This document shows positions 1-64,000 of a DNA stretch of 64,000 nucleotides, piece after piece. Both the position numbers and the translations under genes were made by a program. The stretch covers positions 1 through 64,000 of the forward strand of contig NZ_JAAGVY010000002.1 in the NCBI RefSeq assembly GCF_010686655.1. Direction: 5' to 3'. The DNA is from Cryomorpha ignava (lineage in GTDB: Bacteria; Bacteroidota; Bacteroidia; Flavobacteriales_D; Cryomorphaceae). How positions within the stretch are numbered: the first letter of the stretch is position 1; each line of letters starts with the position of its first letter. Under the pieces are notes generated by a model. The model saw only the letters and a program-made list of their open reading frames with translations. It was not told the DNA's origin and made no database searches.

Positions 1-55
1 CAGCATGTTTTGCCCAATATTCGCGAAGCGTACTTTTTGCAATTATCCTTTTCAT
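1..55 (-). CDS. higB: HigB-type mRNA interferase toxin, N-terminal fragment at the window edge
   Basis: The minus strand reads an ATG at 53-55 followed by 17 more codons to the window edge: MKRIIAKSTLREYWAKHA. This matches the start of HigB family toxins of type II toxin-antitoxin systems (family pattern M-R-I-I-x-K-x-x-L-R-E-x-W-x-K-H). HigB proteins cleave mRNA on the ribosome and are held in check by HigA, whose gene normally follows higB. Here higA would lie beyond the left edge. A perfect Bacteroidota -7 box and operator-like repeats lie just upstream of the start. Only 18 residues are visible, so catalytic residues cannot be checked. Confidence 0.7.
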   Translation of the reverse strand, partial: MKRIIAKSTLREYWAKHA

Positions 56-71
56 TCACTCTATTGTTAAG

Positions 72-79
72 CAAATATA
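72..79 (-). promoter_or_regulatory. Promoter of the higB-like toxin (-7 box)
   Basis: On the minus strand this is TATATTTG, a perfect match to the Bacteroidota -7 consensus TAnnTTTG, 16 bases before the toxin ATG. A TTG that could serve as the -33 element lies at 102-104 (22 bases away). One AAGCGCAA half-site (103-115) overlaps that -33 element. Confidence 0.55.
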
Positions 80-102
80 CGAAAAGTTCTCGAATAATGA
101 AC

Positions 103-230
103 AATTGCGCTTTTTATAAAGGGTAACAATTCAATAAGCGCAACTAGTTAACTATATATCCCAAAATAAGGGAATAAGCGCAACTAGTAGTTGCGTTTAT
201 TTAAAAATAAGCGCAACTGTTGCACTTATA
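103..230. promoter_or_regulatory. Cluster of AATAAGCGCAACT operator-like inverted repeats
   Basis: The half-site AATAAGCGCAACT occurs exactly at 133-145, 173-185 and 206-218. An 11/13 match lies in the other orientation at 103-115. The copy at 173-185 is paired with an inverted arm at 189-201 (12 of 13 bases match, 3-base spacer). The copy at 206-218 overlaps a shorter inverted repeat, GCAAC-T-GTTGC, at 213-223. The cluster sits upstream of the higB promoter and one half-site overlaps its -33 region. This is what is expected of an autoregulatory HigA operator, but binding is inferred. Confidence 0.55.
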
Positions 231-434
231 TCCGCTTTGGACGTATGCTGTTTTAAACCCCTTTCGCACCCCAAGTTTAATCAAAAAACCCAAAAGATTA
301 TCACTTATCTCACCCAAAATCTGAAATGACAAATAGTGACCGATCCCAAAAGCCCCCCTCAAACCAACACAATTATTATATTTACCCCAGAGATTAAAAA
401 GGCTGCCACACTGCGCGGCACCAGAGATGAAAAT

Positions 435-935
435 ATGCCATTATATCAAACCTCCGTTTTAAAGAAATACCTGAAGCAGCAAGACGCTGCCGCCATTGCC
501 AAAGGGTACAAAGCCTTTACCAAATACTTTCACGATCCTGCCATTCAGGAAAATATCCGCAAGAGCAAGGAAGAAGAATACCAGGGCATTTTTCTCACCG
601 AACTATTGGCAAAGGTGCTGGGCTATACCATGAAGCCGCTTGACGGATACAACTTAGTAGCAGAATACAAAAACGAAAAGAACAGCCGAAAGGCTGATGG
701 CGCGATTATAAAAGACGATCTGGCGCTGGCGGTTATTGAACTAAAAGGCACCAAAACCAAAGATTTAGACAAAGCCCAGCGGCAGGCTTTTGACTACAAG
801 GCCAATCAAACGGGCTGTATTTATGTCATTACCTCAAACTTCCACAAGCTTAAATTCTACATCAATAAAGCGGTCGAGTTTGAAGAGTTTATTGAAACGC
901 AATATGTTTTTAGAAAAAAAGAAGAAGAGAACTAA
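435..935 (+). CDS. Truncated type IIG restriction-modification enzyme: N-terminal PD-(D/E)xK nuclease domain only
   Basis: The start at 435 gives a 166-residue protein beginning MPLYQ, the usual start of this family. An in-frame GTG at 336 would add 33 unrelated residues. The motif ADGAII...AVIELKGT supplies the nuclease triad (D, E, K at residues 88, 102 and 104 from the 435 start). The following TKDLDKAQRQAFDYK segment and the YVITSNF strand are typical of the N-terminal endonuclease domain of Eco57I-like single-chain restriction-modification enzymes. Those enzymes run to about 1000 residues and carry a methyltransferase and a target recognition domain. Here the frame stops just after FEEFIETQYVF, so both are missing. 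It lies divergent from a higB-like gene, which suggests a defence or mobile remnant. It could be an inactive leftover or a stand-alone nuclease. Confidence 0.65.
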   Translation: MPLYQTSVLKKYLKQQDAAAIAKGYKAFTKYFHDPAIQENIRKSKEEEYQGIFLTELLAKVLGYTMKPLDGYNLVAEYKNEKNSRKADGAIIKDDLALAVIELKGTKTKDLDKAQRQAFDYKANQTGCIYVITSNFHKLKFYINKAVEFEEFIETQYVFRKKEEEN

Positions 936-1311
936 ATGGTAAAGCCGCGAGCTTTTCAGGGCGCTGTGGAACTAGTGGGACATCTGGGACTAATGGGATA
1001 GTGTTTCACGATTCGCAAGCGCTCCACGCGTCGCAAGAGTCCCACCATTAGCATAGTTTTCAAGGGTTCAGTGGGACGCTTGAGACTGGTGTGACAGTGT
1101 ACCGGTATTCGCAAGGGTGGTGAGAGTCTCACGAGAAAGAATGTTCTCAAGGAGCGAGTGCGACAACTGGCACTGATAGAAAGGTGTTCCACGAGTGGTA
1201 GCGTTGCTCACTACACCGTTTTAGAATGAGCTTTGCATACTTTCAGTCTAAAACCCGCCATTGATTAAATAGAAATACTATTTTCACAAGTCAAAGTAGA
1301 AACCGAATTTT
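936..1311. repeat. Gene-free stretch with degenerate GGGAC-rich dispersed repeat
   Basis: No credible gene is seen. Between about 970 and 1200 the sequence is built from loosely repeated blocks such as TGGGACTAATGGGA, CAAGAGTCCCAC and GGGACGCTTGAGAC. The same blocks recur at 28802-28970, including versions of ACTAATGGGA, TTAGYATAGTT and GTGTTTYACGAG. This marks a dispersed intergenic repeat family. A 78-residue minus-strand frame over it has repeat-like composition and is not believed. Confidence 0.5.
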
Positions 1312-2235
1312 ATGGAAAGTAGGGAAAATACACGTTGGATAAGGATTTATGGTGTAATAACGGTATTGCTTATTGTTATTCATTTTTTGCTGGGCTTAAA
1401 GATTTTCGACCTTTGGGAGGAGTACATTCCTTTTATGAAAAAACTGAGCATAAGCTTGTTTTTAATTTCCTTAATCTTCCTGATAAGTAAGATTATTGCA
1501 AGGCTAATAACTACACAAAGTCACTTGCAGGGAGAGAGGTATAACCTACTGCGTATTATACGATTTCTTGCAACGGTATTGAGCCTTATTGTGGCAGCCG
1601 CTTTTTTATTCCAAAATTTGTATGCGGCAGCCGTCAGTTTCGGGTTAATTTCCCTTGTGATTGGTTTTGCTTTGCAGGCCCCAATTTCTTCATTCATAGC
1701 ATGGGTTTACTTGATTTTTAGACGATCGTATTTAGTAGGCGATCGAATTCAAATTAAGTCTTTTAGAGGTGATGTGATAGAGATTAGTTATCTGGAAACT
1801 TCGATTTTGGAATGTAGTGGTGATTATCTTGGCAATGATAGATTGAGCGGCAGAATAATCCGGTTTCCCAATAGCTTGATAATGAGAGAGGAGGTCATTA
1901 ATTACTCCGGTCCTCAAATTCCATTTATATGGAATGAAACACCGATTCAAGTTGCCTTTACCAGCGATCTGAAATTTGTGGAAGAGTGCTTATTGGCTGC
2001 AGCCGAAGGAGATTTTAAAGAACGCTACCAGCAGCTTGCATCCAGCGGGAATGAACAATGGAAACCGGCAGTATACTTTAGGGTAAACAGGTTTGCCTGG
2101 ATGGAAGCGGTAATTTCTTACCCCGTGGAGCCCAATGATACCACCGACCGAAGAAACCGTATTTTGAGATATGCTTTGCCACTGCTGAATGCATCGCCCG
2201 ATAAAGTTAAATTTCCGGAAGGTACGCTGCGTTGA
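1312..2235 (+). CDS. MscS-family mechanosensitive ion channel
   Basis: 307 residues, inner membrane. Three hydrophobic segments lie at about 10-30, 44-66 and 80-103. They lead into the MscS pore helix (AVSFGLISLVIGFALQAP, about 107-124) and the beta domain (VGDRIQIK...GDVIEI...RFPNSLI...INYS, about 142-199). Such channels open under membrane tension and release solutes during hypo-osmotic shock. The length is close to small MscS homologs. The gene stands alone, with the repeat region upstream and a convergent esterase gene downstream. The family call is firm; gating and selectivity cannot be read from the sequence. Confidence 0.9.
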   Translation: MESRENTRWIRIYGVITVLLIVIHFLLGLKIFDLWEEYIPFMKKLSISLFLISLIFLISKIIARLITTQSHLQGERYNLLRIIRFLATVLSLIVAAAFLFQNLYAAAVSFGLISLVIGFALQAPISSFIAWVYLIFRRSYLVGDRIQIKSFRGDVIEISYLETSILECSGDYLGNDRLSGRIIRFPNSLIMREEVINYSGPQIPFIWNETPIQVAFTSDLKFVEECLLAAAEGDFKERYQQLASSGNEQWKPAVYFRVNRFAWMEAVISYPVEPNDTTDRRNRILRYALPLLNASPDKVKFPEGTLR

Positions 2236-2410
2236 AAAACAATTGTTTTAAATACAGATCTGCCTTGAATAATTCACTTAGCACTTTATTCCGTAAGAAA
2301 ATTTAGTGCACCGATAGGGCAGAGGCTGGTTTCATAAATTCAGGATATCCCGTGCGTTTCCTCAAATAAGTGTGCTATTCCGGAAGCTACAATTAATGAA
2401 GAGATACTAT

Positions 2411-3547
2411 TTAATCTGTCAATACCACTTGAATAGTTTTATCACCCAATTTCAATAAGTAGCTCGCTGAAGGGAGTTTAGACAAATCAATAACAACATT
2501 TTCAGAACCGATTGTTCCTTTTAAAACAAGCTTTCCATTCATTGAATAAATAAAGTATTCCTTGTAGTCACCGTTTGCTCTTTTGATGGTAATAAAATCT
2601 TTTGCTGGATTCGGAAAAATCGAAATTTGATTCTCTTTCGTCGAAACTTCATTTACGGAAGTGGCTGCACACCCAATTAGACCATTGATGTCATATTTTG
2701 AAACAAAATTCCAAATGACTGCGCTGGCATTAATATCCATATTCCCCCAGATACCCGGCCAAAAGTGGCCACCGCCAATTACTTTGTAGTGCGCGACCGA
2801 TGTGCATTGATCACCATTATCGTAAAGGCTTAGCACTACTGTACTTCCGTCAGATGTATTGGTGTTAGGTAAATCAATGACTACAGGAGTTTCCGCAGTG
2901 TTGTTATAGTTAGACCAATAGGCGTTTACGTCAGCTAAAGATTTCGTATTTATCGGGCTGCCACCGTTATAACTTACGACATTATCCGCAGTGCCGTGAA
3001 TGCTAAGCACCGGTGTCGGGTGAGTGGGATTGCACGATGTGTAAGTTTCTGTGCTCATACTTCCCGCCACAGCGCCTATGGCTGCGATGCGGTTACTCAA
3101 TTGGCAAGCAAGCTCAAAACTGAAATAGCCGCCATTTGAATATCCACAACTATATACCCTGCTTAAATCAATGTTATAGTTGGCAGATAGTGTGTCGATC
3201 ATCGCTTCGGTAAACCCAATATCATCTGCTGGGCTGCCCGCAGTCCAAGAGCCTACATTCCAGTGATTGCCGCCAGCGAAAGACGTGCCTTGCGGATATA
3301 CGAGAATAAACCCCGCAGTATCGGCCACAGGACGCATATCTCCACCAAATTGCATTTGTTGAGAGGCAGTCATTGAAAATCCATGAAAGTTAAACAGCAA
3401 TGGCACCGCAGAATTCCCGTCATAAATTTCTGGGATATAGATGATGTATTCTCGTGCTATACCATCATGTATCATGGTTTCATTCAGCGTTTGCTGCGCA
3501 TTTAATAGCAGCGGAATAGAAAGCAGAAGGGTAAGAAGTCCTTTCAT
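2411..3547 (-). CDS. Secreted PHB-depolymerase/feruloyl-esterase-like hydrolase with type IX sorting domain
   Basis: 378 residues. A signal peptide covers about 1-17. The alpha/beta hydrolase domain follows (about 20-290). Its nucleophile motif is GYSNGG (Ser137), the acid lies in HGTADN (Asp188) and the histidine in GGGHFWPG (His261). FNFHGF at about 53-58 forms the oxyanion-hole region. The last 70 residues begin ISIFPNPAKDFITI, the type A C-terminal sorting domain of the type IX secretion system, so the enzyme is exported to the cell surface or medium. The family includes esterases acting on poly-hydroxyalkanoates and feruloyl or acetyl esters of polysaccharides. The substrate here is unknown. 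Confidence 0.85.
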   Translation of the reverse strand: MKGLLTLLLSIPLLLNAQQTLNETMIHDGIAREYIIYIPEIYDGNSAVPLLFNFHGFSMTASQQMQFGGDMRPVADTAGFILVYPQGTSFAGGNHWNVGSWTAGSPADDIGFTEAMIDTLSANYNIDLSRVYSCGYSNGGYFSFELACQLSNRIAAIGAVAGSMSTETYTSCNPTHPTPVLSIHGTADNVVSYNGGSPINTKSLADVNAYWSNYNNTAETPVVIDLPNTNTSDGSTVVLSLYDNGDQCTSVAHYKVIGGGHFWPGIWGNMDINASAVIWNFVSKYDINGLIGCAATSVNEVSTKENQISIFPNPAKDFITIKRANGDYKEYFIYSMNGKLVLKGTIGSENVVIDLSKLPSASYLLKLGDKTIQVVLTD

Positions 3548-3612
3548 TTCAACGTTTATTTTTTTGGCAAGATACCTTTAAAGAACATTTATTTATGAAT
3601 CTAAGCTAATTA

Positions 3613-5547
3613 TTATTCAACTTCAACTTCAGCCTTAGCGTATTCCCCTTTATCAGAACTATTCTCATTTTTAAGATATTTATCTAAAAAGGTGAGTATT
3701 CGGCTGTACGCCTCTATTTGATTTTCTTTTTTCACAAAACCATGCCCTTCATCTTCAAATAAAACATACTCCACCGGAACATTGTTTTTCCGAACGCCTG
3801 CCACAATCTCATCTGATTCTACTTGCAGCACTCTTGGATCTTGAGAACCTTGCAAAACCATTAAAGGCTTGGTAACTTTATCAGTGTGAAATAAAGGTGA
3901 GATTTGTTTTAAACGAACTGAATCTGCTGAATATGGATCGCCTAATTCTAAGTATAACGACGCTCTGAAAGATTCCCAATAAGGCGGAATGCTTTTCAGT
4001 GTGCGCATCCAATTGGTAACACCAAACAAGTTAACTCCTACTTTAAATTCTTCAGGAGTATAGGTCAAAGCTGCCATGGTCATGTAGCCACCATACGAGC
4101 CACCAATGATTCCAATTTTGGATCCATCAATTTCCGGTTGGTCGGCCAACCAGTTTTTACCCTCTACACAATCTTGTAAATCTTTTTCTCCATGGTTTTT
4201 ATCGTCCATTTTAAAAAAAGTCTTGCCGTAGCCGCTACTACCGCGGTTATTAACAGCTAAAACAGCATACCCATGATTTACCATATACTGCAGCAAAGAA
4301 TTGAAATTTTGACGTGTTTGTCCTCCGGGGCCACCGTGAACCCAAACCAGTGCCGGAACTTGATATTCTTTTGATGCTTGATGAGGCAAATAATAAATAG
4401 CAGGAATTTCAGTGCCATCAAAGGATTTATAGCGAATTACTCTTGCGGTAACTAAATCATCAATATCGATAGAATCATTTAATACATTGGTCAATTTGTA
4501 TTGTTCTTTAGTTTCCAAATTATAGGTGTATAAATCTGATGGCGCATTAGAGCCACCTACATACATCCGCATCCAATTTTCGTCATCGCTAAAAGCTACA
4601 CTCGTAATGCTTTTATTGTCAAAATCGGGTAAGGCAATAGGCTTCATTGATGGTGCGTCCAATACCTCAATGGCATTTTTCCCATCGTCATTTACGTAAA
4701 CAACCATGTATTTTCCATTGGAAGTAAAACCGCTTCCCACGATGTCCCAGGATTTTTCTACAACTTTTTTCTTTTCGTTTGTATTTAAATCATATGACAT
4801 CAAATATTTAAATTCACCTCCATCATCTGTAGTGTAATAAAATGTAGAATCGTTTTCTGAAAAATCCTGCGCAGAATTTGAGCTTAGAGTGTCATTGATT
4901 TTCGTCATTTCTTTGGTTTTTACATTGTAAAGAAATAAGTCGTCGTCATTGGTATTCATTGTTTTTGATAGTGCAAAATAATTCTCATCATTAGAAATTG
5001 CACTAAAATTTAAACCATCATTATTTTGGTAAATCATTTCGGCGGTGTAATCGTCGATAGACAATTTATAAACATCAAAAAATTGAGGATCCCTTTTGTT
5101 TGATCCATAATACAAGGCTTTTTTATCTTTTGACCATCCGTAAAAACTTGCCTTAGCACCTTTATCAGGGGTAATGTCTTTAATTGTTCCATCTAATTCT
5201 CTTACGAATAGGTGATCAATTTCATCTCCATTTCCATCAGCACTCATTAACATTCTATTATCATTTGGAAAGTATGAAACGGCCATAATTGATGTGCTGT
5301 CAGATTTGGTAATCGCAGTCATTTCACCACCTTTTACAGGCACGGTATATACGTTTGTAATGCCAGATCGATTGCTCGAAATTAGCAAATTACTGTTGTC
5401 AGAAGAAAAGCTACCACCGCTTACATCTTCATTATCCATAAATTGGTCAATAGTATATTCTTTGGTTTCTTCTTGAGCAATCTTGGTTTCCTCTTTACAA
5501 GAAAATAGAAGGGTTGCCATTGCCAGGGCTATGATTTTAGATTTCAT
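3613..5547 (-). CDS. S9 family prolyl-oligopeptidase-like peptidase, lipoprotein
   Basis: 644 residues. The signal ends in the lipobox LLFSC (Cys17), so a membrane-anchored periplasmic or outer-membrane lipoprotein is expected. An N-terminal beta-propeller of WD40-like repeats spans about 30-365. The C-terminal peptidase domain follows (about 375-630), with HGGPGG at 404-409, nucleophile GGSYGGYM (Ser484), Asp570 in GSQDPRV and His602 in DEGHGF. This is the acylaminoacyl/dipeptidyl peptidase branch of S9, which cleaves short peptides, often after proline or releasing N-acyl residues. The gene is probably monocistronic. The catalytic triad is complete. Confidence 0.9.
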   Translation of the reverse strand: MKSKIIALAMATLLFSCKEETKIAQEETKEYTIDQFMDNEDVSGGSFSSDNSNLLISSNRSGITNVYTVPVKGGEMTAITKSDSTSIMAVSYFPNDNRMLMSADGNGDEIDHLFVRELDGTIKDITPDKGAKASFYGWSKDKKALYYGSNKRDPQFFDVYKLSIDDYTAEMIYQNNDGLNFSAISNDENYFALSKTMNTNDDDLFLYNVKTKEMTKINDTLSSNSAQDFSENDSTFYYTTDDGGEFKYLMSYDLNTNEKKKVVEKSWDIVGSGFTSNGKYMVVYVNDDGKNAIEVLDAPSMKPIALPDFDNKSITSVAFSDDENWMRMYVGGSNAPSDLYTYNLETKEQYKLTNVLNDSIDIDDLVTARVIRYKSFDGTEIPAIYYLPHQASKEYQVPALVWVHGGPGGQTRQNFNSLLQYMVNHGYAVLAVNNRGSSGYGKTFFKMDDKNHGEKDLQDCVEGKNWLADQPEIDGSKIGIIGGSYGGYMTMAALTYTPEEFKVGVNLFGVTNWMRTLKSIPPYWESFRASLYLELGDPYSADSVRLKQISPLFHTDKVTKPLMVLQGSQDPRVLQVESDEIVAGVRKNNVPVEYVLFEDEGHGFVKKENQIEAYSRILTFLDKYLKNENSSDKGEYAKAEVEVE

Positions 5548-5992
5548 GGTGATTGGTTTTATTTCGCCCGAATTTATACCAATTTATTTTAACCTGTAAA
5601 TTGTTACCAACTTTATTTCCCGAGAATTCAATACAACGGTTTTGCCTATTCCGATTTGTGAACAAGGTTGATCTCTGTTGAGATTACTTTTTTAAGTTAC
5701 CCATAAGCTTTGTTCATCTATTCTTTTAATCATATTAGGGTATAGTAGGAAGGTGGGGCTAATGGACAGCTTAAATACTTCAAATAGTTATCGTGGTATA
5801 AGAAATTTTGTGGCTCTTTATTTAATTAGGTACTTTTCAGAAACATACAATCCAATGCTATCTTCGTTCCCTTTTTCCACGTGGATGAAATAATCTGAGA
5901 GAATTGCAAATTCCTTTAATCAATCTGTACAGAAAGTACGATAGATATGCATAGTGTGGCGCAGCAAATAATGTACTAAAATCAAAATTACT
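5548..5992. other. Gene-free intergenic region, nothing recognised
   Basis: 445 bases between the peptidase start and the end of the phosphorelay operon. It is AT-rich, with no open frame of note on either strand, no hairpin with a T tract and no repeat shared with other parts of the window. It presumably carries the peptidase promoter at its left end. Confidence 0.5.
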
Positions 5993-6379
5993 TCAATCAA
6001 TGCCGATAATTATTTTCAGGTCTTCATTTGTTAAAGGTTTATGATAGAAACCCTTGACAAACGCATATTGGTCAGCTTTTACTTTGTCGCTTGTATCAAT
6101 AGACGATGAAATCATATAAATCATAAGTTGATCAAGGTTATAAAAATTGTATTTCTCAATTGCGCCTAAAAACTCCCAGCCATTAACGATAGGCATGTTT
6201 ATATCTAAAAGCACAATAATCTCATGCTTAGAATTTTTCAGATCTTCCAACTTGGCTAAACCTATTTCACCATTTTTACACTCATTAATTGGCAAAGAAG
6301 AATCTAGTTTACCTATGGTCTTTGAAACAATCAATCTGTAAATGGGGTCGTCATCTACAATAAATATTTCCTTTTTCAT
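5993..6379 (-). CDS. Single-domain response regulator (REC), last gene of the phosphorelay operon
   Basis: 128 residues, a stand-alone receiver without output domain. The acidic pocket is D9-D11, the phospho-acceptor Asp59 lies in LLDINMP, the switch serine in MISSS (about 91) and Lys114 in FYHKP. It follows the REC-PAS-DHp gene by 8 bases on the same strand. Single-domain receivers act as phosphate shuttles or by binding a partner. As last gene of a kinase operon it is a likely acceptor for the histidine of the neighbour at 6388-7401. Confidence 0.85.
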   Translation of the reverse strand: MKKEIFIVDDDPIYRLIVSKTIGKLDSSLPINECKNGEIGLAKLEDLKNSKHEIIVLLDINMPIVNGWEFLGAIEKYNFYNLDQLMIYMISSSIDTSDKVKADQYAFVKGFYHKPLTNEDLKIIIGID

Positions 6380-6387
6380 TTTTGAGT

Positions 6388-7401
6388 TTACTCTTGTTCA
6401 AAACGATTTGTTTCGTCAACGATTTTTTTTACAATATCATCCATTTCGTTGGTCGAGATTTTTAATTGCTCCAACCAAAACGAAATTTCATCAAAGCTAT
6501 CCGGTTGCTCTTCGAGCATATTTATCATTCCCAATATCCTGGAAAGGGGTGCACGCACACCATGAGATTGCGTCCATGCAATGTTCCTCAACTTTTCATT
6601 TTGAATTTCTATTGTGCTAATGTGCTTCAAAGTTTCCGAAATGTCGTTTGATTGTACAATTATTCTATCACCTGAAATATTTTTGATTTTTCGGAAATAT
6701 ATATCCACTTTGATTTCTTTGCCATCACTTAAAAAATGGGTGAAGTGATTTTTAGTGAATTCTTCTTCTTCTTTTGAAATCAATGTTTGCATTATAATTT
6801 TTCTTTCCTCTTTAGGATGCAATTGTGTAAATGCCATCTTTAGAAAATCATCTAAAGTGATACCATATATTTTTTGTGCCGCAATGTTTGCATTCAATAT
6901 TTCTAAAGATTCAGCATCTAAAAGCCACGTAGGTTGCGGATTAAAGTTGAATAGGTTTTCATAATTGTGTTTTTCCTCTTCAATTTGATGAATATAACTA
7001 CTTCTGTTTAGTGCATAAATTATAGTTTTATGAAGAATAGCAGGATTTATTTCATCTTTTACCAGATAATCATAAATACCGCTTTTAAGACTACTTTTGG
7101 CCATCGATACATCTGAATATCCAGTTAGTATAATGATGGGCGCTTGAAAATTATGGGCTAAAATGCTATTTATTAATTCAAGACCATTCAAATCGGGCAA
7201 GTTCAAGTCCAATAATATTACTGAAATTTTTTCTTCAGCCTTACTCAAGTAATCAATTCCACTTGCATAATCGGAGCAGTGTTTAATAGAAATGAGTTTA
7301 AATTTTTCAATTAAATAATCTTCGATTAAAACGAAATCACCTTGATTATCTTCAATTATAAGCACAGACAATTTTTCTAAAAAGTCTTGTTTTCGACTCA
7401 T
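6388..7401 (-). CDS. REC-PAS-DHp protein lacking the kinase ATPase domain
   Basis: 337 residues from the ATG at 7399-7401. A longer frame from 7446 would overlap the upstream gene by 41 bases, whereas this start leaves a 4-base gap. The receiver covers about 10-130, with acceptor Asp65 in LLDLNLP and Lys115. A PAS domain covers about 145-260. It ends in a dimerisation/phospho-acceptor helix with H-box TQSHGVRAPL (His280) and stops about 57 residues later. No N, G1 or G2 box follows, so it cannot bind ATP by the usual domain. It could be phosphorylated on Asp65 by the large upstream kinase and pass phosphate through His280, or be trans-phosphorylated. Confidence 0.75.
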   Translation of the reverse strand: MSRKQDFLEKLSVLIIEDNQGDFVLIEDYLIEKFKLISIKHCSDYASGIDYLSKAEEKISVILLDLNLPDLNGLELINSILAHNFQAPIIILTGYSDVSMAKSSLKSGIYDYLVKDEINPAILHKTIIYALNRSSYIHQIEEEKHNYENLFNFNPQPTWLLDAESLEILNANIAAQKIYGITLDDFLKMAFTQLHPKEERKIIMQTLISKEEEEFTKNHFTHFLSDGKEIKVDIYFRKIKNISGDRIIVQSNDISETLKHISTIEIQNEKLRNIAWTQSHGVRAPLSRILGMINMLEEQPDSFDEISFWLEQLKISTNEMDDIVKKIVDETNRFEQE

Positions 7402-7405
7402 GATA

Positions 7406-7846
7406 TTATTTTGAAAATATTGTGAGTTCCAACCAGAATTCTTCAATTTTTAGTATAGCATTCAGAAATTCGCTAATGGCAATAGGTTTTATTACATAGC
7501 TGTTACAGTGGTTGCTATAGGCGTCATCTATGTCTTTTTGGCTGGATGATGTCGTAAGCATAATTACAGGAATTTTTTTTAGTCCTTTACTGGCTTTAAT
7601 TTGCTGTAGAACTTCATGGCCATTGTATATGGGTAAGTTAATATCTAAGAGAATAAGATCAGGCTTTTTTACCTCGGTAAATGCGCCTCGCTTAAACAGA
7701 AAGTCAAGGGCTTCCTGGCCGTTTTTAACAACGCTGATTTCTGTTTTTACTTTGCATTCTTCAAAAGCTTCTAAAGTGAGCAAAATATCCCCTTCATTGT
7801 CCTCGACCAGGAGGATATGGGCGATATTTATTCTTTGGTTAGTCAT
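7406..7846 (-). CDS. Single-domain response regulator, Rcp1/CheY-like
   Basis: 146 residues from the ATG at 7844-7846, one base after the stop of the large kinase. An upstream in-frame ATG at 7888 would overlap the kinase. The acidic residues lie in VEDNEGD, acceptor Asp68 in LLDINLP, the switch threonines in MLTTSS and Lys120 in VIKP. The VEDNEGD...NGQEALDFL pattern resembles receivers partnered with phytochrome-type or multi-PAS soluble kinases. The tight coupling to the kinase gene makes it the prime phospho-acceptor of that kinase. Confidence 0.87.
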   Translation of the reverse strand: MTNQRINIAHILLVEDNEGDILLTLEAFEECKVKTEISVVKNGQEALDFLFKRGAFTEVKKPDLILLDINLPIYNGHEVLQQIKASKGLKKIPVIMLTTSSSQKDIDDAYSNHCNSYVIKPIAISEFLNAILKIEEFWLELTIFSK

Positions 7847-7847
7847 A

Positions 7848-10800
7848 TTATTTAATTTTAGGCAGTGTGAAATAAAATACAGAGCCATTATCTGGTGCAG
7901 AGTCTAGCCAAATTCGGCCTCCTAAAAACTCAACGTGTCTTTTGGCTATAGAAAGGCCTATCCCTGTGCCGGCATACTGATCCTTGTTGTGTAATCTTTG
8001 AAAGATAATAAATATTTTATCATAGAATTGAGGATCTATTCCGATTCCATTGTCTTTTACGGAAAATTCCCATTCCATTTCATTTTCTACAGCGTAAATC
8101 TCCACTATTGGCTGGATACCTTCTCGGGAGTACTTGAGTGCATTATCTATTAAACAATGAAGTATCTGAGTGATAGCTGCTTTATAGGTGTTCAGCGTTG
8201 GTAAATTGCTGGCTTTAATTGTAGCAGATTTTTCTGAAATGAGCTTTCTTCTTAATTGTTTAAATTCAGATAGCACCTCATTTATATCCACTTCTTCTCT
8301 TCCTTCTGTTGGTCTGGTTGCTCTGGAGTAATCCAAGAGATCAAGTATGATTTGCTTCATCCTTTTGGCACCATCTGTGGCAAAATGAATATACTGAACG
8401 GCCTTTTCGTCAAGTTGATCTTCATATTTTCGCTGCAATAGATCCATAAAGCTGGAAATCATTCTCAGAGGCTCCTGTAAGTCGTGTGAGGCAATAAAAG
8501 CAAATTGCTCCAATTCTTCATTAGAGCGTTCAAGTTCATTTGTATACTGTTGAAGCGACTCGTTAAGTTCATTTAATTCTAATTGCATTTGTTTTTGCTC
8601 AGAAATATCTGTCATCGCACCAACCACACGAATTGCCTTTCCATCCTCATTTCTGATAATTACTCCCCGATCTATCACATACAGGGTTTTTCCATGTTCA
8701 TTAAACACCCTGTATTCTGATTCCCATCTTGTACATCCCTGGTCAGAAAGTGCTTTTTGAAGACTTTTCTGCGTGCTGGCAAGGTCTTCCGGATGAAATT
8801 TATCAATCCAGAAATCCTCTTCGGTAAATAATCTTGACGTTTTCTTTCCAAAAAATCGTTCAATGGCTTTGGAGCGGTAAAATCGGTGTTCGGCAATATC
8901 CCAATCCCAAATGGCATCATTTGTCGCTTCAGTTACTTTTTGGAATCGTTCGTTTGCCTGTAGCAAGTGGATATCTGCTTCTTTTCTCAAAGTGATATCT
9001 TTAAAATAAACGGATAGGCCTCCTACCGAAGGGTAGGCACTAACTTCATACCATTTTTCATCACTGTGAGACGGGTATTCAAAGGTTGTGGGCTTAAGAT
9101 CTTGGGCAACTGAATTAAACTCTTCTTCTAGCTTAGTGCCAACAATACGTGGGAAAATCTCCCAAATATTTTTTCCGATAAGATTTTTCTCATTGCGTTG
9201 AAATATTCGCTCCGCTTCCTTATTGAAATAGGTGAATTTCCAATCTTTATCCACGGCATAAAAAGCATCGGAAATACTTCCCAAGATCTCTCTTATCCTA
9301 AGTGTAAGTGATTTTTGAAGATGAATATCCTGATAACTACCATAAATTTTGATACATGTATTATTTATTCTTTCGCTTTTACCAATGACCCGGCTCCATC
9401 GCTCGTGTCCTTTAGCTGTAAGCAGTAATATCTCTTCATCAAACTCAGTACCATCGGTGATTAAAAGATCAAGTGCTTTCTGAATGCGCTCTTTACTTTC
9501 CCCAATATGAAATTCTATGCCACCAGTTAACGTAGGATTGTAGCTATCGTCCACTTCCACTATTTCAAATAACATGGGAGACCAGTACATGCTATCTCCA
9601 TTTTGGTTTATCAAGTCCATCTCCCAACTGCCTATTCGAGCCATTTTTGTTGTCTGCTGCAGCAATTCTTCGTTTTTGTCCTCTTTTGTAATGTCAAGTA
9701 CAATTACGTTAAATACAATCCTGCCGTCTGCTAAAAAAATAGGGATTCCACCATTACCTAAGTGGGTTTTAAGTTCGCCGGTTGGCAGTACAACTTTAAA
9801 TCGACTTGTCCACCTTGATTTTGTTTGGATTGATTTCAGTACACTGGCCTTAACTTCCTCATAATAGCCCCCCAACTTTATTTGATCCCATAATAAGTCT
9901 ATATTCTCCATCACTTCACTGGCTGTATGACCCCATAGTTGTTCAACCAATCCCGAAATGTGCTGCATAGAATCAGTTCCGTCCGGATGAATAATATATT
10001 GGTACACTACCCCCGGTAGATTTTCGGCAAGAGAGATTAGTCTGTCTTCTGATTCTTTACGGTCGCTAATATCCTGAAAACTGCCATAAATCCGTGTACA
10101 CACACCATCAACAAATTCAGCCTTCCCATTGCTACGCACCCACAGTTCCTTATTTTTAGAAGTGACCAATACCGCTTCAAAATCAAACGGCTCTTTATGG
10201 GCAATACATTTTTCGATTTTTAAGCGCACGAGTTCGCGAAAATCTTCTCTGTAAAAATGGATGGCAGTTTCCAAATTTGGAACATATGATTTTGGGTCTG
10301 TTTCGTGCAATTGATGAACCTCGTCTGACCAAAATACAGTTTGATTCACTAAATCCATCTCCCAACTTCCAATTTTTGCCAAACTACCAACCTGACGATT
10401 CAATTCCCGAAGTTTCTTTTCTTCTGTAATGTCCTTGGCAACTGCGTATATAATACCATGCTCCGGAGCTGAAGTGGCTGTCCAGCTCAACCATACTATT
10501 TTACCATCTTTAGCAACATACCGGTTTTCAAAACTTCCAAGATTCCCACCAGCATATAAGCTTGCTTGTATTTTACTGGTTCTTGACTTATCCTCCTCAT
10601 ATATAAATGATGTGATCGGCCTTGAGCGTATTTCTTCTAAGGAATACCCCAGCAATTCTAAGCCAGCCGGGTTCATGCGTTTTATATAGCCATCAAAACC
10701 TGCCATACAAATCATATCTGGCGTAAAATTAAAAATTTGGGCTAGTTCTATTTCTGTTTTCTTTCGACTCAGTTCACTACCAATCGTTGACTCTAATTTT

Positions 10801-12740
10801 TGAAATAGCTCTAAATGCAGAGCCAAGGCCGATTTGGTTTTTTCTGTTCCCACCAACAATACACCTATTACCTCTCCTTTATGTTTTAAAGGCACTCCCA
10901 TCAGGGCTTGAATACCTGCCTTTTTTGCAGCCACTTTTCTTTTAAAGAGACGCCACTCTTTGTCATCATCCCCCCAAATTTCTGTCTTCTTGTTTTTCCA
11001 AACATTGCCAGGCATGGCCTCTCCTAAAACGAAGGAATCTAAGTTCTTGGCTGTATTATAAAAGACACTTCCAGCCTTGTCTTCAACATAATTTGTGACA
11101 CGATTAATCGTTTTAGCATCAATAGCAGGCAGCCACATTTCAGCGAAATCAAAATGTCCAAATTTAGCAATATGTTCGCAAAGATTTGTTAGACATGCTT
11201 TTAAATCATTACTTTGATGGAAAGCGTCACTTATTTTATTTAGAAGCTCTTTTTCAAGTTCGTTGTTTTTTTGCTGTGTCACATCACGCTCTATGGCTAT
11301 CCAATGGGTGTACCAGCCTTTTTCATTTGCCACGGGAATCACGGTGAAGTTGATCCAGAATTCCTCACCGGTTTTCTTGTAGTTGGTGGTGGTTATTTCA
11401 TAAGGTTTCCACTGTCTGAGTGAACGGCCTAGTTTGGTAAGTTCTTCTTTGTTAGAATTGGGCCCCTGAAGAATCCGGGGTGATTTACCGATTACTTCTT
11501 CGGCTTCATAACCAGTCATTTTCGTGAAAGCCTCATTGACATATATGATTCTGGGACCTGGTTCGTCAAATGGTTCCGCTTCGGTAATTAAAACCGCATC
11601 CGTCGTGTTCGTTATAACACTCTCGAGGAGTTTGAGTTTATGTTCTTCTTCAATTTTATTAGTGATATCTCTCGAGTTGGCCACGATGCCATTTACCGCA
11701 GGGTTGTCCAGCATATTGGTTAACACTGTTTCCAGCCATCTCCATTCATTTTTATGGTTTTTAAAACGATAGGGATCTATCAGTACACGGTTTTCGGTGC
11801 TTACTTTTTCTAAATTCGCCAAGGTTCTTTCTAGATCATCGGGATGGATAAATTCAAATGCATTTCTTCCAACAAATTCAGCAGGTGAAATCCCAAGTAT
11901 AGAAGTACTGGTATCGCTAACGTAGATATAATTTCCTACTCCGTCTAAAATTCCTATTAGGTCAGAACCTTCTTGAACCAAGGCTTTAAATCGTAGCTCG
12001 CTTTGCTGAATTTTTTCTTCCTGTTCAATAATTTCTTTGGCATCCCTTACTACACAATACATGAGTTTGGATGTGTTATCCCATTTTACTGACCATAAAT
12101 TATAAGCAATACCGCCATTTTTTTTCTTGTAACGATTAACGAAAGATTTAACATCCAGACCACTAAGAATAGCAGCAGCTGTTTCGCTCGTTTTTGGCAC
12201 ATCGGCTTCCAAAATCAAATCCACATAAGGTGTACCAATTAATTCTTCGGGTAAATACCCCCAATGATCAATAGCGGCAGCACTTACATATACAAAATTT
12301 CCTTCTTCATTAATCGTACAAAAAACGTCCAGAGAATAATCGATCATTTGATCCGCTTCAGATCTATGCTTAACTATACGGGTAATGTCTCTGGATTGGC
12401 AAGCTACGGCAAAAATTTTGTGATCATCTCCCCTTAAAGGTTCAAACGTAACTTGACTATATTGAATTTCATTCGTTTTTTCATTGTAGAAATGCTCTTC
12501 TACTTCAAAATACTCTCCCTTAAACGCTCTCGAGTAATATGCTTTCCATGTTTCAATATCACGCTCACCAAAGGCATCGACAAAAGCAGATTCGTTCAGT
12601 TTCTTTTCAGAACCAGTCGCTTCTTTCATGAAGCTTAGGTATGTTTTATTTGCATAAACCAATTGAAAATCAAGGTTTACCATCCAGACAAGGTCTTTGC
12701 TTTGATCTAGAAATATATTTGACAATTGAGCCTGTTGCAT
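7848..12740 (-). CDS. Giant soluble multi-PAS/GAF sensor histidine kinase
   Basis: 1630 residues with no signal peptide and no membrane helix, hence cytoplasmic. By eye I count ten PAS-type domains (four in the first 490 residues, six between about 650 and 1395) and one GAF domain at about 495-640. The C-terminal kinase core has the H-box FIASHDLQEPLRM (His1419), N-box IDNALKY (Asn1533), G1 box DNGIGI (about 1563-1568) and G2 box GTGIGLS (about 1591-1597). The kinase core belongs to the group found with phytochromes. The HDLQEPLR motif is intact, so autophosphorylation is expected. It heads a four-gene operon with two receivers and a REC-PAS-DHp protein. PAS ligands are not predictable; a redox, light or small-molecule integrator is possible. 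Confidence 0.92.
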   Translation of the reverse strand: MQQAQLSNIFLDQSKDLVWMVNLDFQLVYANKTYLSFMKEATGSEKKLNESAFVDAFGERDIETWKAYYSRAFKGEYFEVEEHFYNEKTNEIQYSQVTFEPLRGDDHKIFAVACQSRDITRIVKHRSEADQMIDYSLDVFCTINEEGNFVYVSAAAIDHWGYLPEELIGTPYVDLILEADVPKTSETAAAILSGLDVKSFVNRYKKKNGGIAYNLWSVKWDNTSKLMYCVVRDAKEIIEQEEKIQQSELRFKALVQEGSDLIGILDGVGNYIYVSDTSTSILGISPAEFVGRNAFEFIHPDDLERTLANLEKVSTENRVLIDPYRFKNHKNEWRWLETVLTNMLDNPAVNGIVANSRDITNKIEEEHKLKLLESVITNTTDAVLITEAEPFDEPGPRIIYVNEAFTKMTGYEAEEVIGKSPRILQGPNSNKEELTKLGRSLRQWKPYEITTTNYKKTGEEFWINFTVIPVANEKGWYTHWIAIERDVTQQKNNELEKELLNKISDAFHQSNDLKACLTNLCEHIAKFGHFDFAEMWLPAIDAKTINRVTNYVEDKAGSVFYNTAKNLDSFVLGEAMPGNVWKNKKTEIWGDDDKEWRLFKRKVAAKKAGIQALMGVPLKHKGEVIGVLLVGTEKTKSALALHLELFQKLESTIGSELSRKKTEIELAQIFNFTPDMICMAGFDGYIKRMNPAGLELLGYSLEEIRSRPITSFIYEEDKSRTSKIQASLYAGGNLGSFENRYVAKDGKIVWLSWTATSAPEHGIIYAVAKDITEEKKLRELNRQVGSLAKIGSWEMDLVNQTVFWSDEVHQLHETDPKSYVPNLETAIHFYREDFRELVRLKIEKCIAHKEPFDFEAVLVTSKNKELWVRSNGKAEFVDGVCTRIYGSFQDISDRKESEDRLISLAENLPGVVYQYIIHPDGTDSMQHISGLVEQLWGHTASEVMENIDLLWDQIKLGGYYEEVKASVLKSIQTKSRWTSRFKVVLPTGELKTHLGNGGIPIFLADGRIVFNVIVLDITKEDKNEELLQQTTKMARIGSWEMDLINQNGDSMYWSPMLFEIVEVDDSYNPTLTGGIEFHIGESKERIQKALDLLITDGTEFDEEILLLTAKGHERWSRVIGKSERINNTCIKIYGSYQDIHLQKSLTLRIREILGSISDAFYAVDKDWKFTYFNKEAERIFQRNEKNLIGKNIWEIFPRIVGTKLEEEFNSVAQDLKPTTFEYPSHSDEKWYEVSAYPSVGGLSVYFKDITLRKEADIHLLQANERFQKVTEATNDAIWDWDIAEHRFYRSKAIERFFGKKTSRLFTEEDFWIDKFHPEDLASTQKSLQKALSDQGCTRWESEYRVFNEHGKTLYVIDRGVIIRNEDGKAIRVVGAMTDISEQKQMQLELNELNESLQQYTNELERSNEELEQFAFIASHDLQEPLRMISSFMDLLQRKYEDQLDEKAVQYIHFATDGAKRMKQIILDLLDYSRATRPTEGREEVDINEVLSEFKQLRRKLISEKSATIKASNLPTLNTYKAAITQILHCLIDNALKYSREGIQPIVEIYAVENEMEWEFSVKDNGIGIDPQFYDKIFIIFQRLHNKDQYAGTGIGLSIAKRHVEFLGGRIWLDSAPDNGSVFYFTLPKIK

Positions 12741-12861
12741 GAATGAGAATTAATTTCTTGTAAAGTATGCTTAAACAAAACTAAACAATGAAAAAGGAAT
12801 ATGTAGGTTTGAAGGATCAAGGATCCAGCTAGGTAGAGGATTTAATCTAAAACGTTCATTG

Positions 12862-13077
12862 TTACTCCTGAAGGCTGTATTCATTTTTAATTTCATAATT
12901 ATGGTGATTAATTATTCTTGTGCGCAGGCGCTCGTTTAAGAAATGTGTGTCCTTTGACCACTTCACTGCCAACCGAATAACTAATTTATTTAATATACTC
13001 AACTTTATTTTGGCTTCTCCGCCCCGCATTAGCACTCTACAATATGTGTGCCCAGCAAAGTCGGAACTGTATTGCAA
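12862..13077 (-). pseudogene. Decayed fragment resembling the N-terminal domain of a tyrosine recombinase
   Basis: The minus-strand frame contains RVLMRGGEAKIKLSILN, then AVKWSKD. These align with RVMHRGAERIKIDFPYN and GARWSK in the frame at 15028-15246. The pattern (H-R-G-x-x-R-I-x-I...W-S-x) is that of the arm or SAM-like N-terminal region of Bacteroidota site-specific integrases. Here several conserved residues are lost and no catalytic domain follows. It is therefore a remnant or chance resemblance strengthened by the neighbouring copy. The remainder of 12741-13578 holds no gene. Confidence 0.35.
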
Positions 13078-13209
13078 AGTACATAAGTTCTTTACATTAT
13101 CCAGAGGTTGAAGTGCGAAACATTAATGAATTCGATCAAAATAGATAAGTAAACGACTAACGTCCCTAATCCCTGTGTTGTAATTGTGGTTAGTAAGTCT
13201 TTAGATCAA

Positions 13210-13435
13210 ACCGGAGGAATGGCCGCAATTCCTTCCACGATGTTTGCCGGGGGCAGCACTCAAGGGAGCGGGACTGCGAGGTAGCGAGAGTATCTCCCGC
13301 ATGCCATATAGAGAGGAATTATCTCAAAGAGCAACAAGAATCGAAGGGAAGGGCATCCTCCTTGCAGTTCCGCAGGCTCACTGCATTGCCAGGGGAGACC
13401 TCATACCGCAAGGTCGCCGGGGGTAAGCAGAATTC
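13210..13435. other. GC-rich island with several short stems, function unknown
   Basis: This stretch is clearly richer in G and C than its AT-rich surroundings. It contains short inverted repeats: GCGGGA at 13268-13273 with TCCCGC at 13295-13300, GCAGT at 13364-13368 with ACTGC at 13380-13384, and GACCT at 13397-13401 with AGGTC at 13411-13415. GCCGGGGG occurs near both ends. A 60-codon frame inside it has no recognisable protein features. It may be foreign DNA, a structured RNA or a decayed mobile element end. Confidence 0.3.
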
Positions 13436-13578
13436 ATATTATTCCGCTACTGCGGGAGAAGGATCTGTAGGTAAAATAACATTTGCCAATTGAATAGCTT
13501 ATCAGCCTTATTTTTTTCGAATAAATGAATGCTTTCACGATTCCATTCATTTATCAAAATTTAAATTTTTCCTGACTC

Positions 13579-14400
13579 CTACTTTTTGGAGGTATCGATT
13601 TTGTCGGTTTTAATTTTATACTGGCGACTTTGGTACTCTTGGCTCATTGCCTCAAATTTCTCGGGATGAACAGTTCGGAAATTATGTTCTGCCTGAGGAA
13701 TTATTTCCACCATTTTATCAATCATCCCTTGTGGGTCAAATTGACTTTTTGCCATTGCTTTTGCTGCTTTTTCAATATCCTTTTTAGAAGTGTAATGCAA
13801 GTCTTTATCAAACCATTGTTTGTATGTATCGTACATCCTATCATTAAAGCCGGTGTCAAATGGTCCCGGATTGATTGTGGCTACCGTAACTCCTAAAGGT
13901 TTCAGCTCATCTCTCAAGCATTGCGCAATCGCTTCTAGTGCATGTTTAGAAGCATTATAAGGACCTAAAAAAGCACCTGTGGTGAGTCCGGCTACAGATG
14001 ATAAAAAGATGACTTTACCCTTACCTTTTTTAACCATTTTTTTAATGAACGGTTGTGAGAATTCAAGTGTAGAAAATGTATTGGTTTCCATAACCTCTCT
14101 TATAAGGTCTACCGGCATTTCGGCTAATGGCCCCGTTTGACCTATTCCGGCATTATTGACTAAAATATCAATGTCGTACTTCCAGGCTTTTTCGCAGTCT
14201 ATATAATCCAAAATGTCCAGTTTGATCAACTCGATATTTTTTTCATAGTCAGTATCCTTTACTTCTTCCATAAATCTGGACATTTGCTCCCAAGTATGAA
14301 CTGCCGCGATAATCTTGTGGCCCGCTTTTGCTAGCCCAATTGCGGAGCCCTTTCCTAGACCAGAGCCAGCACCTGTAATTAGAATTGTTTGCTTTTTCAT
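13579..14400 (-). CDS. Short-chain dehydrogenase/reductase
   Basis: 273 residues, cytoplasmic, classical SDR fold. The cofactor motif is TGAGSGLG (residues 9-16), the structural motif NNAG is at 82-85, the catalytic serine is near 134-135 and the active-site YNASK gives Tyr148 and Lys152. PGPFDTGF is the conserved segment after the active site. The enzyme should oxidise or reduce an alcohol/carbonyl with NAD(P)(H); the substrate cannot be inferred. It stands alone between two regions with integrase-like remnants, which may mean it arrived on a mobile element, although its sequence looks ordinary for the genome. Confidence 0.88.
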   Translation of the reverse strand: MKKQTILITGAGSGLGKGSAIGLAKAGHKIIAAVHTWEQMSRFMEEVKDTDYEKNIELIKLDILDYIDCEKAWKYDIDILVNNAGIGQTGPLAEMPVDLIREVMETNTFSTLEFSQPFIKKMVKKGKGKVIFLSSVAGLTTGAFLGPYNASKHALEAIAQCLRDELKPLGVTVATINPGPFDTGFNDRMYDTYKQWFDKDLHYTSKKDIEKAAKAMAKSQFDPQGMIDKMVEIIPQAEHNFRTVHPEKFEAMSQEYQSRQYKIKTDKIDTSKK

Positions 14401-15027
14401 ATGTTTTTATATTAAGGTACAGATTAATGTACATTTTTATCACTTGCTATTTTAATTTGGGATATGCTAACAAGGGAAAATTATTGGATTGACAAATGCA
14501 TAATACTACGCCTGATAGAACAACATTTATCTGCTAAAGTTCAGTTCTTTATTTACTTAAATGAATTATTGTTTAGCAATTATTATTCTGGATGAATCAA
14601 AAGGTGCGTCAACGGATTTGTATTTCGCTGGTTGCAACTGGCGAAACGAACGGCTTGAAGCGACAAAATCATCATTTTTATTTGGGCTGTAATCATTTTG
14701 AGTAGCGTGAGTAGCGCAATTGGAAAAAACCCGCACGCAAACGGAAAAACCCGATCAAGTCTATGCTGGAATCCGCACACAGCAGGAGATGGGCAGTCGA
14801 CCAACTAACCTGTAATGTTCCAGTTTCAAGAGAAGTACATGGATAGTCTATCTTCTGAAGTGATTTCTGGTGGAATGCATACAGGCAATAGAATCGAGCC
14901 AATTGGTGAAGCTGCTTCTCATATAAGTGGGTATACAAAGATGAAGAAAGGGTATTTCATAAATTTCAAGAAGCTTTTTAAATGTTATCTATTTGTATGA
15001 AAAGTATAGATCTAATTCGCCGGAATC
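14401..15027. other. Gene-free region with a 22-base near-palindrome
   Basis: 627 bases without a believable gene. At 14624-14645 there is a 22-base near-palindrome (TTCGC...GCGAA around GTTGCAAC) that would form a continuous RNA hairpin using two G-T pairs. It has no T tract after it, so it is not an ordinary terminator. Short minus-strand frames in the region have no recognisable motifs. Confidence 0.35.
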
Positions 15028-15246
15028 CTATAGTTTATCATTATCTTCCTTCATCATTTTCTCAACAATGACTAATATTTTTTCAATGTTTTCGTTGCTG
15101 TCTTTAACATGCCAAGCTTTTAGCGTTTTACTCCATCGTGCTCCTGCTTCAGCGCGTATGGCATTAGAAAGCTTTTGATTATAAGGAAAATCAATCTTAA
15201 TCCGCTCCGCACCTCGATGCATGACTCTACTCCAACTAATTTCCAT
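15028..15246 (-). pseudogene. Truncated tyrosine recombinase/integrase N-terminal fragment
   Basis: A 72-residue frame with RVMHRGAERIKIDFPYN, then AGARWSKTLKAWHVKDSNEN. This matches the N-terminal region that precedes the core-binding domain in many Bacteroidota XerC/D-like integrases. The frame ends at VEKMMKEDNDKL, and no core-binding or catalytic (R-H-R-Y) domain is found downstream. It is therefore a fragment, or less likely a small stand-alone DNA-binding protein. A poorer copy of the same region lies at 12862-13077. Confidence 0.5.
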
Positions 15247-15428
15247 ATCAATCCGTGTTTAATGGTTAGAAGGTTCAATATACGGAATTAGCGATAATTA
15301 AAATCCGGCAACCCATCATAAATAGTTTACAAACTTTATGTGGCGGCTAAATAAAAAGCATCATTGTCTATATACAAAGAACAGCAATCTTTTTAGGCGA
15401 TTTTATCTCATTCTAAATCTCTGCCCCT

Positions 15429-15436
15429 TACATTTG
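15429..15436 (+). promoter_or_regulatory. Putative -7 promoter box of the cysteine-cluster gene
   Basis: TACATTTG matches the Bacteroidota -7 consensus TAnnTTTG and lies 22 bases before the ATG at 15459. No clear TTG -33 element is seen at the expected distance. Confidence 0.4.
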
Positions 15437-15458
15437 TAGAAGAACTTTAAATCACAAC

Positions 15459-15962
15459 ATGCCAAACCAGCCAGACGATCCTGCTCTTATTGCCCTTTTG
15501 AAACAAGGCGAAAGCCAAATGAAAGAGAATAAGAAACTGGCGGCGAAGCTCAAGGCTTCAAAGCCAAAAGATCTGGATAAGCAGGTGCATGAATTTCACG
15601 ATGAAGTATTTGAAAAAATAGACTGCCTTACCTGTGCCAATTGCTGCAAAACCACAAGCCCCGGAATGCACGACCGCGATGTAGAGCGCCTGGCAAAACA
15701 TCTAAAACTAAAGCCAGCACAAGTAATTGCCCAATACATGGAAATGGACAAAGATGGAGAATATGTGTTTCGTTCAGCTCCATGCCCATTTTTAGGAGCA
15801 GACAACTATTGCTCGGTTTACGAGAGCCGCCCACTTGCCTGCCGCGAATATCCACACACCAACCGCAAGCGATTCTATCAGGTGCTTGATCTTTCTGTTA
15901 AAAACACGGAAGTATGTCCGGCTGTGGTGGCGATTTTTGATAAGCTGCGAAACGCGGTTTAG
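15459..15962 (+). CDS. YkgJ-family cysteine-cluster protein
   Basis: 167 residues, cytoplasmic. The family signature CLTCANCC gives Cys56, 59, 62 and 63. It is followed by Cys109, Cys118, Cys128 and Cys153 in the typical spacing (APCPFL, YCSVYESRPLACREYP). The eight cysteines are thought to bind iron or zinc, possibly as an Fe-S cluster. The exact role of the family is not established. The gene has its own promoter-like box and no operon partner. The length is normal for the family. Confidence 0.85.
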   Translation: MPNQPDDPALIALLKQGESQMKENKKLAAKLKASKPKDLDKQVHEFHDEVFEKIDCLTCANCCKTTSPGMHDRDVERLAKHLKLKPAQVIAQYMEMDKDGEYVFRSAPCPFLGADNYCSVYESRPLACREYPHTNRKRFYQVLDLSVKNTEVCPAVVAIFDKLRNAV

Positions 15963-16100
15963 TCGCGAGCTTTTAGTCTCGAGTCGCGCGTGCCCGCTAG
16001 ACTATATTTAGTGGTTTGGATACATAGTAAAATTTCATTTATTATCAACGTTTTTTAGGCTTTAGGTAGATGCTATTTCAACCTATATCATGAAGCACTA

Positions 16101-16176
16101 CTATTGCCTATTGCCTATTGCTCATTTTTCCACCAACTTCTAATTTGCCCATTGCCCATTGCAAATTGCCTATTGA
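16101..16176. repeat. Heptamer repeat of the TTGCCTA/GCAATAG family
   Basis: Two short arrays of degenerate 7-base units, ATTGCCT and ATTGCCC, at 16101-16121 and 16145-16176, just downstream of the small membrane protein gene. Related arrays lie at 43233-43283, 50773-50857, 52109-52143 and 55624-55668. Confidence 0.7.
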
Positions 16177-16583
16177 GCCCTTCGGGCTAACCTCCACCCA
16201 ATCCAAGCCATTGGAATATAAGCAAAAACCAAATCAACAGCTGTGGGCAGGGCAGGGGTGCCAAGCATATAAGCTGTGGTAATGCCACCAATTAAAAACC
16301 AAACGCCGATAATCATTGCAAGCACCATTTTACGGGTGGCTCCAAAGCGGGCGGCGATAAAAGCTCCTGTAAGTGTGCCGAGTGCATGCGCCAGAAATGG
16401 AAAAATATAATGCTTGGCTTCGTAGAGTTCAATCGCGCTTTTTATCGATTCCATATCATTCGAATCTGCCCCCAACGGTGGAGATATCAGGTTGGTCCCA
16501 AGCATCACAATTCCCATGTTTACTACACTTCCTATTATTATCCCGCCTATTACAGCCAGGATGTTTCTTAGTATTGGATTCAT
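16170..16583 (-). CDS. Small four-helix membrane protein of unknown function
   Basis: 137 residues with hydrophobic segments at about 7-30, 58-80, 85-107 and 115-135. It has a short polar loop between the first two and ends with basic residues (RLARRAQ). I do not recognise a named family; short proteins of this kind are common in Bacteroidota as conserved hypotheticals. It appears to be a single gene. Its 3' end abuts the heptamer repeat array. Confidence 0.75.
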   Translation of the reverse strand: MNPILRNILAVIGGIIIGSVVNMGIVMLGTNLISPPLGADSNDMESIKSAIELYEAKHYIFPFLAHALGTLTGAFIAARFGATRKMVLAMIIGVWFLIGGITTAYMLGTPALPTAVDLVFAYIPMAWIGWRLARRAQ

Positions 16584-17157
16584 TTCTTAGGTTTTAGTTT
16601 CAGCCTGTGAATATGGGGAATTATTTTGAGTAATTAAGGATAGAGTTAGTGTTCAGATGGTTATGACTAACTTGAGTATTTTTCTAAACAGTGAGTACGG
16701 AGTGCAAGGAAATTATTGAAGATTGAGCGGTCATCGAGCGAAGTCGAGATGGTATTCAGTATTTCGAAAAGCGTTTTGAGTAGAGTGAATTTGGCGAATA
16801 AACTGGGTACATCCGAACAGGAAGGTATCCGAGTTTACCACTCTGTGGTGTAGCTACCTGGGGGGCACATGGAACATACTGACAATCAAAGGGAGTGCGT
16901 TAAGTTTCATGATCAGCATCCATAAATGAAATTGTCTCATCATCTTTGCAGCTTACAGCTTACAGCTTAAAGCTTGTAGCTTAAATCCTACAGCTATCAT
17001 TTCCATTCATTGAATCAACCCGCCATTTAAATCTATCAAACTCACTATTTCAGCAAATGGGGGTTGGTGGCACAATTGGTTTATCCCAACTTCGTGGAAA
17101 CAAATTTACCGAAAAGAGTGAATTTGATAATTATCTAACCAATTAATCTCCTTAATT
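16584..17157. other. Gene-free region with a heptamer repeat
   Basis: 574 bases with no gene. At 16734-16753 there is a TCGAGCGAAGTCGAGATGG motif, a type often dispersed in Bacteroidota intergenic DNA. At 16947-16994 lies an array of AGCTTAC/AGCTTAA units. The right part should contain the promoter of the secreted protein at 17158, but no clear TAnnTTTG was found. Confidence 0.5.
16947..16994. repeat. AGCTTAC heptamer array
   Basis: About six degenerate copies of a 7-base unit (AGCTTAC, AGCTTAA, AGCTTGT). A looser version is found at 25319-25352. The unit length matches the other heptamer families in the window. Confidence 0.6.
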
Positions 17158-19059
17158 ATGAAAACAATTAAATTTACAATTTCAGCACTCTGTCTGTTTT
17201 TAGTGAGTCTGACTTACGGACAAATAGTTGATGACTGCTCAGACTTTAATAATGGCTTTAATGGATGGCAAAATATTGGCACGATTACCACTATTGCCAA
17301 TTCTAACAGCCTTGATGGCTCCAGTTATCTCAGAATACAAGATCAGGGTGGTTATTCGTTAACCTATAATAGTATTAGTTATTCTCATAACTGGGATTCA
17401 CTAGTAGGCCACTGCCTATGTTTTGATTATAAAGTTTATTCAGACGGTAACAGTGGTGTTATCAATGTGATACCTTCACTTGCCATCTATAATAACACTA
17501 CTCCTATGAATTCAAATATAATTGTCGGTTTTCAGGCCTACACAACGGTAACTGAAAATGATGAATGGGTTCATGTTTGCGCGCCCATAGAATTTAGCGA
17601 TGGAATCTCTCTCCCTAGTAATGCAGATGGATTTTGGACCTATCCGGGAGTTAGCGCACAAGATTGGGATGCATTACTTTTAAACGTGGGAGGTATTGCC
17701 ATTGGTCCAGATATAGGTGGACCTGGTGCAGAAATAGTTGGCTTTGATAACATCTGTATTGAAGATTGTGGTGCCCTTATCGATTCGAATCCATTTGGTG
17801 CATATTGTTGCGGTACAGGCGATGACAATTTAGTTATTAACGGTAATTTTGAAGACGCTATTAACTTAGATTTCACTAGCGATTATACAAACGATCCATC
17901 CGTATATCCAGGTAATTTTTCTGTTGGCAATACTGCTCTTGCGCTTTCTGCTTTTAACACAAGTATCACAGATCATTCTAACTGTGCAAGTTCAACCCAG
18001 TATCCCTTAAATGATCAATTTTTATTGGTAAACGGCAGAACTCAACAACCAGGCATTTCTACTGCTGTTATCTGGGAACATGTTCTTACAGGCCTTGATA
18101 CAAGCAGCACTTATAAATTTTGTGCAAATTTTGTAAGTATGCCTCAATGTACATTTGATATATCTCCTAAAGTAAGTTTTGAAGTAGATGGTGTTGCCAT
18201 TGGTGGTGTGACAACCCTTTTAGCACCTTTGAACGCATGCGACTGGATTCTTATATCAGAAAATTTTAGTACTGGCCAAAACACCTCTGTTACCTTGCAA
18301 ATTATTTTAGATCAAGCAGGAAACGGCGACGGCAACGATTTGGCCATTGATGATATTTCAGTTACAAAGCTAATTGATCCAGAACTTAGTATCACAGTGC
18401 AGCACCAAGGAAGCCCTGATCATATTATAGCATCTGTAAACACAATCGATGTACTTGACGATGGGCTACACTGCGCAGATACTTTGTACGAATGGCGAGT
18501 TGCTGAAGTGCTTAGTTACGCCCCGGGAAATATCGTTATTTTACCACCATGGACTATTGGAAACGCATCTGTTTGGGGTCTTACCACCACATTCCCGGGA
18601 TATTCTTTTGACCCGGATAAAATGTACATGATTGTGTTGCATACAGACACATGCGGTTGTTACGACGAAGGATATACCTTCCAATTAACCTATAACTTCC
18701 GCCCAATGGCTCTGCAAATGACCCCAGAGCAAGAATTGTCAATAATCGAAAGCATTAGAAACGGCACGATCGGTCATGGCGAAACAGCAAATGCTATTCA
18801 AGAATTAAACGATGGCTCAGATGGTTTAATACTCTATCCAAACCCGGTAAAAAATAGTTTTACTATTTCTCTGAAAGACAATAGTTTGAAAAGCGTGGAA
18901 GTCTTATCGCTTACCGGCCAAACTCTTCTTTCAAAAAAATATTCAGACGCTAAGGCAGAAGAAATCTTAGACATTTCTCAGCTAGCATCTGGAATATATT
19001 TGGTGAAAGCATACGCAGCTGACAACACCCAATATATCACCAAAGTAGTGAAAGAATAA
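17158..19059 (+). CDS. Type IX-secreted protein with two carbohydrate-binding-like modules
   Basis: 633 residues. A signal peptide covers about 1-21 (ending in YGQ). The first module (about 25-205) has jelly-roll style features, such as DFNNGFNGWQN, CLCFDYKV and a repeated WVHVCAPIEF segment. The second (about 225-410) runs from NLVINGNFED to NGDGNDLAIDDISV, resembling carbohydrate-binding modules of the CBM4/9 type. The C-terminal sorting domain starts LILYPNPVKNSF at about 558 and ends ITKVVKE. It should be exported through the type IX system and stay at the surface or be released. No catalytic motif was seen. A close paralog follows in tandem. Confidence 0.8.
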   Translation: MKTIKFTISALCLFLVSLTYGQIVDDCSDFNNGFNGWQNIGTITTIANSNSLDGSSYLRIQDQGGYSLTYNSISYSHNWDSLVGHCLCFDYKVYSDGNSGVINVIPSLAIYNNTTPMNSNIIVGFQAYTTVTENDEWVHVCAPIEFSDGISLPSNADGFWTYPGVSAQDWDALLLNVGGIAIGPDIGGPGAEIVGFDNICIEDCGALIDSNPFGAYCCGTGDDNLVINGNFEDAINLDFTSDYTNDPSVYPGNFSVGNTALALSAFNTSITDHSNCASSTQYPLNDQFLLVNGRTQQPGISTAVIWEHVLTGLDTSSTYKFCANFVSMPQCTFDISPKVSFEVDGVAIGGVTTLLAPLNACDWILISENFSTGQNTSVTLQIILDQAGNGDGNDLAIDDISVTKLIDPELSITVQHQGSPDHIIASVNTIDVLDDGLHCADTLYEWRVAEVLSYAPGNIVILPPWTIGNASVWGLTTTFPGYSFDPDKMYMIVLHTDTCGCYDEGYTFQLTYNFRPMALQMTPEQELSIIESIRNGTIGHGETANAIQELNDGSDGLILYPNPVKNSFTISLKDNSLKSVEVLSLTGQTLLSKKYSDAKAEEILDISQLASGIYLVKAYAADNTQYITKVVKE

Positions 19060-19074
19060 AGTTTTTCGATAACC

Positions 19075-19117
19075 AAAAAATTAGGCTCTTTAAAAAGTTT
19101 AAAGAGCCTAATTTTTA
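19075..19117 (+). terminator. Intrinsic terminator after the first secreted paralog
   Basis: ATTAGGCTCTTTAAA pairs with TTTAAAGAGCCTAAT around a 3-base loop, followed by a short T run. It lies 15 bases after the stop codon. The same GGCTCTT-type hairpin closes the paralog. Confidence 0.8.
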
Positions 19118-19229
19118 AAAGTGACTCGGAGCTTCATTCAAGATATAAAACTGAAAATAGCAGCGTTTTTCGAAATCAATTTTACAATATTAAAAATCTT
19201 AATCTAAGAATTAACCAAATCTCATTATC

Positions 19230-20951
19230 ATGAAAACAATTAAATATATAATTATAGCAATCTTTGTGTTTTTGGTAAGCCTCTCTTTTGGACAAACCCC
19301 GATTTGCACAGATTTTAATAACGGTTCGTTAGATGGCTGGCAAAATTATAATACAACCTCTATCATTACCAGTGGTGGACCGAATGGATCTAATTTTCTG
19401 GAATTGCATGATCCCCAGGGGCCGGGTGGGTTTGATGACGCCTGGGGTTATAATAGCACGAGCTATCCCCAATATTGGTCTGAACAATTTATAGGACAAT
19501 GTCTTTGCTTCGATTATAATGTATTGTTTGATAATCATTTTGCGTACACAGCACAAGTGCCCCTTAATATTATGATCTATGACGGCACAGATCCACAGTC
19601 ATCTTCATTACGAGCTACTTTTATATCGAATATAATAACCACTGATTATGACGGCTGGGAACATGTTTGTGCTCCCATTGAGTTCAGTATTGGTGATTCA
19701 CTTCCAGGTAATTCCGACGGGCACTGGACCGGTGTTTCGGCAGCTGACTGGAATACGCTGCTAAATAATGTGGGGGGGATTGCTTTTACAACGAATATAT
19801 ATTATCTCGATGTAAATTCATTGTACCCGATAGATCTTGGTGTTGATAATATATGTATTGTGGATTGCAGTATCGATGAAACACCTTCTGATAGTGCCGC
19901 ATATTGTTGTCCCGGTGACAATTTTGTAACCAACGGCAATTTCGAAGATCTCCTTAATCCCGGCTTTACAAGTAGCTACGGAAACACCCCTCTCGCCCCA
20001 GGCAATTACACTATTGGTACATCTGCTACAGCACAAACTTATTTTAATACAACAGTTACAGATCATTCGTATTGTGAAAACTCAAGCTTGTTTTCGTTAA
20101 ATCAGCACTTTATGTTGGTAAACGGCAGAACACAACAAGCTAACAATGCAGTAATTTGGGAACAAACTATTTCTGGTCTTGATACAAATAGTACCTATAT
20201 GTTTTGTGCAAATTTTAAAAATATGAACCAATGTACATTTGATACCCTTTTGAGAGTTAATATGCAGGTAGCTTCAATTGGTTCTTCAGGATTTAGCGCT
20301 ATATCAGCACCTAATACTCCATGCTCTTGGGTAGATAAACAGTTTCATTTTACAACGGGAAATAATACTTCCTATACCTTAAGAATTATTTTAGAACAAA
20401 CAGTGAACGGAGATGGCAATGACTTGGCTATTGATGACATAGCAGTGATTAAATTGGCTGATCCGGAACTTAGTATTTCGGTTGAGCATCAAGGAAATCC
20501 GCACCAAATTGTTGCATCCATTAATACGATGAGTACTAGTCCTTCAGACGATGTGCTTCACGGTACAGATTGTGCGTATTATTGGTTTGTTGCTGAAGTG
20601 GGAAGCTATCCACCAGTAAGTTTAGTCAATAATACTTTTGCTTATGGAAATGGTTCCGGAAACACTTTTGGAGGCAACATAAGCACAATTCCCTGGAATC
20701 TTACAACTGATTTTAACCCGGATTATATATTCGCTCAAAATAAACTATACATCATTGGTATGTACACTCCGGTTTGCGAATGTTATGACGAAGGTTTTAC
20801 CTTTCAATTAACCTTAAATAACCGCTCTGATGAAGATGAAGTAATGACTGAAGAGCTAAAGCAGCAGATAATTGATTGGATACTTAATGGTTATAACTCT
20901 AATGGTGTCTCTTTAGACCCTACCCAGCAATTAAATGATGGTTCAGAATAA
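19230..20951 (+). CDS. Tandem paralog of the type IX-secreted protein, lacking the sorting domain
   Basis: 573 residues, a paralog of the protein at 17158 along its whole length. The signal peptide (to FGQ), the first module with CLCFDYNV and HVCAPIEF, and the second with NFVTNGNFED and NGDGNDLAIDDIAV are all conserved. The frame ends QQLNDGSE. The other copy continues from the matching LNDGSD into the sorting domain (GLILYPNPVKN). Downstream, the shared sequence TTTTTCGATAACC resumes 29 bases after the stop, so about 230-240 bases coding for the sorting domain are missing. Without that domain, passage through the type IX pore is not expected; the protein would be periplasmic or use a partner. 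Confidence 0.8.
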   Translation: MKTIKYIIIAIFVFLVSLSFGQTPICTDFNNGSLDGWQNYNTTSIITSGGPNGSNFLELHDPQGPGGFDDAWGYNSTSYPQYWSEQFIGQCLCFDYNVLFDNHFAYTAQVPLNIMIYDGTDPQSSSLRATFISNIITTDYDGWEHVCAPIEFSIGDSLPGNSDGHWTGVSAADWNTLLNNVGGIAFTTNIYYLDVNSLYPIDLGVDNICIVDCSIDETPSDSAAYCCPGDNFVTNGNFEDLLNPGFTSSYGNTPLAPGNYTIGTSATAQTYFNTTVTDHSYCENSSLFSLNQHFMLVNGRTQQANNAVIWEQTISGLDTNSTYMFCANFKNMNQCTFDTLLRVNMQVASIGSSGFSAISAPNTPCSWVDKQFHFTTGNNTSYTLRIILEQTVNGDGNDLAIDDIAVIKLADPELSISVEHQGNPHQIVASINTMSTSPSDDVLHGTDCAYYWFVAEVGSYPPVSLVNNTFAYGNGSGNTFGGNISTIPWNLTTDFNPDYIFAQNKLYIIGMYTPVCECYDEGFTFQLTLNNRSDEDEVMTEELKQQIIDWILNGYNSNGVSLDPTQQLNDGSE

Positions 20952-21013
20952 ACTGCTGAGTAGTTAATGTAAGAACAAAATTTTTCGATAACCGAAAATC
21001 GTACGCTAACCAA

Positions 21014-21056
21014 AAATAATTAGGCTCTTCAAATTTCTTGAAGAGCTTAATTATTT
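21014..21056 (+). terminator. Intrinsic terminator after the second secreted paralog
   Basis: AATAATTAGGCTCTTCAA pairs with TTGAAGAGCTTAATTATT (one mismatch) around a 5-base loop. The stem sequence is related to the terminator at 19075, so the duplication included the terminator. Confidence 0.75.
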
Positions 21057-21121
21057 AAAGAAAAAGGGTTGTTTAAAATGAAAGTAAGAACCAATTTCCT
21101 TTATTCGATCATGATAATCTT

Positions 21122-21153
21122 AAAAATCTTATAAATCCTGTTCAAGACTGTTT
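21122..21153. repeat. Dispersed repeat AAAAATCTTATAAATCCTG, copy 1
   Basis: AAAAATCTTATAAATCCTG followed by TTCAAGACTGTTT. A near-identical copy lies at 25222-25253. Both sit in intergenic DNA on either side of the LytS/LytTR pair. The rest of 20952-21370 contains only the terminator at 21014 and no gene. Confidence 0.6.
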
Positions 21154-21370
21154 TCTATTCATTGAATGAACTTAAAGATTCAGCGATTCAAAGTACTGAT
21201 TTGATAAATGGAATTAGGAACTAATATCCGGATGGATTAAATTTCTATTCTGTTAAAATATTATTGACGAAATATAAGCACACCTTAAAGCTTGTCAAGA
21301 AATAGCCACACTAATTACGACTACTTTTTGTTTACATTTAGTTTCAAAATAAGCTAACAACCTTCCAAAA

Positions 21371-24178
21371 ATGCGAACAAAAAAATTCCATATCATCCTT
21401 TTTTTGATGATATGGAATTTTTCGTTTGCACAAGAATATACGAATTTCAGTGTGACTGAAGGCCTGCCCAGTAATCACGTTTACCGTTTGGTGCAAGACA
21501 AGAAAGGGTTTATTTGGGTATTTACAGATAAAGGCTTGGCGCGTTTCAACGGCACCGAATTTAGAACCTTCACAACACGAGATGGTCTTCCAACGAACGA
21601 TATTTGGGACTTGCGCATAGGGCCAGACAATAAAGTGTGGTACTTTTCTAAATCGCCCAGTCTGGGCTATATCCTTAACGATTCTGTGTATAATTTCCCG
21701 TCCTGCAAGCCCAACACGGCGTTCTACCCGAGTAGTACATTTCAAATGGGAAATACGTTCGTTTTTGGAAATACAGCAGAATCTATTGCTCTAATAGATG
21801 GATGTTGGCAAACCGTTAAAAATATTGGGGAAATAAAACTACCCTTAGAGAAAAACAAAATTCTATCTGAAAAAGAAAAACGGGATGTTCTCACATATCT
21901 TCAGAGTTCTGTCGATGAAATTTTTGATATCGATGAAGCTAATTGGGTTCTCAATACGCGATTTGTGAGCCACGATTCCCTATTGGTCATGATTTATAGC
22001 GATGGATATAATATCTACAACATAAACACTGGCAAAACCTATTCAGGAAATATGCCAATGAAATTGACTCCACAATACGCGTATTTTAACAGGGTAACAT
22101 TTGCAAATGATGAAATCCAACTAACCGGTTTCGGCTTTTTAGCCCCACTGAAAAAAGACTACTCCATTTCCGAAGTGATTAAAATTCCGGGTAACCTACA
22201 AGCTCATTTTTCTTTTCGGGACAGAACGGGTAATATTTGGGCAGCCACGTTTGCAAATGGTATCTACATGCTGCCGCAGATAAAAAAGGACATTGTGTAT
22301 CTTTTACAAGGTAGAAAGGTGAAGCTCTTTTGTACGAAAACAGAACCGGTTATTGCCAATGTATTGGATGATGGCTTTTATGAATACAACACAGACGCTA
22401 AGAACTTTGAGCAATTAGTATCTGAAAAAGGATTTATTTATAGCGCCAAATATATTCCCGAATTACAGACCAATTACCTTATTTCTGAATCACATATTTT
22501 TGTATTGAATCAAAATGGTAAAATAAAAAAGGTTTCAAATAAAACCTTAGCCATTAAAAATATATCGTTTTGTAATGGCTATTTATACGGAACTACTTCT
22601 CACGGCCTTTATAAAATAGATTCGGAAACCTTGGCAAAAGTTGATAGCTATGAACAATATGGCGTAATGGATTTGATCCTGTTTCAGAATAAACTCGTAT
22701 TGGGAACTTCCAGTGGTCTTGCTTTCTTAGAAAATGAACGTATTCAAAATATTAATAGTACAGCTGAACTTTTCCAAAAACCAATTCTCAAATTGTATAA
22801 AACAGCAGACAATTTACTTTTGGTATGTACGGATGGTTTTGGGGCATATCTTACAGATTTTGAAAAAGCCTTACCCTTGCCAGGCTCTGAATATTTAAGT
22901 ATTGAGACTGCCTTTATTGAACACAATGAAATATGGCTTACCAGTGAAGTGGGCGTGTTACATTATTCAAAAATCGGAGAAGAGTACCAATTGACCGAGA
23001 AACTGGATGAGAATAATGGCTTGCTTTCAAAACGGATTAATTCCATTGTGGCGCTTGAAAAAGAAATAATGCTGGGTACGGACAATGGCGTGGTCATCAT
23101 TCCGAAAAATCAGAAAAAAACAGACCAAGTATTGGATGTTTATTTTACTGTGGCAAACTTTAATTCGCAATCGCTTTTAGGCAAAAAAAAGACCGTTCGC
23201 TATGCTTCAAATAACGATTTAACAATAGGTGTTTCAAGCATTGACTATTCGCAATCGGGTCAAGATGTCAGTTTTGAATATAAGCTTATGCCCGCTCAGA
23301 CAGATTGGAGTAAAACCACTTCTAAAGACATACATTTTAGCGATTTACCTCCAAACGATTACCAGATATGGATTAAAAAAGGAACGATAGAAAAATCAAT
23401 GCACTTTTCCATACTGCCGTTGTGGTGGCAACGCATAGAATCAAAAATAGCCTTAGGATTGTTGATGCTTCTATTCGTGGCAACAGTGATTTATAAATAC
23501 CAAAAGTTTCAAATCAAGAAAAGATTTAGGGCACTAATTACCCAAAAGAAGCTAGCGGAGAATGAATTGTACGCACTTCGAGCTCAGATGAACCCCCACT
23601 TTGTATTCAACTCGCTTGCCGCCATTCAATACTACATCAATGAAAACGACTTTGCGACTTCTGAAAAATATTTGGTGAAATTTTCAAAATTGATACGCCA
23701 GTTTTTTGAACTTTCACGAGTAGAAGAAATCACCCTGGAAACTGAAATTGGACTCTTGCAAAATTATCTGGACATCGAAAAACTTCGCTTCAAAGAAAAG
23801 CTGGCGTATCACATTAAATTAGATCCATTTTTAAATATGCAAGAAACGAAGATCCCAAGCATGTTGCTCCAACCCATTGTAGAAAATGCTGTGAACCACG
23901 GAATTTTCAATAAAGGAAAAAGTGGGCACATAGATTTGAACTTTACGAATATTGCTAACAATGAATTCTTAGTCGAAATTGTGGATAATGGCGTGGGTTT
24001 CGCTAATTCAAAAAAGAAGCAGAGCGGAAGGATTAGTTCATCTACGGTCTTGCAAAATAGACTTGATATCCTAAACCGTTCCAAACAATGGGTAATTACC
24101 TTCTCCAATCGCGAAGCTTACCCAGATGAATTGGATGTTGGCAATATTTCAACCTTTAAAATAAAGAAAACACAATGA
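21371..24178 (+). CDS. Two-component-propeller sensor histidine kinase, LytS type
   Basis: 935 residues. A signal peptide at about 1-20 (ending SFAQ) places the sensor in the periplasm. Beta-propeller repeats follow to about 600 (for example HVYRLVQDKKGFIWVFTDKGLARFNG), then a Y_Y_Y domain at about 617-680 and one membrane helix at about 692-712. The kinase is of the His_kinase/LytS class: RAQMNPHFVFNSL gives His743, and LQPIVENAVNHG gives Asn839. The last codons overlap the start of the LytTR regulator gene (ATGA), so the two are translationally coupled. Such hybrid-like sensors in Bacteroidota often sense glycans, but the ligand here is unknown. Confidence 0.9.
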   Translation: MRTKKFHIILFLMIWNFSFAQEYTNFSVTEGLPSNHVYRLVQDKKGFIWVFTDKGLARFNGTEFRTFTTRDGLPTNDIWDLRIGPDNKVWYFSKSPSLGYILNDSVYNFPSCKPNTAFYPSSTFQMGNTFVFGNTAESIALIDGCWQTVKNIGEIKLPLEKNKILSEKEKRDVLTYLQSSVDEIFDIDEANWVLNTRFVSHDSLLVMIYSDGYNIYNINTGKTYSGNMPMKLTPQYAYFNRVTFANDEIQLTGFGFLAPLKKDYSISEVIKIPGNLQAHFSFRDRTGNIWAATFANGIYMLPQIKKDIVYLLQGRKVKLFCTKTEPVIANVLDDGFYEYNTDAKNFEQLVSEKGFIYSAKYIPELQTNYLISESHIFVLNQNGKIKKVSNKTLAIKNISFCNGYLYGTTSHGLYKIDSETLAKVDSYEQYGVMDLILFQNKLVLGTSSGLAFLENERIQNINSTAELFQKPILKLYKTADNLLLVCTDGFGAYLTDFEKALPLPGSEYLSIETAFIEHNEIWLTSEVGVLHYSKIGEEYQLTEKLDENNGLLSKRINSIVALEKEIMLGTDNGVVIIPKNQKKTDQVLDVYFTVANFNSQSLLGKKKTVRYASNNDLTIGVSSIDYSQSGQDVSFEYKLMPAQTDWSKTTSKDIHFSDLPPNDYQIWIKKGTIEKSMHFSILPLWWQRIESKIALGLLMLLFVATVIYKYQKFQIKKRFRALITQKKLAENELYALRAQMNPHFVFNSLAAIQYYINENDFATSEKYLVKFSKLIRQFFELSRVEEITLETEIGLLQNYLDIEKLRFKEKLAYHIKLDPFLNMQETKIPSMLLQPIVENAVNHGIFNKGKSGHIDLNFTNIANNEFLVEIVDNGVGFANSKKKQSGRISSSTVLQNRLDILNRSKQWVITFSNREAYPDELDVGNISTFKIKKTQ

Positions 24179-24915
24179 ATGCTATTACGGCCATATTGAT
24201 TGATGATGAATTTTCGACCCTGAAAGTACTTCAGCAAAAAGTGGAAAAGCTATTTCCAGAAATCTCCATTCTGGCTACTTTTCAGAAGCCCGAAGAAGCA
24301 ATTGAGTTTATAAAGAAGAAAACACCACATATCCTTTTTTTGGATATACAAATGCCCCGCATCAATGGTTTTGAGTTGCTTGCAGCTTTGGACGGATTGA
24401 ACTTTCAAGTCATTTTTGTTACGGCTTATAATGAATATGCTTTGGCGGCGCTTAAAAAGTCAGCAATTGGTTATGTACTAAAACCAGTAGATGATGAGCA
24501 ACTTATAGATGCTGTTTCTAAGGCTATAACTGCCATTGAGCAATCGCATCAGTTTGAGAGTAACACTAAGCTCATTGAAATTCTTACTGATTCTATTTCA
24601 AACAAAAACAAAATAATTGTTCCCACAGCGAAGGGATTATCATTTATTTCGCAAGACGAAGTACTCCATTTAGAAGGCTATGAAGGATATACGAAGTTTC
24701 ATCTGTCCAACAAAACCGAGCTGTTAAGCAGTTATAATCTCGGAAAATTTGAAGCGTTTTTGGGTAAGAATTTTTTCAAATGTCACAAATCGCATATAGT
24801 AAATCTTGAAAAAGTGCGCAGTTTTGAAAATGAAGGCTATCTGGTTTTGGAAACCGGCAACCGTGTGCCAATTTCAAAAGCTAACAAACAGGCGTTTTTG
24901 GAACTTTATAGGTGA
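24175..24915 (+). CDS. LytTR-family response regulator
   Basis: 246 residues. The receiver domain covers about 1-120, with acidic pair D10/D11, acceptor Asp57 in LFLDIQMP and lysine in VLKPVDD. The LytTR DNA-binding domain lies at about 145-245 (FFKCHKSHIVNLEKVRSF...VPISKANKQAFLELY). It is coupled to the upstream kinase by a 4-base overlap and is its expected partner. LytTR proteins bind two direct repeats about two helical turns apart. No such site was noticed directly in front of the kinase gene. Confidence 0.92.
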   Translation: MNAITAILIDDEFSTLKVLQQKVEKLFPEISILATFQKPEEAIEFIKKKTPHILFLDIQMPRINGFELLAALDGLNFQVIFVTAYNEYALAALKKSAIGYVLKPVDDEQLIDAVSKAITAIEQSHQFESNTKLIEILTDSISNKNKIIVPTAKGLSFISQDEVLHLEGYEGYTKFHLSNKTELLSSYNLGKFEAFLGKNFFKCHKSHIVNLEKVRSFENEGYLVLETGNRVPISKANKQAFLELYR

Positions 24916-25355
24916 TCGTTTTCACATTATTATTCATAATAGCTTAGTTAGACAGGATTGTTTGTTGGATAAGAAAGTAGATATGGATTTCTATTTTGTC
25001 AGTACAGGATTTATAAGATGGATAAAATATATAGGATTGTTTGTTAATCTCTTGGCTGAGTCTGGATTTGTAAAACAAAAAGATAGCTGTGATGGATTTA
25101 ACCTATACTTAAGGGTTTAATTCAACATTATTAAAACAAACGAAATTACAATGATTTTCAAAAAGTTAGTCAAGGACTAATCCCATCATTTATCTTGTCT
25201 ATTCTTAATCTTGACCATCTCAAAAATCTTATAAATCCTGTTTAAGACAGTTTGAGAATTAATTGCTATTCTCTTTTACAGCTTAATGCCTGCACCTCAT
25301 CCACCCAAACCTCTCTTGAAGCCTTAAGCTTGTGGCTTAAAGCTAATAGATGGCT
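24916..25355. other. Gene-free intergenic region with two dispersed repeats
   Basis: 440 bases. It contains the second copy of the AAAAATCTTATAAATCCTG repeat (25222-25253) and a loose AGCTTAA repeat (25319-25352). A 104-codon frame reaching in from the 3' end of the regulator gene is out of frame with it and not believed. No strong terminator was seen. Confidence 0.5.
25222..25253. repeat. Dispersed repeat AAAAATCTTATAAATCCTG, copy 2
   Basis: Same sequence as at 21122-21153 with two differences in the TTTAAGACAGTTT tail. Confidence 0.6.
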
Positions 25356-26303
25356 CTAAAGCTCAACAACAGCCACCGAATACCCCGCCCAAATTCCAAA
25401 CCCATTTTCAATATTAGAAAATACTTGAACAGGTTGCGCAAAAGGGTCGCCCTCGGTGTAAAAATATTTCTCTAAAGTGCGCGCATAGCTATAATAAGCT
25501 TCTGAACTTGATTTTAAGTGCAACTCCAAATTTCCGTTATCACCATAGTAATTGCTTTCAACCAAAATCCGAAAAGTCTGCGACTTACCGTTAAATAATG
25601 CATCGCTGTAAGAAAGGCCACTGCTATAATAAAGGGTTGCGTCAATCGCCAAGTCAGATTCGGAAAGCAAAATTTGATCTGAAGTGCTAAAATACATGCG
25701 GTCGCGAATTGGTTGGTCGTAATACACGGTATCATAAGTCATATTGCCGGTGTTGGGATCGTAAATAGTACTCACGTAATAATACTGTGTATTGTATACT
25801 TCCAAAACATAAAAATTATTGATTCCAGCCGGATCGTTTATCGTGAATTCTATTTGTAGTCTGGAGGAAGTGTAATCATATTCGGTTACTGATGTTGTTG
25901 CCGTATCCCAATGAACAATTGGCACCGCAACTGGAATATAATCTTGTGCCGAAACCGTTCCAAATGAGCCTGCATTGGCAACAACTGAATAGGAACTATT
26001 GGCGGAAGCCAAAACGCTGCCCGTATAAATGCCATTTTCTGTATGATGCAGTGAATCAATAATTTCTCCATTTTCTCCATATACCAATACCTGCCCGTAT
26101 GCAATGGTATTAAGTGGGTTTTTATCAATATAACCGCTGCTGTTTGAAAGTTGTACAGAAAATATTGAATCGGTAGTGAAGGCACCGTTTAACACAAGAC
26201 GAGGTGTGGCATCTTCACCTTCAAAATCTAAATACTTTTCGCACCCGGAAAGGAGTAGGAGCAAGAGAAAACCAATAAGCGTACATGCTGCAATCTGCTT
26301 CAT
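25356..26303 (-). CDS. DUF4249 lipoprotein
   Basis: 315 residues with a lipoprotein signal ending LLSGC (Cys21). The mature protein starts EKYLDFEGEDATPRLVLNGAF, the typical DUF4249 beginning, and is beta-rich with FGIWAGYSV near the C-terminus. DUF4249 proteins are usually encoded next to TonB-dependent receptors. This one follows the receptor gene at 26308 by 4 bases on the same strand, so it is probably the surface or periplasmic partner of that transporter. The substrate is unknown. Confidence 0.88.
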   Translation of the reverse strand: MKQIAACTLIGFLLLLLLSGCEKYLDFEGEDATPRLVLNGAFTTDSIFSVQLSNSSGYIDKNPLNTIAYGQVLVYGENGEIIDSLHHTENGIYTGSVLASANSSYSVVANAGSFGTVSAQDYIPVAVPIVHWDTATTSVTEYDYTSSRLQIEFTINDPAGINNFYVLEVYNTQYYYVSTIYDPNTGNMTYDTVYYDQPIRDRMYFSTSDQILLSESDLAIDATLYYSSGLSYSDALFNGKSQTFRILVESNYYGDNGNLELHLKSSSEAYYSYARTLEKYFYTEGDPFAQPVQVFSNIENGFGIWAGYSVAVVEL

Positions 26304-26307
26304 AGCC

Positions 26308-28656
26308 TTAAAATTTAAAATTATAACTAAACGAAGGAATAATGGGGAAAATACTCAATTGGGTTAGGCGGGTGTTTCCAAACCGATCGCTTGAAAAGTA
26401 GAGGAAAAACGGATTTTGGCGGCTGTAGGCATTATAAAGTCCAAAACTCCAGGTGCGGCTTCCGTACTTGGTTTCCTTGTGCAGGTTTACACCGACATCA
26501 AGGCGGTGGTACGAAGGCATCCGGTAGTTGTTTCGAGATTCTATATAGCCCACATCGCCATAGTAATTTGTGTTGAATCCCTGCGCGGGAAGGTAGCGCT
26601 CTGTAGGCAGTGTTACCGCGTTTCCGGTGCCGTAAACCCATACCACGCCTATATCTACGCGATCATTAAACTTGTGGGTTACAGCTACCGAAAGGTCGTG
26701 GCGACGATCATAGCGATAAGGAAATTTCTCGCCATTGTTAAGGTTTTCAAACTGCCTGTCAGTCCACGAAAGTGTATAGCCTATCCACCCTGTAGTTTTG
26801 CCTGTCTTTTTTTCAAAAAGTATTTCGCCGCCATAACTCCAGCCTTCACCGGTTTCTACTTTTGTTTGCCAGTCGCTGGCATTTCCCAAAAAGGTGGCGC
26901 CATCTTTATATTCAAGCAGATTATTCATCTTTTTGTAATATCCCTCCAGACTTATTTCGTAACCTTTTTTAAGCGTTCGCGCCACACCTCCCGCTATTTG
27001 ATGCGCTAATTGTGGTTTTATATCTGCTGTAGGCGGCACCCACAAATCTGTGGGTAGGCCTATGCCGGCATTGGTAAGAAGGTGCAGATATTGCGCCATG
27101 CTGGCATAAGATGCTTTTACAGCAGTATTTTCATTGAGAATATACCGTCCCGAAATGCGCGGCTGAAGCGAGAAGTACGTTTTGCTCTCAACGGCAAATC
27201 CCGAAAAGTGAAGCCCTCCATTGATTTTCAGTCTATCCGAAATTTTAAAATCATCTTCCGCGTAAAGGTAAAATTCATTGGCGTAAATTTTTGAAGATCC
27301 ATACGTTGTATCTTCACGAGCGTATTGAGACTGCTCCTTGTACCGGTTTATTCCGGGATTAAAGCGATGGTAGGTGTAGTTGCCGCCAAATTTTATGTAG
27401 TGATCGGGATTTGGCAGGTAGTTGAAATCAACTTTTCCGCTCCAGTCCTGTATTCCAGAAAGGTATTCTATACGCGAATAGTTTTCAACTGGGTTACCAT
27501 TTTCAATGTATTTAGAGCTCGATTCATTGAAAATATTAAAATCGTAATTGCTGTAGGTTACCGTAGTATTGCTAAACAGCTTGGGGTTAAAAATATAATT
27601 CCACCTCAGTGCACCAATTCCATTGCCCCATTGCAAGCGGGCTTCATAACGATCTTCTTGCAGATTGTTGCCGCTGCCGTAGTTGTAACTGTCTTTTGCA
27701 AAAAATCGGTCTTTGCCAAAATAGCCGCTTAAATACATCCTGCTGCGGTCAGAAAATTTATGATTGATTTTAGCATTTAAATCATAGAAATAATATCCGC
27801 CATCTACATCGCCCTGCGCGCGAATAATGGGGCGGGCAAGTGCATCAATATAGGTGCGCCTTCCCGAAATCATAAACGACGTTTTATCTTTTACAATGGG
27901 CCCTTCAAGGGTAAGCCGCGAGGCTACAAGCCCTATGCCGCCCTCGCCGTGTATCTCTTTAGTGTTTCCCTCCTTCATGCGTATATCTACTACAGAGCTT
28001 AACCGCCCGCCATACTCTGCGGGAAATCCGCCTTTTATAAGCTTTACCGAGTTAATGGCATCGGTATTAAAAATCGAGAAAAAGCCAAAAAGATGGTTGG
28101 CATTGTAAACCGGCACACCGTCAATCAATATCAGGTTTTGATCTGGACCTCCACCGCGCACATATATTCCAGAACTGCCTTCAGAGCCACTTTGCACCCC
28201 GGGCAGCAGCTGAATGGTCTTCATTACATCGCGTTCGCCCATGAGTACCGGTAGGTCGCGCACCTTATCGAGCGATACATCAATGGTGCTCATTTGGGTT
28301 TTCTCAATCAGGTCGTTGTCTTTTGTCGACGTAATTTCTACACCTTGCAATTCGGTGAGGCCGCTCATTTCCACATCAACACTCACATTTACCTTGAGAA
28401 AAAAAGACTGCATTTGATTTTGAAATCCCACATACGAGTAGCGCAGCCGCACTGAATCGGAGGGAAGGGTAAGGCTGTAAAATCCATAATTATTAGCAGT
28501 GGTTCCCTTTCCGGAAATGTAATCGTACACCGTTGCACCAATGAGCGCTTCGCCCGAAGCCTGGTCGGTAATGGTGCCCGATATCGTGTATGCCGGAGTT
28601 TGCGCTTCCGCGAATGTAGAGATTAGAAGGCAAAGAATAATGAGTGGTCGAATCAT
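26308..28656 (-). CDS. TonB-dependent outer-membrane receptor with CarboxypepD_reg-like domain
   Basis: 782 residues from the ATG at 28654-28656, which begins a normal signal peptide (MIRPLIILCLLISTFAEA). An in-frame start 27 bases upstream would put charged residues in front. An N-terminal carboxypeptidase-regulatory-like domain covers about 20-105 (ISGTITDQASGEALIGATV). The plug domain follows (VRGGGPDQNLILIDGVPVYNANHLFGFFSIF) and then the beta-barrel, ending FPIIPSFSYNFKF. It imports a substrate across the outer membrane with TonB energy. The downstream DUF4249 lipoprotein gene forms an operon with it. There is no SusD gene nearby, so a classical polysaccharide-utilisation locus is not indicated. 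Confidence 0.9.
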   Translation of the reverse strand: MIRPLIILCLLISTFAEAQTPAYTISGTITDQASGEALIGATVYDYISGKGTTANNYGFYSLTLPSDSVRLRYSYVGFQNQMQSFFLKVNVSVDVEMSGLTELQGVEITSTKDNDLIEKTQMSTIDVSLDKVRDLPVLMGERDVMKTIQLLPGVQSGSEGSSGIYVRGGGPDQNLILIDGVPVYNANHLFGFFSIFNTDAINSVKLIKGGFPAEYGGRLSSVVDIRMKEGNTKEIHGEGGIGLVASRLTLEGPIVKDKTSFMISGRRTYIDALARPIIRAQGDVDGGYYFYDLNAKINHKFSDRSRMYLSGYFGKDRFFAKDSYNYGSGNNLQEDRYEARLQWGNGIGALRWNYIFNPKLFSNTTVTYSNYDFNIFNESSSKYIENGNPVENYSRIEYLSGIQDWSGKVDFNYLPNPDHYIKFGGNYTYHRFNPGINRYKEQSQYAREDTTYGSSKIYANEFYLYAEDDFKISDRLKINGGLHFSGFAVESKTYFSLQPRISGRYILNENTAVKASYASMAQYLHLLTNAGIGLPTDLWVPPTADIKPQLAHQIAGGVARTLKKGYEISLEGYYKKMNNLLEYKDGATFLGNASDWQTKVETGEGWSYGGEILFEKKTGKTTGWIGYTLSWTDRQFENLNNGEKFPYRYDRRHDLSVAVTHKFNDRVDIGVVWVYGTGNAVTLPTERYLPAQGFNTNYYGDVGYIESRNNYRMPSYHRLDVGVNLHKETKYGSRTWSFGLYNAYSRQNPFFLYFSSDRFGNTRLTQLSIFPIIPSFSYNFKF

Positions 28657-28801
28657 AGATGAGTGGTCAAATTCAGTCGGCAAATAAACGCTATTTCCAA
28701 TTGGTTATTATATCTATTCATTTTATTTTTAAGTGCGCTTACATTTAGAGTATTTCTTGATATATTCTTATGATTTAACGATTTTGATAATACGATTCGA
28801 A

Positions 28802-28962
28802 TAGAAAGACACCATAGAAACTCTGGCGATGAGCGCATACGAATGGATGGCACTGTGCTTCAAGAGTCCCACGAGTCCTTCAAGTGCCACGTTTAGTATA
28901 GTTCTTAAGATGCCATTGGGACAATTGAGACTAATGGGACTGTGTTTTACGAGTCCTAAAGT
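28802..28962. repeat. GGGAC-rich dispersed repeat, second locus
   Basis: Blocks such as CAAGAGTCCCACGAG, TTTAGTATAGTTCTTAAG, TTGGGACAATTGAGAC and TAATGGGACTGTG match blocks in 970-1200. It lies in the 307-base spacer between the receptor start and the regulator end, which holds no gene. Confidence 0.5.
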
Positions 28963-28963
28963 A

Positions 28964-29704
28964 CTACACCGAATTAATCCGACGCAAAAACTCCTTCCGG
29001 TAAGTCTTGCTTAATCCCAGCAACTTTCCTCCTACTACAATGGTGCCCTCATCCAGTTCGTCTACGTGGTTTATGTTTACGATATGCGAGCGGTGTATAC
29101 GCTGAAAACTTGACGATGGGAGCGACATCTCCAAGTTCTTCATTGGCATCGTAAGCAAATAATTACCATCTGTAGTTACAATGTTGCAATAATTGCGCTC
29201 GGCTTCTATATATAATATGGTTTCAAGCATAATTTTAACCTTTCTGTCTTTGTGCAGTACAAAAATTCGATCGGTAAGCGGTGTGCCATCAGGTTCATTT
29301 ACCTCTATGGCATCTACCGTGTTTTCAGCCATTCTACTTATGGTCAGTTCTAGGGTTCGTTTTAAATCAATTTTTTTAAAAGGCTTTGTTAAAAAAGCGT
29401 ACGGTTTGGTGTCTTTAGCACGTTGAAAGGTTTCCTCATCAGCATTTGCCGTAAGGAAAATAACCGGTATAGGATGCTCCTTAATTAAAAGCGCGGCAAG
29501 TTCTACTCCATCCATATCGCCCTTAAGCTGTATGTCAAGCAGCACAATATCAGGATCATTTAATTCCAAATGATTCAGCACTTCTTCCGATCTCGGAATA
29601 ATTCCCGTTACTTCATATCCCATCTCAATAAGATACATCGATATTTTTGCAGCGATGATCATTTCATCTTCTACAACCAATATTTTAACCGGCTTATCCG
29701 CCAT
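28964..29704 (-). CDS. LytTR-family response regulator
   Basis: 246 residues. The receiver has VVEDEMII, acceptor Asp57 in LLDIQLKGDMDG and lysine in FLTKPFKK. The LytTR domain covers about 145-244 (FQRIHRSHIVNINHVDELDEG...GLSKTYRKEFLRRI). The start overlaps the end of the kinase gene at 29694 by 11 bases. The LDIQLKGDMDGVELA receiver type is the one usually paired with HisKA_2 kinases, as here. Confidence 0.92.
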   Translation of the reverse strand: MADKPVKILVVEDEMIIAAKISMYLIEMGYEVTGIIPRSEEVLNHLELNDPDIVLLDIQLKGDMDGVELAALLIKEHPIPVIFLTANADEETFQRAKDTKPYAFLTKPFKKIDLKRTLELTISRMAENTVDAIEVNEPDGTPLTDRIFVLHKDRKVKIMLETILYIEAERNYCNIVTTDGNYLLTMPMKNLEMSLPSSSFQRIHRSHIVNINHVDELDEGTIVVGGKLLGLSKTYRKEFLRRINSV

Positions 29705-31673
29705 ATTGTTTCTTTAAATTAAATTGGAAAAAAACTTTTGTTCCATTTACGATCTCTTCGCGCATAGAGCCACTTAGCTGGCGCGTGAGAAGCGATATAA
29801 GCTGGCTGCCAAAACCGGTTCCTTTGGTAATTTCACTTTTACCAATTCCATTGTCGGCAACTTCCATATACAAGCTTCCTTCCATGTCTTTTTCTAAATG
29901 AATGCGTACATGACCCTTGCGTCCATCGGGAAATCCGTATTTCAAGGTGTTGGTAAGTAGTTCATTTACAATAAGCCCCAGCGGTACGGCTGTGTCAATA
30001 TCTACATCGAGCTGCTCCATTACGCACTCTACCGTTACGCGGTCATCGGCGCCAAACGAATCAAGGATGCTCTCGCTTAGATTTAAGAAATAATCTTTCA
30101 TTTCTATAGCACCCAGATTTTTGCCCATGTAGAGCTTCTGATGCACAATGCCTATAGATTGCACTCGGTTTTGTCCTTCCTGCATAGCGTCTTTAATCCC
30201 TTTGTCGTCTATCTGTGCCGATTGGAGTTCAAGCAGACTCGATACTACTTCCAGATTGTTTTTAACCCGGTGATGAATCTCTTTAAGCAGAAGTTCATTT
30301 TCAGCATTTTTAACCTTCAGCAATATGTTGTTTTTGGTACGAATACGGTATAGCCGGTAGAGAAAAAATAAGAAACCTGCAAGCAAAAAGGCGACTCCGG
30401 CAGTAAGCCATTGCACTTTGTTGCGCTGATTTAATTGCAGCATTTGCGATTCAATTATTCCTTCATTTTTTTCGGTTTCGTATCTGGTACGTAATTCCGA
30501 AAGAGCCACGTCGCTTTTTTCCGAAAGGAGACTATCGTGCAATGCTCGTGCTCTTTTTTCGTAATCCCATGCCAATTCATAATTGCCGAGTTTGCCATAG
30601 ATGGTAGCCGTATGGTTATAGTTTTCTACCAAATTAGATATATCTCCATCCTCTTCTTGCATCTTTATGGTTGCAAGCTGGTAGGGTAGTGCTTCCGCGA
30701 AATTTCCGATCAGCAGGTTTGTCTCTCCTAGATTTGCATTGGCAGCAGCCATAGCTCCCGGATAATTGGCTCTCTGCGCAAATTGCAAGCAAGAATCGTA
30801 TTCAACCAGCGCTTCCTCATATCTGCCCAGTCGTTTATATGCGTTTCCAAGGCAATTTGAAATGTCGGCTAAATTCATCTCACCGAGATTTAAGCGTTTT
30901 CCTATTTCGAAGGCTTTCTTGTAATAAGTCAAAGATTCCTCATAATCAGACTTAAACATATAAGCGTCACCCAAAGTTCTATTGGCGTAAAATAATTCCT
31001 CATCCAGATTGTTGGCCTCGCAGACTTCCATTCCTTTTAGAGCATACTTTAATGCTTCACTTGCCTGTCTCTGCCCCATTAAATTTTCGGCTACTCTGCC
31101 ATAAGCACTTGCAATTCCCGGCTTATCTCCAAGCTCTTCCATTATTTTAAGAGCAAATAAATCAGAAGTCATGGCTGCTTCTATGTCACCTTTGCGTTTG
31201 CTCACCCAACTTAATTTAAATGCCGTGGTGGCTTGCCCTCTTTTATTATCAATGGCCTTATAGCCTGCCATCGCCTTGTTAAAATAATGTGTAGCACTGT
31301 CGAGTTTAAGCAAGTTGGCATACATACGACCATGCATTTCGTAAAAAACGGGTTGGCGAATTTTGTCTTCAGATTTATCGGCAAGAGCAACACCCCGGCC
31401 TGTGTAGATTAATGCTTTATTGAGATCTGAACGAAAAGCGATACCGGCCATCTGCTCCAGAATATCGAGTTTTGGAGACGTAGCTGGAGCAGTAGAGTAA
31501 ATATTTTCCAGGCTGTCTAAAGCGTCTGTTTGGGCGTGAACCTTCGGTGAGAAAAAAAAGCAAAGAACGAATAGTGGGGCTAAAAAAAGAATATTCTTAT
31601 AGAAATGAGAACTACCTCGTTTCAGCGTTTTTTTTATCAACATGTGGTTCATGATCGAAGGTGATAAAGTCAT
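29694..31673 (-). CDS. TPR-containing HisKA_2 sensor histidine kinase
   Basis: 659 residues. An N-terminal signal or hydrophobic segment (about 25-47) precedes periplasmic TPR repeats from about 60 to 350. A membrane helix lies at about 395-415, followed by a HisKA_2 domain (LLKEIHHRVKNNLEVVSSLLELQ, His468) and an ATPase domain ending FFQFNLKKQYGG. N-box LIVNELLTNTLKYGF and G1 box DNGIGK are present. The start is uncertain: ATG codons at 31673, 31652 and 31643 are in frame. It forms a pair with the LytTR regulator and is divergent from the operon at 31963. Confidence 0.9.
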   Translation of the reverse strand: MTLSPSIMNHMLIKKTLKRGSSHFYKNILFLAPLFVLCFFFSPKVHAQTDALDSLENIYSTAPATSPKLDILEQMAGIAFRSDLNKALIYTGRGVALADKSEDKIRQPVFYEMHGRMYANLLKLDSATHYFNKAMAGYKAIDNKRGQATTAFKLSWVSKRKGDIEAAMTSDLFALKIMEELGDKPGIASAYGRVAENLMGQRQASEALKYALKGMEVCEANNLDEELFYANRTLGDAYMFKSDYEESLTYYKKAFEIGKRLNLGEMNLADISNCLGNAYKRLGRYEEALVEYDSCLQFAQRANYPGAMAAANANLGETNLLIGNFAEALPYQLATIKMQEEDGDISNLVENYNHTATIYGKLGNYELAWDYEKRARALHDSLLSEKSDVALSELRTRYETEKNEGIIESQMLQLNQRNKVQWLTAGVAFLLAGFLFFLYRLYRIRTKNNILLKVKNAENELLLKEIHHRVKNNLEVVSSLLELQSAQIDDKGIKDAMQEGQNRVQSIGIVHQKLYMGKNLGAIEMKDYFLNLSESILDSFGADDRVTVECVMEQLDVDIDTAVPLGLIVNELLTNTLKYGFPDGRKGHVRIHLEKDMEGSLYMEVADNGIGKSEITKGTGFGSQLISLLTRQLSGSMREEIVNGTKVFFQFNLKKQYGG

Positions 31674-31818
31674 TTCTTCCTGCCGTGTAAGATAGTAAAA
31701 ATCAATAAAATATTAACTTTTTTTCAAAAGGCGAATCGCTTCCTTAAAGCACTGATATTAAATTGACTATACGGTAATATTGTGAATGCCCATTTTTATT
31801 CATCTCCATTCAACGCCC

Positions 31819-31853
31819 TTCGGACGACGAAAAACCATTTTCGGACAATGAAA
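31819..31853. promoter_or_regulatory. Direct repeats spaced 21 bases, candidate LytTR operator
   Basis: TTCGGACGACGAAA at 31819-31832 and TTCGGACAATGAAA at 31840-31853 are 21 bases apart, two helical turns. This is the arrangement LytTR-type regulators bind. The site lies between the LytTR kinase operon and the divergent operon at 31963, about 110 bases before its ATG. The repeats are seen; the regulator is inferred from position. Confidence 0.5.
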
Positions 31854-31962
31854 CCAATCCCACGGTCAAATGATACCGTTTGCCAATAGCGTTGCAAATA
31901 CCTTTAGAAAAAAACTCGAAGAAAAAGCAAATTTTCAATAACGGTATTATAACCAAGTCAAA

Positions 31963-32496
31963 ATGAAAACAACCGGAATTTTAACTATCGCCGCCGTAGC
32001 AATTCTTCTTATCGCATTCGTTACGAGCGGTTGCAAACAAGATATTATCGACAAAAGCAATCAAATGGATGCAGATTTAAAAATGTACGCAACAGCATGG
32101 GACGATTTAATGCATAAAAGCGAAATTGATCAAATGGAAGCGAATCATTTTACGAAAGATATTACTTTCATTGGCGACCCCGAAAATGTGGTGGGACTAG
32201 CGATTTTTGAAGTTTATTACAAAAATCATCTCACCGGATTTTCGGATATCAACATCACATTCGAAAATGTATTCGGTCAGGGAGATAATATTTCTATAGG
32301 CAAAATGGTAGATGTAGAAAGAGTAACGCTTGTAAAATTGAGAGACAGCGAAGTAGCACAGAAGCAGGACTCTATGGACAACAGTGTCTTTATGCAACCG
32401 AGTGGACTTACATCTAACCCTGATCGTGTTGCTATAATGGATTCTGCTTACCAGGTTTTTAATGTCGACGATATGACAGATGCTGCCCTTAAATAG
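31963..32496 (+). CDS. SnoaL/ester-cyclase-like lipoprotein with an apparent internal deletion
   Basis: 177 residues. A lipoprotein signal ends VTSGC (Cys24). The mature part resembles SnoaL-like proteins (NTF2 fold): an N-terminal half up to FENVFGQGDNI and a C-terminal half GKMVDVERVTLVKLRD...KQDSMDN. Between the two, about 20 residues that most members carry (the strand around GTHTGxFxGIPPT) are absent. The protein may be a variant or non-functional. It is the first gene of an operon with an NAD-dependent epimerase-like protein and a small secreted protein, next to a candidate LytTR site. Confidence 0.65.
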   Translation: MKTTGILTIAAVAILLIAFVTSGCKQDIIDKSNQMDADLKMYATAWDDLMHKSEIDQMEANHFTKDITFIGDPENVVGLAIFEVYYKNHLTGFSDINITFENVFGQGDNISIGKMVDVERVTLVKLRDSEVAQKQDSMDNSVFMQPSGLTSNPDRVAIMDSAYQVFNVDDMTDAALK

Positions 32497-32537
32497 TTTA
32501 GAATTCTAAAATAAAAATAACTAAAAACCTCGTGAAA

Positions 32538-33476
32538 ATGAAGACAATAGGAATAATCGGTGGATCGGGATTTATTGGAAGCCATGTGACCAAAAAATTT
32601 CTGGAAGAAGGATACAAGGTAAAGGTATCTGCAACAGATTTGTCAAACACCGAAAAATACGGTCACCTTAAAAATTTACCAAATGCAGAGAACCTTGAAA
32701 TTCTTTCACTAAAAGTTGAAAATTCCGAAGAGCTGAAGAATTTTATTGACGGTTGCACAATTCTGGTTCATGGTGGCACACCGTTTCAGCTCGATTTCAA
32801 AGATGCCAAAACCGAATTGTTCGACCCCACTATAGAAGGAACTAAAAACTTACTGAGAATAATAAATGAGACTATGGGAATAGAAAAAGTAGTTTTTGTA
32901 GCCTCCGTGGCAGCCTTTAATACCAATTTCCCTTTGCCTGCCGGTGGTATGGATGTTTACGAAAGCTTTGATGAAAATACACCTGCGTTTATAAGTAAAG
33001 AGAGCCATCCGTATGCACAAGCAAAGTATTTGGCCAATAAAACGGTAGAGGCATTTATAGAAGATCACAAAAACCTTCCATTTGAAATTACATCGGTTTC
33101 GCCGGTTTTGGTCATGGGAAATTCTTTGTCAAAACGGGAAGATTCGACATCTACAGCCCTCCAGTTTTTGATAAAAAACCATATTGCGCCTAATGATTTT
33201 ATCCAGGGAATGTATGACAGCGATATGGCCCTGTCTATTGTAGATGTAGAAGATGTAGCCGATGCAATATATAAGGCTGCCAACACCAATGGCATTCACG
33301 GCAAGAACTATTTGCTGGTAAGCGAAACTTATCCAGTTTCGGATGTGCGGTCAATGCTCAATAAGCTGAAACCAAAAAACAATCCGCGTATCGTTTATCA
33401 AAACGAATTGGCCAAAACTGATCTAAAAGTTCGGTTTAAACCAGTAATGGAAACTTTGAATAATTACGCCACTTAA
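32538..33476 (+). CDS. NAD-dependent epimerase/dehydratase-family protein
   Basis: 312 residues from the ATG at 32538; a GTG two codons earlier is also possible. The Rossmann motif GIIGGSGFIG (residues 5-14) binds NAD(P), and the active-site YAQAK gives Tyr159 and Lys163. It belongs to the extended SDR group related to dihydroflavonol-4-reductase and cinnamoyl-CoA reductase-like enzymes. It sits 41 bases after the lipoprotein gene and 47 before the next gene, so it is likely co-transcribed. The substrate is unknown. Confidence 0.82.
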   Translation: MKTIGIIGGSGFIGSHVTKKFLEEGYKVKVSATDLSNTEKYGHLKNLPNAENLEILSLKVENSEELKNFIDGCTILVHGGTPFQLDFKDAKTELFDPTIEGTKNLLRIINETMGIEKVVFVASVAAFNTNFPLPAGGMDVYESFDENTPAFISKESHPYAQAKYLANKTVEAFIEDHKNLPFEITSVSPVLVMGNSLSKREDSTSTALQFLIKNHIAPNDFIQGMYDSDMALSIVDVEDVADAIYKAANTNGIHGKNYLLVSETYPVSDVRSMLNKLKPKNNPRIVYQNELAKTDLKVRFKPVMETLNNYAT

Positions 33477-33523
33477 AATGAAATATAAACAATTCAATTA
33501 TTAACTATTAAATCTCAAAAATC

Positions 33524-33955
33524 ATGAAAACGATTAAATTAGTAACACTGGCTCTTTTAGCCACTTGTATGATCTCGTGGAACAATGCTACTGCACAAGA
33601 TGGTAATTTCTACACCGTAACCACCTGGAAAATGGAAGTGCCCGAAGGCGGCAGTAGAGCCGAAATGAATGCACTGCTCGAAGAATTTGGTGAAAAGATA
33701 GTGAAGAAAAACACCAAGGTAATTAGCCAAAAGGTTATGCATCACGTTTCGGGTAGCGATTTGCGTGATGTCGTTGTAATTTCTGAATACGCCAGCTGGA
33801 ATGATATAGATGCAGCGGGAACTATGCAAGATGAATTGGTTATGAAAGCATGGCCTGATGAGAAAGCCCGCGACGCGTGGATGGAGTCATTTATGAAATA
33901 TGTGGTTACACATTCTGATGAAATTTATCAGGAGTATCCCAAGATGACCAAATAA
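33524..33955 (+). CDS. Small secreted protein, possibly dimeric alpha/beta barrel
   Basis: 143 residues with a signal peptide to about 24 (NNATAQ). The mature part, about 118 residues, begins NFYTVTTWKMEVPEGGSRAEMN and contains VVVISEYASWNDIDAA. It is reminiscent of the ferredoxin-like fold of antibiotic-biosynthesis-monooxygenase or NIPSNAP-type proteins. I do not recognise a specific family. It is the last gene of the operon starting at 31963; a terminator follows. Confidence 0.65.
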   Translation: MKTIKLVTLALLATCMISWNNATAQDGNFYTVTTWKMEVPEGGSRAEMNALLEEFGEKIVKKNTKVISQKVMHHVSGSDLRDVVVISEYASWNDIDAAGTMQDELVMKAWPDEKARDAWMESFMKYVVTHSDEIYQEYPKMTK

Positions 33956-33983
33956 AAAGTTTTTCTTTTAAAATAGTGTTAGG

Positions 33984-34023
33984 AAAAGGTGGGAGGCTCG
34001 GGTGGTGCCTTCTGCCTTTTTTT
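33984..34023 (+). terminator. Intrinsic terminator of the 31963-33955 operon
   Basis: A 14-pair stem (AAAAGGTGGGAGGC with GCCTTCTGCCTTTT, three G-T pairs) around a 9-base loop, running into a T tract. Confidence 0.75.
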
Positions 34024-34415
34024 GTCATTCTCAATTATTTTTATCCATGTATCAGTGGCATTTATCCGCAGCAGACTAAGCCGCCTTTCGGCGCAGTAAT
34101 AAAAATGCGTACACGGTATGTAATTTTAAATCTCAAAGTGGCCGCGAGATATTTTCCGGTAAGTAATCACGCTCTTTCGGGTTCTTATTTGATTCTTTCG
34201 TCCTTAAAATTATAAGATTATTGGGATTAAAAATTAGCTTTACTAACTGAACGAATAACCGCGAACCTGATTAATATGGGCATGACCACAAACCTACTGG
34301 CAATTGAATCATGTACATATCTAATTGGTGGTATTGCCGAGTTTGGAAAAGTATCGGTTTTTGTTCAGTTGAGCTTTAACAGTTTGCGTGCTACTCAAAA
34401 TCATAAACAGCCAAT
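34024..34415. other. Gene-free intergenic region, nothing recognised
   Basis: About 390 bases. A 79-codon frame starting before it reads through the terminator and has no protein-like features. The promoter of the kinase at 34416 must lie here, but no TAnnTTTG box was found. Confidence 0.4.
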
Positions 34416-36659
34416 ATGAAAAAAATACTGAGTTTAATCTTTTGCTTCTCACTAATATTTGCCGTAAAGGCACAAAACCCAACTATAGACAGCCTAAAAA
34501 ATGAACTTGCGAAAGCTCCTACCGAGAAGAAGCGGATTGATATTTCTAATGAATTGATTCAACCCACCGGCGAAATAAATTTAAACTCTGCCATAGTTCT
34601 CGGCAATAAAATGATTCTGGAATCGCGGAAGATAAAGTACAAATGGGGTGAGGCCAATGCTTTAACCAACACTTCTGGTGTATTGATGATGAAAGGAGAT
34701 TTTGAACAAGTGAAGAAGAATCTCGATAAGGCCGAAGGCTTGTTTACAGCCTTAAATGACACAAGCAGCCTTTCGCTAATATACGGCTCAAAAGGCCAAA
34801 TGTATGGAATGCAAAGCCAATACGATTCGGCCAATTGTTATTATTTTAAGGCGGTGGCTATTCAGGAGGCTGAAGGGACCTCGGCAAATTTGGGTCGAAA
34901 TTATGGGAATATTGCCATTGGATTTTTGATGCAATCAAAATACCAGCAAGCACTTAAATATCAGCAAAAGGGACTCGAAATTGCGCAATCTTTGCACAAT
35001 ACCAGATCTGAAGCCTATATCATGCTCAATATGGGCATAACCTATCAGAGAATGTTAGATGCTAAACGCTCGGAAAAGGCACTTCTTGAGGCTGTAAGAC
35101 TTGCCAAAGAAACTGGGTTGAAAAATGTGGAGGTTTATGCTTATTCCAATCTCGCATCGCTTTTTAGTACTCTAGAAAACTGGAATGAAACGTATAAATA
35201 TGCACTTAAAGCAGCCGAAATGGGAAAGGCTACCGGCGATGTGTCCATTGAGGCGGCAAGCTACTCAAAAGCTGCCTTAGCTCTGGCCCACTTAAAGCGA
35301 TATGACGAGGCAAAGGAACTGGTTGATCGCGGCATGGCTGATGCAGAAGCTTCAGGGCAGCCTTTGATTCTCGCCCAGCTTCACGAGGCTATGGGTAAAA
35401 CTTTATTGCTTCAGGAAAAATATGAAGAAGCTATTCCGTATTATGAAAAAACACGCGATATATTCGCGCAAACAGATGAATATGACGAGAATATAGGTGC
35501 TATATATCAAAATCTCGCTAAGTGCTACGAAGAGACTGCACGTTTTGATGAGGCATTAACGAGTTTTAAAAAATACGCTGCCATTAATGATTCCATAAGG
35601 TCGAGAGAGAACGTTCAAAAAGGTACGGAGCAAATGATGACCTACGAATTTGAGAAAACGCAAGAAGCCCAGCGCGCAGACCAAAAACGCAAAGATGCTG
35701 TGGCCAAGGCACGTCAGTGGGTATTAGCAATCGTACTCGCGCTTTCGCTAATGCTGGTATTTGTAATTTATCGTGCGCTCCGGTCAAAGAAAAAAAGCAA
35801 TGCAAAACTCCAGGCGCAAAAAGAAGAAGTTCAAAATGCGCTCTTAAAATTGAAAAGCACCCAATCGCAGCTAATACAAGCCGAAAAGATGGCCAGCCTT
35901 GGTGAGCTTACCGCCGGTATTGCACACGAAATTCAGAATCCGCTCAACTTCGTAAATAATTTTAGTGAGGTGAGTAAAGATTTGGTTAAAGAAATGAATG
36001 AGGAGATAGACAATGGGAATTATGATTATGCCAAAGAAATTGCTGCCGATCTGGTGTTGAGTCTTGATAAAATAAACCACCACGGCAAGCGGGCAGACGG
36101 CATTGTAAAGGGCATGTTGCAGCACAGCCGCGCCAGCAGCGATGTAAAGGAACCTACAAATATCAATACTCTGGCAGACGAATATTTTAGATTGGCGTAC
36201 CACGGATTGCGTGCAAAGGATAAATCGTTTAATGCAACGCTCGAAACAAATTTTGACAAAACAATTGGAACAGTTGATATCGCTCGTCAAGATATCGGAC
36301 GGGTGGTTTTAAACCTTATTACAAACGCTTTTTACGCCGTTGGCGCGAAAAAAATCCTTCTTGATCGGTCACTACCTTCAGAAGCTCATCCTTACCAACC
36401 CACAGTAATCGTAAGCACAAAAAAGCTTGCTGATGGGATAGAGATAAGAATACACGACAATGGAAACGGTATTCCGGATGGTGTTAAAGACAAAATTTTT
36501 CAACCATTTTTTACCACCAAACCTACAGGCGAGGGAACCGGATTGGGCTTGAGCTTAAGCTACGATATCGTGAAAAAGTATGGAGGAGAGCTCACAATGG
36601 AAACAAAAGAAGGCAAAGGAACGACTTTCATCATTTTCATGCCTGGTAATGGAGTTTAA
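34416..36659 (+). CDS. TPR sensor histidine kinase
   Basis: 747 residues. A signal peptide at about 1-20 precedes periplasmic TPR repeats (about 60-395). A membrane helix lies at about 434-452 and a coiled coil at about 455-490. The kinase core has H-box GELTAGIAHEIQNPLNFVNNF (His504), N-box NLITNAFYA (Asn637), G1 box DNGNGIPDG and G2 box GTGLGLSLSYDIV. The core is very close to that of the next gene, including a shared LAYHGLRAKDKSFNA segment. It has no receiver of its own; the response regulator at 40368 probably serves both kinases. Confidence 0.9.
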   Translation: MKKILSLIFCFSLIFAVKAQNPTIDSLKNELAKAPTEKKRIDISNELIQPTGEINLNSAIVLGNKMILESRKIKYKWGEANALTNTSGVLMMKGDFEQVKKNLDKAEGLFTALNDTSSLSLIYGSKGQMYGMQSQYDSANCYYFKAVAIQEAEGTSANLGRNYGNIAIGFLMQSKYQQALKYQQKGLEIAQSLHNTRSEAYIMLNMGITYQRMLDAKRSEKALLEAVRLAKETGLKNVEVYAYSNLASLFSTLENWNETYKYALKAAEMGKATGDVSIEAASYSKAALALAHLKRYDEAKELVDRGMADAEASGQPLILAQLHEAMGKTLLLQEKYEEAIPYYEKTRDIFAQTDEYDENIGAIYQNLAKCYEETARFDEALTSFKKYAAINDSIRSRENVQKGTEQMMTYEFEKTQEAQRADQKRKDAVAKARQWVLAIVLALSLMLVFVIYRALRSKKKSNAKLQAQKEEVQNALLKLKSTQSQLIQAEKMASLGELTAGIAHEIQNPLNFVNNFSEVSKDLVKEMNEEIDNGNYDYAKEIAADLVLSLDKINHHGKRADGIVKGMLQHSRASSDVKEPTNINTLADEYFRLAYHGLRAKDKSFNATLETNFDKTIGTVDIARQDIGRVVLNLITNAFYAVGAKKILLDRSLPSEAHPYQPTVIVSTKKLADGIEIRIHDNGNGIPDGVKDKIFQPFFTTKPTGEGTGLGLSLSYDIVKKYGGELTMETKEGKGTTFIIFMPGNGV

Positions 36660-36711
36660 ATTGTTATACAATGCTAGATGAAGTAAATATTAGGATTTAT
36701 AAGAATGCGAT

Positions 36712-39700
36712 ATGACTGAAAGGTTAAAAAATAGCGTGGTTCAAATTATTATCCCCTTATGGTTAGGGGTCTTCGCAATTTCGTGTGGCTCAAATGGTGA
36801 CGACCAAACCGGCATTTTAGAACGTCAGGATACGCTAATTCCTTCACAAAAAATACCGGCTGGAAAGCCCGTTATTTACGATATTTCATTAGCGGAAGCA
36901 CCACCCGAAATCATACAGCTATCTCAAAAACCCGCTCCGGTGGAGATTGATGCCGGCTTTTATGTGAATATGCAAAATTTCAATACCCGGCAGGGTCTGG
37001 CTTTGAGTAGCATCCTTTCAGCACATAAAGATCATTTTGGTAATTTGTGGTTTGGCACCGCGGGCAATGGGGTGAGCAGATACAGTGGAACGGGGTTTAC
37101 TAATTTTTCGTCGGCTCACGGGCTCATTCACAATCTAATACAAACAATTGCCGAAGACGCTGAAGGTAATATGTGGTTTGGAACCTATGGCGGTGTAAGC
37201 AAGTATGATGGGGCTTCTTTTCACAACTTTACAGTAGATAATGGACTGATTGATAATGACGTAGTAAAAATATTTTCTGATTCTCAAGGAAGAGTATGGA
37301 TGGGTACTGCGAAGGGGCTATGCCGATACAATCCCGAATACAAATCGCGTGGAGAAGCAGAGTTTATGTGTTATGAAGGAGAAAGCGAAGGATTAAATAA
37401 GGAGGTAAGAGATATAATTGAAGACCACGAAGGACAAATTTGGGTAGCTGGCGAAAATGGAGTGTGGAGACTGAATGGAGATAAGCTCAATGCAAAAAGT
37501 TCTTTTACAGATTTCACAGAAAAAATTGGAATAAAAAACTCCAACGCAACGGCTCTTGCAGTAGATAGCACGGGAGTAATTTGGGTGGGTTCAACCGATT
37601 CAATCTATAGATTCGAGCCTGCTTCTCCCGAAAAGAAATTTGAGCCTATTTCAATCCCTGAGTCGGGCAATCGATCTGTAAATTGCATCACCGTAGATTC
37701 AAGAGGAATGGTGTGGGTAGGAACAAAAGGAGGCGTGGCCAGATATAATCCGGAGAATGATAACTTCATAGTGCTTACCAAAGAACAAGGCCTTTCATTT
37801 AACAGAGTAAACAGCATTACCGAAGATGAGTCTGGCAGCCTTTGGTTTGGAACTTATGGAGGTGGTGTACACAGATACGACGGCGAGAGTGTGATCGAAT
37901 ACTCAGCTGAACAGGGTATGCCGGGCAATGCCGTTTATGCTACTTCGCGCGATGTCGATGGGGATATGTGGTTTGCACCGTCAGGGTCGGGAATCGTAAA
38001 GTTTATAGAAAGAGATAATTCGCCTTATCGCGGCACTTATATTTCTTATACCCGCAATCAGGGGCTCTTAAGCGACACGTATTATGCTGTTGCTAAAAAT
38101 AGCAAAGGAGATATGTATTTTGGCTGCTATACCGGCATTACAAAGTTTGAAGACGATGAAATTATTAATTACACCGTAAAAAACGGATTGCCAAATTCCA
38201 ATATTACAGCGCTTTATTGCGATAAGGCAGATAGGCTTTGGATAGGGTCTTTTGATGGTGGTGTGAGCATTTTTGACGGTGAGTCTTTTCAGAAACTCAC
38301 TACAGAACAGGGTCTTATTCACAATACGGTATGGGCTATAACCGAAGATAGTGAAGGAATAATATGGATTGCAACCCGTGGTGGTCTTAGCAGATATGAT
38401 GGCAACAGTTTTATGAATTTCACAAAGGATCAGGGAATGGCTGACACCAAACTATCTGATGTGATACAAGATGATAATGGGAATATTTTGATTGGTACCT
38501 GGGGTGGTGGAATGTCTATCATTAAAAAGGAACGGGTGATGGAATTGATGCGGGGAGATGGGGATTATGCAGAGCCGATTTTTACGAATTTCTCTACCAC
38601 AGATGGGTTGGCAAACGATGTAGTGTACCAAATAGTGGAAGATGAGAGTGGGAATATTATTATTGGCACCAATGTGGGGTTTACCATTTTAAGAGGAGGA
38701 GTAAAGCTGGAAGATAATCAACTGGTTAAAGATGTGATTGAAAATTACAATGAAAACACAGATTATCCCATAAAAGACATTAGCAATAACAACAGCATTC
38801 ATACAGGTGAGCCCGGAATTATCTGGGCCGGAACGGGCGATAAAGTTGTGCGCTTTGACTATAAAAATTTTCGCGGAAGCAAGAAGCCGCCCCAGGTAAT
38901 TTTAGAACGTATAAAGCTAAATAATGAGCCGATTAGCTGGCGCAGTCTGGAATGGGCGAAAAAGAATAACTCAAAAATCCCATTCGTGAAAAGTGGTACA
39001 CCGGCATACGTTACTGACGAGCTACTAACTTTTAATAAGAAAATAGCTACAAGTGCATTAAATACAATGATTGATAAATACAGCGATGTTCGTTTTGATA
39101 GCATTCAGCCATTTTATGCCATACCGGTAAATCTGAAATTGCCCTATTCTAACAATACTATTAATTTTGATTTTACTGAAGTAGAAACCACCAGACCAGG
39201 GTTGATACAGTATCAATATATGCTGGAAGGGTATGATAGCGATTGGGGCGCTATAACTGAAGCTGGAACTGCCACTTATGGAAATATGCACGAAGGTGAA
39301 TATTTATTTATGGTTAAAGCCAGAAATCCTGCCGGTGTGTGGAGTCGTCCGCTTGAGTACAGATTTGAAATTATGCCGCCATGGTACCGCTCCTGGTATG
39401 CATATGCGCTGTATTTATTCTTGTTTTTATTGTTGCTGTACTTTATAGATTACATTCAGCGCAAGCGTGTTTTGTACATAGAACGCCAAAAAGGTATGCA
39501 AAGGGAACTCTTACATGCACGTGAAATTAAACAGGCTTTTACTGAGCTGAAAGCGACACAAGAGCAGCTTATACATTCAGAAAAAATGGCGTCTCTGGGG
39601 CAGCTTACTGCCGGTATTGCGCATGAAATCCAGAATCCGCTAAATTTTGTGACCAATTTTAGCGAAGTGAGCAACGAGATGCTCGAAGAGATGAAAGAAG

Positions 39701-40371
39701 AGATTGCCAACGGAAACTACGCCGATGTGGTAGATATTGTGGCGGATGTACAACAAAATATTGAAAAAATTAAATTCCATGGTCAGCGCGCCGATGCCAT
39801 TGTGAAAGGTATGTTGCAACACAGCCGAACAAATTCCGGTTCAGCCGAGTTGGTAGATATCAATGCGCTAGTCGATGAGTTTTTTCACCTCGCTTATCAC
39901 GGACTCAGAGCAAAAGATAAATCGTTCAATGCCAGGTTGGAATCTAATTTTGATGAAAATATGGGGAAAATTGAAAGTGTACCTCAAGACATTGGCCGGG
40001 TAGTTTTAAACTTAATTACCAATGCCTTTTATGCCTGCAATGAAAAACGGAAAATGCTACTCGCACAAAAACAGGAGGGAAATTTGCCTGCAGATTCGCC
40101 GCCTTTTGAACCGATGGTAAAAGTTGGAACTAAAAGATTGCGAAATACAGTAGAGATTATAGTAAGAGACAACGGCAATGGTATTCCAAAACAAATCAGA
40201 GAAAAAATATTTCAGCCGTTTTTTACCACCAAACCGTCTGGAGAAGGCACCGGCCTTGGGCTGTCGCTTAGTTACGACATTGTTAAGCTGCACAGGGGCG
40301 AACTGACGGTAGATACTGAAGAAGGAAAATTTACAGAGTTTAAAATAATATTACCAATTCATACATCATGA
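36712..40371 (+). CDS. Two-component-propeller sensor histidine kinase with lipobox-like N-terminus
   Basis: 1219 residues. The N-terminus ends in FAISC (Cys25), a lipobox-like sequence, so the sensor may be lipid-anchored as well as membrane-spanning. About fourteen propeller repeats of the type DxxGNLWFGTxGxGVSRYDG run from about 100 to 690. A Y_Y_Y domain follows (about 810-888), then a membrane helix at about 895-915 and a kinase core with GQLTAGIAHEIQNPL (His971), NLITNAFYA (Asn1104), DNGNGIPKQ and GTGLGLSLSYD. It overlaps the receiver gene by 4 bases (ATGA). The catalytic core is closely related to that of the upstream kinase. Confidence 0.92.
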   Translation: MTERLKNSVVQIIIPLWLGVFAISCGSNGDDQTGILERQDTLIPSQKIPAGKPVIYDISLAEAPPEIIQLSQKPAPVEIDAGFYVNMQNFNTRQGLALSSILSAHKDHFGNLWFGTAGNGVSRYSGTGFTNFSSAHGLIHNLIQTIAEDAEGNMWFGTYGGVSKYDGASFHNFTVDNGLIDNDVVKIFSDSQGRVWMGTAKGLCRYNPEYKSRGEAEFMCYEGESEGLNKEVRDIIEDHEGQIWVAGENGVWRLNGDKLNAKSSFTDFTEKIGIKNSNATALAVDSTGVIWVGSTDSIYRFEPASPEKKFEPISIPESGNRSVNCITVDSRGMVWVGTKGGVARYNPENDNFIVLTKEQGLSFNRVNSITEDESGSLWFGTYGGGVHRYDGESVIEYSAEQGMPGNAVYATSRDVDGDMWFAPSGSGIVKFIERDNSPYRGTYISYTRNQGLLSDTYYAVAKNSKGDMYFGCYTGITKFEDDEIINYTVKNGLPNSNITALYCDKADRLWIGSFDGGVSIFDGESFQKLTTEQGLIHNTVWAITEDSEGIIWIATRGGLSRYDGNSFMNFTKDQGMADTKLSDVIQDDNGNILIGTWGGGMSIIKKERVMELMRGDGDYAEPIFTNFSTTDGLANDVVYQIVEDESGNIIIGTNVGFTILRGGVKLEDNQLVKDVIENYNENTDYPIKDISNNNSIHTGEPGIIWAGTGDKVVRFDYKNFRGSKKPPQVILERIKLNNEPISWRSLEWAKKNNSKIPFVKSGTPAYVTDELLTFNKKIATSALNTMIDKYSDVRFDSIQPFYAIPVNLKLPYSNNTINFDFTEVETTRPGLIQYQYMLEGYDSDWGAITEAGTATYGNMHEGEYLFMVKARNPAGVWSRPLEYRFEIMPPWYRSWYAYALYLFLFLLLLYFIDYIQRKRVLYIERQKGMQRELLHAREIKQAFTELKATQEQLIHSEKMASLGQLTAGIAHEIQNPLNFVTNFSEVSNEMLEEMKEEIANGNYADVVDIVADVQQNIEKIKFHGQRADAIVKGMLQHSRTNSGSAELVDINALVDEFFHLAYHGLRAKDKSFNARLESNFDENMGKIESVPQDIGRVVLNLITNAFYACNEKRKMLLAQKQEGNLPADSPPFEPMVKVGTKRLRNTVEIIVRDNGNGIPKQIREKIFQPFFTTKPSGEGTGLGLSLSYDIVKLHRGELTVDTEEGKFTEFKIILPIHTS

Positions 40372-40745
40372 AAATACTTGTAGTTGATGACGAACGAGAT
40401 GTACAATTTCTGTTCGAACAAAAGTTTAGAAAAGAAATACGTAGCGGATTTCACAATTTTATCTTTGCCTTTTCGGGCGAAGAGGCGCTCAAAGAATTGG
40501 AAGCCATGCCACGAGAGGAGCTATTGATTCTTTCTGATATCAATATGCCGGGAATGAGCGGGCTCGACTTACTTGAAAAAGTTAAAGATAAGTACCGTAC
40601 ACCACCACCTTGTGTAATGATGATTACTGCTTATAGCGATGAGCATAACCGCAAGGAGGCAAATAGACTGGGAGCTGATGATTTTTTGACAAAACCGGTA
40701 GACTTCGTGAGTCTGAAAGAAAAGCTGGAAACGCTCAATTTGTGA
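40368..40745 (+). CDS. Single-domain response regulator
   Basis: 125 residues, receiver only. The acidic pair is in VVDDERDVQ, the acceptor is Asp57 in LSDINMPGMSG, the switch threonine is in MITAYSD and the lysine is in FLTKPVDF. It is translationally coupled to the propeller kinase upstream by a 4-base overlap. With no output domain it must act through a protein partner. Confidence 0.9.
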   Translation: MKILVVDDERDVQFLFEQKFRKEIRSGFHNFIFAFSGEEALKELEAMPREELLILSDINMPGMSGLDLLEKVKDKYRTPPPCVMMITAYSDEHNRKEANRLGADDFLTKPVDFVSLKEKLETLNL

Positions 40746-40862
40746 AAGATCCGAAATAAGATCATAAAAAAAGAAGCTGCCACAGATGCACAGCTAAAAG
40801 CACTGAGAAAATGGACTGTTATTTATTCTTTCTGAACGCGGAACCTATAATTTATATGATGG

Positions 40863-41423
40863 TCAATTGTTGTCCATATCGTCTAAAAGATCATCTAATG
40901 AAATAGAGTTTGCTTTTTTCTCATCGTCGGTCATCGCTTTATAATCATCCATTTCCTGCTCAAGTTTTTTAAGCTCTTCCTGAATATCTTCTTCTTCGTA
41001 ACCTGCGAAGGTCATTTCAAAAAGGCAATGGGCGATAATCTCCAATTCAGAAAAATCGGCTAAAGTCTCATTCGTAATATCCATCCCGAGCCATTTGCGC
41101 CACGGTTCAAATTCTATTGCCTGCGGAAAGGTCTCTTCCTCGTCTTCGGGATTTTTGTACTTCCCCGATACACTCACATATTCGGCACCGTCAAAATCGT
41201 CTTTTTGATGTTCTACCTCAATCGATAAATTAGATTCTTCGGCAGCCATAAACTTCAGCTTTTCATAAACATCTTCATAAGACTCAAGGCTTTCTTTCTG
41301 ATCGGGGTAAAGGTTTTCAAGAATAGCAGCTACACTTAGCCATGAATTCGATTGTATCAATTGTTTTAAATTCATCATTGATGGTATTAATGCCTTAACT
41401 TCATTGATGTATTTCTTCTGCAC
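40863..41423 (-). CDS. Conserved acidic protein, DUF6557-like
   Basis: 186 residues, cytoplasmic, very acidic. A better start may be Met16 or Met17 (MMNLKQLIQSNSW), giving about 170 residues. Recognisable blocks are ESYEDVYEKL, EFEPWRKWLGMDI, FSELEIIAHCLFEMTFAGY and a charged C-terminal helix with KAMTDDEKK. From memory these resemble the family named DUF6557, function unknown. It stands alone and convergent with the receiver gene. Confidence 0.6.
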   Translation of the reverse strand: MQKKYINEVKALIPSMMNLKQLIQSNSWLSVAAILENLYPDQKESLESYEDVYEKLKFMAAEESNLSIEVEHQKDDFDGAEYVSVSGKYKNPEDEEETFPQAIEFEPWRKWLGMDITNETLADFSELEIIAHCLFEMTFAGYEEEDIQEELKKLEQEMDDYKAMTDDEKKANSISLDDLLDDMDNN

Positions 41424-41624
41424 ATCAGTTCTCTCAAAAATATGAAAATTATTGGCAAAAGAAGGGATAGCATTAGAATCATTTTAGCACCTGAATAATC
41501 TGCTCTTGGTTCGGTAGACGAATATTGAAGAATGAATATTTCACTTTCGTATTCATATAAAATGGTATTTTATGCTCGGGTTCTCTTCATTTATTTAACT
41601 TTAAAATTCAAAGCCAAATAGCAA

Positions 41625-43031
41625 ATGAATTTTCAAATAACCGGTACTTATACAGATCTCTATCAATTGGCAATGGGCCAGGCTTATTACCGGGATGGCT
41701 CGCATAAAATGCCTGCTACCTTCGATTATTTTTTTCGTAAACTTCCTTTTCACAATGGATATGTTGTATTTGCCGGTCTTGCCGATGTGCTTGATATGCT
41801 TGAGTCTCTAAGGTTCACTTCAGAAGATATTGATTATTTGGGTAAACAAGGTTTTAATGCCGACTATCTGGAAATGCTTCGCAATTTTCGGTTTAGAGGT
41901 ACAATTCACGCGCCACGCGAAGGAGATGTGATTTTTCCCGCAGCCCCCGTTCTTCGGGTTGAAGGCACTATGCTTGAAGTGCAATTGGTAGAAACCCTCA
42001 TTTTGAATACTCTGAATTTTCAATCGCTTATCGCCACCAAGGCGGCTCGAATCCGCATGGTGGCAGGAGATAGTGTTTTAAGCGATTTCGGATTGAGACG
42101 CGCCCAGGGTTTTGGAGCCATAACTGCCTCGCGCGCTGCTGTAATTGGTGGATTTGATTCTACGAGCAATGTTTATGCTGCCGAAAAGTATGGTTTGAAA
42201 GCCGAGGGCACAATGGCGCATTCATTTATCCAGCTGTATGGTGATGAGCTTCAGGCGTTTCGAAAATTCGCGGAAGCGCGCCCCAAGAATTCAGTTTTTC
42301 TCGTCGATACCTACAATACGCTGCAAAGTGGCGTGCCTAATGCGATAAAAGTGGCTAAGGAAATGGAAGAGCGGGGCGAACGGCTTAAGGCAATCCGGCT
42401 TGATAGTGGAGACTTGTCTTTCCTGGCTCAACGGGCAAGAGCTATGCTCGATAAGGCCGGGCTGGAATACGTGAAAATTGCTGCCTCAAACCAGCTAGAT
42501 GAATTCGTAGTGCGAAGTCTTCGCCAGCAAAATGCACCGATTGATATTTTTGGGGTTGGTACAAATCTTATTACCGGCCACCCCGACGGTGCACTTGATG
42601 GAGTTTACAAGCTTGTTGAAGCCGATGGAAAACCGCGAATAAAAGTCTCTGAAAATATTCAAAAAGTTACCCTTCCGGGAAATAAGCAGGTGCATAGGCT
42701 CTTGAATGAAGATGGATCCTTTTTTGGCGTTGATGCTCTTTCACTTTCCGCTGAGGGAGTTCCCACACATATCATAAATCCGCATGAAGCGCATAAAACC
42801 ATGCAATGTGCCGGAATTAACTCCGAGCCATTACTGAAACTTGTAATGAAAAACGGGGAAGCCATAAACCGGATAGATTCCATAGCTGAAATTAAGAACT
42901 ATGCATCACAAAGGCTCTCCATGCTGCCGCCTGAATATAAGCGATTTGAAAACCCGCATGTGTACAAAGTGGGAATATCTGAAGGTATAAAAGCGATGCG
43001 GGATGAATTGCTTAAAAAACATGCTTTCTGA
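41625..43031 (+). CDS. pncB: Nicotinate phosphoribosyltransferase
   Basis: 468 residues, cytoplasmic. It catalyses formation of nicotinate mononucleotide from nicotinate and phosphoribosyl pyrophosphate, with ATP hydrolysis, in the NAD salvage (Preiss-Handler) pathway. Visible signatures are TDLYQLAMGQAYY, FDYFFRKLPF, FGLRRAQGFGA, the segment AEGTMAHSF (His199, near the region phosphorylated in the family), IRLDSGDL and FGVGTNL. The length is normal for the longer bacterial class. It appears to be a single gene followed by a hairpin. Confidence 0.93.
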   Translation: MNFQITGTYTDLYQLAMGQAYYRDGSHKMPATFDYFFRKLPFHNGYVVFAGLADVLDMLESLRFTSEDIDYLGKQGFNADYLEMLRNFRFRGTIHAPREGDVIFPAAPVLRVEGTMLEVQLVETLILNTLNFQSLIATKAARIRMVAGDSVLSDFGLRRAQGFGAITASRAAVIGGFDSTSNVYAAEKYGLKAEGTMAHSFIQLYGDELQAFRKFAEARPKNSVFLVDTYNTLQSGVPNAIKVAKEMEERGERLKAIRLDSGDLSFLAQRARAMLDKAGLEYVKIAASNQLDEFVVRSLRQQNAPIDIFGVGTNLITGHPDGALDGVYKLVEADGKPRIKVSENIQKVTLPGNKQVHRLLNEDGSFFGVDALSLSAEGVPTHIINPHEAHKTMQCAGINSEPLLKLVMKNGEAINRIDSIAEIKNYASQRLSMLPPEYKRFENPHVYKVGISEGIKAMRDELLKKHAF

Positions 43032-43049
43032 TACTTAAGTGATTTGTGA

Positions 43050-43080
43050 GACCTCAAAGGTTTTTCCAACCTTTGGGGTC
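43050..43080 (+). terminator. Hairpin after pncB
   Basis: GACCTCAAAGGTT pairs with AACCTTTGGGGTC around a 5-base loop. The T run is inside the loop rather than after the stem. Hairpins of this type are widespread behind genes in Bacteroidota and are probably terminators for either strand. Confidence 0.55.
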
Positions 43081-43232
43081 TGAATTCAATCCAAATTTAG
43101 CATATCTATGACAATACAAAAGGCTGTAATAGCCTATTTTTCATGCGTGTCTGTTTTTAAAGTATTACTCATAAGTGTTTATTTTATGGTATTTGTGAGG
43201 ACTTCGTCGTTCAAGAGATCATTTCGCTAAGT

Positions 43233-43283
43233 TGCATATTGTCAATTGCTTATTGCAAATTGCCCGTTGCCCGTTGCCTATTA
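43233..43283. repeat. Heptamer repeat of the TTGCCTA/GCAATAG family
   Basis: Seven-base units ATTGTCA, ATTGCTT, ATTGCAA, ATTGCCC, GTTGCCC, GTTGCCT in a row, ending next to the stop codon of the methyltransferase gene. Confidence 0.7.
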
Positions 43284-43287
43284 AAAT

Positions 43288-44475
43288 TTATTCCTTAACC
43301 CCGCTATACAACCTATACCCCGAAAATCGACAAGGAATTTTTCCATTCATCAAATGATGGGTATCAAAAGTGCGCAAACCAATTCGTTTCATTGCCTCTA
43401 CATGGCCTGAAAGAATCCAGGCTTTGCGGCCGGCGTAGGCTTCTTTTAAACGGTCGCCAATATCGGAATACAGCTTTTCAATATCGTCAACCTTAATGCG
43501 CTCGTCGTAAGGCGGATTCATCACTAAAATCGCCGGTGGTTTTGGCGGTTCTTCTTTAAAGAAGTTTCCTATTTTAAAATCAATGGCGTCTTCAAGACCA
43601 GCGTCTTTTGCAGCTTGTCTTGCCAAATTAAGCGCGAAAAAGTCAGTATCCATCCCTATCACGTTAATCGTTTCTTCACGCAGTCGGTTTACAGTAGCTT
43701 CGCGAATAACGCCAAATAGCTCTTCGTCAAAGTCTTTCCAATGCATAAACGCAAAATTGTCGCGCATAAGCCCTGGAGCAATGCGGTGGGCTATCATAGC
43801 AGCTTCTATACAAAGCGTTCCGCTACCGCACATGGCGTCAATTAAATCTGTTTTGCCATCATAGCCGGCTATTAGGAGCATTCCTGCAGCCAGGCATTCA
43901 TTAAGTGGAGCAAGGGCCTCGCGTTGGCGGTATCCCCGCTTGTTAAGCGGATCGCCCGAACTATCGAGAGAGATGGTTACATCATCATTCCAAATCTTTA
44001 CGTGGATTACGATATCCGGCTCGCGGCTGTCAACGCTTGGTCGCTTATCATATTTATCGCGGAAAAAATCGGCTATTGCATCCTTACATTTTAAAGCAAC
44101 ATAGTGGCTATGCGTAAAAACAGGGCCGCTGGTAGTGGTGCGAATCAAAAAGGTTTTGTCAATATCAAAAAGCTCATCCCAGGCTATAGATTTTACCTGA
44201 TTGTAAAGTACATCTTCATCTTCGGCTCTAAACCGCTTGATAGGTTTAAGCAAACGCAAGGCAGTGCGAAGACGCAGGTTGGCTTTGTAAACCAAATCTT
44301 GATCGGCGGTGAAAAATACGGCTCGCTTGCCTACGCGAACATCATTGCCACCTATTGAACGCAGCTCGGTTGCGAGCACTTCCTCAAGTCCTTGAAGGGT
44401 AGAAGCAACCATCGCAAAACGCGGCTCTTCTTTTTTGACTTTTTTTCGACTATCCGCCGGCTTTCTTTGCTCCAT
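43288..44475 (-). CDS. THUMP-domain class I SAM-dependent RNA methyltransferase (RlmL N-half/RlmK-L-like)
   Basis: 395 residues, cytoplasmic. An N-terminal THUMP region (about 20-165) should bind RNA, followed by the UPF0020 methyltransferase domain. SAM-binding DAMCGSGT lies at 213-220 and catalytic NPPY at 320-323, the N2-guanine or N6-adenine methylase type. Homologs modify 23S rRNA (m2G2445). This form lacks the second methyltransferase half found in gamma-proteobacterial RlmL. A positively charged N-terminal tail is present. The start overlaps the end of the SUI1 gene by 26 bases; both serve translation. Confidence 0.87.
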   Translation of the reverse strand: MEQRKPADSRKKVKKEEPRFAMVASTLQGLEEVLATELRSIGGNDVRVGKRAVFFTADQDLVYKANLRLRTALRLLKPIKRFRAEDEDVLYNQVKSIAWDELFDIDKTFLIRTTTSGPVFTHSHYVALKCKDAIADFFRDKYDKRPSVDSREPDIVIHVKIWNDDVTISLDSSGDPLNKRGYRQREALAPLNECLAAGMLLIAGYDGKTDLIDAMCGSGTLCIEAAMIAHRIAPGLMRDNFAFMHWKDFDEELFGVIREATVNRLREETINVIGMDTDFFALNLARQAAKDAGLEDAIDFKIGNFFKEEPPKPPAILVMNPPYDERIKVDDIEKLYSDIGDRLKEAYAGRKAWILSGHVEAMKRIGLRTFDTHHLMNGKIPCRFSGYRLYSGVKE

Positions 44476-44788
44476 ATCCTTTTTTTTGTAAAAATTCTAC
44501 TATTTTATCGCGGTGATCGCCCTGGATAAGTATTTCTCCATCCTTTGCAGAGCCACCCACACCACATAAACTTTTTAAATCGCTCGCCAAAGATTTTAAA
44601 TCGTCGTTAGAACCTACAAAACCTTGAACGAGACTTACCACTTTTCCTCCGCGCTGCTTTTTATCAATCCAAACTTTTATATTTTGTTGCGCAGCGGGCA
44701 GGGTTTCTTGCTCATCACCACTGTTGGTGCTATAAGCAAAATCTGGGTTTGTGCTGTAAACTACGTTTATTTTCTTCTTTTTAGCCAT
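44450..44788 (-). CDS. SUI1/eIF1-family translation factor (YciH-like)
   Basis: 112 residues. The SUI1 domain spans about 35-110: IKVWIDKKQRGGKVVSLVQGF, LKSLCGVGGSAKDGEILIQGD and the terminal LQKKGYGAKKAGG. The bacterial relatives bind the small ribosomal subunit and influence start-site fidelity. The N-terminal 30 residues are low complexity. It overlaps the RNA methyltransferase gene downstream, suggesting a translation-related operon. Confidence 0.9.
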   Translation of the reverse strand: MAKKKKINVVYSTNPDFAYSTNSGDEQETLPAAQQNIKVWIDKKQRGGKVVSLVQGFVGSNDDLKSLASDLKSLCGVGGSAKDGEILIQGDHRDKIVEFLQKKGYGAKKAGG

Positions 44789-44920
44789 TTGGGTTCTTGG
44801 TTTTTGGTTCTTTGTTTTTAGACGTGTGATTTTTAGTCTTTAAGCGCTTGCCAAAGAGTACTAAAAATTTATTTGTTAAAAGTGGTCTAATATTTAAGTT
44901 ATTTAATTTACATTTTTTTT

Positions 44921-44990
44921 AATCACCAATCACCAATCACCAATCACCAATCACCAATCACCAATCACCAATCACCAATCACCAATCACA
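44921..44990. repeat. Perfect heptamer tandem repeat (AATCACC)10
   Basis: Nine exact copies of AATCACC followed by one AATCACA, 70 bases, in the spacer between the SUI1 gene promoter side and the end of the DinB-like gene. It ends one base before that gene's last codon. The array is a microsatellite likely to vary in copy number. Confidence 0.95.
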
Positions 44991-44991
44991 A

Positions 44992-45516
44992 TTAACTGCT
45001 CCTCTCAATAATCTGATCTTCATGTCGTTCCAAATGATCATTTAAAAACTCCAGGGTCTGCAAAATGGTAATTCTTCCGGCTCTTGGATGCTTAAAATAA
45101 GCTCTTCCAAGCATATCCTTATCAAACTTCTCGAGGAGTAAACCCATTTTCTTCCGGACTTCTAAGTATTCGCTTCTCACTTCAGTGAAATTTGGCTTTT
45201 CAGGCATTTCGCCGAGAATAGAAGGCGCTTTAAACTTTTTATTGTAGTTGCGCAAAGCTCTGCTAAGCATAAAAGAGCGGATTTTTGAGCTTATACCACC
45301 TTTAGCAACTTCCGCTTTTGGTGACTGAATCTTTTTTTCCAAATACATCAATGTTCCTTTCTCTGATTCTTTCAGGTGGTAAATTATCTGCGCTGCACTC
45401 CAGACACCTTTTGGGCTCTGGTGGAGTTTATCATTTGATAAATTTCCTGCGAAATCGAGCGTTCGCTCGAGCAAATTATTCAGTGAATCAAATTCCTTTT
45501 GAAGTTTTCCCAGCAT
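44992..45516 (-). CDS. DinB-superfamily protein
   Basis: 174 residues from the ATG at 45514-45516, directly after the stop of the upstream gene. A longer frame would overlap it by 86 bases. It is a four-helix bundle of the DinB/YfiT type, with His47 in IIYHLKESE and His161/His165 in NDHLERHEDQI as the metal triad. Members are metal-dependent hydrolases or thiol-transfer enzymes, mostly uncharacterised in Bacteroidota. It follows the DUF4105 gene in one operon, and its C-terminal codon sits beside the AATCACC array. Confidence 0.75.
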   Translation of the reverse strand: MLGKLQKEFDSLNNLLERTLDFAGNLSNDKLHQSPKGVWSAAQIIYHLKESEKGTLMYLEKKIQSPKAEVAKGGISSKIRSFMLSRALRNYNKKFKAPSILGEMPEKPNFTEVRSEYLEVRKKMGLLLEKFDKDMLGRAYFKHPRAGRITILQTLEFLNDHLERHEDQIIERSS

Positions 45517-45517
45517 A

Positions 45518-46687
45518 TTAGTTTTTATGAATATGAAATTTTCGAATTTGCCAGGACCAGCTTCTGGCAGCGAGAGCGAGTATAACAGGAACAACCGCCG
45601 CATGAAAATCTTGCGGAATGGCTATCCAGAATATTAGGATTGCAAACATAATGATGGCGTGAACCTTAAAAAACCGGCTGTTTGGCTTTTTGCGTATGAG
45701 TAAAATAGCTCCCCAAATCCATGTCGGCAAGGCCCAGAGCATATTGAAATTCCACTTCGTAGCAGTATGGTCGGTAGCAAACCAGAGTAAGCCGATAAAG
45801 ATGCCGAGAATTCCAATAGTCATGAAGAACACAATATCAAACCAGCGCAGGAATTTCGGATTGATAAAAAAGCTGGTCACCACAGAAAAGGCAAACAAGA
45901 GCCAGAAAATCCATAAAATCCCAGATGAATTTGTTTTCGTTAGGGCCTCATTTTCGGCCAATACCAAATTTGTTTGCGAAACCAGCGGCTCTCGCTGGCC
46001 GTTGTTGATCACTTCTGCCTGACCGATATGGCTCATCAAATAATCCGGAAGAAACATTTTCTCGCGCCAGCTCGCCACCTTATCAGTCGGAGCACCAAGT
46101 GCCAGGTCTATTCCAAAGTCACTCCACTTAAGGTCTGTGAGATATAAATCAATTAAATTTCTAAAGGTTTGGATACTGTCAGTAGGGTTTTCGGGGTAAT
46201 GCAACTTATCTCCTAAAAGGTTTTCCAATACATCGCGAATGCGTGTGCTGCAGTTGTCGTAGAAAAAATCGTATTTATAATCACGATTTTCGGGCAAGGC
46301 ATTGTTTTCCAGAAAAGCATAGAGCTCTTCTTTTTCTGAATCGGTCAAGTTCAGCAATTGCCGTTTTACCCATCGTCCTTCTATTTGATACGTGCGAATG
46401 AAACGTTCAAAGCTGGTAACATTTAGCATGTAATTTAGCTTTCCGCGCGCAAATTTTACATAGAAATTTGGGGTGTCAAAATCGAAAGTTCCATAATTGT
46501 AAACTCTGTCGAGGCCAGTTGTCCTATCGCTGATGTGCACGGCGCTGTGTCCGAAAGTAGAATATAAATCCTTGCCAGAACCGCAGGTAATCAGCGAAAT
46601 TTCAGTATTTTCAGTAAGTTGCTGGCTATGAGCATAAATTACGCAGATAAATTGAATAAAAGCGACTAGAAAAAACCTTTTTGCCAT
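45518..46687 (-). CDS. DUF4105 membrane protein
   Basis: 389 residues. A signal peptide covers about 1-21. The periplasmic DUF4105 domain has LYSTFGHSAVHI (His47) and YDFFYDNCSTRIRD (Cys146), which resemble a papain-like His/Cys pair. Four or so membrane helices occupy about 255-380. The role of DUF4105 is not established; a periplasmic peptidase or cell-envelope function is plausible. It lies between the patatin-like gene and the DinB-like gene on the same strand with short spacing. Confidence 0.8.
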   Translation of the reverse strand: MAKRFFLVAFIQFICVIYAHSQQLTENTEISLITCGSGKDLYSTFGHSAVHISDRTTGLDRVYNYGTFDFDTPNFYVKFARGKLNYMLNVTSFERFIRTYQIEGRWVKRQLLNLTDSEKEELYAFLENNALPENRDYKYDFFYDNCSTRIRDVLENLLGDKLHYPENPTDSIQTFRNLIDLYLTDLKWSDFGIDLALGAPTDKVASWREKMFLPDYLMSHIGQAEVINNGQREPLVSQTNLVLAENEALTKTNSSGILWIFWLLFAFSVVTSFFINPKFLRWFDIVFFMTIGILGIFIGLLWFATDHTATKWNFNMLWALPTWIWGAILLIRKKPNSRFFKVHAIIMFAILIFWIAIPQDFHAAVVPVILALAARSWSWQIRKFHIHKN

Positions 46688-46707
46688 TTGGCGAAATTAG
46701 GTAAAAT

Positions 46708-48975
46708 CTATTCATCTAATAGCTCCAGCAACTGCTTTATCGATTCCTGATTCCAGGGCAGCTCAATAGAATTGGTTACGCGCAGCTTCTCAAGCTCTGT
46801 AAGATGCCAGCTCAAGGCAATGTGCTCGCCTGGATTATTTCTGATTTCCAGTGGAATATGGTACAGCGGTACATCCAAAAGATCATTGGTGATATCAAGG
46901 ATTTGATCCATATTGTAATCCTGGTCATTAAAGTAATTTCCGTAGAATGATCCTATCGGATTTACCATCTTATCCAATATGGTGCTGTGTTCAATATTGG
47001 GCTCAACCAATTTTTCGGTATCGCGTATTTGCAGAATTATCAGGCCACTTGTGTTCTTTTCAATCCATTTTTTGAATACAGAAATGTATTTCGCAGAAAC
47101 TTTCATTCCGAAATTATCGCGCAAGCCGGCATCCATTACCTCAATACTTGGCTCTGTGGGTAAACTTGGGTAGGGCAGGATGTAGGGAAAGGTAGAGTTC
47201 ATGCGCAATGCACTGCTCATTAACAGATTCTTAGCGTCGTGATTGGCAAACATTCTGGCAAACTCAATATTTTCAAAAGAAAGATTAAGCTGTTTTCGCT
47301 CATCGGGATTTTCATAGCACAAGTACGAGAGAGGTTGAGACGAAATAAGCATTCTCCGGCCGTCATTAACTATCGACGGAGCGAGAATCATCATCGGTAT
47401 GCGTGCATCTGCTACTGCTTCCGCGTAAGCGTTCACCGGTTTATCAAATACAAAATCGGTATTGATATTAAGCTGATCTTCAAAAGTCATTCCGCGGTCA
47501 AGCACATAACTGTACCCACCAATATCGCGCTTTCTGAATCGGATAAAAATATCATTGGTGGCAAAGGTAAAAAGCACTCTGTTTAGTATATCCTTCGAAA
47601 TATTTTCCTGATATTTTTCGCTGTATAATCCGGGGTTTATTGTTTCCTTATTGAGGTATAAATCACGGAAGTATGCTGCGCCAATTGATCCTCCTGATGA
47701 GCCTGAAATAAGCCTGATGTTTTGAGTTATTTGTCCCTTCGAAACGCTGTCGCAATATTGCAATGCGCGAACCGTCCACAGCGATGAGCGCAGGCCGCCT
47801 CCACTCGTGTTCACGATTATCATTTTTGGCTTATAAGTGGGATCGCCTTTTAACTTGCGCTGCTTATCTAGCCATTTATTCAATATTTTTTCGTGCTGCT
47901 CTATATCCCGGCTTACACCAATAAGATTGCTGTTTAGGCTATCTAGGGTAGCGAGATTGTACGGAACAGGCTCTTGCTCATAATTCAGTCCATAAGCCGG
48001 ATTTGCCATATTTATCCAATCAAGTTTGCCCGAGGCGAAATCGACCAAAAGAATGAGAGCTATCAAAACCGTAAGCGTCCATCCTTTTAGCCACGACATG
48101 GTAATCGAAATGATCATCAATACAACAGTGAAAACCAAGAAAGTGCTCGCAGCTGCGGGTATCACAAAGAAATTATTGAATTGAAATGCGCCGATTACAA
48201 AGAAGACTAAAATAACAAGCAGTTCAAAGAAGGAAGCATTCACATGGTTTTGGTAAAACACCTTTCGCAATGTTTCGCGATCGTAGTGATCTGAATTCCG
48301 CGCCAGGTTTACCTTAAAGGGATGCGATAAATACGTTTCTACTCTCCACTTGCTTCCGCGGTTAAAGCCAAACCGGCTCTTATTTCGCAGCCCTTTATTG
48401 TGTTTTTTTGAAAGCGCATCAAATTGCTCGGCGGTTTGCCCGGTGATCTTAAAAATATTTTTGTTGGTAGGAAAAAAATAGATCACCGCAAGAATAATAA
48501 ACAAGGCATTTCCCAATACGAAAGCCAGCATATACTTAAATATTTCCCAATTGTTTTTGAGCTCGACCGTCTGCAGGAACTTGCTTGAGAAATAAATATA
48601 AGTCCCTATAAATAAAACAGGTATAATAAAGTTGTTAATGCAAAACTTGAAGAAAGGTCTGGCGAGCGTGCCCAGAAATGGAAACCGCTTGCTGTGGATT
48701 ATATAGCTGTAAATATTAAAGGCCATAATAAAACCGCCCAAGGCAAACCCGAGGATAGCATAAGACCAGATTCCCACTACGCCGCGGTACTCGGGCGCCA
48801 GAAATAAATACGGGATTCCAAATTTATTGGCAAAAGCCTGGGTGGTAAAACCAAATAAGATAACCCAGAATAGCAAAAGGAAATGATTGCGCTTCAGATG
48901 GAGCCAAACAAGCTGAAAAGGAAAGAAATACAGAAGTCTGTCCATCCTTTGCCTATTTGTGAGTTTTGCTACCAT
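46708..48975 (-). CDS. Membrane-anchored patatin-like phospholipase
   Basis: 755 residues. The first 310 residues hold about seven hydrophobic segments. The patatin domain follows: oxyanion-hole GGGLRSSLW, nucleophile GSSGGS (Ser427) and the catalytic aspartate in DAGLRDNFG (Asp615). It should hydrolyse lipid acyl esters at the membrane. The fusion of a multi-helix membrane domain with a patatin domain is unusual compared with the soluble or outer-membrane patatins. It is 21 bases upstream of the DUF4105 gene, so co-transcription is likely. Confidence 0.82.
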   Translation of the reverse strand: MVAKLTNRQRMDRLLYFFPFQLVWLHLKRNHFLLLFWVILFGFTTQAFANKFGIPYLFLAPEYRGVVGIWSYAILGFALGGFIMAFNIYSYIIHSKRFPFLGTLARPFFKFCINNFIIPVLFIGTYIYFSSKFLQTVELKNNWEIFKYMLAFVLGNALFIILAVIYFFPTNKNIFKITGQTAEQFDALSKKHNKGLRNKSRFGFNRGSKWRVETYLSHPFKVNLARNSDHYDRETLRKVFYQNHVNASFFELLVILVFFVIGAFQFNNFFVIPAAASTFLVFTVVLMIISITMSWLKGWTLTVLIALILLVDFASGKLDWINMANPAYGLNYEQEPVPYNLATLDSLNSNLIGVSRDIEQHEKILNKWLDKQRKLKGDPTYKPKMIIVNTSGGGLRSSLWTVRALQYCDSVSKGQITQNIRLISGSSGGSIGAAYFRDLYLNKETINPGLYSEKYQENISKDILNRVLFTFATNDIFIRFRKRDIGGYSYVLDRGMTFEDQLNINTDFVFDKPVNAYAEAVADARIPMMILAPSIVNDGRRMLISSQPLSYLCYENPDERKQLNLSFENIEFARMFANHDAKNLLMSSALRMNSTFPYILPYPSLPTEPSIEVMDAGLRDNFGMKVSAKYISVFKKWIEKNTSGLIILQIRDTEKLVEPNIEHSTILDKMVNPIGSFYGNYFNDQDYNMDQILDITNDLLDVPLYHIPLEIRNNPGEHIALSWHLTELEKLRVTNSIELPWNQESIKQLLELLDE

Positions 48976-49031
48976 TTTTAGGGAAATATCTTTGTGTCTT
49001 TACGAAAATGAACCCGAAACAGTTATCGTTT

Positions 49032-50726
49032 TCAAACGCCTAGTTTACTGCTTACCAAATCGGTAATTCGTTTTTCGCGTCTTTCTGCTTCGGCGTCTAA
49101 TCGCGCTGCTTCCTTTAACGTCGAATTTACAAAATCGGTATCTTCAAAACCTTTTAGATTAATCCGTACATTCATTATGGCTCCTTTTATGGCGGTTCGT
49201 GCGCAAAGGGCGCCTACACCGCCATCGGTTATAGAATTTTGATTTCCGTCTTTCACCATGGCTTCAATCACGTCAAATGCCTTTTCGGTAATCTGCGCCA
49301 CCTTTAGCGGTACGTTTGCAGCATGTCGGGTAGCGTATGCAATAGCTCTTTTTCTCGCTTCCACTTCTTCCGGCTTTTCTTTTGGCATCGCAATAGCATC
49401 CATTATCATTTTAAAGGCATTTGTATCTTCATCAACCGTTGCAAGAAGTTGATTTTTGATATTTTCACCTTTTTCTGCCCAATCCGAAAAGAATTCCCAT
49501 CTCTCATCCCAGCCGCGTTTGTGCGCGCTGATGTTGGCAACCATCGTGCCCAGCGAAATGCCCAGCACGCCAACATAAGCTGAAACGCTTCCACCGCCCG
49601 GAGCTGTTGATTCTGATGCTGCCTCATTAGCAAAATCAGTTAAGTCCATGTCTATGAGTCGCTTTTGCGAATGGTCGCGAATAAGGTATTCAATGACCTT
49701 CTTTTCAGCCTCAAAAGGAGCCAAATCATCCAGACCCAGGCTTTTAACGGCAATCTTGATTTTTTCCTTTTCGGAAATACCGAGAGAGCGCTCTTGCTTT
49801 TTCAGGAAATAATCGGCCGCATCAATCAGGCATTTCAATGGAACAAGCCCCACAATTTCAGATCCGGTAACCCGAATTCCGCGTTCCTGTGCTTTTTTAC
49901 AGGCTTCATCAAAGGCAATATGAACAGGGGTAATGCTGATGTTTGTTAAATTTAAGGAAAGCTGTGCAATTCCATATTCTTCTATATACCAACCTATTCC
50001 CTTAACTGCCTTAAGCGATCCTGGAACTCTTTTTGGTTCTCCGTCAGCGTCCATAGCAATTTTTCCCGTAAGGGGATTTCCTTCGCGAATAATCCGTCCT
50101 GCTTCGCGAATATCGAATGCTATTGCGTTTGCCCGACGAGCCGATGTGGTATTGAGATTTACATTGTAAGCTACCAAAAAGTCGCGAACGCTAATAGCGG
50201 TTGCACCGGTTTTCTTCACCGATGCGTTAAATTCTACAGGGCCAAAATCTGGTTTACCGGCTTCAGTGCTCAATTTCTCAAGCCCTTCGTATTCGCCCTG
50301 ACGACAATACGCCAGGTTTTTACGCTTCGGCTGAAGTGCAGCCGTTTCATAAAAATATCCGGGAATATTCAGCTCTTTCCCAACGCGCTCTCCAAGACGG
50401 TGCGCATAGCTCACCAAATCTTTCATTTCAATTCCCGAAATTGGCACAAGCGGACATACATCCGTAGCGCCCATACGCGGGTGCTCACCAGTTTGCTTGC
50501 TCATGTCGATAAGTTCCGAAGCCTTTTTAATCAATCGAAAGGCTGCTTCAATAACTTGTTCAGGATGACCTACAAAAGTTATAACCGTGCGGTTTGTGCT
50601 CTTGCCCGGATCGATATCCAGTAATTTCACGCCTTCTACCGTTTCTACAACATTCGCAATAGCATTAATCTTAGCCATGTCGCGCCCTTCAGAAATATTT
50701 GGAACGCATTCTATTAGAGGATTCAT
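49032..50726 (-). CDS. ftcD: Bifunctional glutamate formimidoyltransferase/formimidoyltetrahydrofolate cyclodeaminase
   Basis: 564 residues from the ATG at 50724-50726 (MNPLIECVPNISEGRD). The open frame extends upstream to 50843, but that part translates the heptamer repeat. The formiminotransferase domain occupies about 1-325, with EHPRMGATDVCPLVP (His82 region). The cyclodeaminase domain follows at about 365-564, with GGGSVSAYVG and TDGGVGALCARTAIKGA. It works in histidine degradation, moving the formimino group to tetrahydrofolate and releasing ammonia. The other hut genes are not in the window. Confidence 0.92.
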   Translation of the reverse strand: MNPLIECVPNISEGRDMAKINAIANVVETVEGVKLLDIDPGKSTNRTVITFVGHPEQVIEAAFRLIKKASELIDMSKQTGEHPRMGATDVCPLVPISGIEMKDLVSYAHRLGERVGKELNIPGYFYETAALQPKRKNLAYCRQGEYEGLEKLSTEAGKPDFGPVEFNASVKKTGATAISVRDFLVAYNVNLNTTSARRANAIAFDIREAGRIIREGNPLTGKIAMDADGEPKRVPGSLKAVKGIGWYIEEYGIAQLSLNLTNISITPVHIAFDEACKKAQERGIRVTGSEIVGLVPLKCLIDAADYFLKKQERSLGISEKEKIKIAVKSLGLDDLAPFEAEKKVIEYLIRDHSQKRLIDMDLTDFANEAASESTAPGGGSVSAYVGVLGISLGTMVANISAHKRGWDERWEFFSDWAEKGENIKNQLLATVDEDTNAFKMIMDAIAMPKEKPEEVEARKRAIAYATRHAANVPLKVAQITEKAFDVIEAMVKDGNQNSITDGGVGALCARTAIKGAIMNVRINLKGFEDTDFVNSTLKEAARLDAEAERREKRITDLVSSKLGV

Positions 50727-50772
50727 GAGGGTTTTATTTCGGGGTTTTAATGGCGTCGAAGGTAGTGAAATC

Positions 50773-50857
50773 AATAGGCAATTTTGCAATAGGCAATAGG
50801 CAATTGCAATAGACAATTGCAATAGACAATTAGCAATAGACAATGAGCAATAGTCAA
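50773..50857. repeat. GCAATAG heptamer array upstream of ftcD
   Basis: About eleven degenerate 7-base units (GCAATAG, GCAATTG, ACAATTG, GCAATAG, ACAATGA, GCAATAG). This is the longest of five arrays of the family in this window. Confidence 0.8.
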
Positions 50858-50928
50858 CGGGGAAGATGAATGCTGCGGAACTGTAGATTGAGCTTTACAG
50901 ATGTGGAGTTGTTAGTTGATTTGTTATC

Positions 50929-51180
50929 TATGGATAAATCCTTGTCGTGCGCCATCGCTCGCGTCCCGCGAGGGATGTCATGTCCGGCGTCCCGCCGGGT
51001 TTTTTGAGCGAGAACTCATGTTACTTCTAAAATCAATAATGGACTGTCAATTTTTTCTGCATAACAGGTTTTTGAATATTGATACTATCAAGATCAAAGA
51101 TTTTAAATTGCTTACCGGAAATTTCTAAAAGGGGCGAGACGCCCAAAGGAAAAGTCCCTCGCGAGACGCGAGCGACGGCG
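50929..51180. mobile_element. MITE-like inverted-repeat element, copy 1
   Basis: About 230 bases bounded by an imperfect terminal inverted repeat. The left arm at 50950-51005 begins CGCCATCGCTCGCGTC. The right arm at 51127-51180 ends GACGCGAGCGACGGCG. The outer 26 bases match at 24 positions and the inner GGCGTCYCGCC segments also pair. The centre is AT-rich and non-coding. A second copy lies at 51794-52045 in the same orientation, so the two flank the small membrane protein gene at 51287. No transposase is present. Confidence 0.65.
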
Positions 51181-51286
51181 ATTAGGAGCTTTGTGGGAAT
51201 TCAAACACAAACCGTATATTTTAGATATGCTCCTATAAGGAATTGGTGGTTAATATGTTACGTCGAGGCAAGAAAGGATGAAGCAC

Positions 51287-51646
51287 CTACTTCTTCTTCA
51301 AGTACTCACCATAATCTTCCAGAAAATCGGCTTCCTTCTCTCCTTTGGTGCTTTTTATTTTTGTGTAAACGCCAATCAGCGCTATAGAAAATCCAATAAA
51401 AACCGACCAGGGATAATCTACATAGTAGTCATATGCCAAATACATTACACCAACAAAAACAATAGCGGCTACAATAGGTACCATAATCAGTTTGAACATG
51501 GAAATGGGTTTTGCCAAATTTCCAATCGCTTTCTCCTTCTGAATCCTTGGAATAGTATAGAAAATCGGCGTAGCAATGCTATTGAAGCAGTAGGCGCCCA
51601 AAATAAAAGCGGCAACCCCAATAGCAATCATTATAACGTATTCCAT
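51287..51646 (-). CDS. Small membrane protein flanked by MITE-like repeats
   Basis: 119 residues from the ATG at 51644-51646 (MEYVIMIAIGVAAF). An in-frame start at 51700 would add 18 residues. Three hydrophobic segments lie at about 1-25, 50-75 and 80-95. It has a positively charged loop and the C-terminal tail EKEADFLEDYGEYLKKK. I do not recognise a family. The flanking MITE-like copies do not encode anything that would explain it. Confidence 0.65.
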   Translation of the reverse strand: MEYVIMIAIGVAAFILGAYCFNSIATPIFYTIPRIQKEKAIGNLAKPISMFKLIMVPIVAAIVFVGVMYLAYDYYVDYPWSVFIGFSIALIGVYTKIKSTKGEKEADFLEDYGEYLKKK

Positions 51647-51793
51647 AAAGCCGAAAGTCTTTAGACCAAGCCGACAACCTTTTGGGAGTACGTAGGGCAT
51701 GGCTGAGATTTAGAATTGCGAAGAAACGAAAATCAAGTAAGTTCTAACTTAACATTTTAAAAAAGCTTTTTGGATCACACATGCGATGTGATG

Positions 51794-52045
51794 TTATGGA
51801 ATAAATCTTTTGTTGTGCGCAATCGCTCGCGTCTCGCGAGGGATGTCTTTTCCGGCGTCTCGCCAGGTTTTCTTGAGCGAGAATTACAAAAAGTTAAGTA
51901 TATCAATAAGGAGCTGTTAACTTCTTAATTTCTAAGCATTTCTACAAATAAAGCTTCTAAGCGACTTCCGAAAGTTTCTAAAACGAGCAAGACACCCGAG
52001 GAAAGATCTAAAAAGGGCGAGACGCCTAAAGAAGCTTGGCAACGG
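51794..52045. mobile_element. MITE-like inverted-repeat element, copy 2
   Basis: The left arm (GCAATCGCTCGCGTCTCG at 51819, then GGCGTCTCGCCAGG) is nearly identical to copy 1, including the preceding TATGGATAAATC-type sequence. The right arm is decayed: AAAAGGGCGAGACGCC is present at about 52012-52026, but the outer CGCGAGCGAC part is lost. A further partial right-arm copy lies at 51975-52008. The rest of 51647-52200 holds a short heptamer repeat and no gene. Confidence 0.6.
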
Positions 52046-52108
52046 CTACAAACAAGTTACTCTCAAGCTGTATCGGAACAGTTCACTTGCTGGTTGCCAA
52101 TTTTCCCG

Positions 52109-52143
52109 TCAATCCGTAATTGCCAATTGCCTATTGCCTATTA
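52109..52143. repeat. TTGCCTA heptamer repeat upstream of surE
   Basis: Short run of units AATTGCC and TATTGCC, the same family as the arrays at 16101, 43233, 50773 and 55624. Confidence 0.65.
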
Positions 52144-52187
52144 TTCCCTTCGGTCATGAGAACGCTGCACTAAGTTGCCAATTTGTT

Positions 52188-52195
52188 TACTTTTG
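52188..52195 (+). promoter_or_regulatory. Putative -7 promoter box of surE
   Basis: TACTTTTG matches TAnnTTTG and ends 5 bases before the ATG at 52201. If used, the transcript would be nearly leaderless. This short spacing makes the call uncertain. Confidence 0.3.
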
Positions 52196-52200
52196 CCACA

Positions 52201-52983
52201 ATGGAAAAATCCAACGAACGCCCCCTAATCCTCGTTACAAACGACGATGGAATAACCGCAGGCGGAATAAGAAGCCTGATAGAAGTAGCCAAAGAATTTG
52301 GCGATGTCTGGGTGGTTGCGCCCGATAGTCCACAAAGTGCGATGGGGCACGCAATTACGGTGCACAATATTCTGCGCCTTCACGAGGTGAAAGATGTGGA
52401 AGGAGTAAATGAATTTAGTTGTACCGGTACGCCCGTTGACTGCGTGAAACTCGCAATTTATCGCGTTTTAAAACGTCGGCCTGATCTATTGCTTTCGGGA
52501 ATTAATCACGGAGCCAATAATAGCATAAACGTCTTGTATTCAGGAACTATGTCGGCTGCTGTTGAAGGAGCTGTTGAAGGGATTCCATCTATCGGGTTTT
52601 CTCTTTTAGATCATAGTGCTGCTGCAGATTTTACCGCTTCTAAGAAAATTGCCAGAGCTGTAATTAAGAATGCGCTTGCTAATGGCATTCCAGAAGATAC
52701 CTGCCTGAATGTCAATATTCCGAATGTTCCATACGAAGAAATTAAAGGAGTTCGGGTTTGCAGGCAGGCAAAAGCTTTTTGGGAAGATAGTTTTCAGCCG
52801 CGGAAAGACCCTGCCGGAAGAATCTATTACTGGATTACTGGCAATTTGGTAAACCATGATAGCGGTGAGGATACAGATGTTTGGGCACTGGAAAACAATT
52901 TTGTGTCTGTAGTTCCCGTTCAATACGATCTTACTGCACACCGCGCATTAAAAGAGCTTAATGATTGGAAATATGAAATCTAA
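52201..52983 (+). CDS. surE: 5'/3'-nucleotidase SurE
   Basis: 260 residues from the ATG at 52201; a TTG 18 bases earlier is less likely. Metal-binding signature ILVTNDDGITAGGI (Asp15, Asp16) and SGINHGANNS are typical. SurE removes phosphate from nucleoside monophosphates and other phosphate esters. It is the first gene of an operon with a small membrane protein, lpxB and a SpoIID-domain protein; the next gene starts 11 bases before its stop. Confidence 0.93.
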   Translation: MEKSNERPLILVTNDDGITAGGIRSLIEVAKEFGDVWVVAPDSPQSAMGHAITVHNILRLHEVKDVEGVNEFSCTGTPVDCVKLAIYRVLKRRPDLLLSGINHGANNSINVLYSGTMSAAVEGAVEGIPSIGFSLLDHSAAADFTASKKIARAVIKNALANGIPEDTCLNVNIPNVPYEEIKGVRVCRQAKAFWEDSFQPRKDPAGRIYYWITGNLVNHDSGEDTDVWALENNFVSVVPVQYDLTAHRALKELNDWKYEI

Positions 52984-53278
52984 ACGATTTGATAAAACGG
53001 CTATTGGTTTTGTGATTGGGTTGATTCTGCCTGTTATAGGCTTTGTAATTTACGGAGTATATTGGTCGTGGAAGTTTTTTCGCACGTTTTCTTATTTTGT
53101 AAACGACGTTTTTCTCGGTACGCCTACGTTTCGTTCGTCTATTTTGTCATTGAGCCTGCTTATTAATCTCATTCCATTTTTTATTTTTCTAAAAACCGAC
53201 CGCAACAAAAGTGCACGTGGCGTGCTCGCTGCAGTGTTTGTATATGTACCATTTGTGGTATATTTCAAATTTTTTTAA
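52973..53278 (+). CDS. Small membrane protein in the surE-lpxB operon
   Basis: 101 residues from the ATG at 52973, overlapping the end of surE; an alternative ATG at 52961 adds four residues. It starts with a basic stretch (MKSKRFDK) followed by three hydrophobic segments (about 10-32, 57-75 and 83-101). Its stop codon is directly followed by the lpxB ATG. The position suggests a role linked to lipid A or the envelope, but no family was recognised. Confidence 0.7.
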   Translation: MKSKRFDKTAIGFVIGLILPVIGFVIYGVYWSWKFFRTFSYFVNDVFLGTPTFRSSILSLSLLINLIPFFIFLKTDRNKSARGVLAAVFVYVPFVVYFKFF

Positions 53279-54409
53279 ATGAAATACTACATCATTGTTG
53301 GCGAAGCTTCTGGAGATTTACATGGAAGTAATTTAATCAAACACATCTTCGAACGCGATGCCGAAGCGGATATTCGAGCCTGGGGAGGCGACCTGATGGA
53401 GGCCGAAGGAGCTGATGTAGTAAAGCATTACCGCGACCTGGCCTTTATGGGTTTTGTAGAAGTGGCGGCCAATTTGCGGACTATTCTCAAGAATTTTGAC
53501 ATCTGCAAAGCCGATATTTTAAAGTATCAACCAGATGTGCTCATCCTGATCGATTATCCCGGATTTAATTTGCGCATGGCAAAGTTTGCCCACCAGAATG
53601 GAATAAAAGTATTTTACTACATCTCACCTCAAATCTGGGCGTGGAAGCAAAGCCGGGTAAAACAAATCAAAGCTTATGTAGATGAGATGTACGTTATTCT
53701 ACCATTCGAAAAAGACTTCTATGCCAAATTTGGAATGGACGTTACTTTTGTCGGCCACCCGCTTATCGATGCTGTAGAGCACTTTAAGAAAGACTTTTCA
53801 TCACGCGAATCTTTCCTTTCGGAAAATGAGCTCGACGACCGACCGGTAATTGCTATTTTGCCCGGCAGCCGCAAGCAGGAGATTAGTAAAATGCTTCCGC
53901 TAATGTTGAATGTGTCAAAGGGTTTTCCCGAATATCAATTTGTGATAGCAGGTGCTCCCTCTCAAGATCCCGAGTATTACGAAACGTTTATTGCCGGTTC
54001 GGGAATGAAGATAATTTTTGGAAAAACCTATCAACTACTTACTTACAGCCATTCGGCAATGGTAACAAGTGGCACGGCGACTTTAGAAACGGCCATCTTT
54101 CGGGTTCCGCAGGTAGTTTGCTATCGCGGTGGAGCTTTGTCTGTTATCATTGCCCGTTTATTGGTTAAGATCAAGTATATCGCACTGGTTAATCTCATAA
54201 TGGATAGAGAAGTGGTAAAAGAGTTGATTCAGAGCAATTTGAATAAGAAAACCTTGAGTCGCGAATTTGAAGCCATTTCCCAAAAGGGCAACCAACGCGA
54301 CAAAATGCTGGCTGACTACCAGGAGCTTTATGAAAAACTGGGGGGTAAGGGCACTTCAGATCTTACTGCAAAACTCATGTTGAAAACTCTCGGTATTAAG
54401 AATGCCTGA
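53279..54409 (+). CDS. lpxB: Lipid-A-disaccharide synthase
   Basis: 376 residues, a glycosyltransferase of family GT19 acting at the inner membrane face. It condenses UDP-2,3-diacylglucosamine with lipid X to form the lipid A disaccharide. Signatures: YYIIVGEASGDLHGS at the start, LIDYPGFNLRMA, YYISPQIWAWKQSRVKQI, VGHPLID, LPGSRKQEI and SGTATLETA. The length is normal. It shows that the organism makes lipopolysaccharide. Confidence 0.95.
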   Translation: MKYYIIVGEASGDLHGSNLIKHIFERDAEADIRAWGGDLMEAEGADVVKHYRDLAFMGFVEVAANLRTILKNFDICKADILKYQPDVLILIDYPGFNLRMAKFAHQNGIKVFYYISPQIWAWKQSRVKQIKAYVDEMYVILPFEKDFYAKFGMDVTFVGHPLIDAVEHFKKDFSSRESFLSENELDDRPVIAILPGSRKQEISKMLPLMLNVSKGFPEYQFVIAGAPSQDPEYYETFIAGSGMKIIFGKTYQLLTYSHSAMVTSGTATLETAIFRVPQVVCYRGGALSVIIARLLVKIKYIALVNLIMDREVVKELIQSNLNKKTLSREFEAISQKGNQRDKMLADYQELYEKLGGKGTSDLTAKLMLKTLGIKNA

Positions 54410-54437
54410 ATGGGCTAAGAGAATTAAATTCGCAGAT

Positions 54438-55610
54438 ATGCGCGGCAGTTTATTATTCGGCATTTTAATTCTTATGGTTTTTCGGCTGTCTGCCGAAGAT
54501 TATGAACGCGTTTCTATCGGTATCCTATCTTTTGATAACCCTGAAGCAGTTCAGGTAATTACTGAATTTGGTGATTACAATCTCGAAGTGGCTGGGGTGG
54601 TTAAGCACACCTTAAAGGCCGGTGAGCGTATTTCTTTTGTGCGGTATGGAAAGCTGGTGCAGGTGAGCATCCCCGGCAAGGTGCTTGGGCAGTTTAAAGA
54701 ACCGCGACTTACCACCCAAGACGCCGATGGTGTATTTCGAATTTACTTATTGCGTCCGCGAAAAAACGAACGGGTATACGATGATGATCTTTACGTTTCT
54801 GCCGCGGGCAATGAGCTTAAGCTCGTAAACAGGGTAGATTTGGAAAAGTATGTAGCCGGAGTTGTAGAAGCTGAAAGCGGAAAAGAGAAAACACTGGAAT
54901 TTTATAAGGTTCAGGCTATTATCTCACGCACTTATGCCCTTAACAATTTGCGGAAATACTGGCGCGAAGGGTTTAATCTAAACGATCAGGTAAGCTCGCA
55001 GGTCTATCACGGCAAGTGTCGCTGGGAGCCGCAAATTTTGGTTGCAGTGCGTATTACAGAAGGTAAAGTTCTTGTAGATAGTGAGATGAAGCTCATTACG
55101 GCAGCTTTTCACAGCAATAGTGGGGGCGAAACCGTGGGCAGTGAAACCGTTTGGAGTGGCCCATTGCCTTATCTTACATCGCGTATCGATGAGTTTTCAA
55201 TGCATGGAAAGCATACCACCTGGCAGCAAGCGGTAAGCAAAGAAAAATGGCTGGCATATCTGGCTGATAAATACCAATTGCCCATAGAAGATGCATCAGT
55301 TAAGGAGATGGCGCAGAATTATGATCAACCAACCCGCGATGTTTTCTATATCGATCCCATTTTTAAAATTCCACTTAAAGATATTCGCCAAGACTGGCAG
55401 CTAAAATCCACTTATTTCAATGTGCGTCCTTATACCAGTGATTCTTTGATGATAGACGGAAAAGGATTTGGGCACGGTGCCGGTTTAAGCCAGGAAGGCG
55501 CTATTCGCATGGGCGAGCTCGGCTTTTCATACGAAGATATTCTGCACTTTTATTATAATGAGGTGCACATTATTGATCTGCACGCTTTGGATTTTTTTAG
55601 GGTGGAGTAG
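54438..55610 (+). CDS. SpoIID/LytB-domain protein, exported
   Basis: 390 residues from the ATG at 54438, which starts a signal peptide (MRGSLLFGILILMVFRLSA). The open frame begins at 54402, overlapping lpxB by 8 bases. The SpoIID core covers about 150-385: YVAGVVEAESG, QAIISRTYAL, ITAAFHSNSGGETVGSETVW and GKGFGHGAGLSQEGAIRMGELG. SpoIID-type enzymes cleave denuded peptidoglycan glycan strands (lytic transglycosylase). In this non-sporulating Gram-negative context the role is probably cell-wall remodelling, coordinated with lipid A synthesis through the operon. Confidence 0.87.
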   Translation: MRGSLLFGILILMVFRLSAEDYERVSIGILSFDNPEAVQVITEFGDYNLEVAGVVKHTLKAGERISFVRYGKLVQVSIPGKVLGQFKEPRLTTQDADGVFRIYLLRPRKNERVYDDDLYVSAAGNELKLVNRVDLEKYVAGVVEAESGKEKTLEFYKVQAIISRTYALNNLRKYWREGFNLNDQVSSQVYHGKCRWEPQILVAVRITEGKVLVDSEMKLITAAFHSNSGGETVGSETVWSGPLPYLTSRIDEFSMHGKHTTWQQAVSKEKWLAYLADKYQLPIEDASVKEMAQNYDQPTRDVFYIDPIFKIPLKDIRQDWQLKSTYFNVRPYTSDSLMIDGKGFGHGAGLSQEGAIRMGELGFSYEDILHFYYNEVHIIDLHALDFFRVE

Positions 55611-55623
55611 GATCAATTTGTAA

Positions 55624-55668
55624 TAAGCAACAGGCAATAGGCAATAGACAATATGCAATTTGCAAAAG
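55624..55668. repeat. GCAATAG heptamer repeat after the surE operon
   Basis: Units GCAACAG, GCAATAG, GCAATAG, ACAATAT, GCAATTT in a row. Confidence 0.65.
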
Positions 55669-55865
55669 CTAATTTTTATTTCCAAGGCATCGCAGCTCTA
55701 TTTGTAGGAGTGTATTTACATTCTTAGTTCTGTTATTTGATTACTGATAAAGCTAATCTGTGCGGTCTACTTGAAATCATATTCTTTAATTTACATCTAG
55801 TTGCAAATAGGTTCGCTTTGTATAGTATCATGTTTTGGCATACTTTTAAGAAAAAATAGACCGAC

Positions 55866-56097
55866 ATGAAAAGTATCTCATTAAAGTTATAGGAGCCAAT
55901 TCTGAAGGAAACGGAGAATTTGCTAGAACACTTAAAAACAAGCCGTAACAAAATATATTAATGAAGCTATTGCGTTTTACAATCGGCATCAATGGCGAAA
56001 GTTGGTTGAAGAGCAACTTACAAGAGAGTCAAACTTGGTTGCTAATGATTCTATTGAAGTGCCGAAGGAATTTGAATCCTTAGAGGATGAAAATTAA
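55866..56097 (+). pseudogene. Broken antitoxin gene of a MazEF-like module
   Basis: The ATG at 55866 reads MKSISLKL and then hits TAG at 55890-55892. The same frame continues EPILKETENLLEHLKTSRNK. A one-base insertion in the A run near 55951 shifts to the frame YINEAIAFYNRHQWRKLVEEQL...VPKEFESLEDEN, which ends at TAA 56095-56097. Joined, the pieces give a ribbon-helix-helix type antitoxin of about 76 residues of the kind found before MazF/PemK genes in Bacteroidota. A nonsense change and a frameshift make a functional product unlikely unless these are sequencing errors. Confidence 0.6.
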
Positions 56098-56251
56098 AAA
56101 GTATGAAATAGGGCTCGCCGATTTAAATCCAAAGTTCGGAATTGAAGCAGGGAAAAGAAGACCTGTTTTGATAGTTCAGAGTGATATTTTGAATAGAGTG
56201 CATCCGTCATGCGTAATCTTTCCTATTACGACCAATAAAAACAAGGAGTAA
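56087..56251 (+). pseudogene. mazF: Truncated MazF/PemK-type toxin
   Basis: 54 codons beginning MKIKKYEIGLADLNPKFG, then AGKRRPVLIVQSDILNRV and CVIFPITTNKNKE before TAA. This is the N-terminal half of the MazF/PemK endoribonuclease fold (usual length about 110). The start overlaps the antitoxin stop by 11 bases, as usual for such pairs. After the stop, another frame reads VSILRVN and then stops again, so the toxin is frameshifted and decayed. The intact protein would cleave mRNA; this one lacks the second half. Confidence 0.7.
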
Positions 56252-56332
56252 GTATTTTAAGAGTCAATTAATTATTTTATTCCTGCAATAGCCCAGAGCA
56301 ATGACTTCGGCAATTGGATTAAAACCTCAAAC

Positions 56333-56362
56333 AAAAAAAGCCATCTACAAGAGACGGCTTTT
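56333..56362 (-). terminator. Intrinsic terminator after rplS
   Basis: On the minus strand, AAAAGCCGTCT and AGATGGCTTTTTTT form a stem with one mismatch around a short loop, followed by a T run. It lies about 25 bases past the rplS stop. Confidence 0.85.
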
Positions 56363-56385
56363 CAAAATTCAATAAACAAAGGAAT

Positions 56386-56766
56386 TTAGCTTTTCGCTTT
56401 CTTCTCTTTTTTAGGTCCCACATATCGTCTTTCCTTGATACGTGCAGCCTTACCGGTAAGGTCTCTCAAGTAGAAAATACGTGCTCTACGTACTTTACCT
56501 GATTTGTTAACCTCAATCTTGTCGATAAAAGGCGATCCCAACGGAATGATTCTCTCGACACCAATGCCACTTGACATTTTGCGGATGGTGAAAGTTTCGG
56601 TGATTCCTTCTCCACGGCGCTGAATTACAACACCCTGAAATTGCTGGATACGCTCCTTATTTCCTTCGCGAATTTTATAATGTACGGTAATAGTATCTCC
56701 GGCTTTGAATTTTGGAAATTCCGGTGTACCGTTTAGTTTCTTGCTTATTTCTTGTAAAGTTTCCAT
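56386..56766 (-). CDS. rplS: 50S ribosomal protein L19
   Basis: 126 residues. Typical L19 sequence: [57 protein letters not shown] and [22 protein letters not shown]. It sits at the 30S-50S interface of the ribosome. It follows trmD (89-base gap), the usual order, although rpsP and rimM are not in the window. A terminator follows. Confidence 0.97.
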
Positions 56767-56855
56767 GACGCTCCTGTATTAAATTCACTCAAATTTCGGG
56801 GTGCAATATTACGAAGATATTTTGAACAATTGCTACCTTATTCGCAATATATTTT

Positions 56856-57551
56856 TCAACCTTGATTTTCATTGAATTTCTCCCATAAATCGGGTCTTCG
56901 GTTACGTGTTCTTTCCATCGCTTTTTCCATTCTCCAGGTTTCTATGGCTTTTCCGTTTCCGGAAATAAGTACATCGGGCACTTTCATTCCGTCAAATTCG
57001 GCCGGACGCGTGTAAACAGGTGGCGCCAAAAGATCGTCTTGAAATGAATCTGTTAGCGCTGATGTTTCGTCGTTAAGCACACCAGGCACAAGGCGTATCA
57101 CGGCATCGGCAAGCACGGCAGCAGCCAATTCGCCGCCGCTAAGCACATAGTCGCCAATAGAAATTTCAAGTGTTATATACTTTTCGCGTACCCGCTCATC
57201 CACGCCTTTATAATGTCCGCAAAGAATAATCAGGTTTTTGCGTATAGATAAGGTATTGGCCAATTGCTGATTTAGAGTTTTACCATCGGGAGTCATATAG
57301 ATCACCTCGTCATAAGTCCTTTCAGATTGCAACTTGTCAATACATCGGGCTATGGGCTCAATATTCATCACCATTCCTGCACCACCACCAAAGGCGTAAT
57401 CATCAATATTTCTGTGCTTATCTGTGCTGTAATCACGTAGGTCGTGCACATTTATTTCAACATGTCCCTTGGTTTGAGCCCGCTTCACAATGCTGTCGTT
57501 AAGCGGACTTTCCAAAAGCGATGGAAGAGCAGTAATAATATCTATTCGCAT
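56856..57551 (-). CDS. trmD: tRNA (guanine-N1)-methyltransferase
   Basis: 231 residues, SPOUT class. It methylates G37 of tRNAs using SAM and prevents frameshifting. The start [25 protein letters not shown] and the knot segment [28 protein letters not shown] are diagnostic. [11 protein letters not shown] is the SAM-linked glycine-rich segment. It is upstream of rplS. Confidence 0.96.
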
Positions 57552-57637
57552 ATTTTATGTGGTAAAGTTGTAGTCAAACGCCGAAAAAATTGGCTTTATT
57601 TGCTGTTCAATACAATTAGGTACTATATTTGGTAACA

Positions 57638-57645
57638 CAAAGGTA
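57638..57645 (-). promoter_or_regulatory. Putative promoter of trmD-rplS (-7 box)
   Basis: The minus strand reads TACCTTTG, a match to TAnnTTTG, 86 bases before the trmD start. No well-spaced TTG is obvious upstream. Confidence 0.35.
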
Positions 57646-57731
57646 AATCAATACAATTAAGAAGTGCCCGACGCGGAGATATTTCTCCGAAAACCGGAAT
57701 CTGCTTAGCTGTTAAAAGCAAATTAAAACAG

Positions 57732-58466
57732 ATGAAATTTAAAATTCAGATTGTAATCGCTGCAGCTTTCATTTTTGTTGCTGGCTTTGCCAAAGCACAA
57801 GAAGATGAGTTTGCAGATCTGCGCATCCTGTATATGGATCAAAAGTATGAGAAGCTTATCTCGAAAGCAGAAGGATACGTCGACAAGGATAAGACTCGTA
57901 AAAGCCCTGAACCTTATCTCTACTTATCAAAAGCTTATTTTGAAATGAGCCAGCTTGATGAGTACGCCGAAAAATATCCGCCAGACAAAGCTTTTCGCGA
58001 TGCGCTGAAATGGGCTTCAAAATACCGACGAAAAGATAAAGAAGGAAATATATACGATGAGAATGATTTCTATTTTAATGAACTAAAAAAATCGGCTATT
58101 GAAGAAGCCGGAGGTTTGATGTCAGATGAGAAATACTCGCGCGCAAAACGTTACTACGACGGTATTACAGATTTTGACCCCAATGATGCAGGTGCATGGC
58201 TTATGCTCGGTTATTGCCAAATGCAAATGCGCTCTATGCAAGAGGCTAAGCTTACCTATCAGGAAGCAGGCAAAGCGCTACATACAGCTGATATGGAGAA
58301 ACTAAACTCAACAGAGCGCAAACTTTTGCTTGATGGTGTGATTAATTATTCAGATTACCTGATACAGGAAGGAATGAAAGACTCGGCGCGTACAACCCTC
58401 GATCTTGCCCGTCCCGCTCTGGAAGGTGATAGTGAGTTTGAAATGTATTTGAAGAAGGTGAATTAA
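57732..58466 (+). CDS. Secreted TPR-like protein of unknown function
   Basis: 244 residues with a signal peptide (about 1-22, ending FAKAQ). Helical repeats of TPR character follow (PYLYLSKAYFEMSQL at about 57-71 and AGAWLMLGYCQMQMRSMQEAKLTYQEAG near 155-185). It is probably periplasmic. It precedes the WG-repeat protein gene but is separated from it by a terminator. Confidence 0.7.
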   Translation: MKFKIQIVIAAAFIFVAGFAKAQEDEFADLRILYMDQKYEKLISKAEGYVDKDKTRKSPEPYLYLSKAYFEMSQLDEYAEKYPPDKAFRDALKWASKYRRKDKEGNIYDENDFYFNELKKSAIEEAGGLMSDEKYSRAKRYYDGITDFDPNDAGAWLMLGYCQMQMRSMQEAKLTYQEAGKALHTADMEKLNSTERKLLLDGVINYSDYLIQEGMKDSARTTLDLARPALEGDSEFEMYLKKVN

Positions 58467-58489
58467 TTTAACACCTCATAGACAATTAA

Positions 58490-58511
58490 AAAGGAGCCAT
58501 TAGGCTCCTTT
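58490..58511 (+). terminator. Intrinsic terminator after the TPR-like gene
   Basis: AAAGGAGCC pairs perfectly with GGCTCCTTT around the loop ATTA, followed by a pyrimidine-rich run. Confidence 0.8.
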
Positions 58512-58514
58512 CTT

Positions 58515-58522
58515 TACATTTG
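58515..58522 (+). promoter_or_regulatory. Putative -7 promoter box of the WG-repeat gene
   Basis: TACATTTG matches TAnnTTTG and ends 5 bases before the ATG at 58528, an arrangement also seen at surE. Confidence 0.3.
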
Positions 58523-58527
58523 CACCA

Positions 58528-60660
58528 ATGAAATACGCCATCCGCACAGTCGCTTTTTTCTTTACTATACTGGTCTTTGGAGCTTTTGTTTCGGCTCCCT
58601 TATCAGGAAAATTGAAAAGAGGCTTCGCAGCACTAAAGGAATATAATTATTTCGAAGCCAAAAAGCAGTTCTATAAAGCTTTGAAAAGAGATTCAGTTGC
58701 TGCGGGTTATGGTCTTAGCGTGATTTACGGGCGCGATGATAATCCGTTTTATCAGATAGACTCTGCATTTAAATTTATTACGCTCGCTGCCACTAAATAC
58801 CCCGAACTTGAAGCCAAGACTAAAGCAGATTATACTGAATTGGGTATTGACTCAATGGCAATTTCCAGGCAAGTAAATCATGTTGACTCATTGTTTTATA
58901 ACGCCGCTTCCGCGAAAAACACACTCTCTGCCTGGCAGTATTTCGTAGATTTTCACAAGTCGCAGCCGTATTACGATGATGCAATAGAAAAACGAAATGA
59001 AATAGCTTTCCATCTGGCAGCAGATACAAATACCTCTGCCGCTTACCGAAATTATGTTGATCAGTATCCAGATGCTGATCAGATTTTTGAAGCCGGTAAG
59101 AGATACAATCGTTTGCTTTATGAAGAGCAAACAAAAGAAGGGAGGGTTCTTGATTTTCAACGATTTATCGAAGAAAATCCCGAAAGCCCCTATGTGTCTG
59201 ATGCGGAATACCGCGTTTACGAAAAAGCAACAGCTCCCGGAACACTTGAGGTTTACAGACAGTTTATTGCAGAAAATCCAACCAATGAAAATGTAAACCG
59301 TGCGTGGAGAAATATCTATGCCCTGGAAGTAGGTGAACTGTCGGCGCGCAGTATTGCTGCGTTTAGCATGAGGTATCCCGATTATCCATTTAGTGACGAA
59401 CTCAAAACTGATTTTCAATTGGCCACAACCCGCTTTTATCCCATTCAGGAAAATGGGTTGTGGGGATTTATTGACGATAAAGGAGAGGTGCGCATTGAGC
59501 CTGCTTACGAATGGGTTGAGCCATTTAGCGAAAGCCTTGCGTCAGTGGGAAAAAACGAAAAAGTAGCTTTTATAAATAAAGCAGGCCAGCTGATTACTAA
59601 ATTTGACTTCGAAGATGCCTATGCTTTTAGATCTGGCTATTCTGTAGTGGTAAAAAACGACCTTTATGGAGTAATCAATCGCCTGGGTAAATGGATTGCG
59701 GAACCCGTTTATCAAGATGTTGGAGAATTTTCGGAAGGATTTTTCTACGCTGAAAATGAAGCTGGTTACGGATATTTAGATGAGAATGGAAATAAGGTAA
59801 TAGACTTCTATTTTGAAAATGCCACCGATTTTAAAAATGGTCTCGCAATTGTTCAAAAAGACGGAAAGTACGGCATCATTAATACCCACGGAGAACTGAT
59901 TAGCGATTTTGAATACGATTGGATAGAACCTTTCAGAACCGACAGAAATCCCTCGCGCTTTAAGAAAGGAGACTTATTCGGATTAGTAGATCAGGTAGGT
60001 GCAGTGGTTGTTGATTCTGAATATACCCATATCGGAGATTTTTCAGAAGGCCTTGCTCTTGCGGCAAATAATAAAACCTATGGATTTATTAATACAAAAG
60101 GCGATACCATTATTGATTTCAAATACACTTTCTCGCCTGCGGTTCTCAAATTTTCAACGTTTCAAAATGGGTATGTTCGCATTTATCAAAAAGATAAAGT
60201 AGGTGTAATAGACACGGCTGATACGAAAATATTCCCTGCTATCTTTGAAAATATAGGCGAATTTAGTGGCAAGCTCATTCCGGTGGTCAAGAAAGACAAG
60301 TGGGGCTATGCCGATTTAAATGTCAATCTCGCTATTCCCTATAAGTTTGATGAAGTTGGGAATTTTCACGATAGCGTGGCCGTTGTTTCCAAAAATGGAC
60401 TTTTTGGCTTGATAGACACTTTGGGCAGAACAAAAGTTGATTTTAAATACAAGTCTATTGTGTTGATAGACTCGCTCATGCTGGTTTCTGATACTGCTTA
60501 TGGGTTAATAGATATGAATGAAAATATACTTGTTCCTTTTATATACTCTAATGCCGAAGTAATTGATAAATACATTATTCGCTTTGAGAATGGTGAGAAT
60601 CAGGGGGGCGATTATTACGATTTATCACAGCGCAAATTCTTATGGCGCAGAAAGTCGTAA
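58528..60660 (+). CDS. WG-repeat protein with TPR-like N-terminal half, exported
   Basis: 710 residues. An N-terminal hydrophobic signal (about 1-24) precedes a helical region to about 290 with repeated EENPESPYVSDAEYRVYEK-type units. From about 305 to 700 there are about nine WG/KWG repeats of the form GLWGFIDDKGEVRIEPAYEWVEPFSE. Such repeats build beta-propeller-like binding domains with unknown ligands. It is most likely periplasmic or surface exposed. The gene seems monocistronic. Confidence 0.8.
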   Translation: MKYAIRTVAFFFTILVFGAFVSAPLSGKLKRGFAALKEYNYFEAKKQFYKALKRDSVAAGYGLSVIYGRDDNPFYQIDSAFKFITLAATKYPELEAKTKADYTELGIDSMAISRQVNHVDSLFYNAASAKNTLSAWQYFVDFHKSQPYYDDAIEKRNEIAFHLAADTNTSAAYRNYVDQYPDADQIFEAGKRYNRLLYEEQTKEGRVLDFQRFIEENPESPYVSDAEYRVYEKATAPGTLEVYRQFIAENPTNENVNRAWRNIYALEVGELSARSIAAFSMRYPDYPFSDELKTDFQLATTRFYPIQENGLWGFIDDKGEVRIEPAYEWVEPFSESLASVGKNEKVAFINKAGQLITKFDFEDAYAFRSGYSVVVKNDLYGVINRLGKWIAEPVYQDVGEFSEGFFYAENEAGYGYLDENGNKVIDFYFENATDFKNGLAIVQKDGKYGIINTHGELISDFEYDWIEPFRTDRNPSRFKKGDLFGLVDQVGAVVVDSEYTHIGDFSEGLALAANNKTYGFINTKGDTIIDFKYTFSPAVLKFSTFQNGYVRIYQKDKVGVIDTADTKIFPAIFENIGEFSGKLIPVVKKDKWGYADLNVNLAIPYKFDEVGNFHDSVAVVSKNGLFGLIDTLGRTKVDFKYKSIVLIDSLMLVSDTAYGLIDMNENILVPFIYSNAEVIDKYIIRFENGENQGGDYYDLSQRKFLWRRKS

Positions 60661-60672
60661 CAGAAAAAGAAA

Positions 60673-60692
60673 GAATCGTACTTTTGCGATTC
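60673..60692 (+). other. Short hairpin overlapping a TACTTTTG box
   Basis: GAATCG at 60673-60678 pairs with CGATTC at 60687-60692. The 8-base loop is exactly TACTTTTG (60679-60686), a TAnnTTTG match 34 bases before the ATG at 60721. It could be the promoter of the decarboxylase gene; a hairpin without a T tract is a poor terminator. Confidence 0.35.
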
Positions 60693-60720
60693 AATTCAGA
60701 AAGGTAAGTACCCATTGAAA

Positions 60721-62172
60721 ATGAAGAATAATACCACTGACAAGGCCGTCTTGGCCAAAGTTTTTGACTTGATGAACGATTGGATTTTAGAAAGTCAAAA
60801 TCCTGATACGCCGGTTATTGATTACCACAAACCGGAAGAATTGCAAAAAATACTCAAGTTGAATATCTCTCCTGAAGGAGCTAATATTGATGAAATCTTG
60901 GTTGAGATTCAGAAGTATTTGAAATACGCGGTAAAAACAGGCCATCCGGCTTATCTCAATCAGCTTTTTGGAGGTTTTAATTTCCCGGCATTTCTAGGCG
61001 AACTGGTTACCGCCCTCACCAATACATCAATGTACACTTATGAGGTAGCTCCTGTGGCTACGCTGATGGAGAAGGCTTTGATGGAAAAAATGATCGGGTA
61101 TACCGGGTGGAAATCGGGAACGGGGTCGTTGCTTACCGGCGGTAGCAATACCAACATGGTTGCGATGCTGCTAGCGCGAAATGTAAAGTTTGATGGCTCA
61201 AAAATGAATGGAATTCCGAGTGGTGTGAGACCTGCCGTCCTTGTTTCAGAGCGAAGTCATTTTTCGATGCTCAAAGGTGCTAATACGATAGGAATTGGAC
61301 AAAATGCTGTAATAAAAGTACCTGTTGATGAGAATGGACGGATGCGTGGTACCGCCGTTCAAAATGCTTTTAATAAGGCCGTAGCAGATGGCTACACACC
61401 ATTTATTTTGTGTACCACGGCAGGAACCACCGAAACTGGTTCATTTGATGCTATAAATGAAGTCTCTGATTTTGCACAGACCAATAACCTTTGGCACCAT
61501 GTAGATGGTTCGTGGGGCGGAAGTTCTATTATCAGCAAAAAATATCAGCATCTCTTTTTGGGATTGGAAAAGGCAGACTCATTCTCCTGGAATCCTCATA
61601 AGCTTATGAATATTCCGCTTATCTGCTCTGCGCTTCTGGTAAAGGGCAACAATGTGATGCGCGAAGAAATTCAATCGTACGATTCAGATTATATCTATCA
61701 CAGCAATGACAATTCAGATTATGATTTAGGTCCGGCTTCGCTGCAATGCGGCAGAAGGGTAGACTCTTTGAAGCTCTGGTTGGCCTGGAAATTTTATGGC
61801 GACGAAGGTTATGCGAAACGCATAGAACATTTATACGATCTTGCAGGCTATTGTACCACTTACGTGGAAAATCATGATGATCTTGAATTGCTTTTCCCTA
61901 CTCAATCGCTCAACGTTAACTTTAGATTTCGCACTCCTGAAGGAATTGATGTCGATGCCTTTAATGAGGCGCTTCGCTATAAATTAATCGAAACTGGAGA
62001 TGCGATGGTTAATTATTGCATACTCCCCAAAGGATTGTCTATAAGATTGGTATTGCTCAATCCGGATTTAACCCAGGAAGATTTAGACCGATTTTATAAT
62101 CGTTTCCTCAATGCCGCTTATCTTTTGCTAAAACAATGGCAGAAACCCGTTGTTAAGGTAAATAGTTTATAA
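60721..62172 (+). CDS. PLP-dependent group II decarboxylase
   Basis: 483 residues from the ATG at 60721; a TTG two codons before is possible. Signatures of the group II family: GHPAYLNQLFGGFN, TGSLLTGGSNTNMVA, TTAGTTETGSFDAI, HVDGSWGG and the PLP lysine in SFSWNPHKLMNIPL (Lys294). The family covers glutamate, aspartate, 2,4-diaminobutyrate and cysteine sulfinate decarboxylases. The HPxxLN/Q start and CGRRVDSLKLWLAW segment resemble the cysteine sulfinate or glutamate decarboxylase branch. The substrate cannot be fixed from sequence alone. Confidence 0.85.
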   Translation: MKNNTTDKAVLAKVFDLMNDWILESQNPDTPVIDYHKPEELQKILKLNISPEGANIDEILVEIQKYLKYAVKTGHPAYLNQLFGGFNFPAFLGELVTALTNTSMYTYEVAPVATLMEKALMEKMIGYTGWKSGTGSLLTGGSNTNMVAMLLARNVKFDGSKMNGIPSGVRPAVLVSERSHFSMLKGANTIGIGQNAVIKVPVDENGRMRGTAVQNAFNKAVADGYTPFILCTTAGTTETGSFDAINEVSDFAQTNNLWHHVDGSWGGSSIISKKYQHLFLGLEKADSFSWNPHKLMNIPLICSALLVKGNNVMREEIQSYDSDYIYHSNDNSDYDLGPASLQCGRRVDSLKLWLAWKFYGDEGYAKRIEHLYDLAGYCTTYVENHDDLELLFPTQSLNVNFRFRTPEGIDVDAFNEALRYKLIETGDAMVNYCILPKGLSIRLVLLNPDLTQEDLDRFYNRFLNAAYLLLKQWQKPVVKVNSL

Positions 62173-62226
62173 CAATAATCTCTCCGTTTATAGGCAATAC
62201 CGATAGGTTGAAGTCAATGTTGTCGG

Positions 62227-62234
62227 TATCTTTG
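62227..62234 (+). promoter_or_regulatory. Putative -7 promoter box of dps
   Basis: TATCTTTG matches TAnnTTTG, 23 bases before the ATG. A TTG lies at 62208-62210 (16-base spacing, shorter than usual). Confidence 0.4.
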
Positions 62235-62257
62235 AGGTAAATTAAAACAATGTAACT

Positions 62258-62752
62258 ATGGCAACTGAATCAAAAGAAAAAACGTATAGCAAATTGGGTT
62301 TTAACAGAGAAGAAGCGAGCGAACTCGCTGAAAGTCTAAACCTTTTACTTTGTAACTATTCTGTAGTTTATCAAAAAATAAGAAACTTTCACTGGAATGT
62401 AGTGGGAGGTGACTTTTTTGATGTCCATGAAAAATTGGAAGAAGAATACCTATCAGCGGCAGAAAATATTGACACTGTGGCAGAGCGTGTAAGAGTATTG
62501 GGCTTTAAGCCAATCAGCACGCTGGCTGAATATCTTGAAAAAGCAGAAGTGGAAGAAGTTACCGGCGATTTAAGTTCGGATAAAATGATGGAAGAGGTAA
62601 TTCAGGATTATGAAGTGCTCTTGTCGTTTATGGTTGATGTTGCCGATTTGGCAGTTGAAAATGGTGACTTGGGAACAGAAACAATAATGCGCTCAATGAT
62701 CATCAGAACCGAAGGAAAACACTGGATGTTCTCTGCATTCGTCAAAAAATAA
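62258..62752 (+). CDS. dps: Dps-family DNA-protecting ferritin-like protein
   Basis: 164 residues. The ferroxidase site residues are in the expected spacing: His45 (NFHWNV), His57 (DVHEKL), Asp72 and Glu76 (NIDTVAER). The family forms dodecamers that oxidise and store iron and shield DNA during starvation or peroxide stress. It carries its own promoter-like box and ends with a strong terminator. The RNA-like repeat array begins about 200 bases after the stop. Confidence 0.93.
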   Translation: MATESKEKTYSKLGFNREEASELAESLNLLLCNYSVVYQKIRNFHWNVVGGDFFDVHEKLEEEYLSAAENIDTVAERVRVLGFKPISTLAEYLEKAEVEEVTGDLSSDKMMEEVIQDYEVLLSFMVDVADLAVENGDLGTETIMRSMIIRTEGKHWMFSAFVKK

Positions 62753-62773
62753 GCACAGAAAATTATTAGAGAA

Positions 62774-62797
62774 AGCTCCGTAAGGAGCTTTTTTTTT
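62774..62797 (+). terminator. Intrinsic terminator after dps
   Basis: AGCTCC pairs with GGAGCT around GTAA, followed by eight T residues. Confidence 0.85.
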
Positions 62798-62948
62798 AGT
62801 GTTATAATAAGTGTTTTATCTCGTTTTACTTGCTGGTAATGCCGTTATTACTGGCTTGCGGAAGTTATTAACAATTTTAAGGATTGCGTTGTCAATAAAT
62901 CGCAAATCGACATAGCGATTGGCACGAAACTTGCCTTACCTTGTACAA

Positions 62949-63037
62949 TAAGCATCTTATTTCATTCAGAACTGGTTATTCTGATTGGTTAAATGATTGG
63001 TTAAAGAGAAAATCCGCCTAACGTGGCGGGTTTTTTT
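62949..63037 (+). ncRNA. Tandem small-RNA-like unit 1
   Basis: It begins with the block TAAGCATCTTATTTCA shared by all five units. Hairpin 1 at 62966-62984 has stem TCAGAA/TTCTGA and loop CTGGTTA. A terminator hairpin at 63011-63032 (AATCCGCC, loop TAACGT, GGCGGGTT) runs into a T tract. The linker contains TGATTGGTTAAA. Conserved primary sequence at the 5' end, covarying stems and an intrinsic terminator suggest a short transcript of about 90 nt. No frame in it is conserved between units. Confidence 0.65.
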
Positions 63038-63155
63038 ATGGGTGTTTGTAATATTAATAGATGCTATGAAACTTGACTCTATGCGTATTTTAACAGAAAG
63101 TCAAAAAGAATGCTAATGATATAACTTTATTATTTATGTTGCGTTCATATAGTAG

Positions 63156-63248
63156 TAAGCATCTTATTTCATTTCAGAACTGGTTATTCTGAAAATGGTT
63201 AAAATGATTGGTTAAATCAGAAAACCCGCCTAACGTGGCGGGTTTTTT
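63156..63248 (+). ncRNA. Tandem small-RNA-like unit 2
   Basis: Same organisation as unit 1. Hairpin 1 at 63172-63194 has an 8-pair stem (TTTCAGAA/TTCTGAAA) and loop CTGGTTA. The terminator stem AAAACCCGCC/GGCGGGTTTT (63221-63246) has loop TAACGT. Compared with unit 1, the extra stem pairs extend on both sides together. Confidence 0.7.
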
Positions 63249-63363
63249 GTTTTTAAACACTCAAAGCCGGCATTTCAAATTTGTATTGAAGCTATACTAT
63301 CCTAACACATTTATTCGTGAACTATAAATTACCCTGAATGGTTTGAAAAAAAATGGGGTGGGT

Positions 63364-63398
63364 GTAACCTTTTAAAATAACCCACGTACTATTCCCTG
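63364..63398 (+). repeat. Conserved leader block before units 3-5
   Basis: GTAACCTTTTAAAATAACCC followed by ACGTA and a short CCCTG segment. It is repeated before units 4 and 5 and begins again at the right edge of the window. It may be a promoter or operator. Its GTAACC is complementary to GGTTAC in the hairpin loop of the same units. Confidence 0.6.
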
Positions 63399-63493
63399 TA
63401 AGCATCTTATTTCATAACGGAGCTGGTTACTTCGGAATGGTATTGAATTTAATTGTTTTGAAAAAATCCTGCCCAATGTGGTAGGATTTTTTT
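63399..63493 (+). ncRNA. Tandem small-RNA-like unit 3
   Basis: Starts TAAGCATCTTATTTCA. Hairpin 1 at 63418-63434 now has stem CGGAG/CTTCG with the same loop CTGGTTA. The terminator hairpin is AAATCCTGCC, loop CAATGT, GGTAGGATTT (63464-63489), where a G-T pair replaces a G-C pair of unit 4. The stems differ from those of units 1-2 at nearly every position while pairing is kept. Confidence 0.7.
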
Positions 63494-63586
63494 GTTAGTG
63501 CGATTTATTGCCGGTCGTTTACTGAAAAAATTCAATTTTTTTCTATCTAGCGTAACCTTTTAAAATAACCCACGTAATATCCCCTG

Positions 63587-63681
63587 TAAGCATCTTATTT
63601 CATAACGGAGCTGGTTACTTCGGAATGGTATTGAATTTAATTGTTTTGAAAAAATCCTGCCCAATGTGGCAGGATTTTTTT
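63587..63681 (+). ncRNA. Tandem small-RNA-like unit 4
   Basis: Nearly identical to unit 3 (188 bases downstream). Hairpin 1 is at 63606-63622 and the terminator stem ATCCTGCC/GGCAGGAT has loop CAATGT. The leader block precedes it at 63552-63586. Confidence 0.7.
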
Positions 63682-63774
63682 GTTAGAGTGTTTTCTTGCC
63701 GATCGTTTATTGAAAAAAATCAATTTTTTTCTATCTAGCGTAACCTTTTAAAATAACCCACGTAATATCCCCTG

Positions 63775-63870
63775 TAAGCATCTTATTTCATAACGGAGCT
63801 GGTTACTTCGGAATGGTATTGAATTTAATTGTTTTGAAAAAATCCTGTCCATGTGGCAGGATTTTTTTTT
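63775..63870 (+). ncRNA. Tandem small-RNA-like unit 5
   Basis: 188 bases after unit 4. Hairpin 1 is at 63794-63810. The terminator left arm is ATCCTGTC (a G-T pair and a one-base deletion in the loop), right arm GGCAGGAT, followed by nine T residues. The pairing survives these changes. Confidence 0.7.
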
Positions 63871-63987
63871 GCTTCCGTTTTTATTTTTGCTACTTACCTA
63901 ATACATTATGGCATTCCTTAATAATAAGTAACAGTTCAAGAATAAAAGACTGTTATTTGATTACTTATGAGTGAAACAAAATAAACT

Positions 63988-64000
63988 GTAACCTTTTAAA
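63988..64000 (+). repeat. Start of the leader block of a sixth unit, cut by the window edge
   Basis: The last 13 bases are GTAACCTTTTAAA, the beginning of the block found before units 3-5. By the same spacing, a sixth TAAGCATC would start about 22 bases beyond the window. Confidence 0.55.

Follow-up and report, generated by a model that had tools for sequence, protein, structure and literature searches.

Two repeat copies in the window (the whole 64-kb stretch of DNA analysed here) belong to a dispersed family that is restricted to one lineage, in which arms built of two covarying hairpins pair head to head and lie with a bias in orientation relative to the neighboring genes. We suggest that this family is an orphan REP-like repeat that was probably spread by a Y1 transposase and that may act at the 3' ends of genes, a joint reading to which we give a probability of roughly 0.5. 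Taken by itself, the assignment of the family to the REP-like repeats is highly likely.

Two repeat copies and an orphan gene in one spacer

The two copies lie in a block between the start codons of two genes that we take to be ftcd-like and surE-like (Table 1). As described in an earlier note on this DNA, they are GC-rich repeats with AT-rich cores in direct orientation and with one small gene between them; their left arms form a direct repeat of 62 nt at 89% identity, 868 nt apart, and GGCGTCYCGCC has four exact matches within the window, all at these copies. The same note saw in copy 1 a near-perfect inverted repeat of more than 50 bases, which overstates the pairing: the near-perfect part is 26 nt at 92% identity, and what is left of each arm forms another, self-pairing hairpin. 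The fold of copy 1 is much stronger than those of its shuffles (z = -6.0); for copy 2 the fold is equaled by 36 of 200 shuffles (z = -1.0). The right arm of copy 2 is decayed and goes undetected by R1, a covariance model of one arm built from an alignment of 35 arms. An Rfam scan of the window gave no family at gathering scores, and 6 kb around the copies, searched against plasmids, had no match.

Table 1. Repeat arms, hairpins and gene in the surE/ftcd spacer (positions of the 64-kb window)
Feature	Position	Strand	Basis or remark
Lineage-specific block of 1474 bp from the ftcd-like to the surE-like start codon	50727..52200	.	Spacer comparison with relatives
Copy 1 left arm	50949..51003	+	R1 match, 72.4 bits
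Copy 1 left arm hairpins	A 50954-50976, B 50984-50998	+	Limits taken from sequence
Copy 1 AT-rich core, 122 bp	51004..51125	.	Inter-arm spacer; 72% A+T
Copy 1 right arm, inverted	51126..51181	-	R1 match, 62.3 bits
Orphan 119-aa membrane-like protein gene between copies	51287..51646	-	Match in own genome alone
Copy 2 left arm	51817..51871	+	R1 match, 75.4 bits
Copy 2 right arm, decayed remnant	51983..52046	-	One B core kept at 52016-52026; no R1 match; limits by eye

Among 29 surE loci fetched from other genomes, eight have an ftcd-like gene within 1.5 kb. In seven of these eight relatives the spacer between matched ends measures 119, 120, 127, 128, 130, 140 and 152 bp, and in the eighth 836 bp (three of the lengths derived by coordinate subtraction). 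The 836-bp spacer (genome G005, locus L143) holds a different lineage-specific insert with an ORF, and the site may therefore accept new genes repeatedly. The 119-aa gene has no match at E≤0.001 in any of 39 relatives, and its product matches no Pfam family over its cut-off. Because the block is missing from the relatives and its gene is an orphan, this lineage most likely acquired it; the two copies and the orphan gene fill a spacer for which the relatives have a short one. Among named relatives, those closest to the surE-like protein are MAGs of Flavobacteriales, Cryomorphaceae and Bacteroidia (70-75% identity), and no family arm was found at the matching named locus.

Heptamer words, (CAATAGG)n, stand in tandem at 50784-50851 and, inverted, at 52118-52143, on both sides of the copies and inside the block edges; words of this type recall the heptamer repeats of cyanobacteria. 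Genome-wide, CAATAGGCAATAGGCAAT occurs at 232 places with up to two mismatches versus none for the reversed control, and other short word repeats (CACTCCG, TTGGTTTTTAGTTC) adjoin other elements of the family.

A lineage-restricted family of paired two-hairpin arms

The earlier note would have been undermined if only these two copies existed; this case fails because the genome, a 5.0-Mb draft in 149 contigs, holds 72 arms in 47 clusters at E≤0.01 in the R1 search (76 matches at E≤1; E-values are rough). BLAST of copy 1 against the same genome gave 72 matches at E≤10. A 22-nt arm pattern has 10 matches genome-wide versus none for its reversed control and, together with the R1 arms, this indicates that the repeats are not due to chance. 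The core of hairpin B, GGCGTCYCGCC, occurs at 50 places, 47 of which lie inside R1 arms by coordinates; its reversed pattern occurs at 14 places, a control that is unclean because, in our reading, the reversed string resembles the hairpins of RAYT genes.

At E≤0.001, R1 matches four of 40 genomes including the own genome, the other three being from one sister genus with one or two diverged arms each (the relatives include no second genome of the own genus), and across 299 genomes of the order, under stricter filters, it matches three including the own genome. The exact double-hairpin pattern was found at no place in a wider genome contig collection from which the own genome was possibly excluded. 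Arms of like architecture occur in the relative genus g3 (L082-L085), and inspection by eye of these loci and of three further copies revealed no transposase. Among the matches listed, the open-access literature names no such family in Bacteroidota; the MITEs of Porphyromonas gingivalis named there lie outside our comparison.

From the outside inward, an arm usually consists of GC, one base, hairpin A, about 7 nt, hairpin B and a T-rich stretch. Hairpin A runs through three foot bases, G, stem, loop, stem, G and three foot bases, hairpin B reads CYGGCG-TCY-CGCCRG, and the loops are 3 nt in most arms. In hairpin A, the foot pairs switch together (GTC/GAC, ATC/GAT, CAC/GTG, CAG/CTG, AAG/CTT and others), the tip varies (CTCGCG..CGCGAG, CCAAGC..GCTTGG and longer forms), and a G.G mismatch above the foot is conserved, the first G being invariant and the second present in at least 90% of the 35 arms. 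In the covariation analysis 95.6% of cells pair, and 71 cells carry double changes versus 21.0 in shuffles (0 of 500 as high), a signal that is lost when the pairing partner is slid by 1-3 columns. The number of pairs with any double change, seven, is not above shuffles (95 of 500), and G.T versus A.C counts of 11 and 7 do not distinguish folding at the RNA level from folding of DNA. At four loci (L010, L016, L017, L087) small hairpins of other sequence interrupt hairpin A or B at or close to the tip, and foreign hairpin sequence divides one unit (C11) in two.

Neighboring arms no more than 1.2 kb apart (n=29) are predominantly head to head (+ then -; 23 cases), with four in the order - then +, two ++ and none --. 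The spacers of the head-to-head pairs are 52-122 bp in 21 cases and 543 and 895 bp in the other two. One unit of the family comprises two arms of about 55 nt each, placed head to head on either side of an AT-rich core, and the 21 short units measure about 160-230 bp. When arms are typed by their foot (T1, GTC/ATC; T2, all others, mostly CAC/CAG/AAG/AAC; 69 of the 72 arms covered), 17 of the 21 short units combine unlike types, as reached by 143 of 20000 shuffles. Copy 1 is an exception to this rule, and two other exceptions resemble T1, by eye, in their tips and B hairpins.

The two types also differ in the consensus of the first ~20 nt of the core beside hairpin B (19 T1 and 27 T2 arms), where the sequence is non-random with information above that of all 200 shuffles. 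The 21 full cores are mostly unrelated, with longer matches in C16/C81 (74 nt at 85%), the C37 tandem pair (85 nt at 91%) and C7/C9 (34 nt at 85%); the remaining core-core matches are 16-19 nt, besides a 23-nt inverted match within the C37 pair. We infer that the units share a common ancestry, and that the cores decayed while the hairpins were kept.

At the unit ends, the positions of which are uncertain by a few bases, 18 of the 21 units share at most 4 nt, and three (C18, C37 and C81) share 6-10 nt; C18 and C37 are parts of tandem arrays, and C81 follows, by eye, a piece of another arm at the start of its contig. The mean end similarity over all 21 units, 3.48 versus 2.79 in shuffles (10 of 2000 as high), includes these three, to which we attribute its rise. 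The target duplications for which the earlier note proposed to look are not seen in units outside tandem arrays.

The two long pairs (C11 and C36) were considered as autonomous elements and rejected: by eye no transposase lies inside, and their contents are just foreign hairpin sequence and a nucleotidyltransferase gene. In the latter case (L101, G000:C36:41800-43300) the family arms bracket the gene, which matches DUF6036/AbiEii over cut-off, and an adjoining 62-aa ORF perhaps makes it part of a toxin-antitoxin-like pair.

Position relative to genes and the Y1 transposases

With genes called by our own ORF rule rather than by a gene finder (base cut-off 80 aa), 39 of the 47 clusters overlap no ORF of at least 80 aa; the ORFs overlapped by the other eight are just 81-96 aa in six cases, 169 aa in one and 384 aa from a TTG start in one. 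For 46 of the 47 clusters both neighbors were called, giving 26 same-direction, 17 convergent and three divergent gaps, and at stricter ORF cut-offs the corresponding counts are 26/16/3 (p=0.0044) and 24/16/4 (p=0.012). Given that convergent and divergent gaps are expected to be about equally frequent in a genome, the convergent excess represents a bias. In same-direction gaps the cluster lies nearer the 3' end in 19 of 26 cases (p=0.029; 17 of 24 at 120 aa, p=0.064). Among single-arm clusters with both neighbors, the outer gene is directed toward the arm in 21 of 26 (p=0.0025); the same-direction gaps taken alone give 12 of 16 (p=0.077) or, at another cut-off, 12 of 15 (p=0.035). Arms are therefore mostly hairpins in the sense direction behind a gene. 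The B stem is followed by an excess of T but by no strong tract (0.52, 0.71 and 0.52 at positions 2-4, 0.38-0.71 over positions 2-9; 63 arms), and a scan of the locus for terminator-like sites gave three, all on family arms, versus a shuffle mean of 1.2. Against a 3'-end reading, copy 2 is placed between divergent genes, where no transcript ends. A role of the family as a 3'-end hairpin is tentative, at somewhat below even odds.

The own genome has 11 matches to the Y1 transposase family PF01797, 10 of them over cut-off. Four of these proteins (L047-L050) carry NHLH with YIHDNP or YIHNNP, motifs that fit TnpAREP subclass 2.6/RAYT group 5, a group placed by the excerpts of PMC6006769 in Bacteroidetes and there flanked by atypical structures without GT[AG]G. 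L048-L050 have REP-like hairpins of their own nearby, whereas a scan found none for L047, and hairpins like these flank related Y1 genes in three relatives (L223, L224, L225). The flanking hairpins of these six subclass 2.6-like genes are shared across genera and read GCTCCGC-YGGGCATNCGCCCTGCGGAA or GCTCCGCAGCATTTGCAATGCTGCGG; they may represent the repeat that is cognate to RAYT group 5. A further Y1 transposase gene (L041, G000:C11:31538-31879) lies within an array of GTAG-tagged hairpins, GTAGCCACGGG..CCCGTGG, and is surrounded by repeated 21-22-aa fragments that match its own protein.

The earlier note had proposed to look for a transposase with matching ends, and none was found among the Y1 genes of the genome: R1, run with filters off, detected no credible arm at any of the 11 loci, L047-L050 included (best E 1.2). 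At nine Y1 loci of five relatives it likewise gave none (best E 0.33); seven relatives had been searched for Y1 genes, two of them without a Y1 match, and the subclass 2.6 loci of genera g2 and g3 were covered. Conversely, when five Y1 proteins were compared by tblastn with 43 element loci (167 kb), the controls alone matched.

Combining the anatomy, pairing and gene-orientation data with the survey of Y1 genes, we suggest that (i) the arms would be recognized as single-stranded hairpins by an HUH Y1 (RAYT-like) transposase that acts in trans or has been lost, (ii) this enzyme would have multiplied the unit without target duplications, (iii) copies would persist mostly downstream of genes, with each arm in the sense direction of a transcript entering from its own side, and (iv) the unit would serve as a two-way 3'-end hairpin, i.e. 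as a terminator or as an mRNA 3'-end stabilizer. Spread of the Y1 type stands at about even odds. The presence of Y1 genes in the own genome, some with REP-like hairpins of their own, counts for this explanation. Counting against it are the lack of a credible arm at any Y1 locus examined, two relatives (G001 and G003) that have Y1 genes and lack family arms, the mostly unrelated cores, which would be unusual for a recently amplified unit, and the orientation p-values, which are weaker at other cut-offs (0.012) and in same-direction gaps alone (0.077 or 0.035). The number of pairs with any double change, the G.T versus A.C counts, the raised mean end similarity and the divergent position of copy 2 likewise count against it.

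Alternative explanations and known repeat families

The gene-orientation data would also fit bidirectional intrinsic terminators that are immobile, kept under selection and alike through gene conversion or convergence. Such terminators would account for the favored convergent gaps and the sense direction of single arms, for the T-rich stretch after hairpin B, and for stems kept by compensation while the cores are mostly unrelated. Nevertheless, we consider this unlikely: similar genes are found in the relatives, and yet the family occurs in one genome and, diverged, in three of 39 relatives; the arms share far more sequence than termination needs, including about 20 nt of core; tandem copies exist; the T tract is weak; and copy 2 sits in a divergent gap. 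A MITE moved by a DDE transposase that recognizes the arms as terminal inverted repeats, the usual sense of the term by which the earlier note had named the copies, is improbable. Inverted GC-rich ends, an AT-rich core, dispersed copies and the 6-10 nt shared at the ends of three units are as such an element would have them, but those three units are in tandem arrays and the other 18 share at most 4 nt, cores are mostly unrelated, the two ends are usually of unlike type, the tips are variable, and the folding is within each arm, each hairpin having its own covarying stem.

The earlier note had also supposed that the two copies could mobilize the gene between them. As a mechanism this finds no support because copy 2 is half decayed, and we regard it as very improbable that the copies form a composite element that brought the gene in. 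The block is missing from the spacer in seven of the eight measured relatives, its gene is an orphan and arms bracket the nucleotidyltransferase gene at C36, all of which would suit a composite element; however, copy 2 lacks a sound right arm, the gene bracketed by arms at C3 resembles an ordinary conserved enzyme, CAATAGG-type repeats also lie inside both block edges, one relative has the different 836-bp insert in the same spacer, and no arm was found at the matching named locus. The REP-like alternative that the earlier note had added fits best: the palindromic dimers are dispersed, join their arms head to head, lie mostly outside genes and show no target duplications.

REPINs and BIMEs are dimers of GTAG-tagged REPs with RAYT transposases according to the excerpts of PMC3733652 and PMC6006769, and with these the family shares short palindromes, head-to-head dimers, extragenic location mostly in convergent or same-direction gaps, and a lineage-specific copy number; its 23 head-to-head pairs and 72 arms agree with an inverted, extragenic, multi-copy dimer. 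Unlike REPINs, its arms have two hairpins, the foot is not GT[AG]G (the triplets are GTC, ATC, CAC, CAG, AAG, AAC and others, mostly followed by G) and no arm-flanked RAYT gene was found in the 149-contig draft, where 11 Y1 loci lack a credible arm and 43 element loci lack a Y1 gene. CGTC REPs, as characterized in the excerpted PMC3733652, have an unpaired CGTC (or TGTC/CCTC) tag, a stem of 8-9 bp with AT first pairs and a loop of 4-5 nt. They resemble the family in their head-to-head dimers, in the heterodimers of some CGTC families, in their reported occurrence in Bacteroidetes and in the lack of a dedicated transposase, which for the family refers to the Y1 genes searched. In contrast, the family has no constant CGTC tag, the sequence after hairpin A being variable (GACG, GTGG, CTGT, CTTT) and paired, and it has a 3-nt loop, GC-rich stems, changing foot pairs and two hairpins per arm.

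The REPs of TnpAREP subclass 2.6/RAYT group 5 are similar in occurring in Bacteroidetes, in lacking a GT[AG]G foot and in having a stem mismatch and inverted pairs (PMC6006769, in excerpt). The subclass 2.6 hairpins of this genome differ in being single per arm, in their sequence (GCTCCGC-YGGGCATNCGCCCTGCGG or GCTCCGCAGCATTTGCAATGCTGCGG) and in flanking their gene; no credible family arm is found at L047-L050 or at the g3 and g2 loci. In Pseudomonas putida and P. fluorescens, double inverted repeats are described at tyrosine transposase genes, and these too have two adjoining palindromes per repeat and dispersed copies, hundreds in Pseudomonas; they differ in flanking a transposase gene and in containing a degenerate GTAG unit (excerpts of PMC3733652). 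The target duplications of a DDE MITE are not seen in 18 of the 21 units, which share at most 4 nt, the three tandem-array units sharing 6-10 nt.

The family is a new, lineage-restricted form of REP-like dimeric palindromes. In at least one tested feature each, it departs from GTAG REPs, CGTC REPs, subclass 2.6 REPs and DDE MITEs, and in its workings it most resembles a REPIN that lacks its transposase. It is doubtful that it represents a distinct class of tagless, unlike-ended dimers of two-hairpin arms, in which tips are swapped between modules and the foot covaries, and which would provide a portable two-way end for transcripts and owe their spread to a Y1 enzyme not carried along with them. 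Unlike-armed head-to-head dimers and transposase-less REPs are on record in the excerpts of PMC3733652, where CGTC REPs are reported as REP-like repeats without a visible transposase. A family restricted to one lineage, whose genome also carries Y1 genes with REP-like hairpins of their own, offers a built-in contrast for testing whether these enzymes mobilize non-cognate hairpins, and it also lets one ask whether REP-like units survive by ending transcripts.
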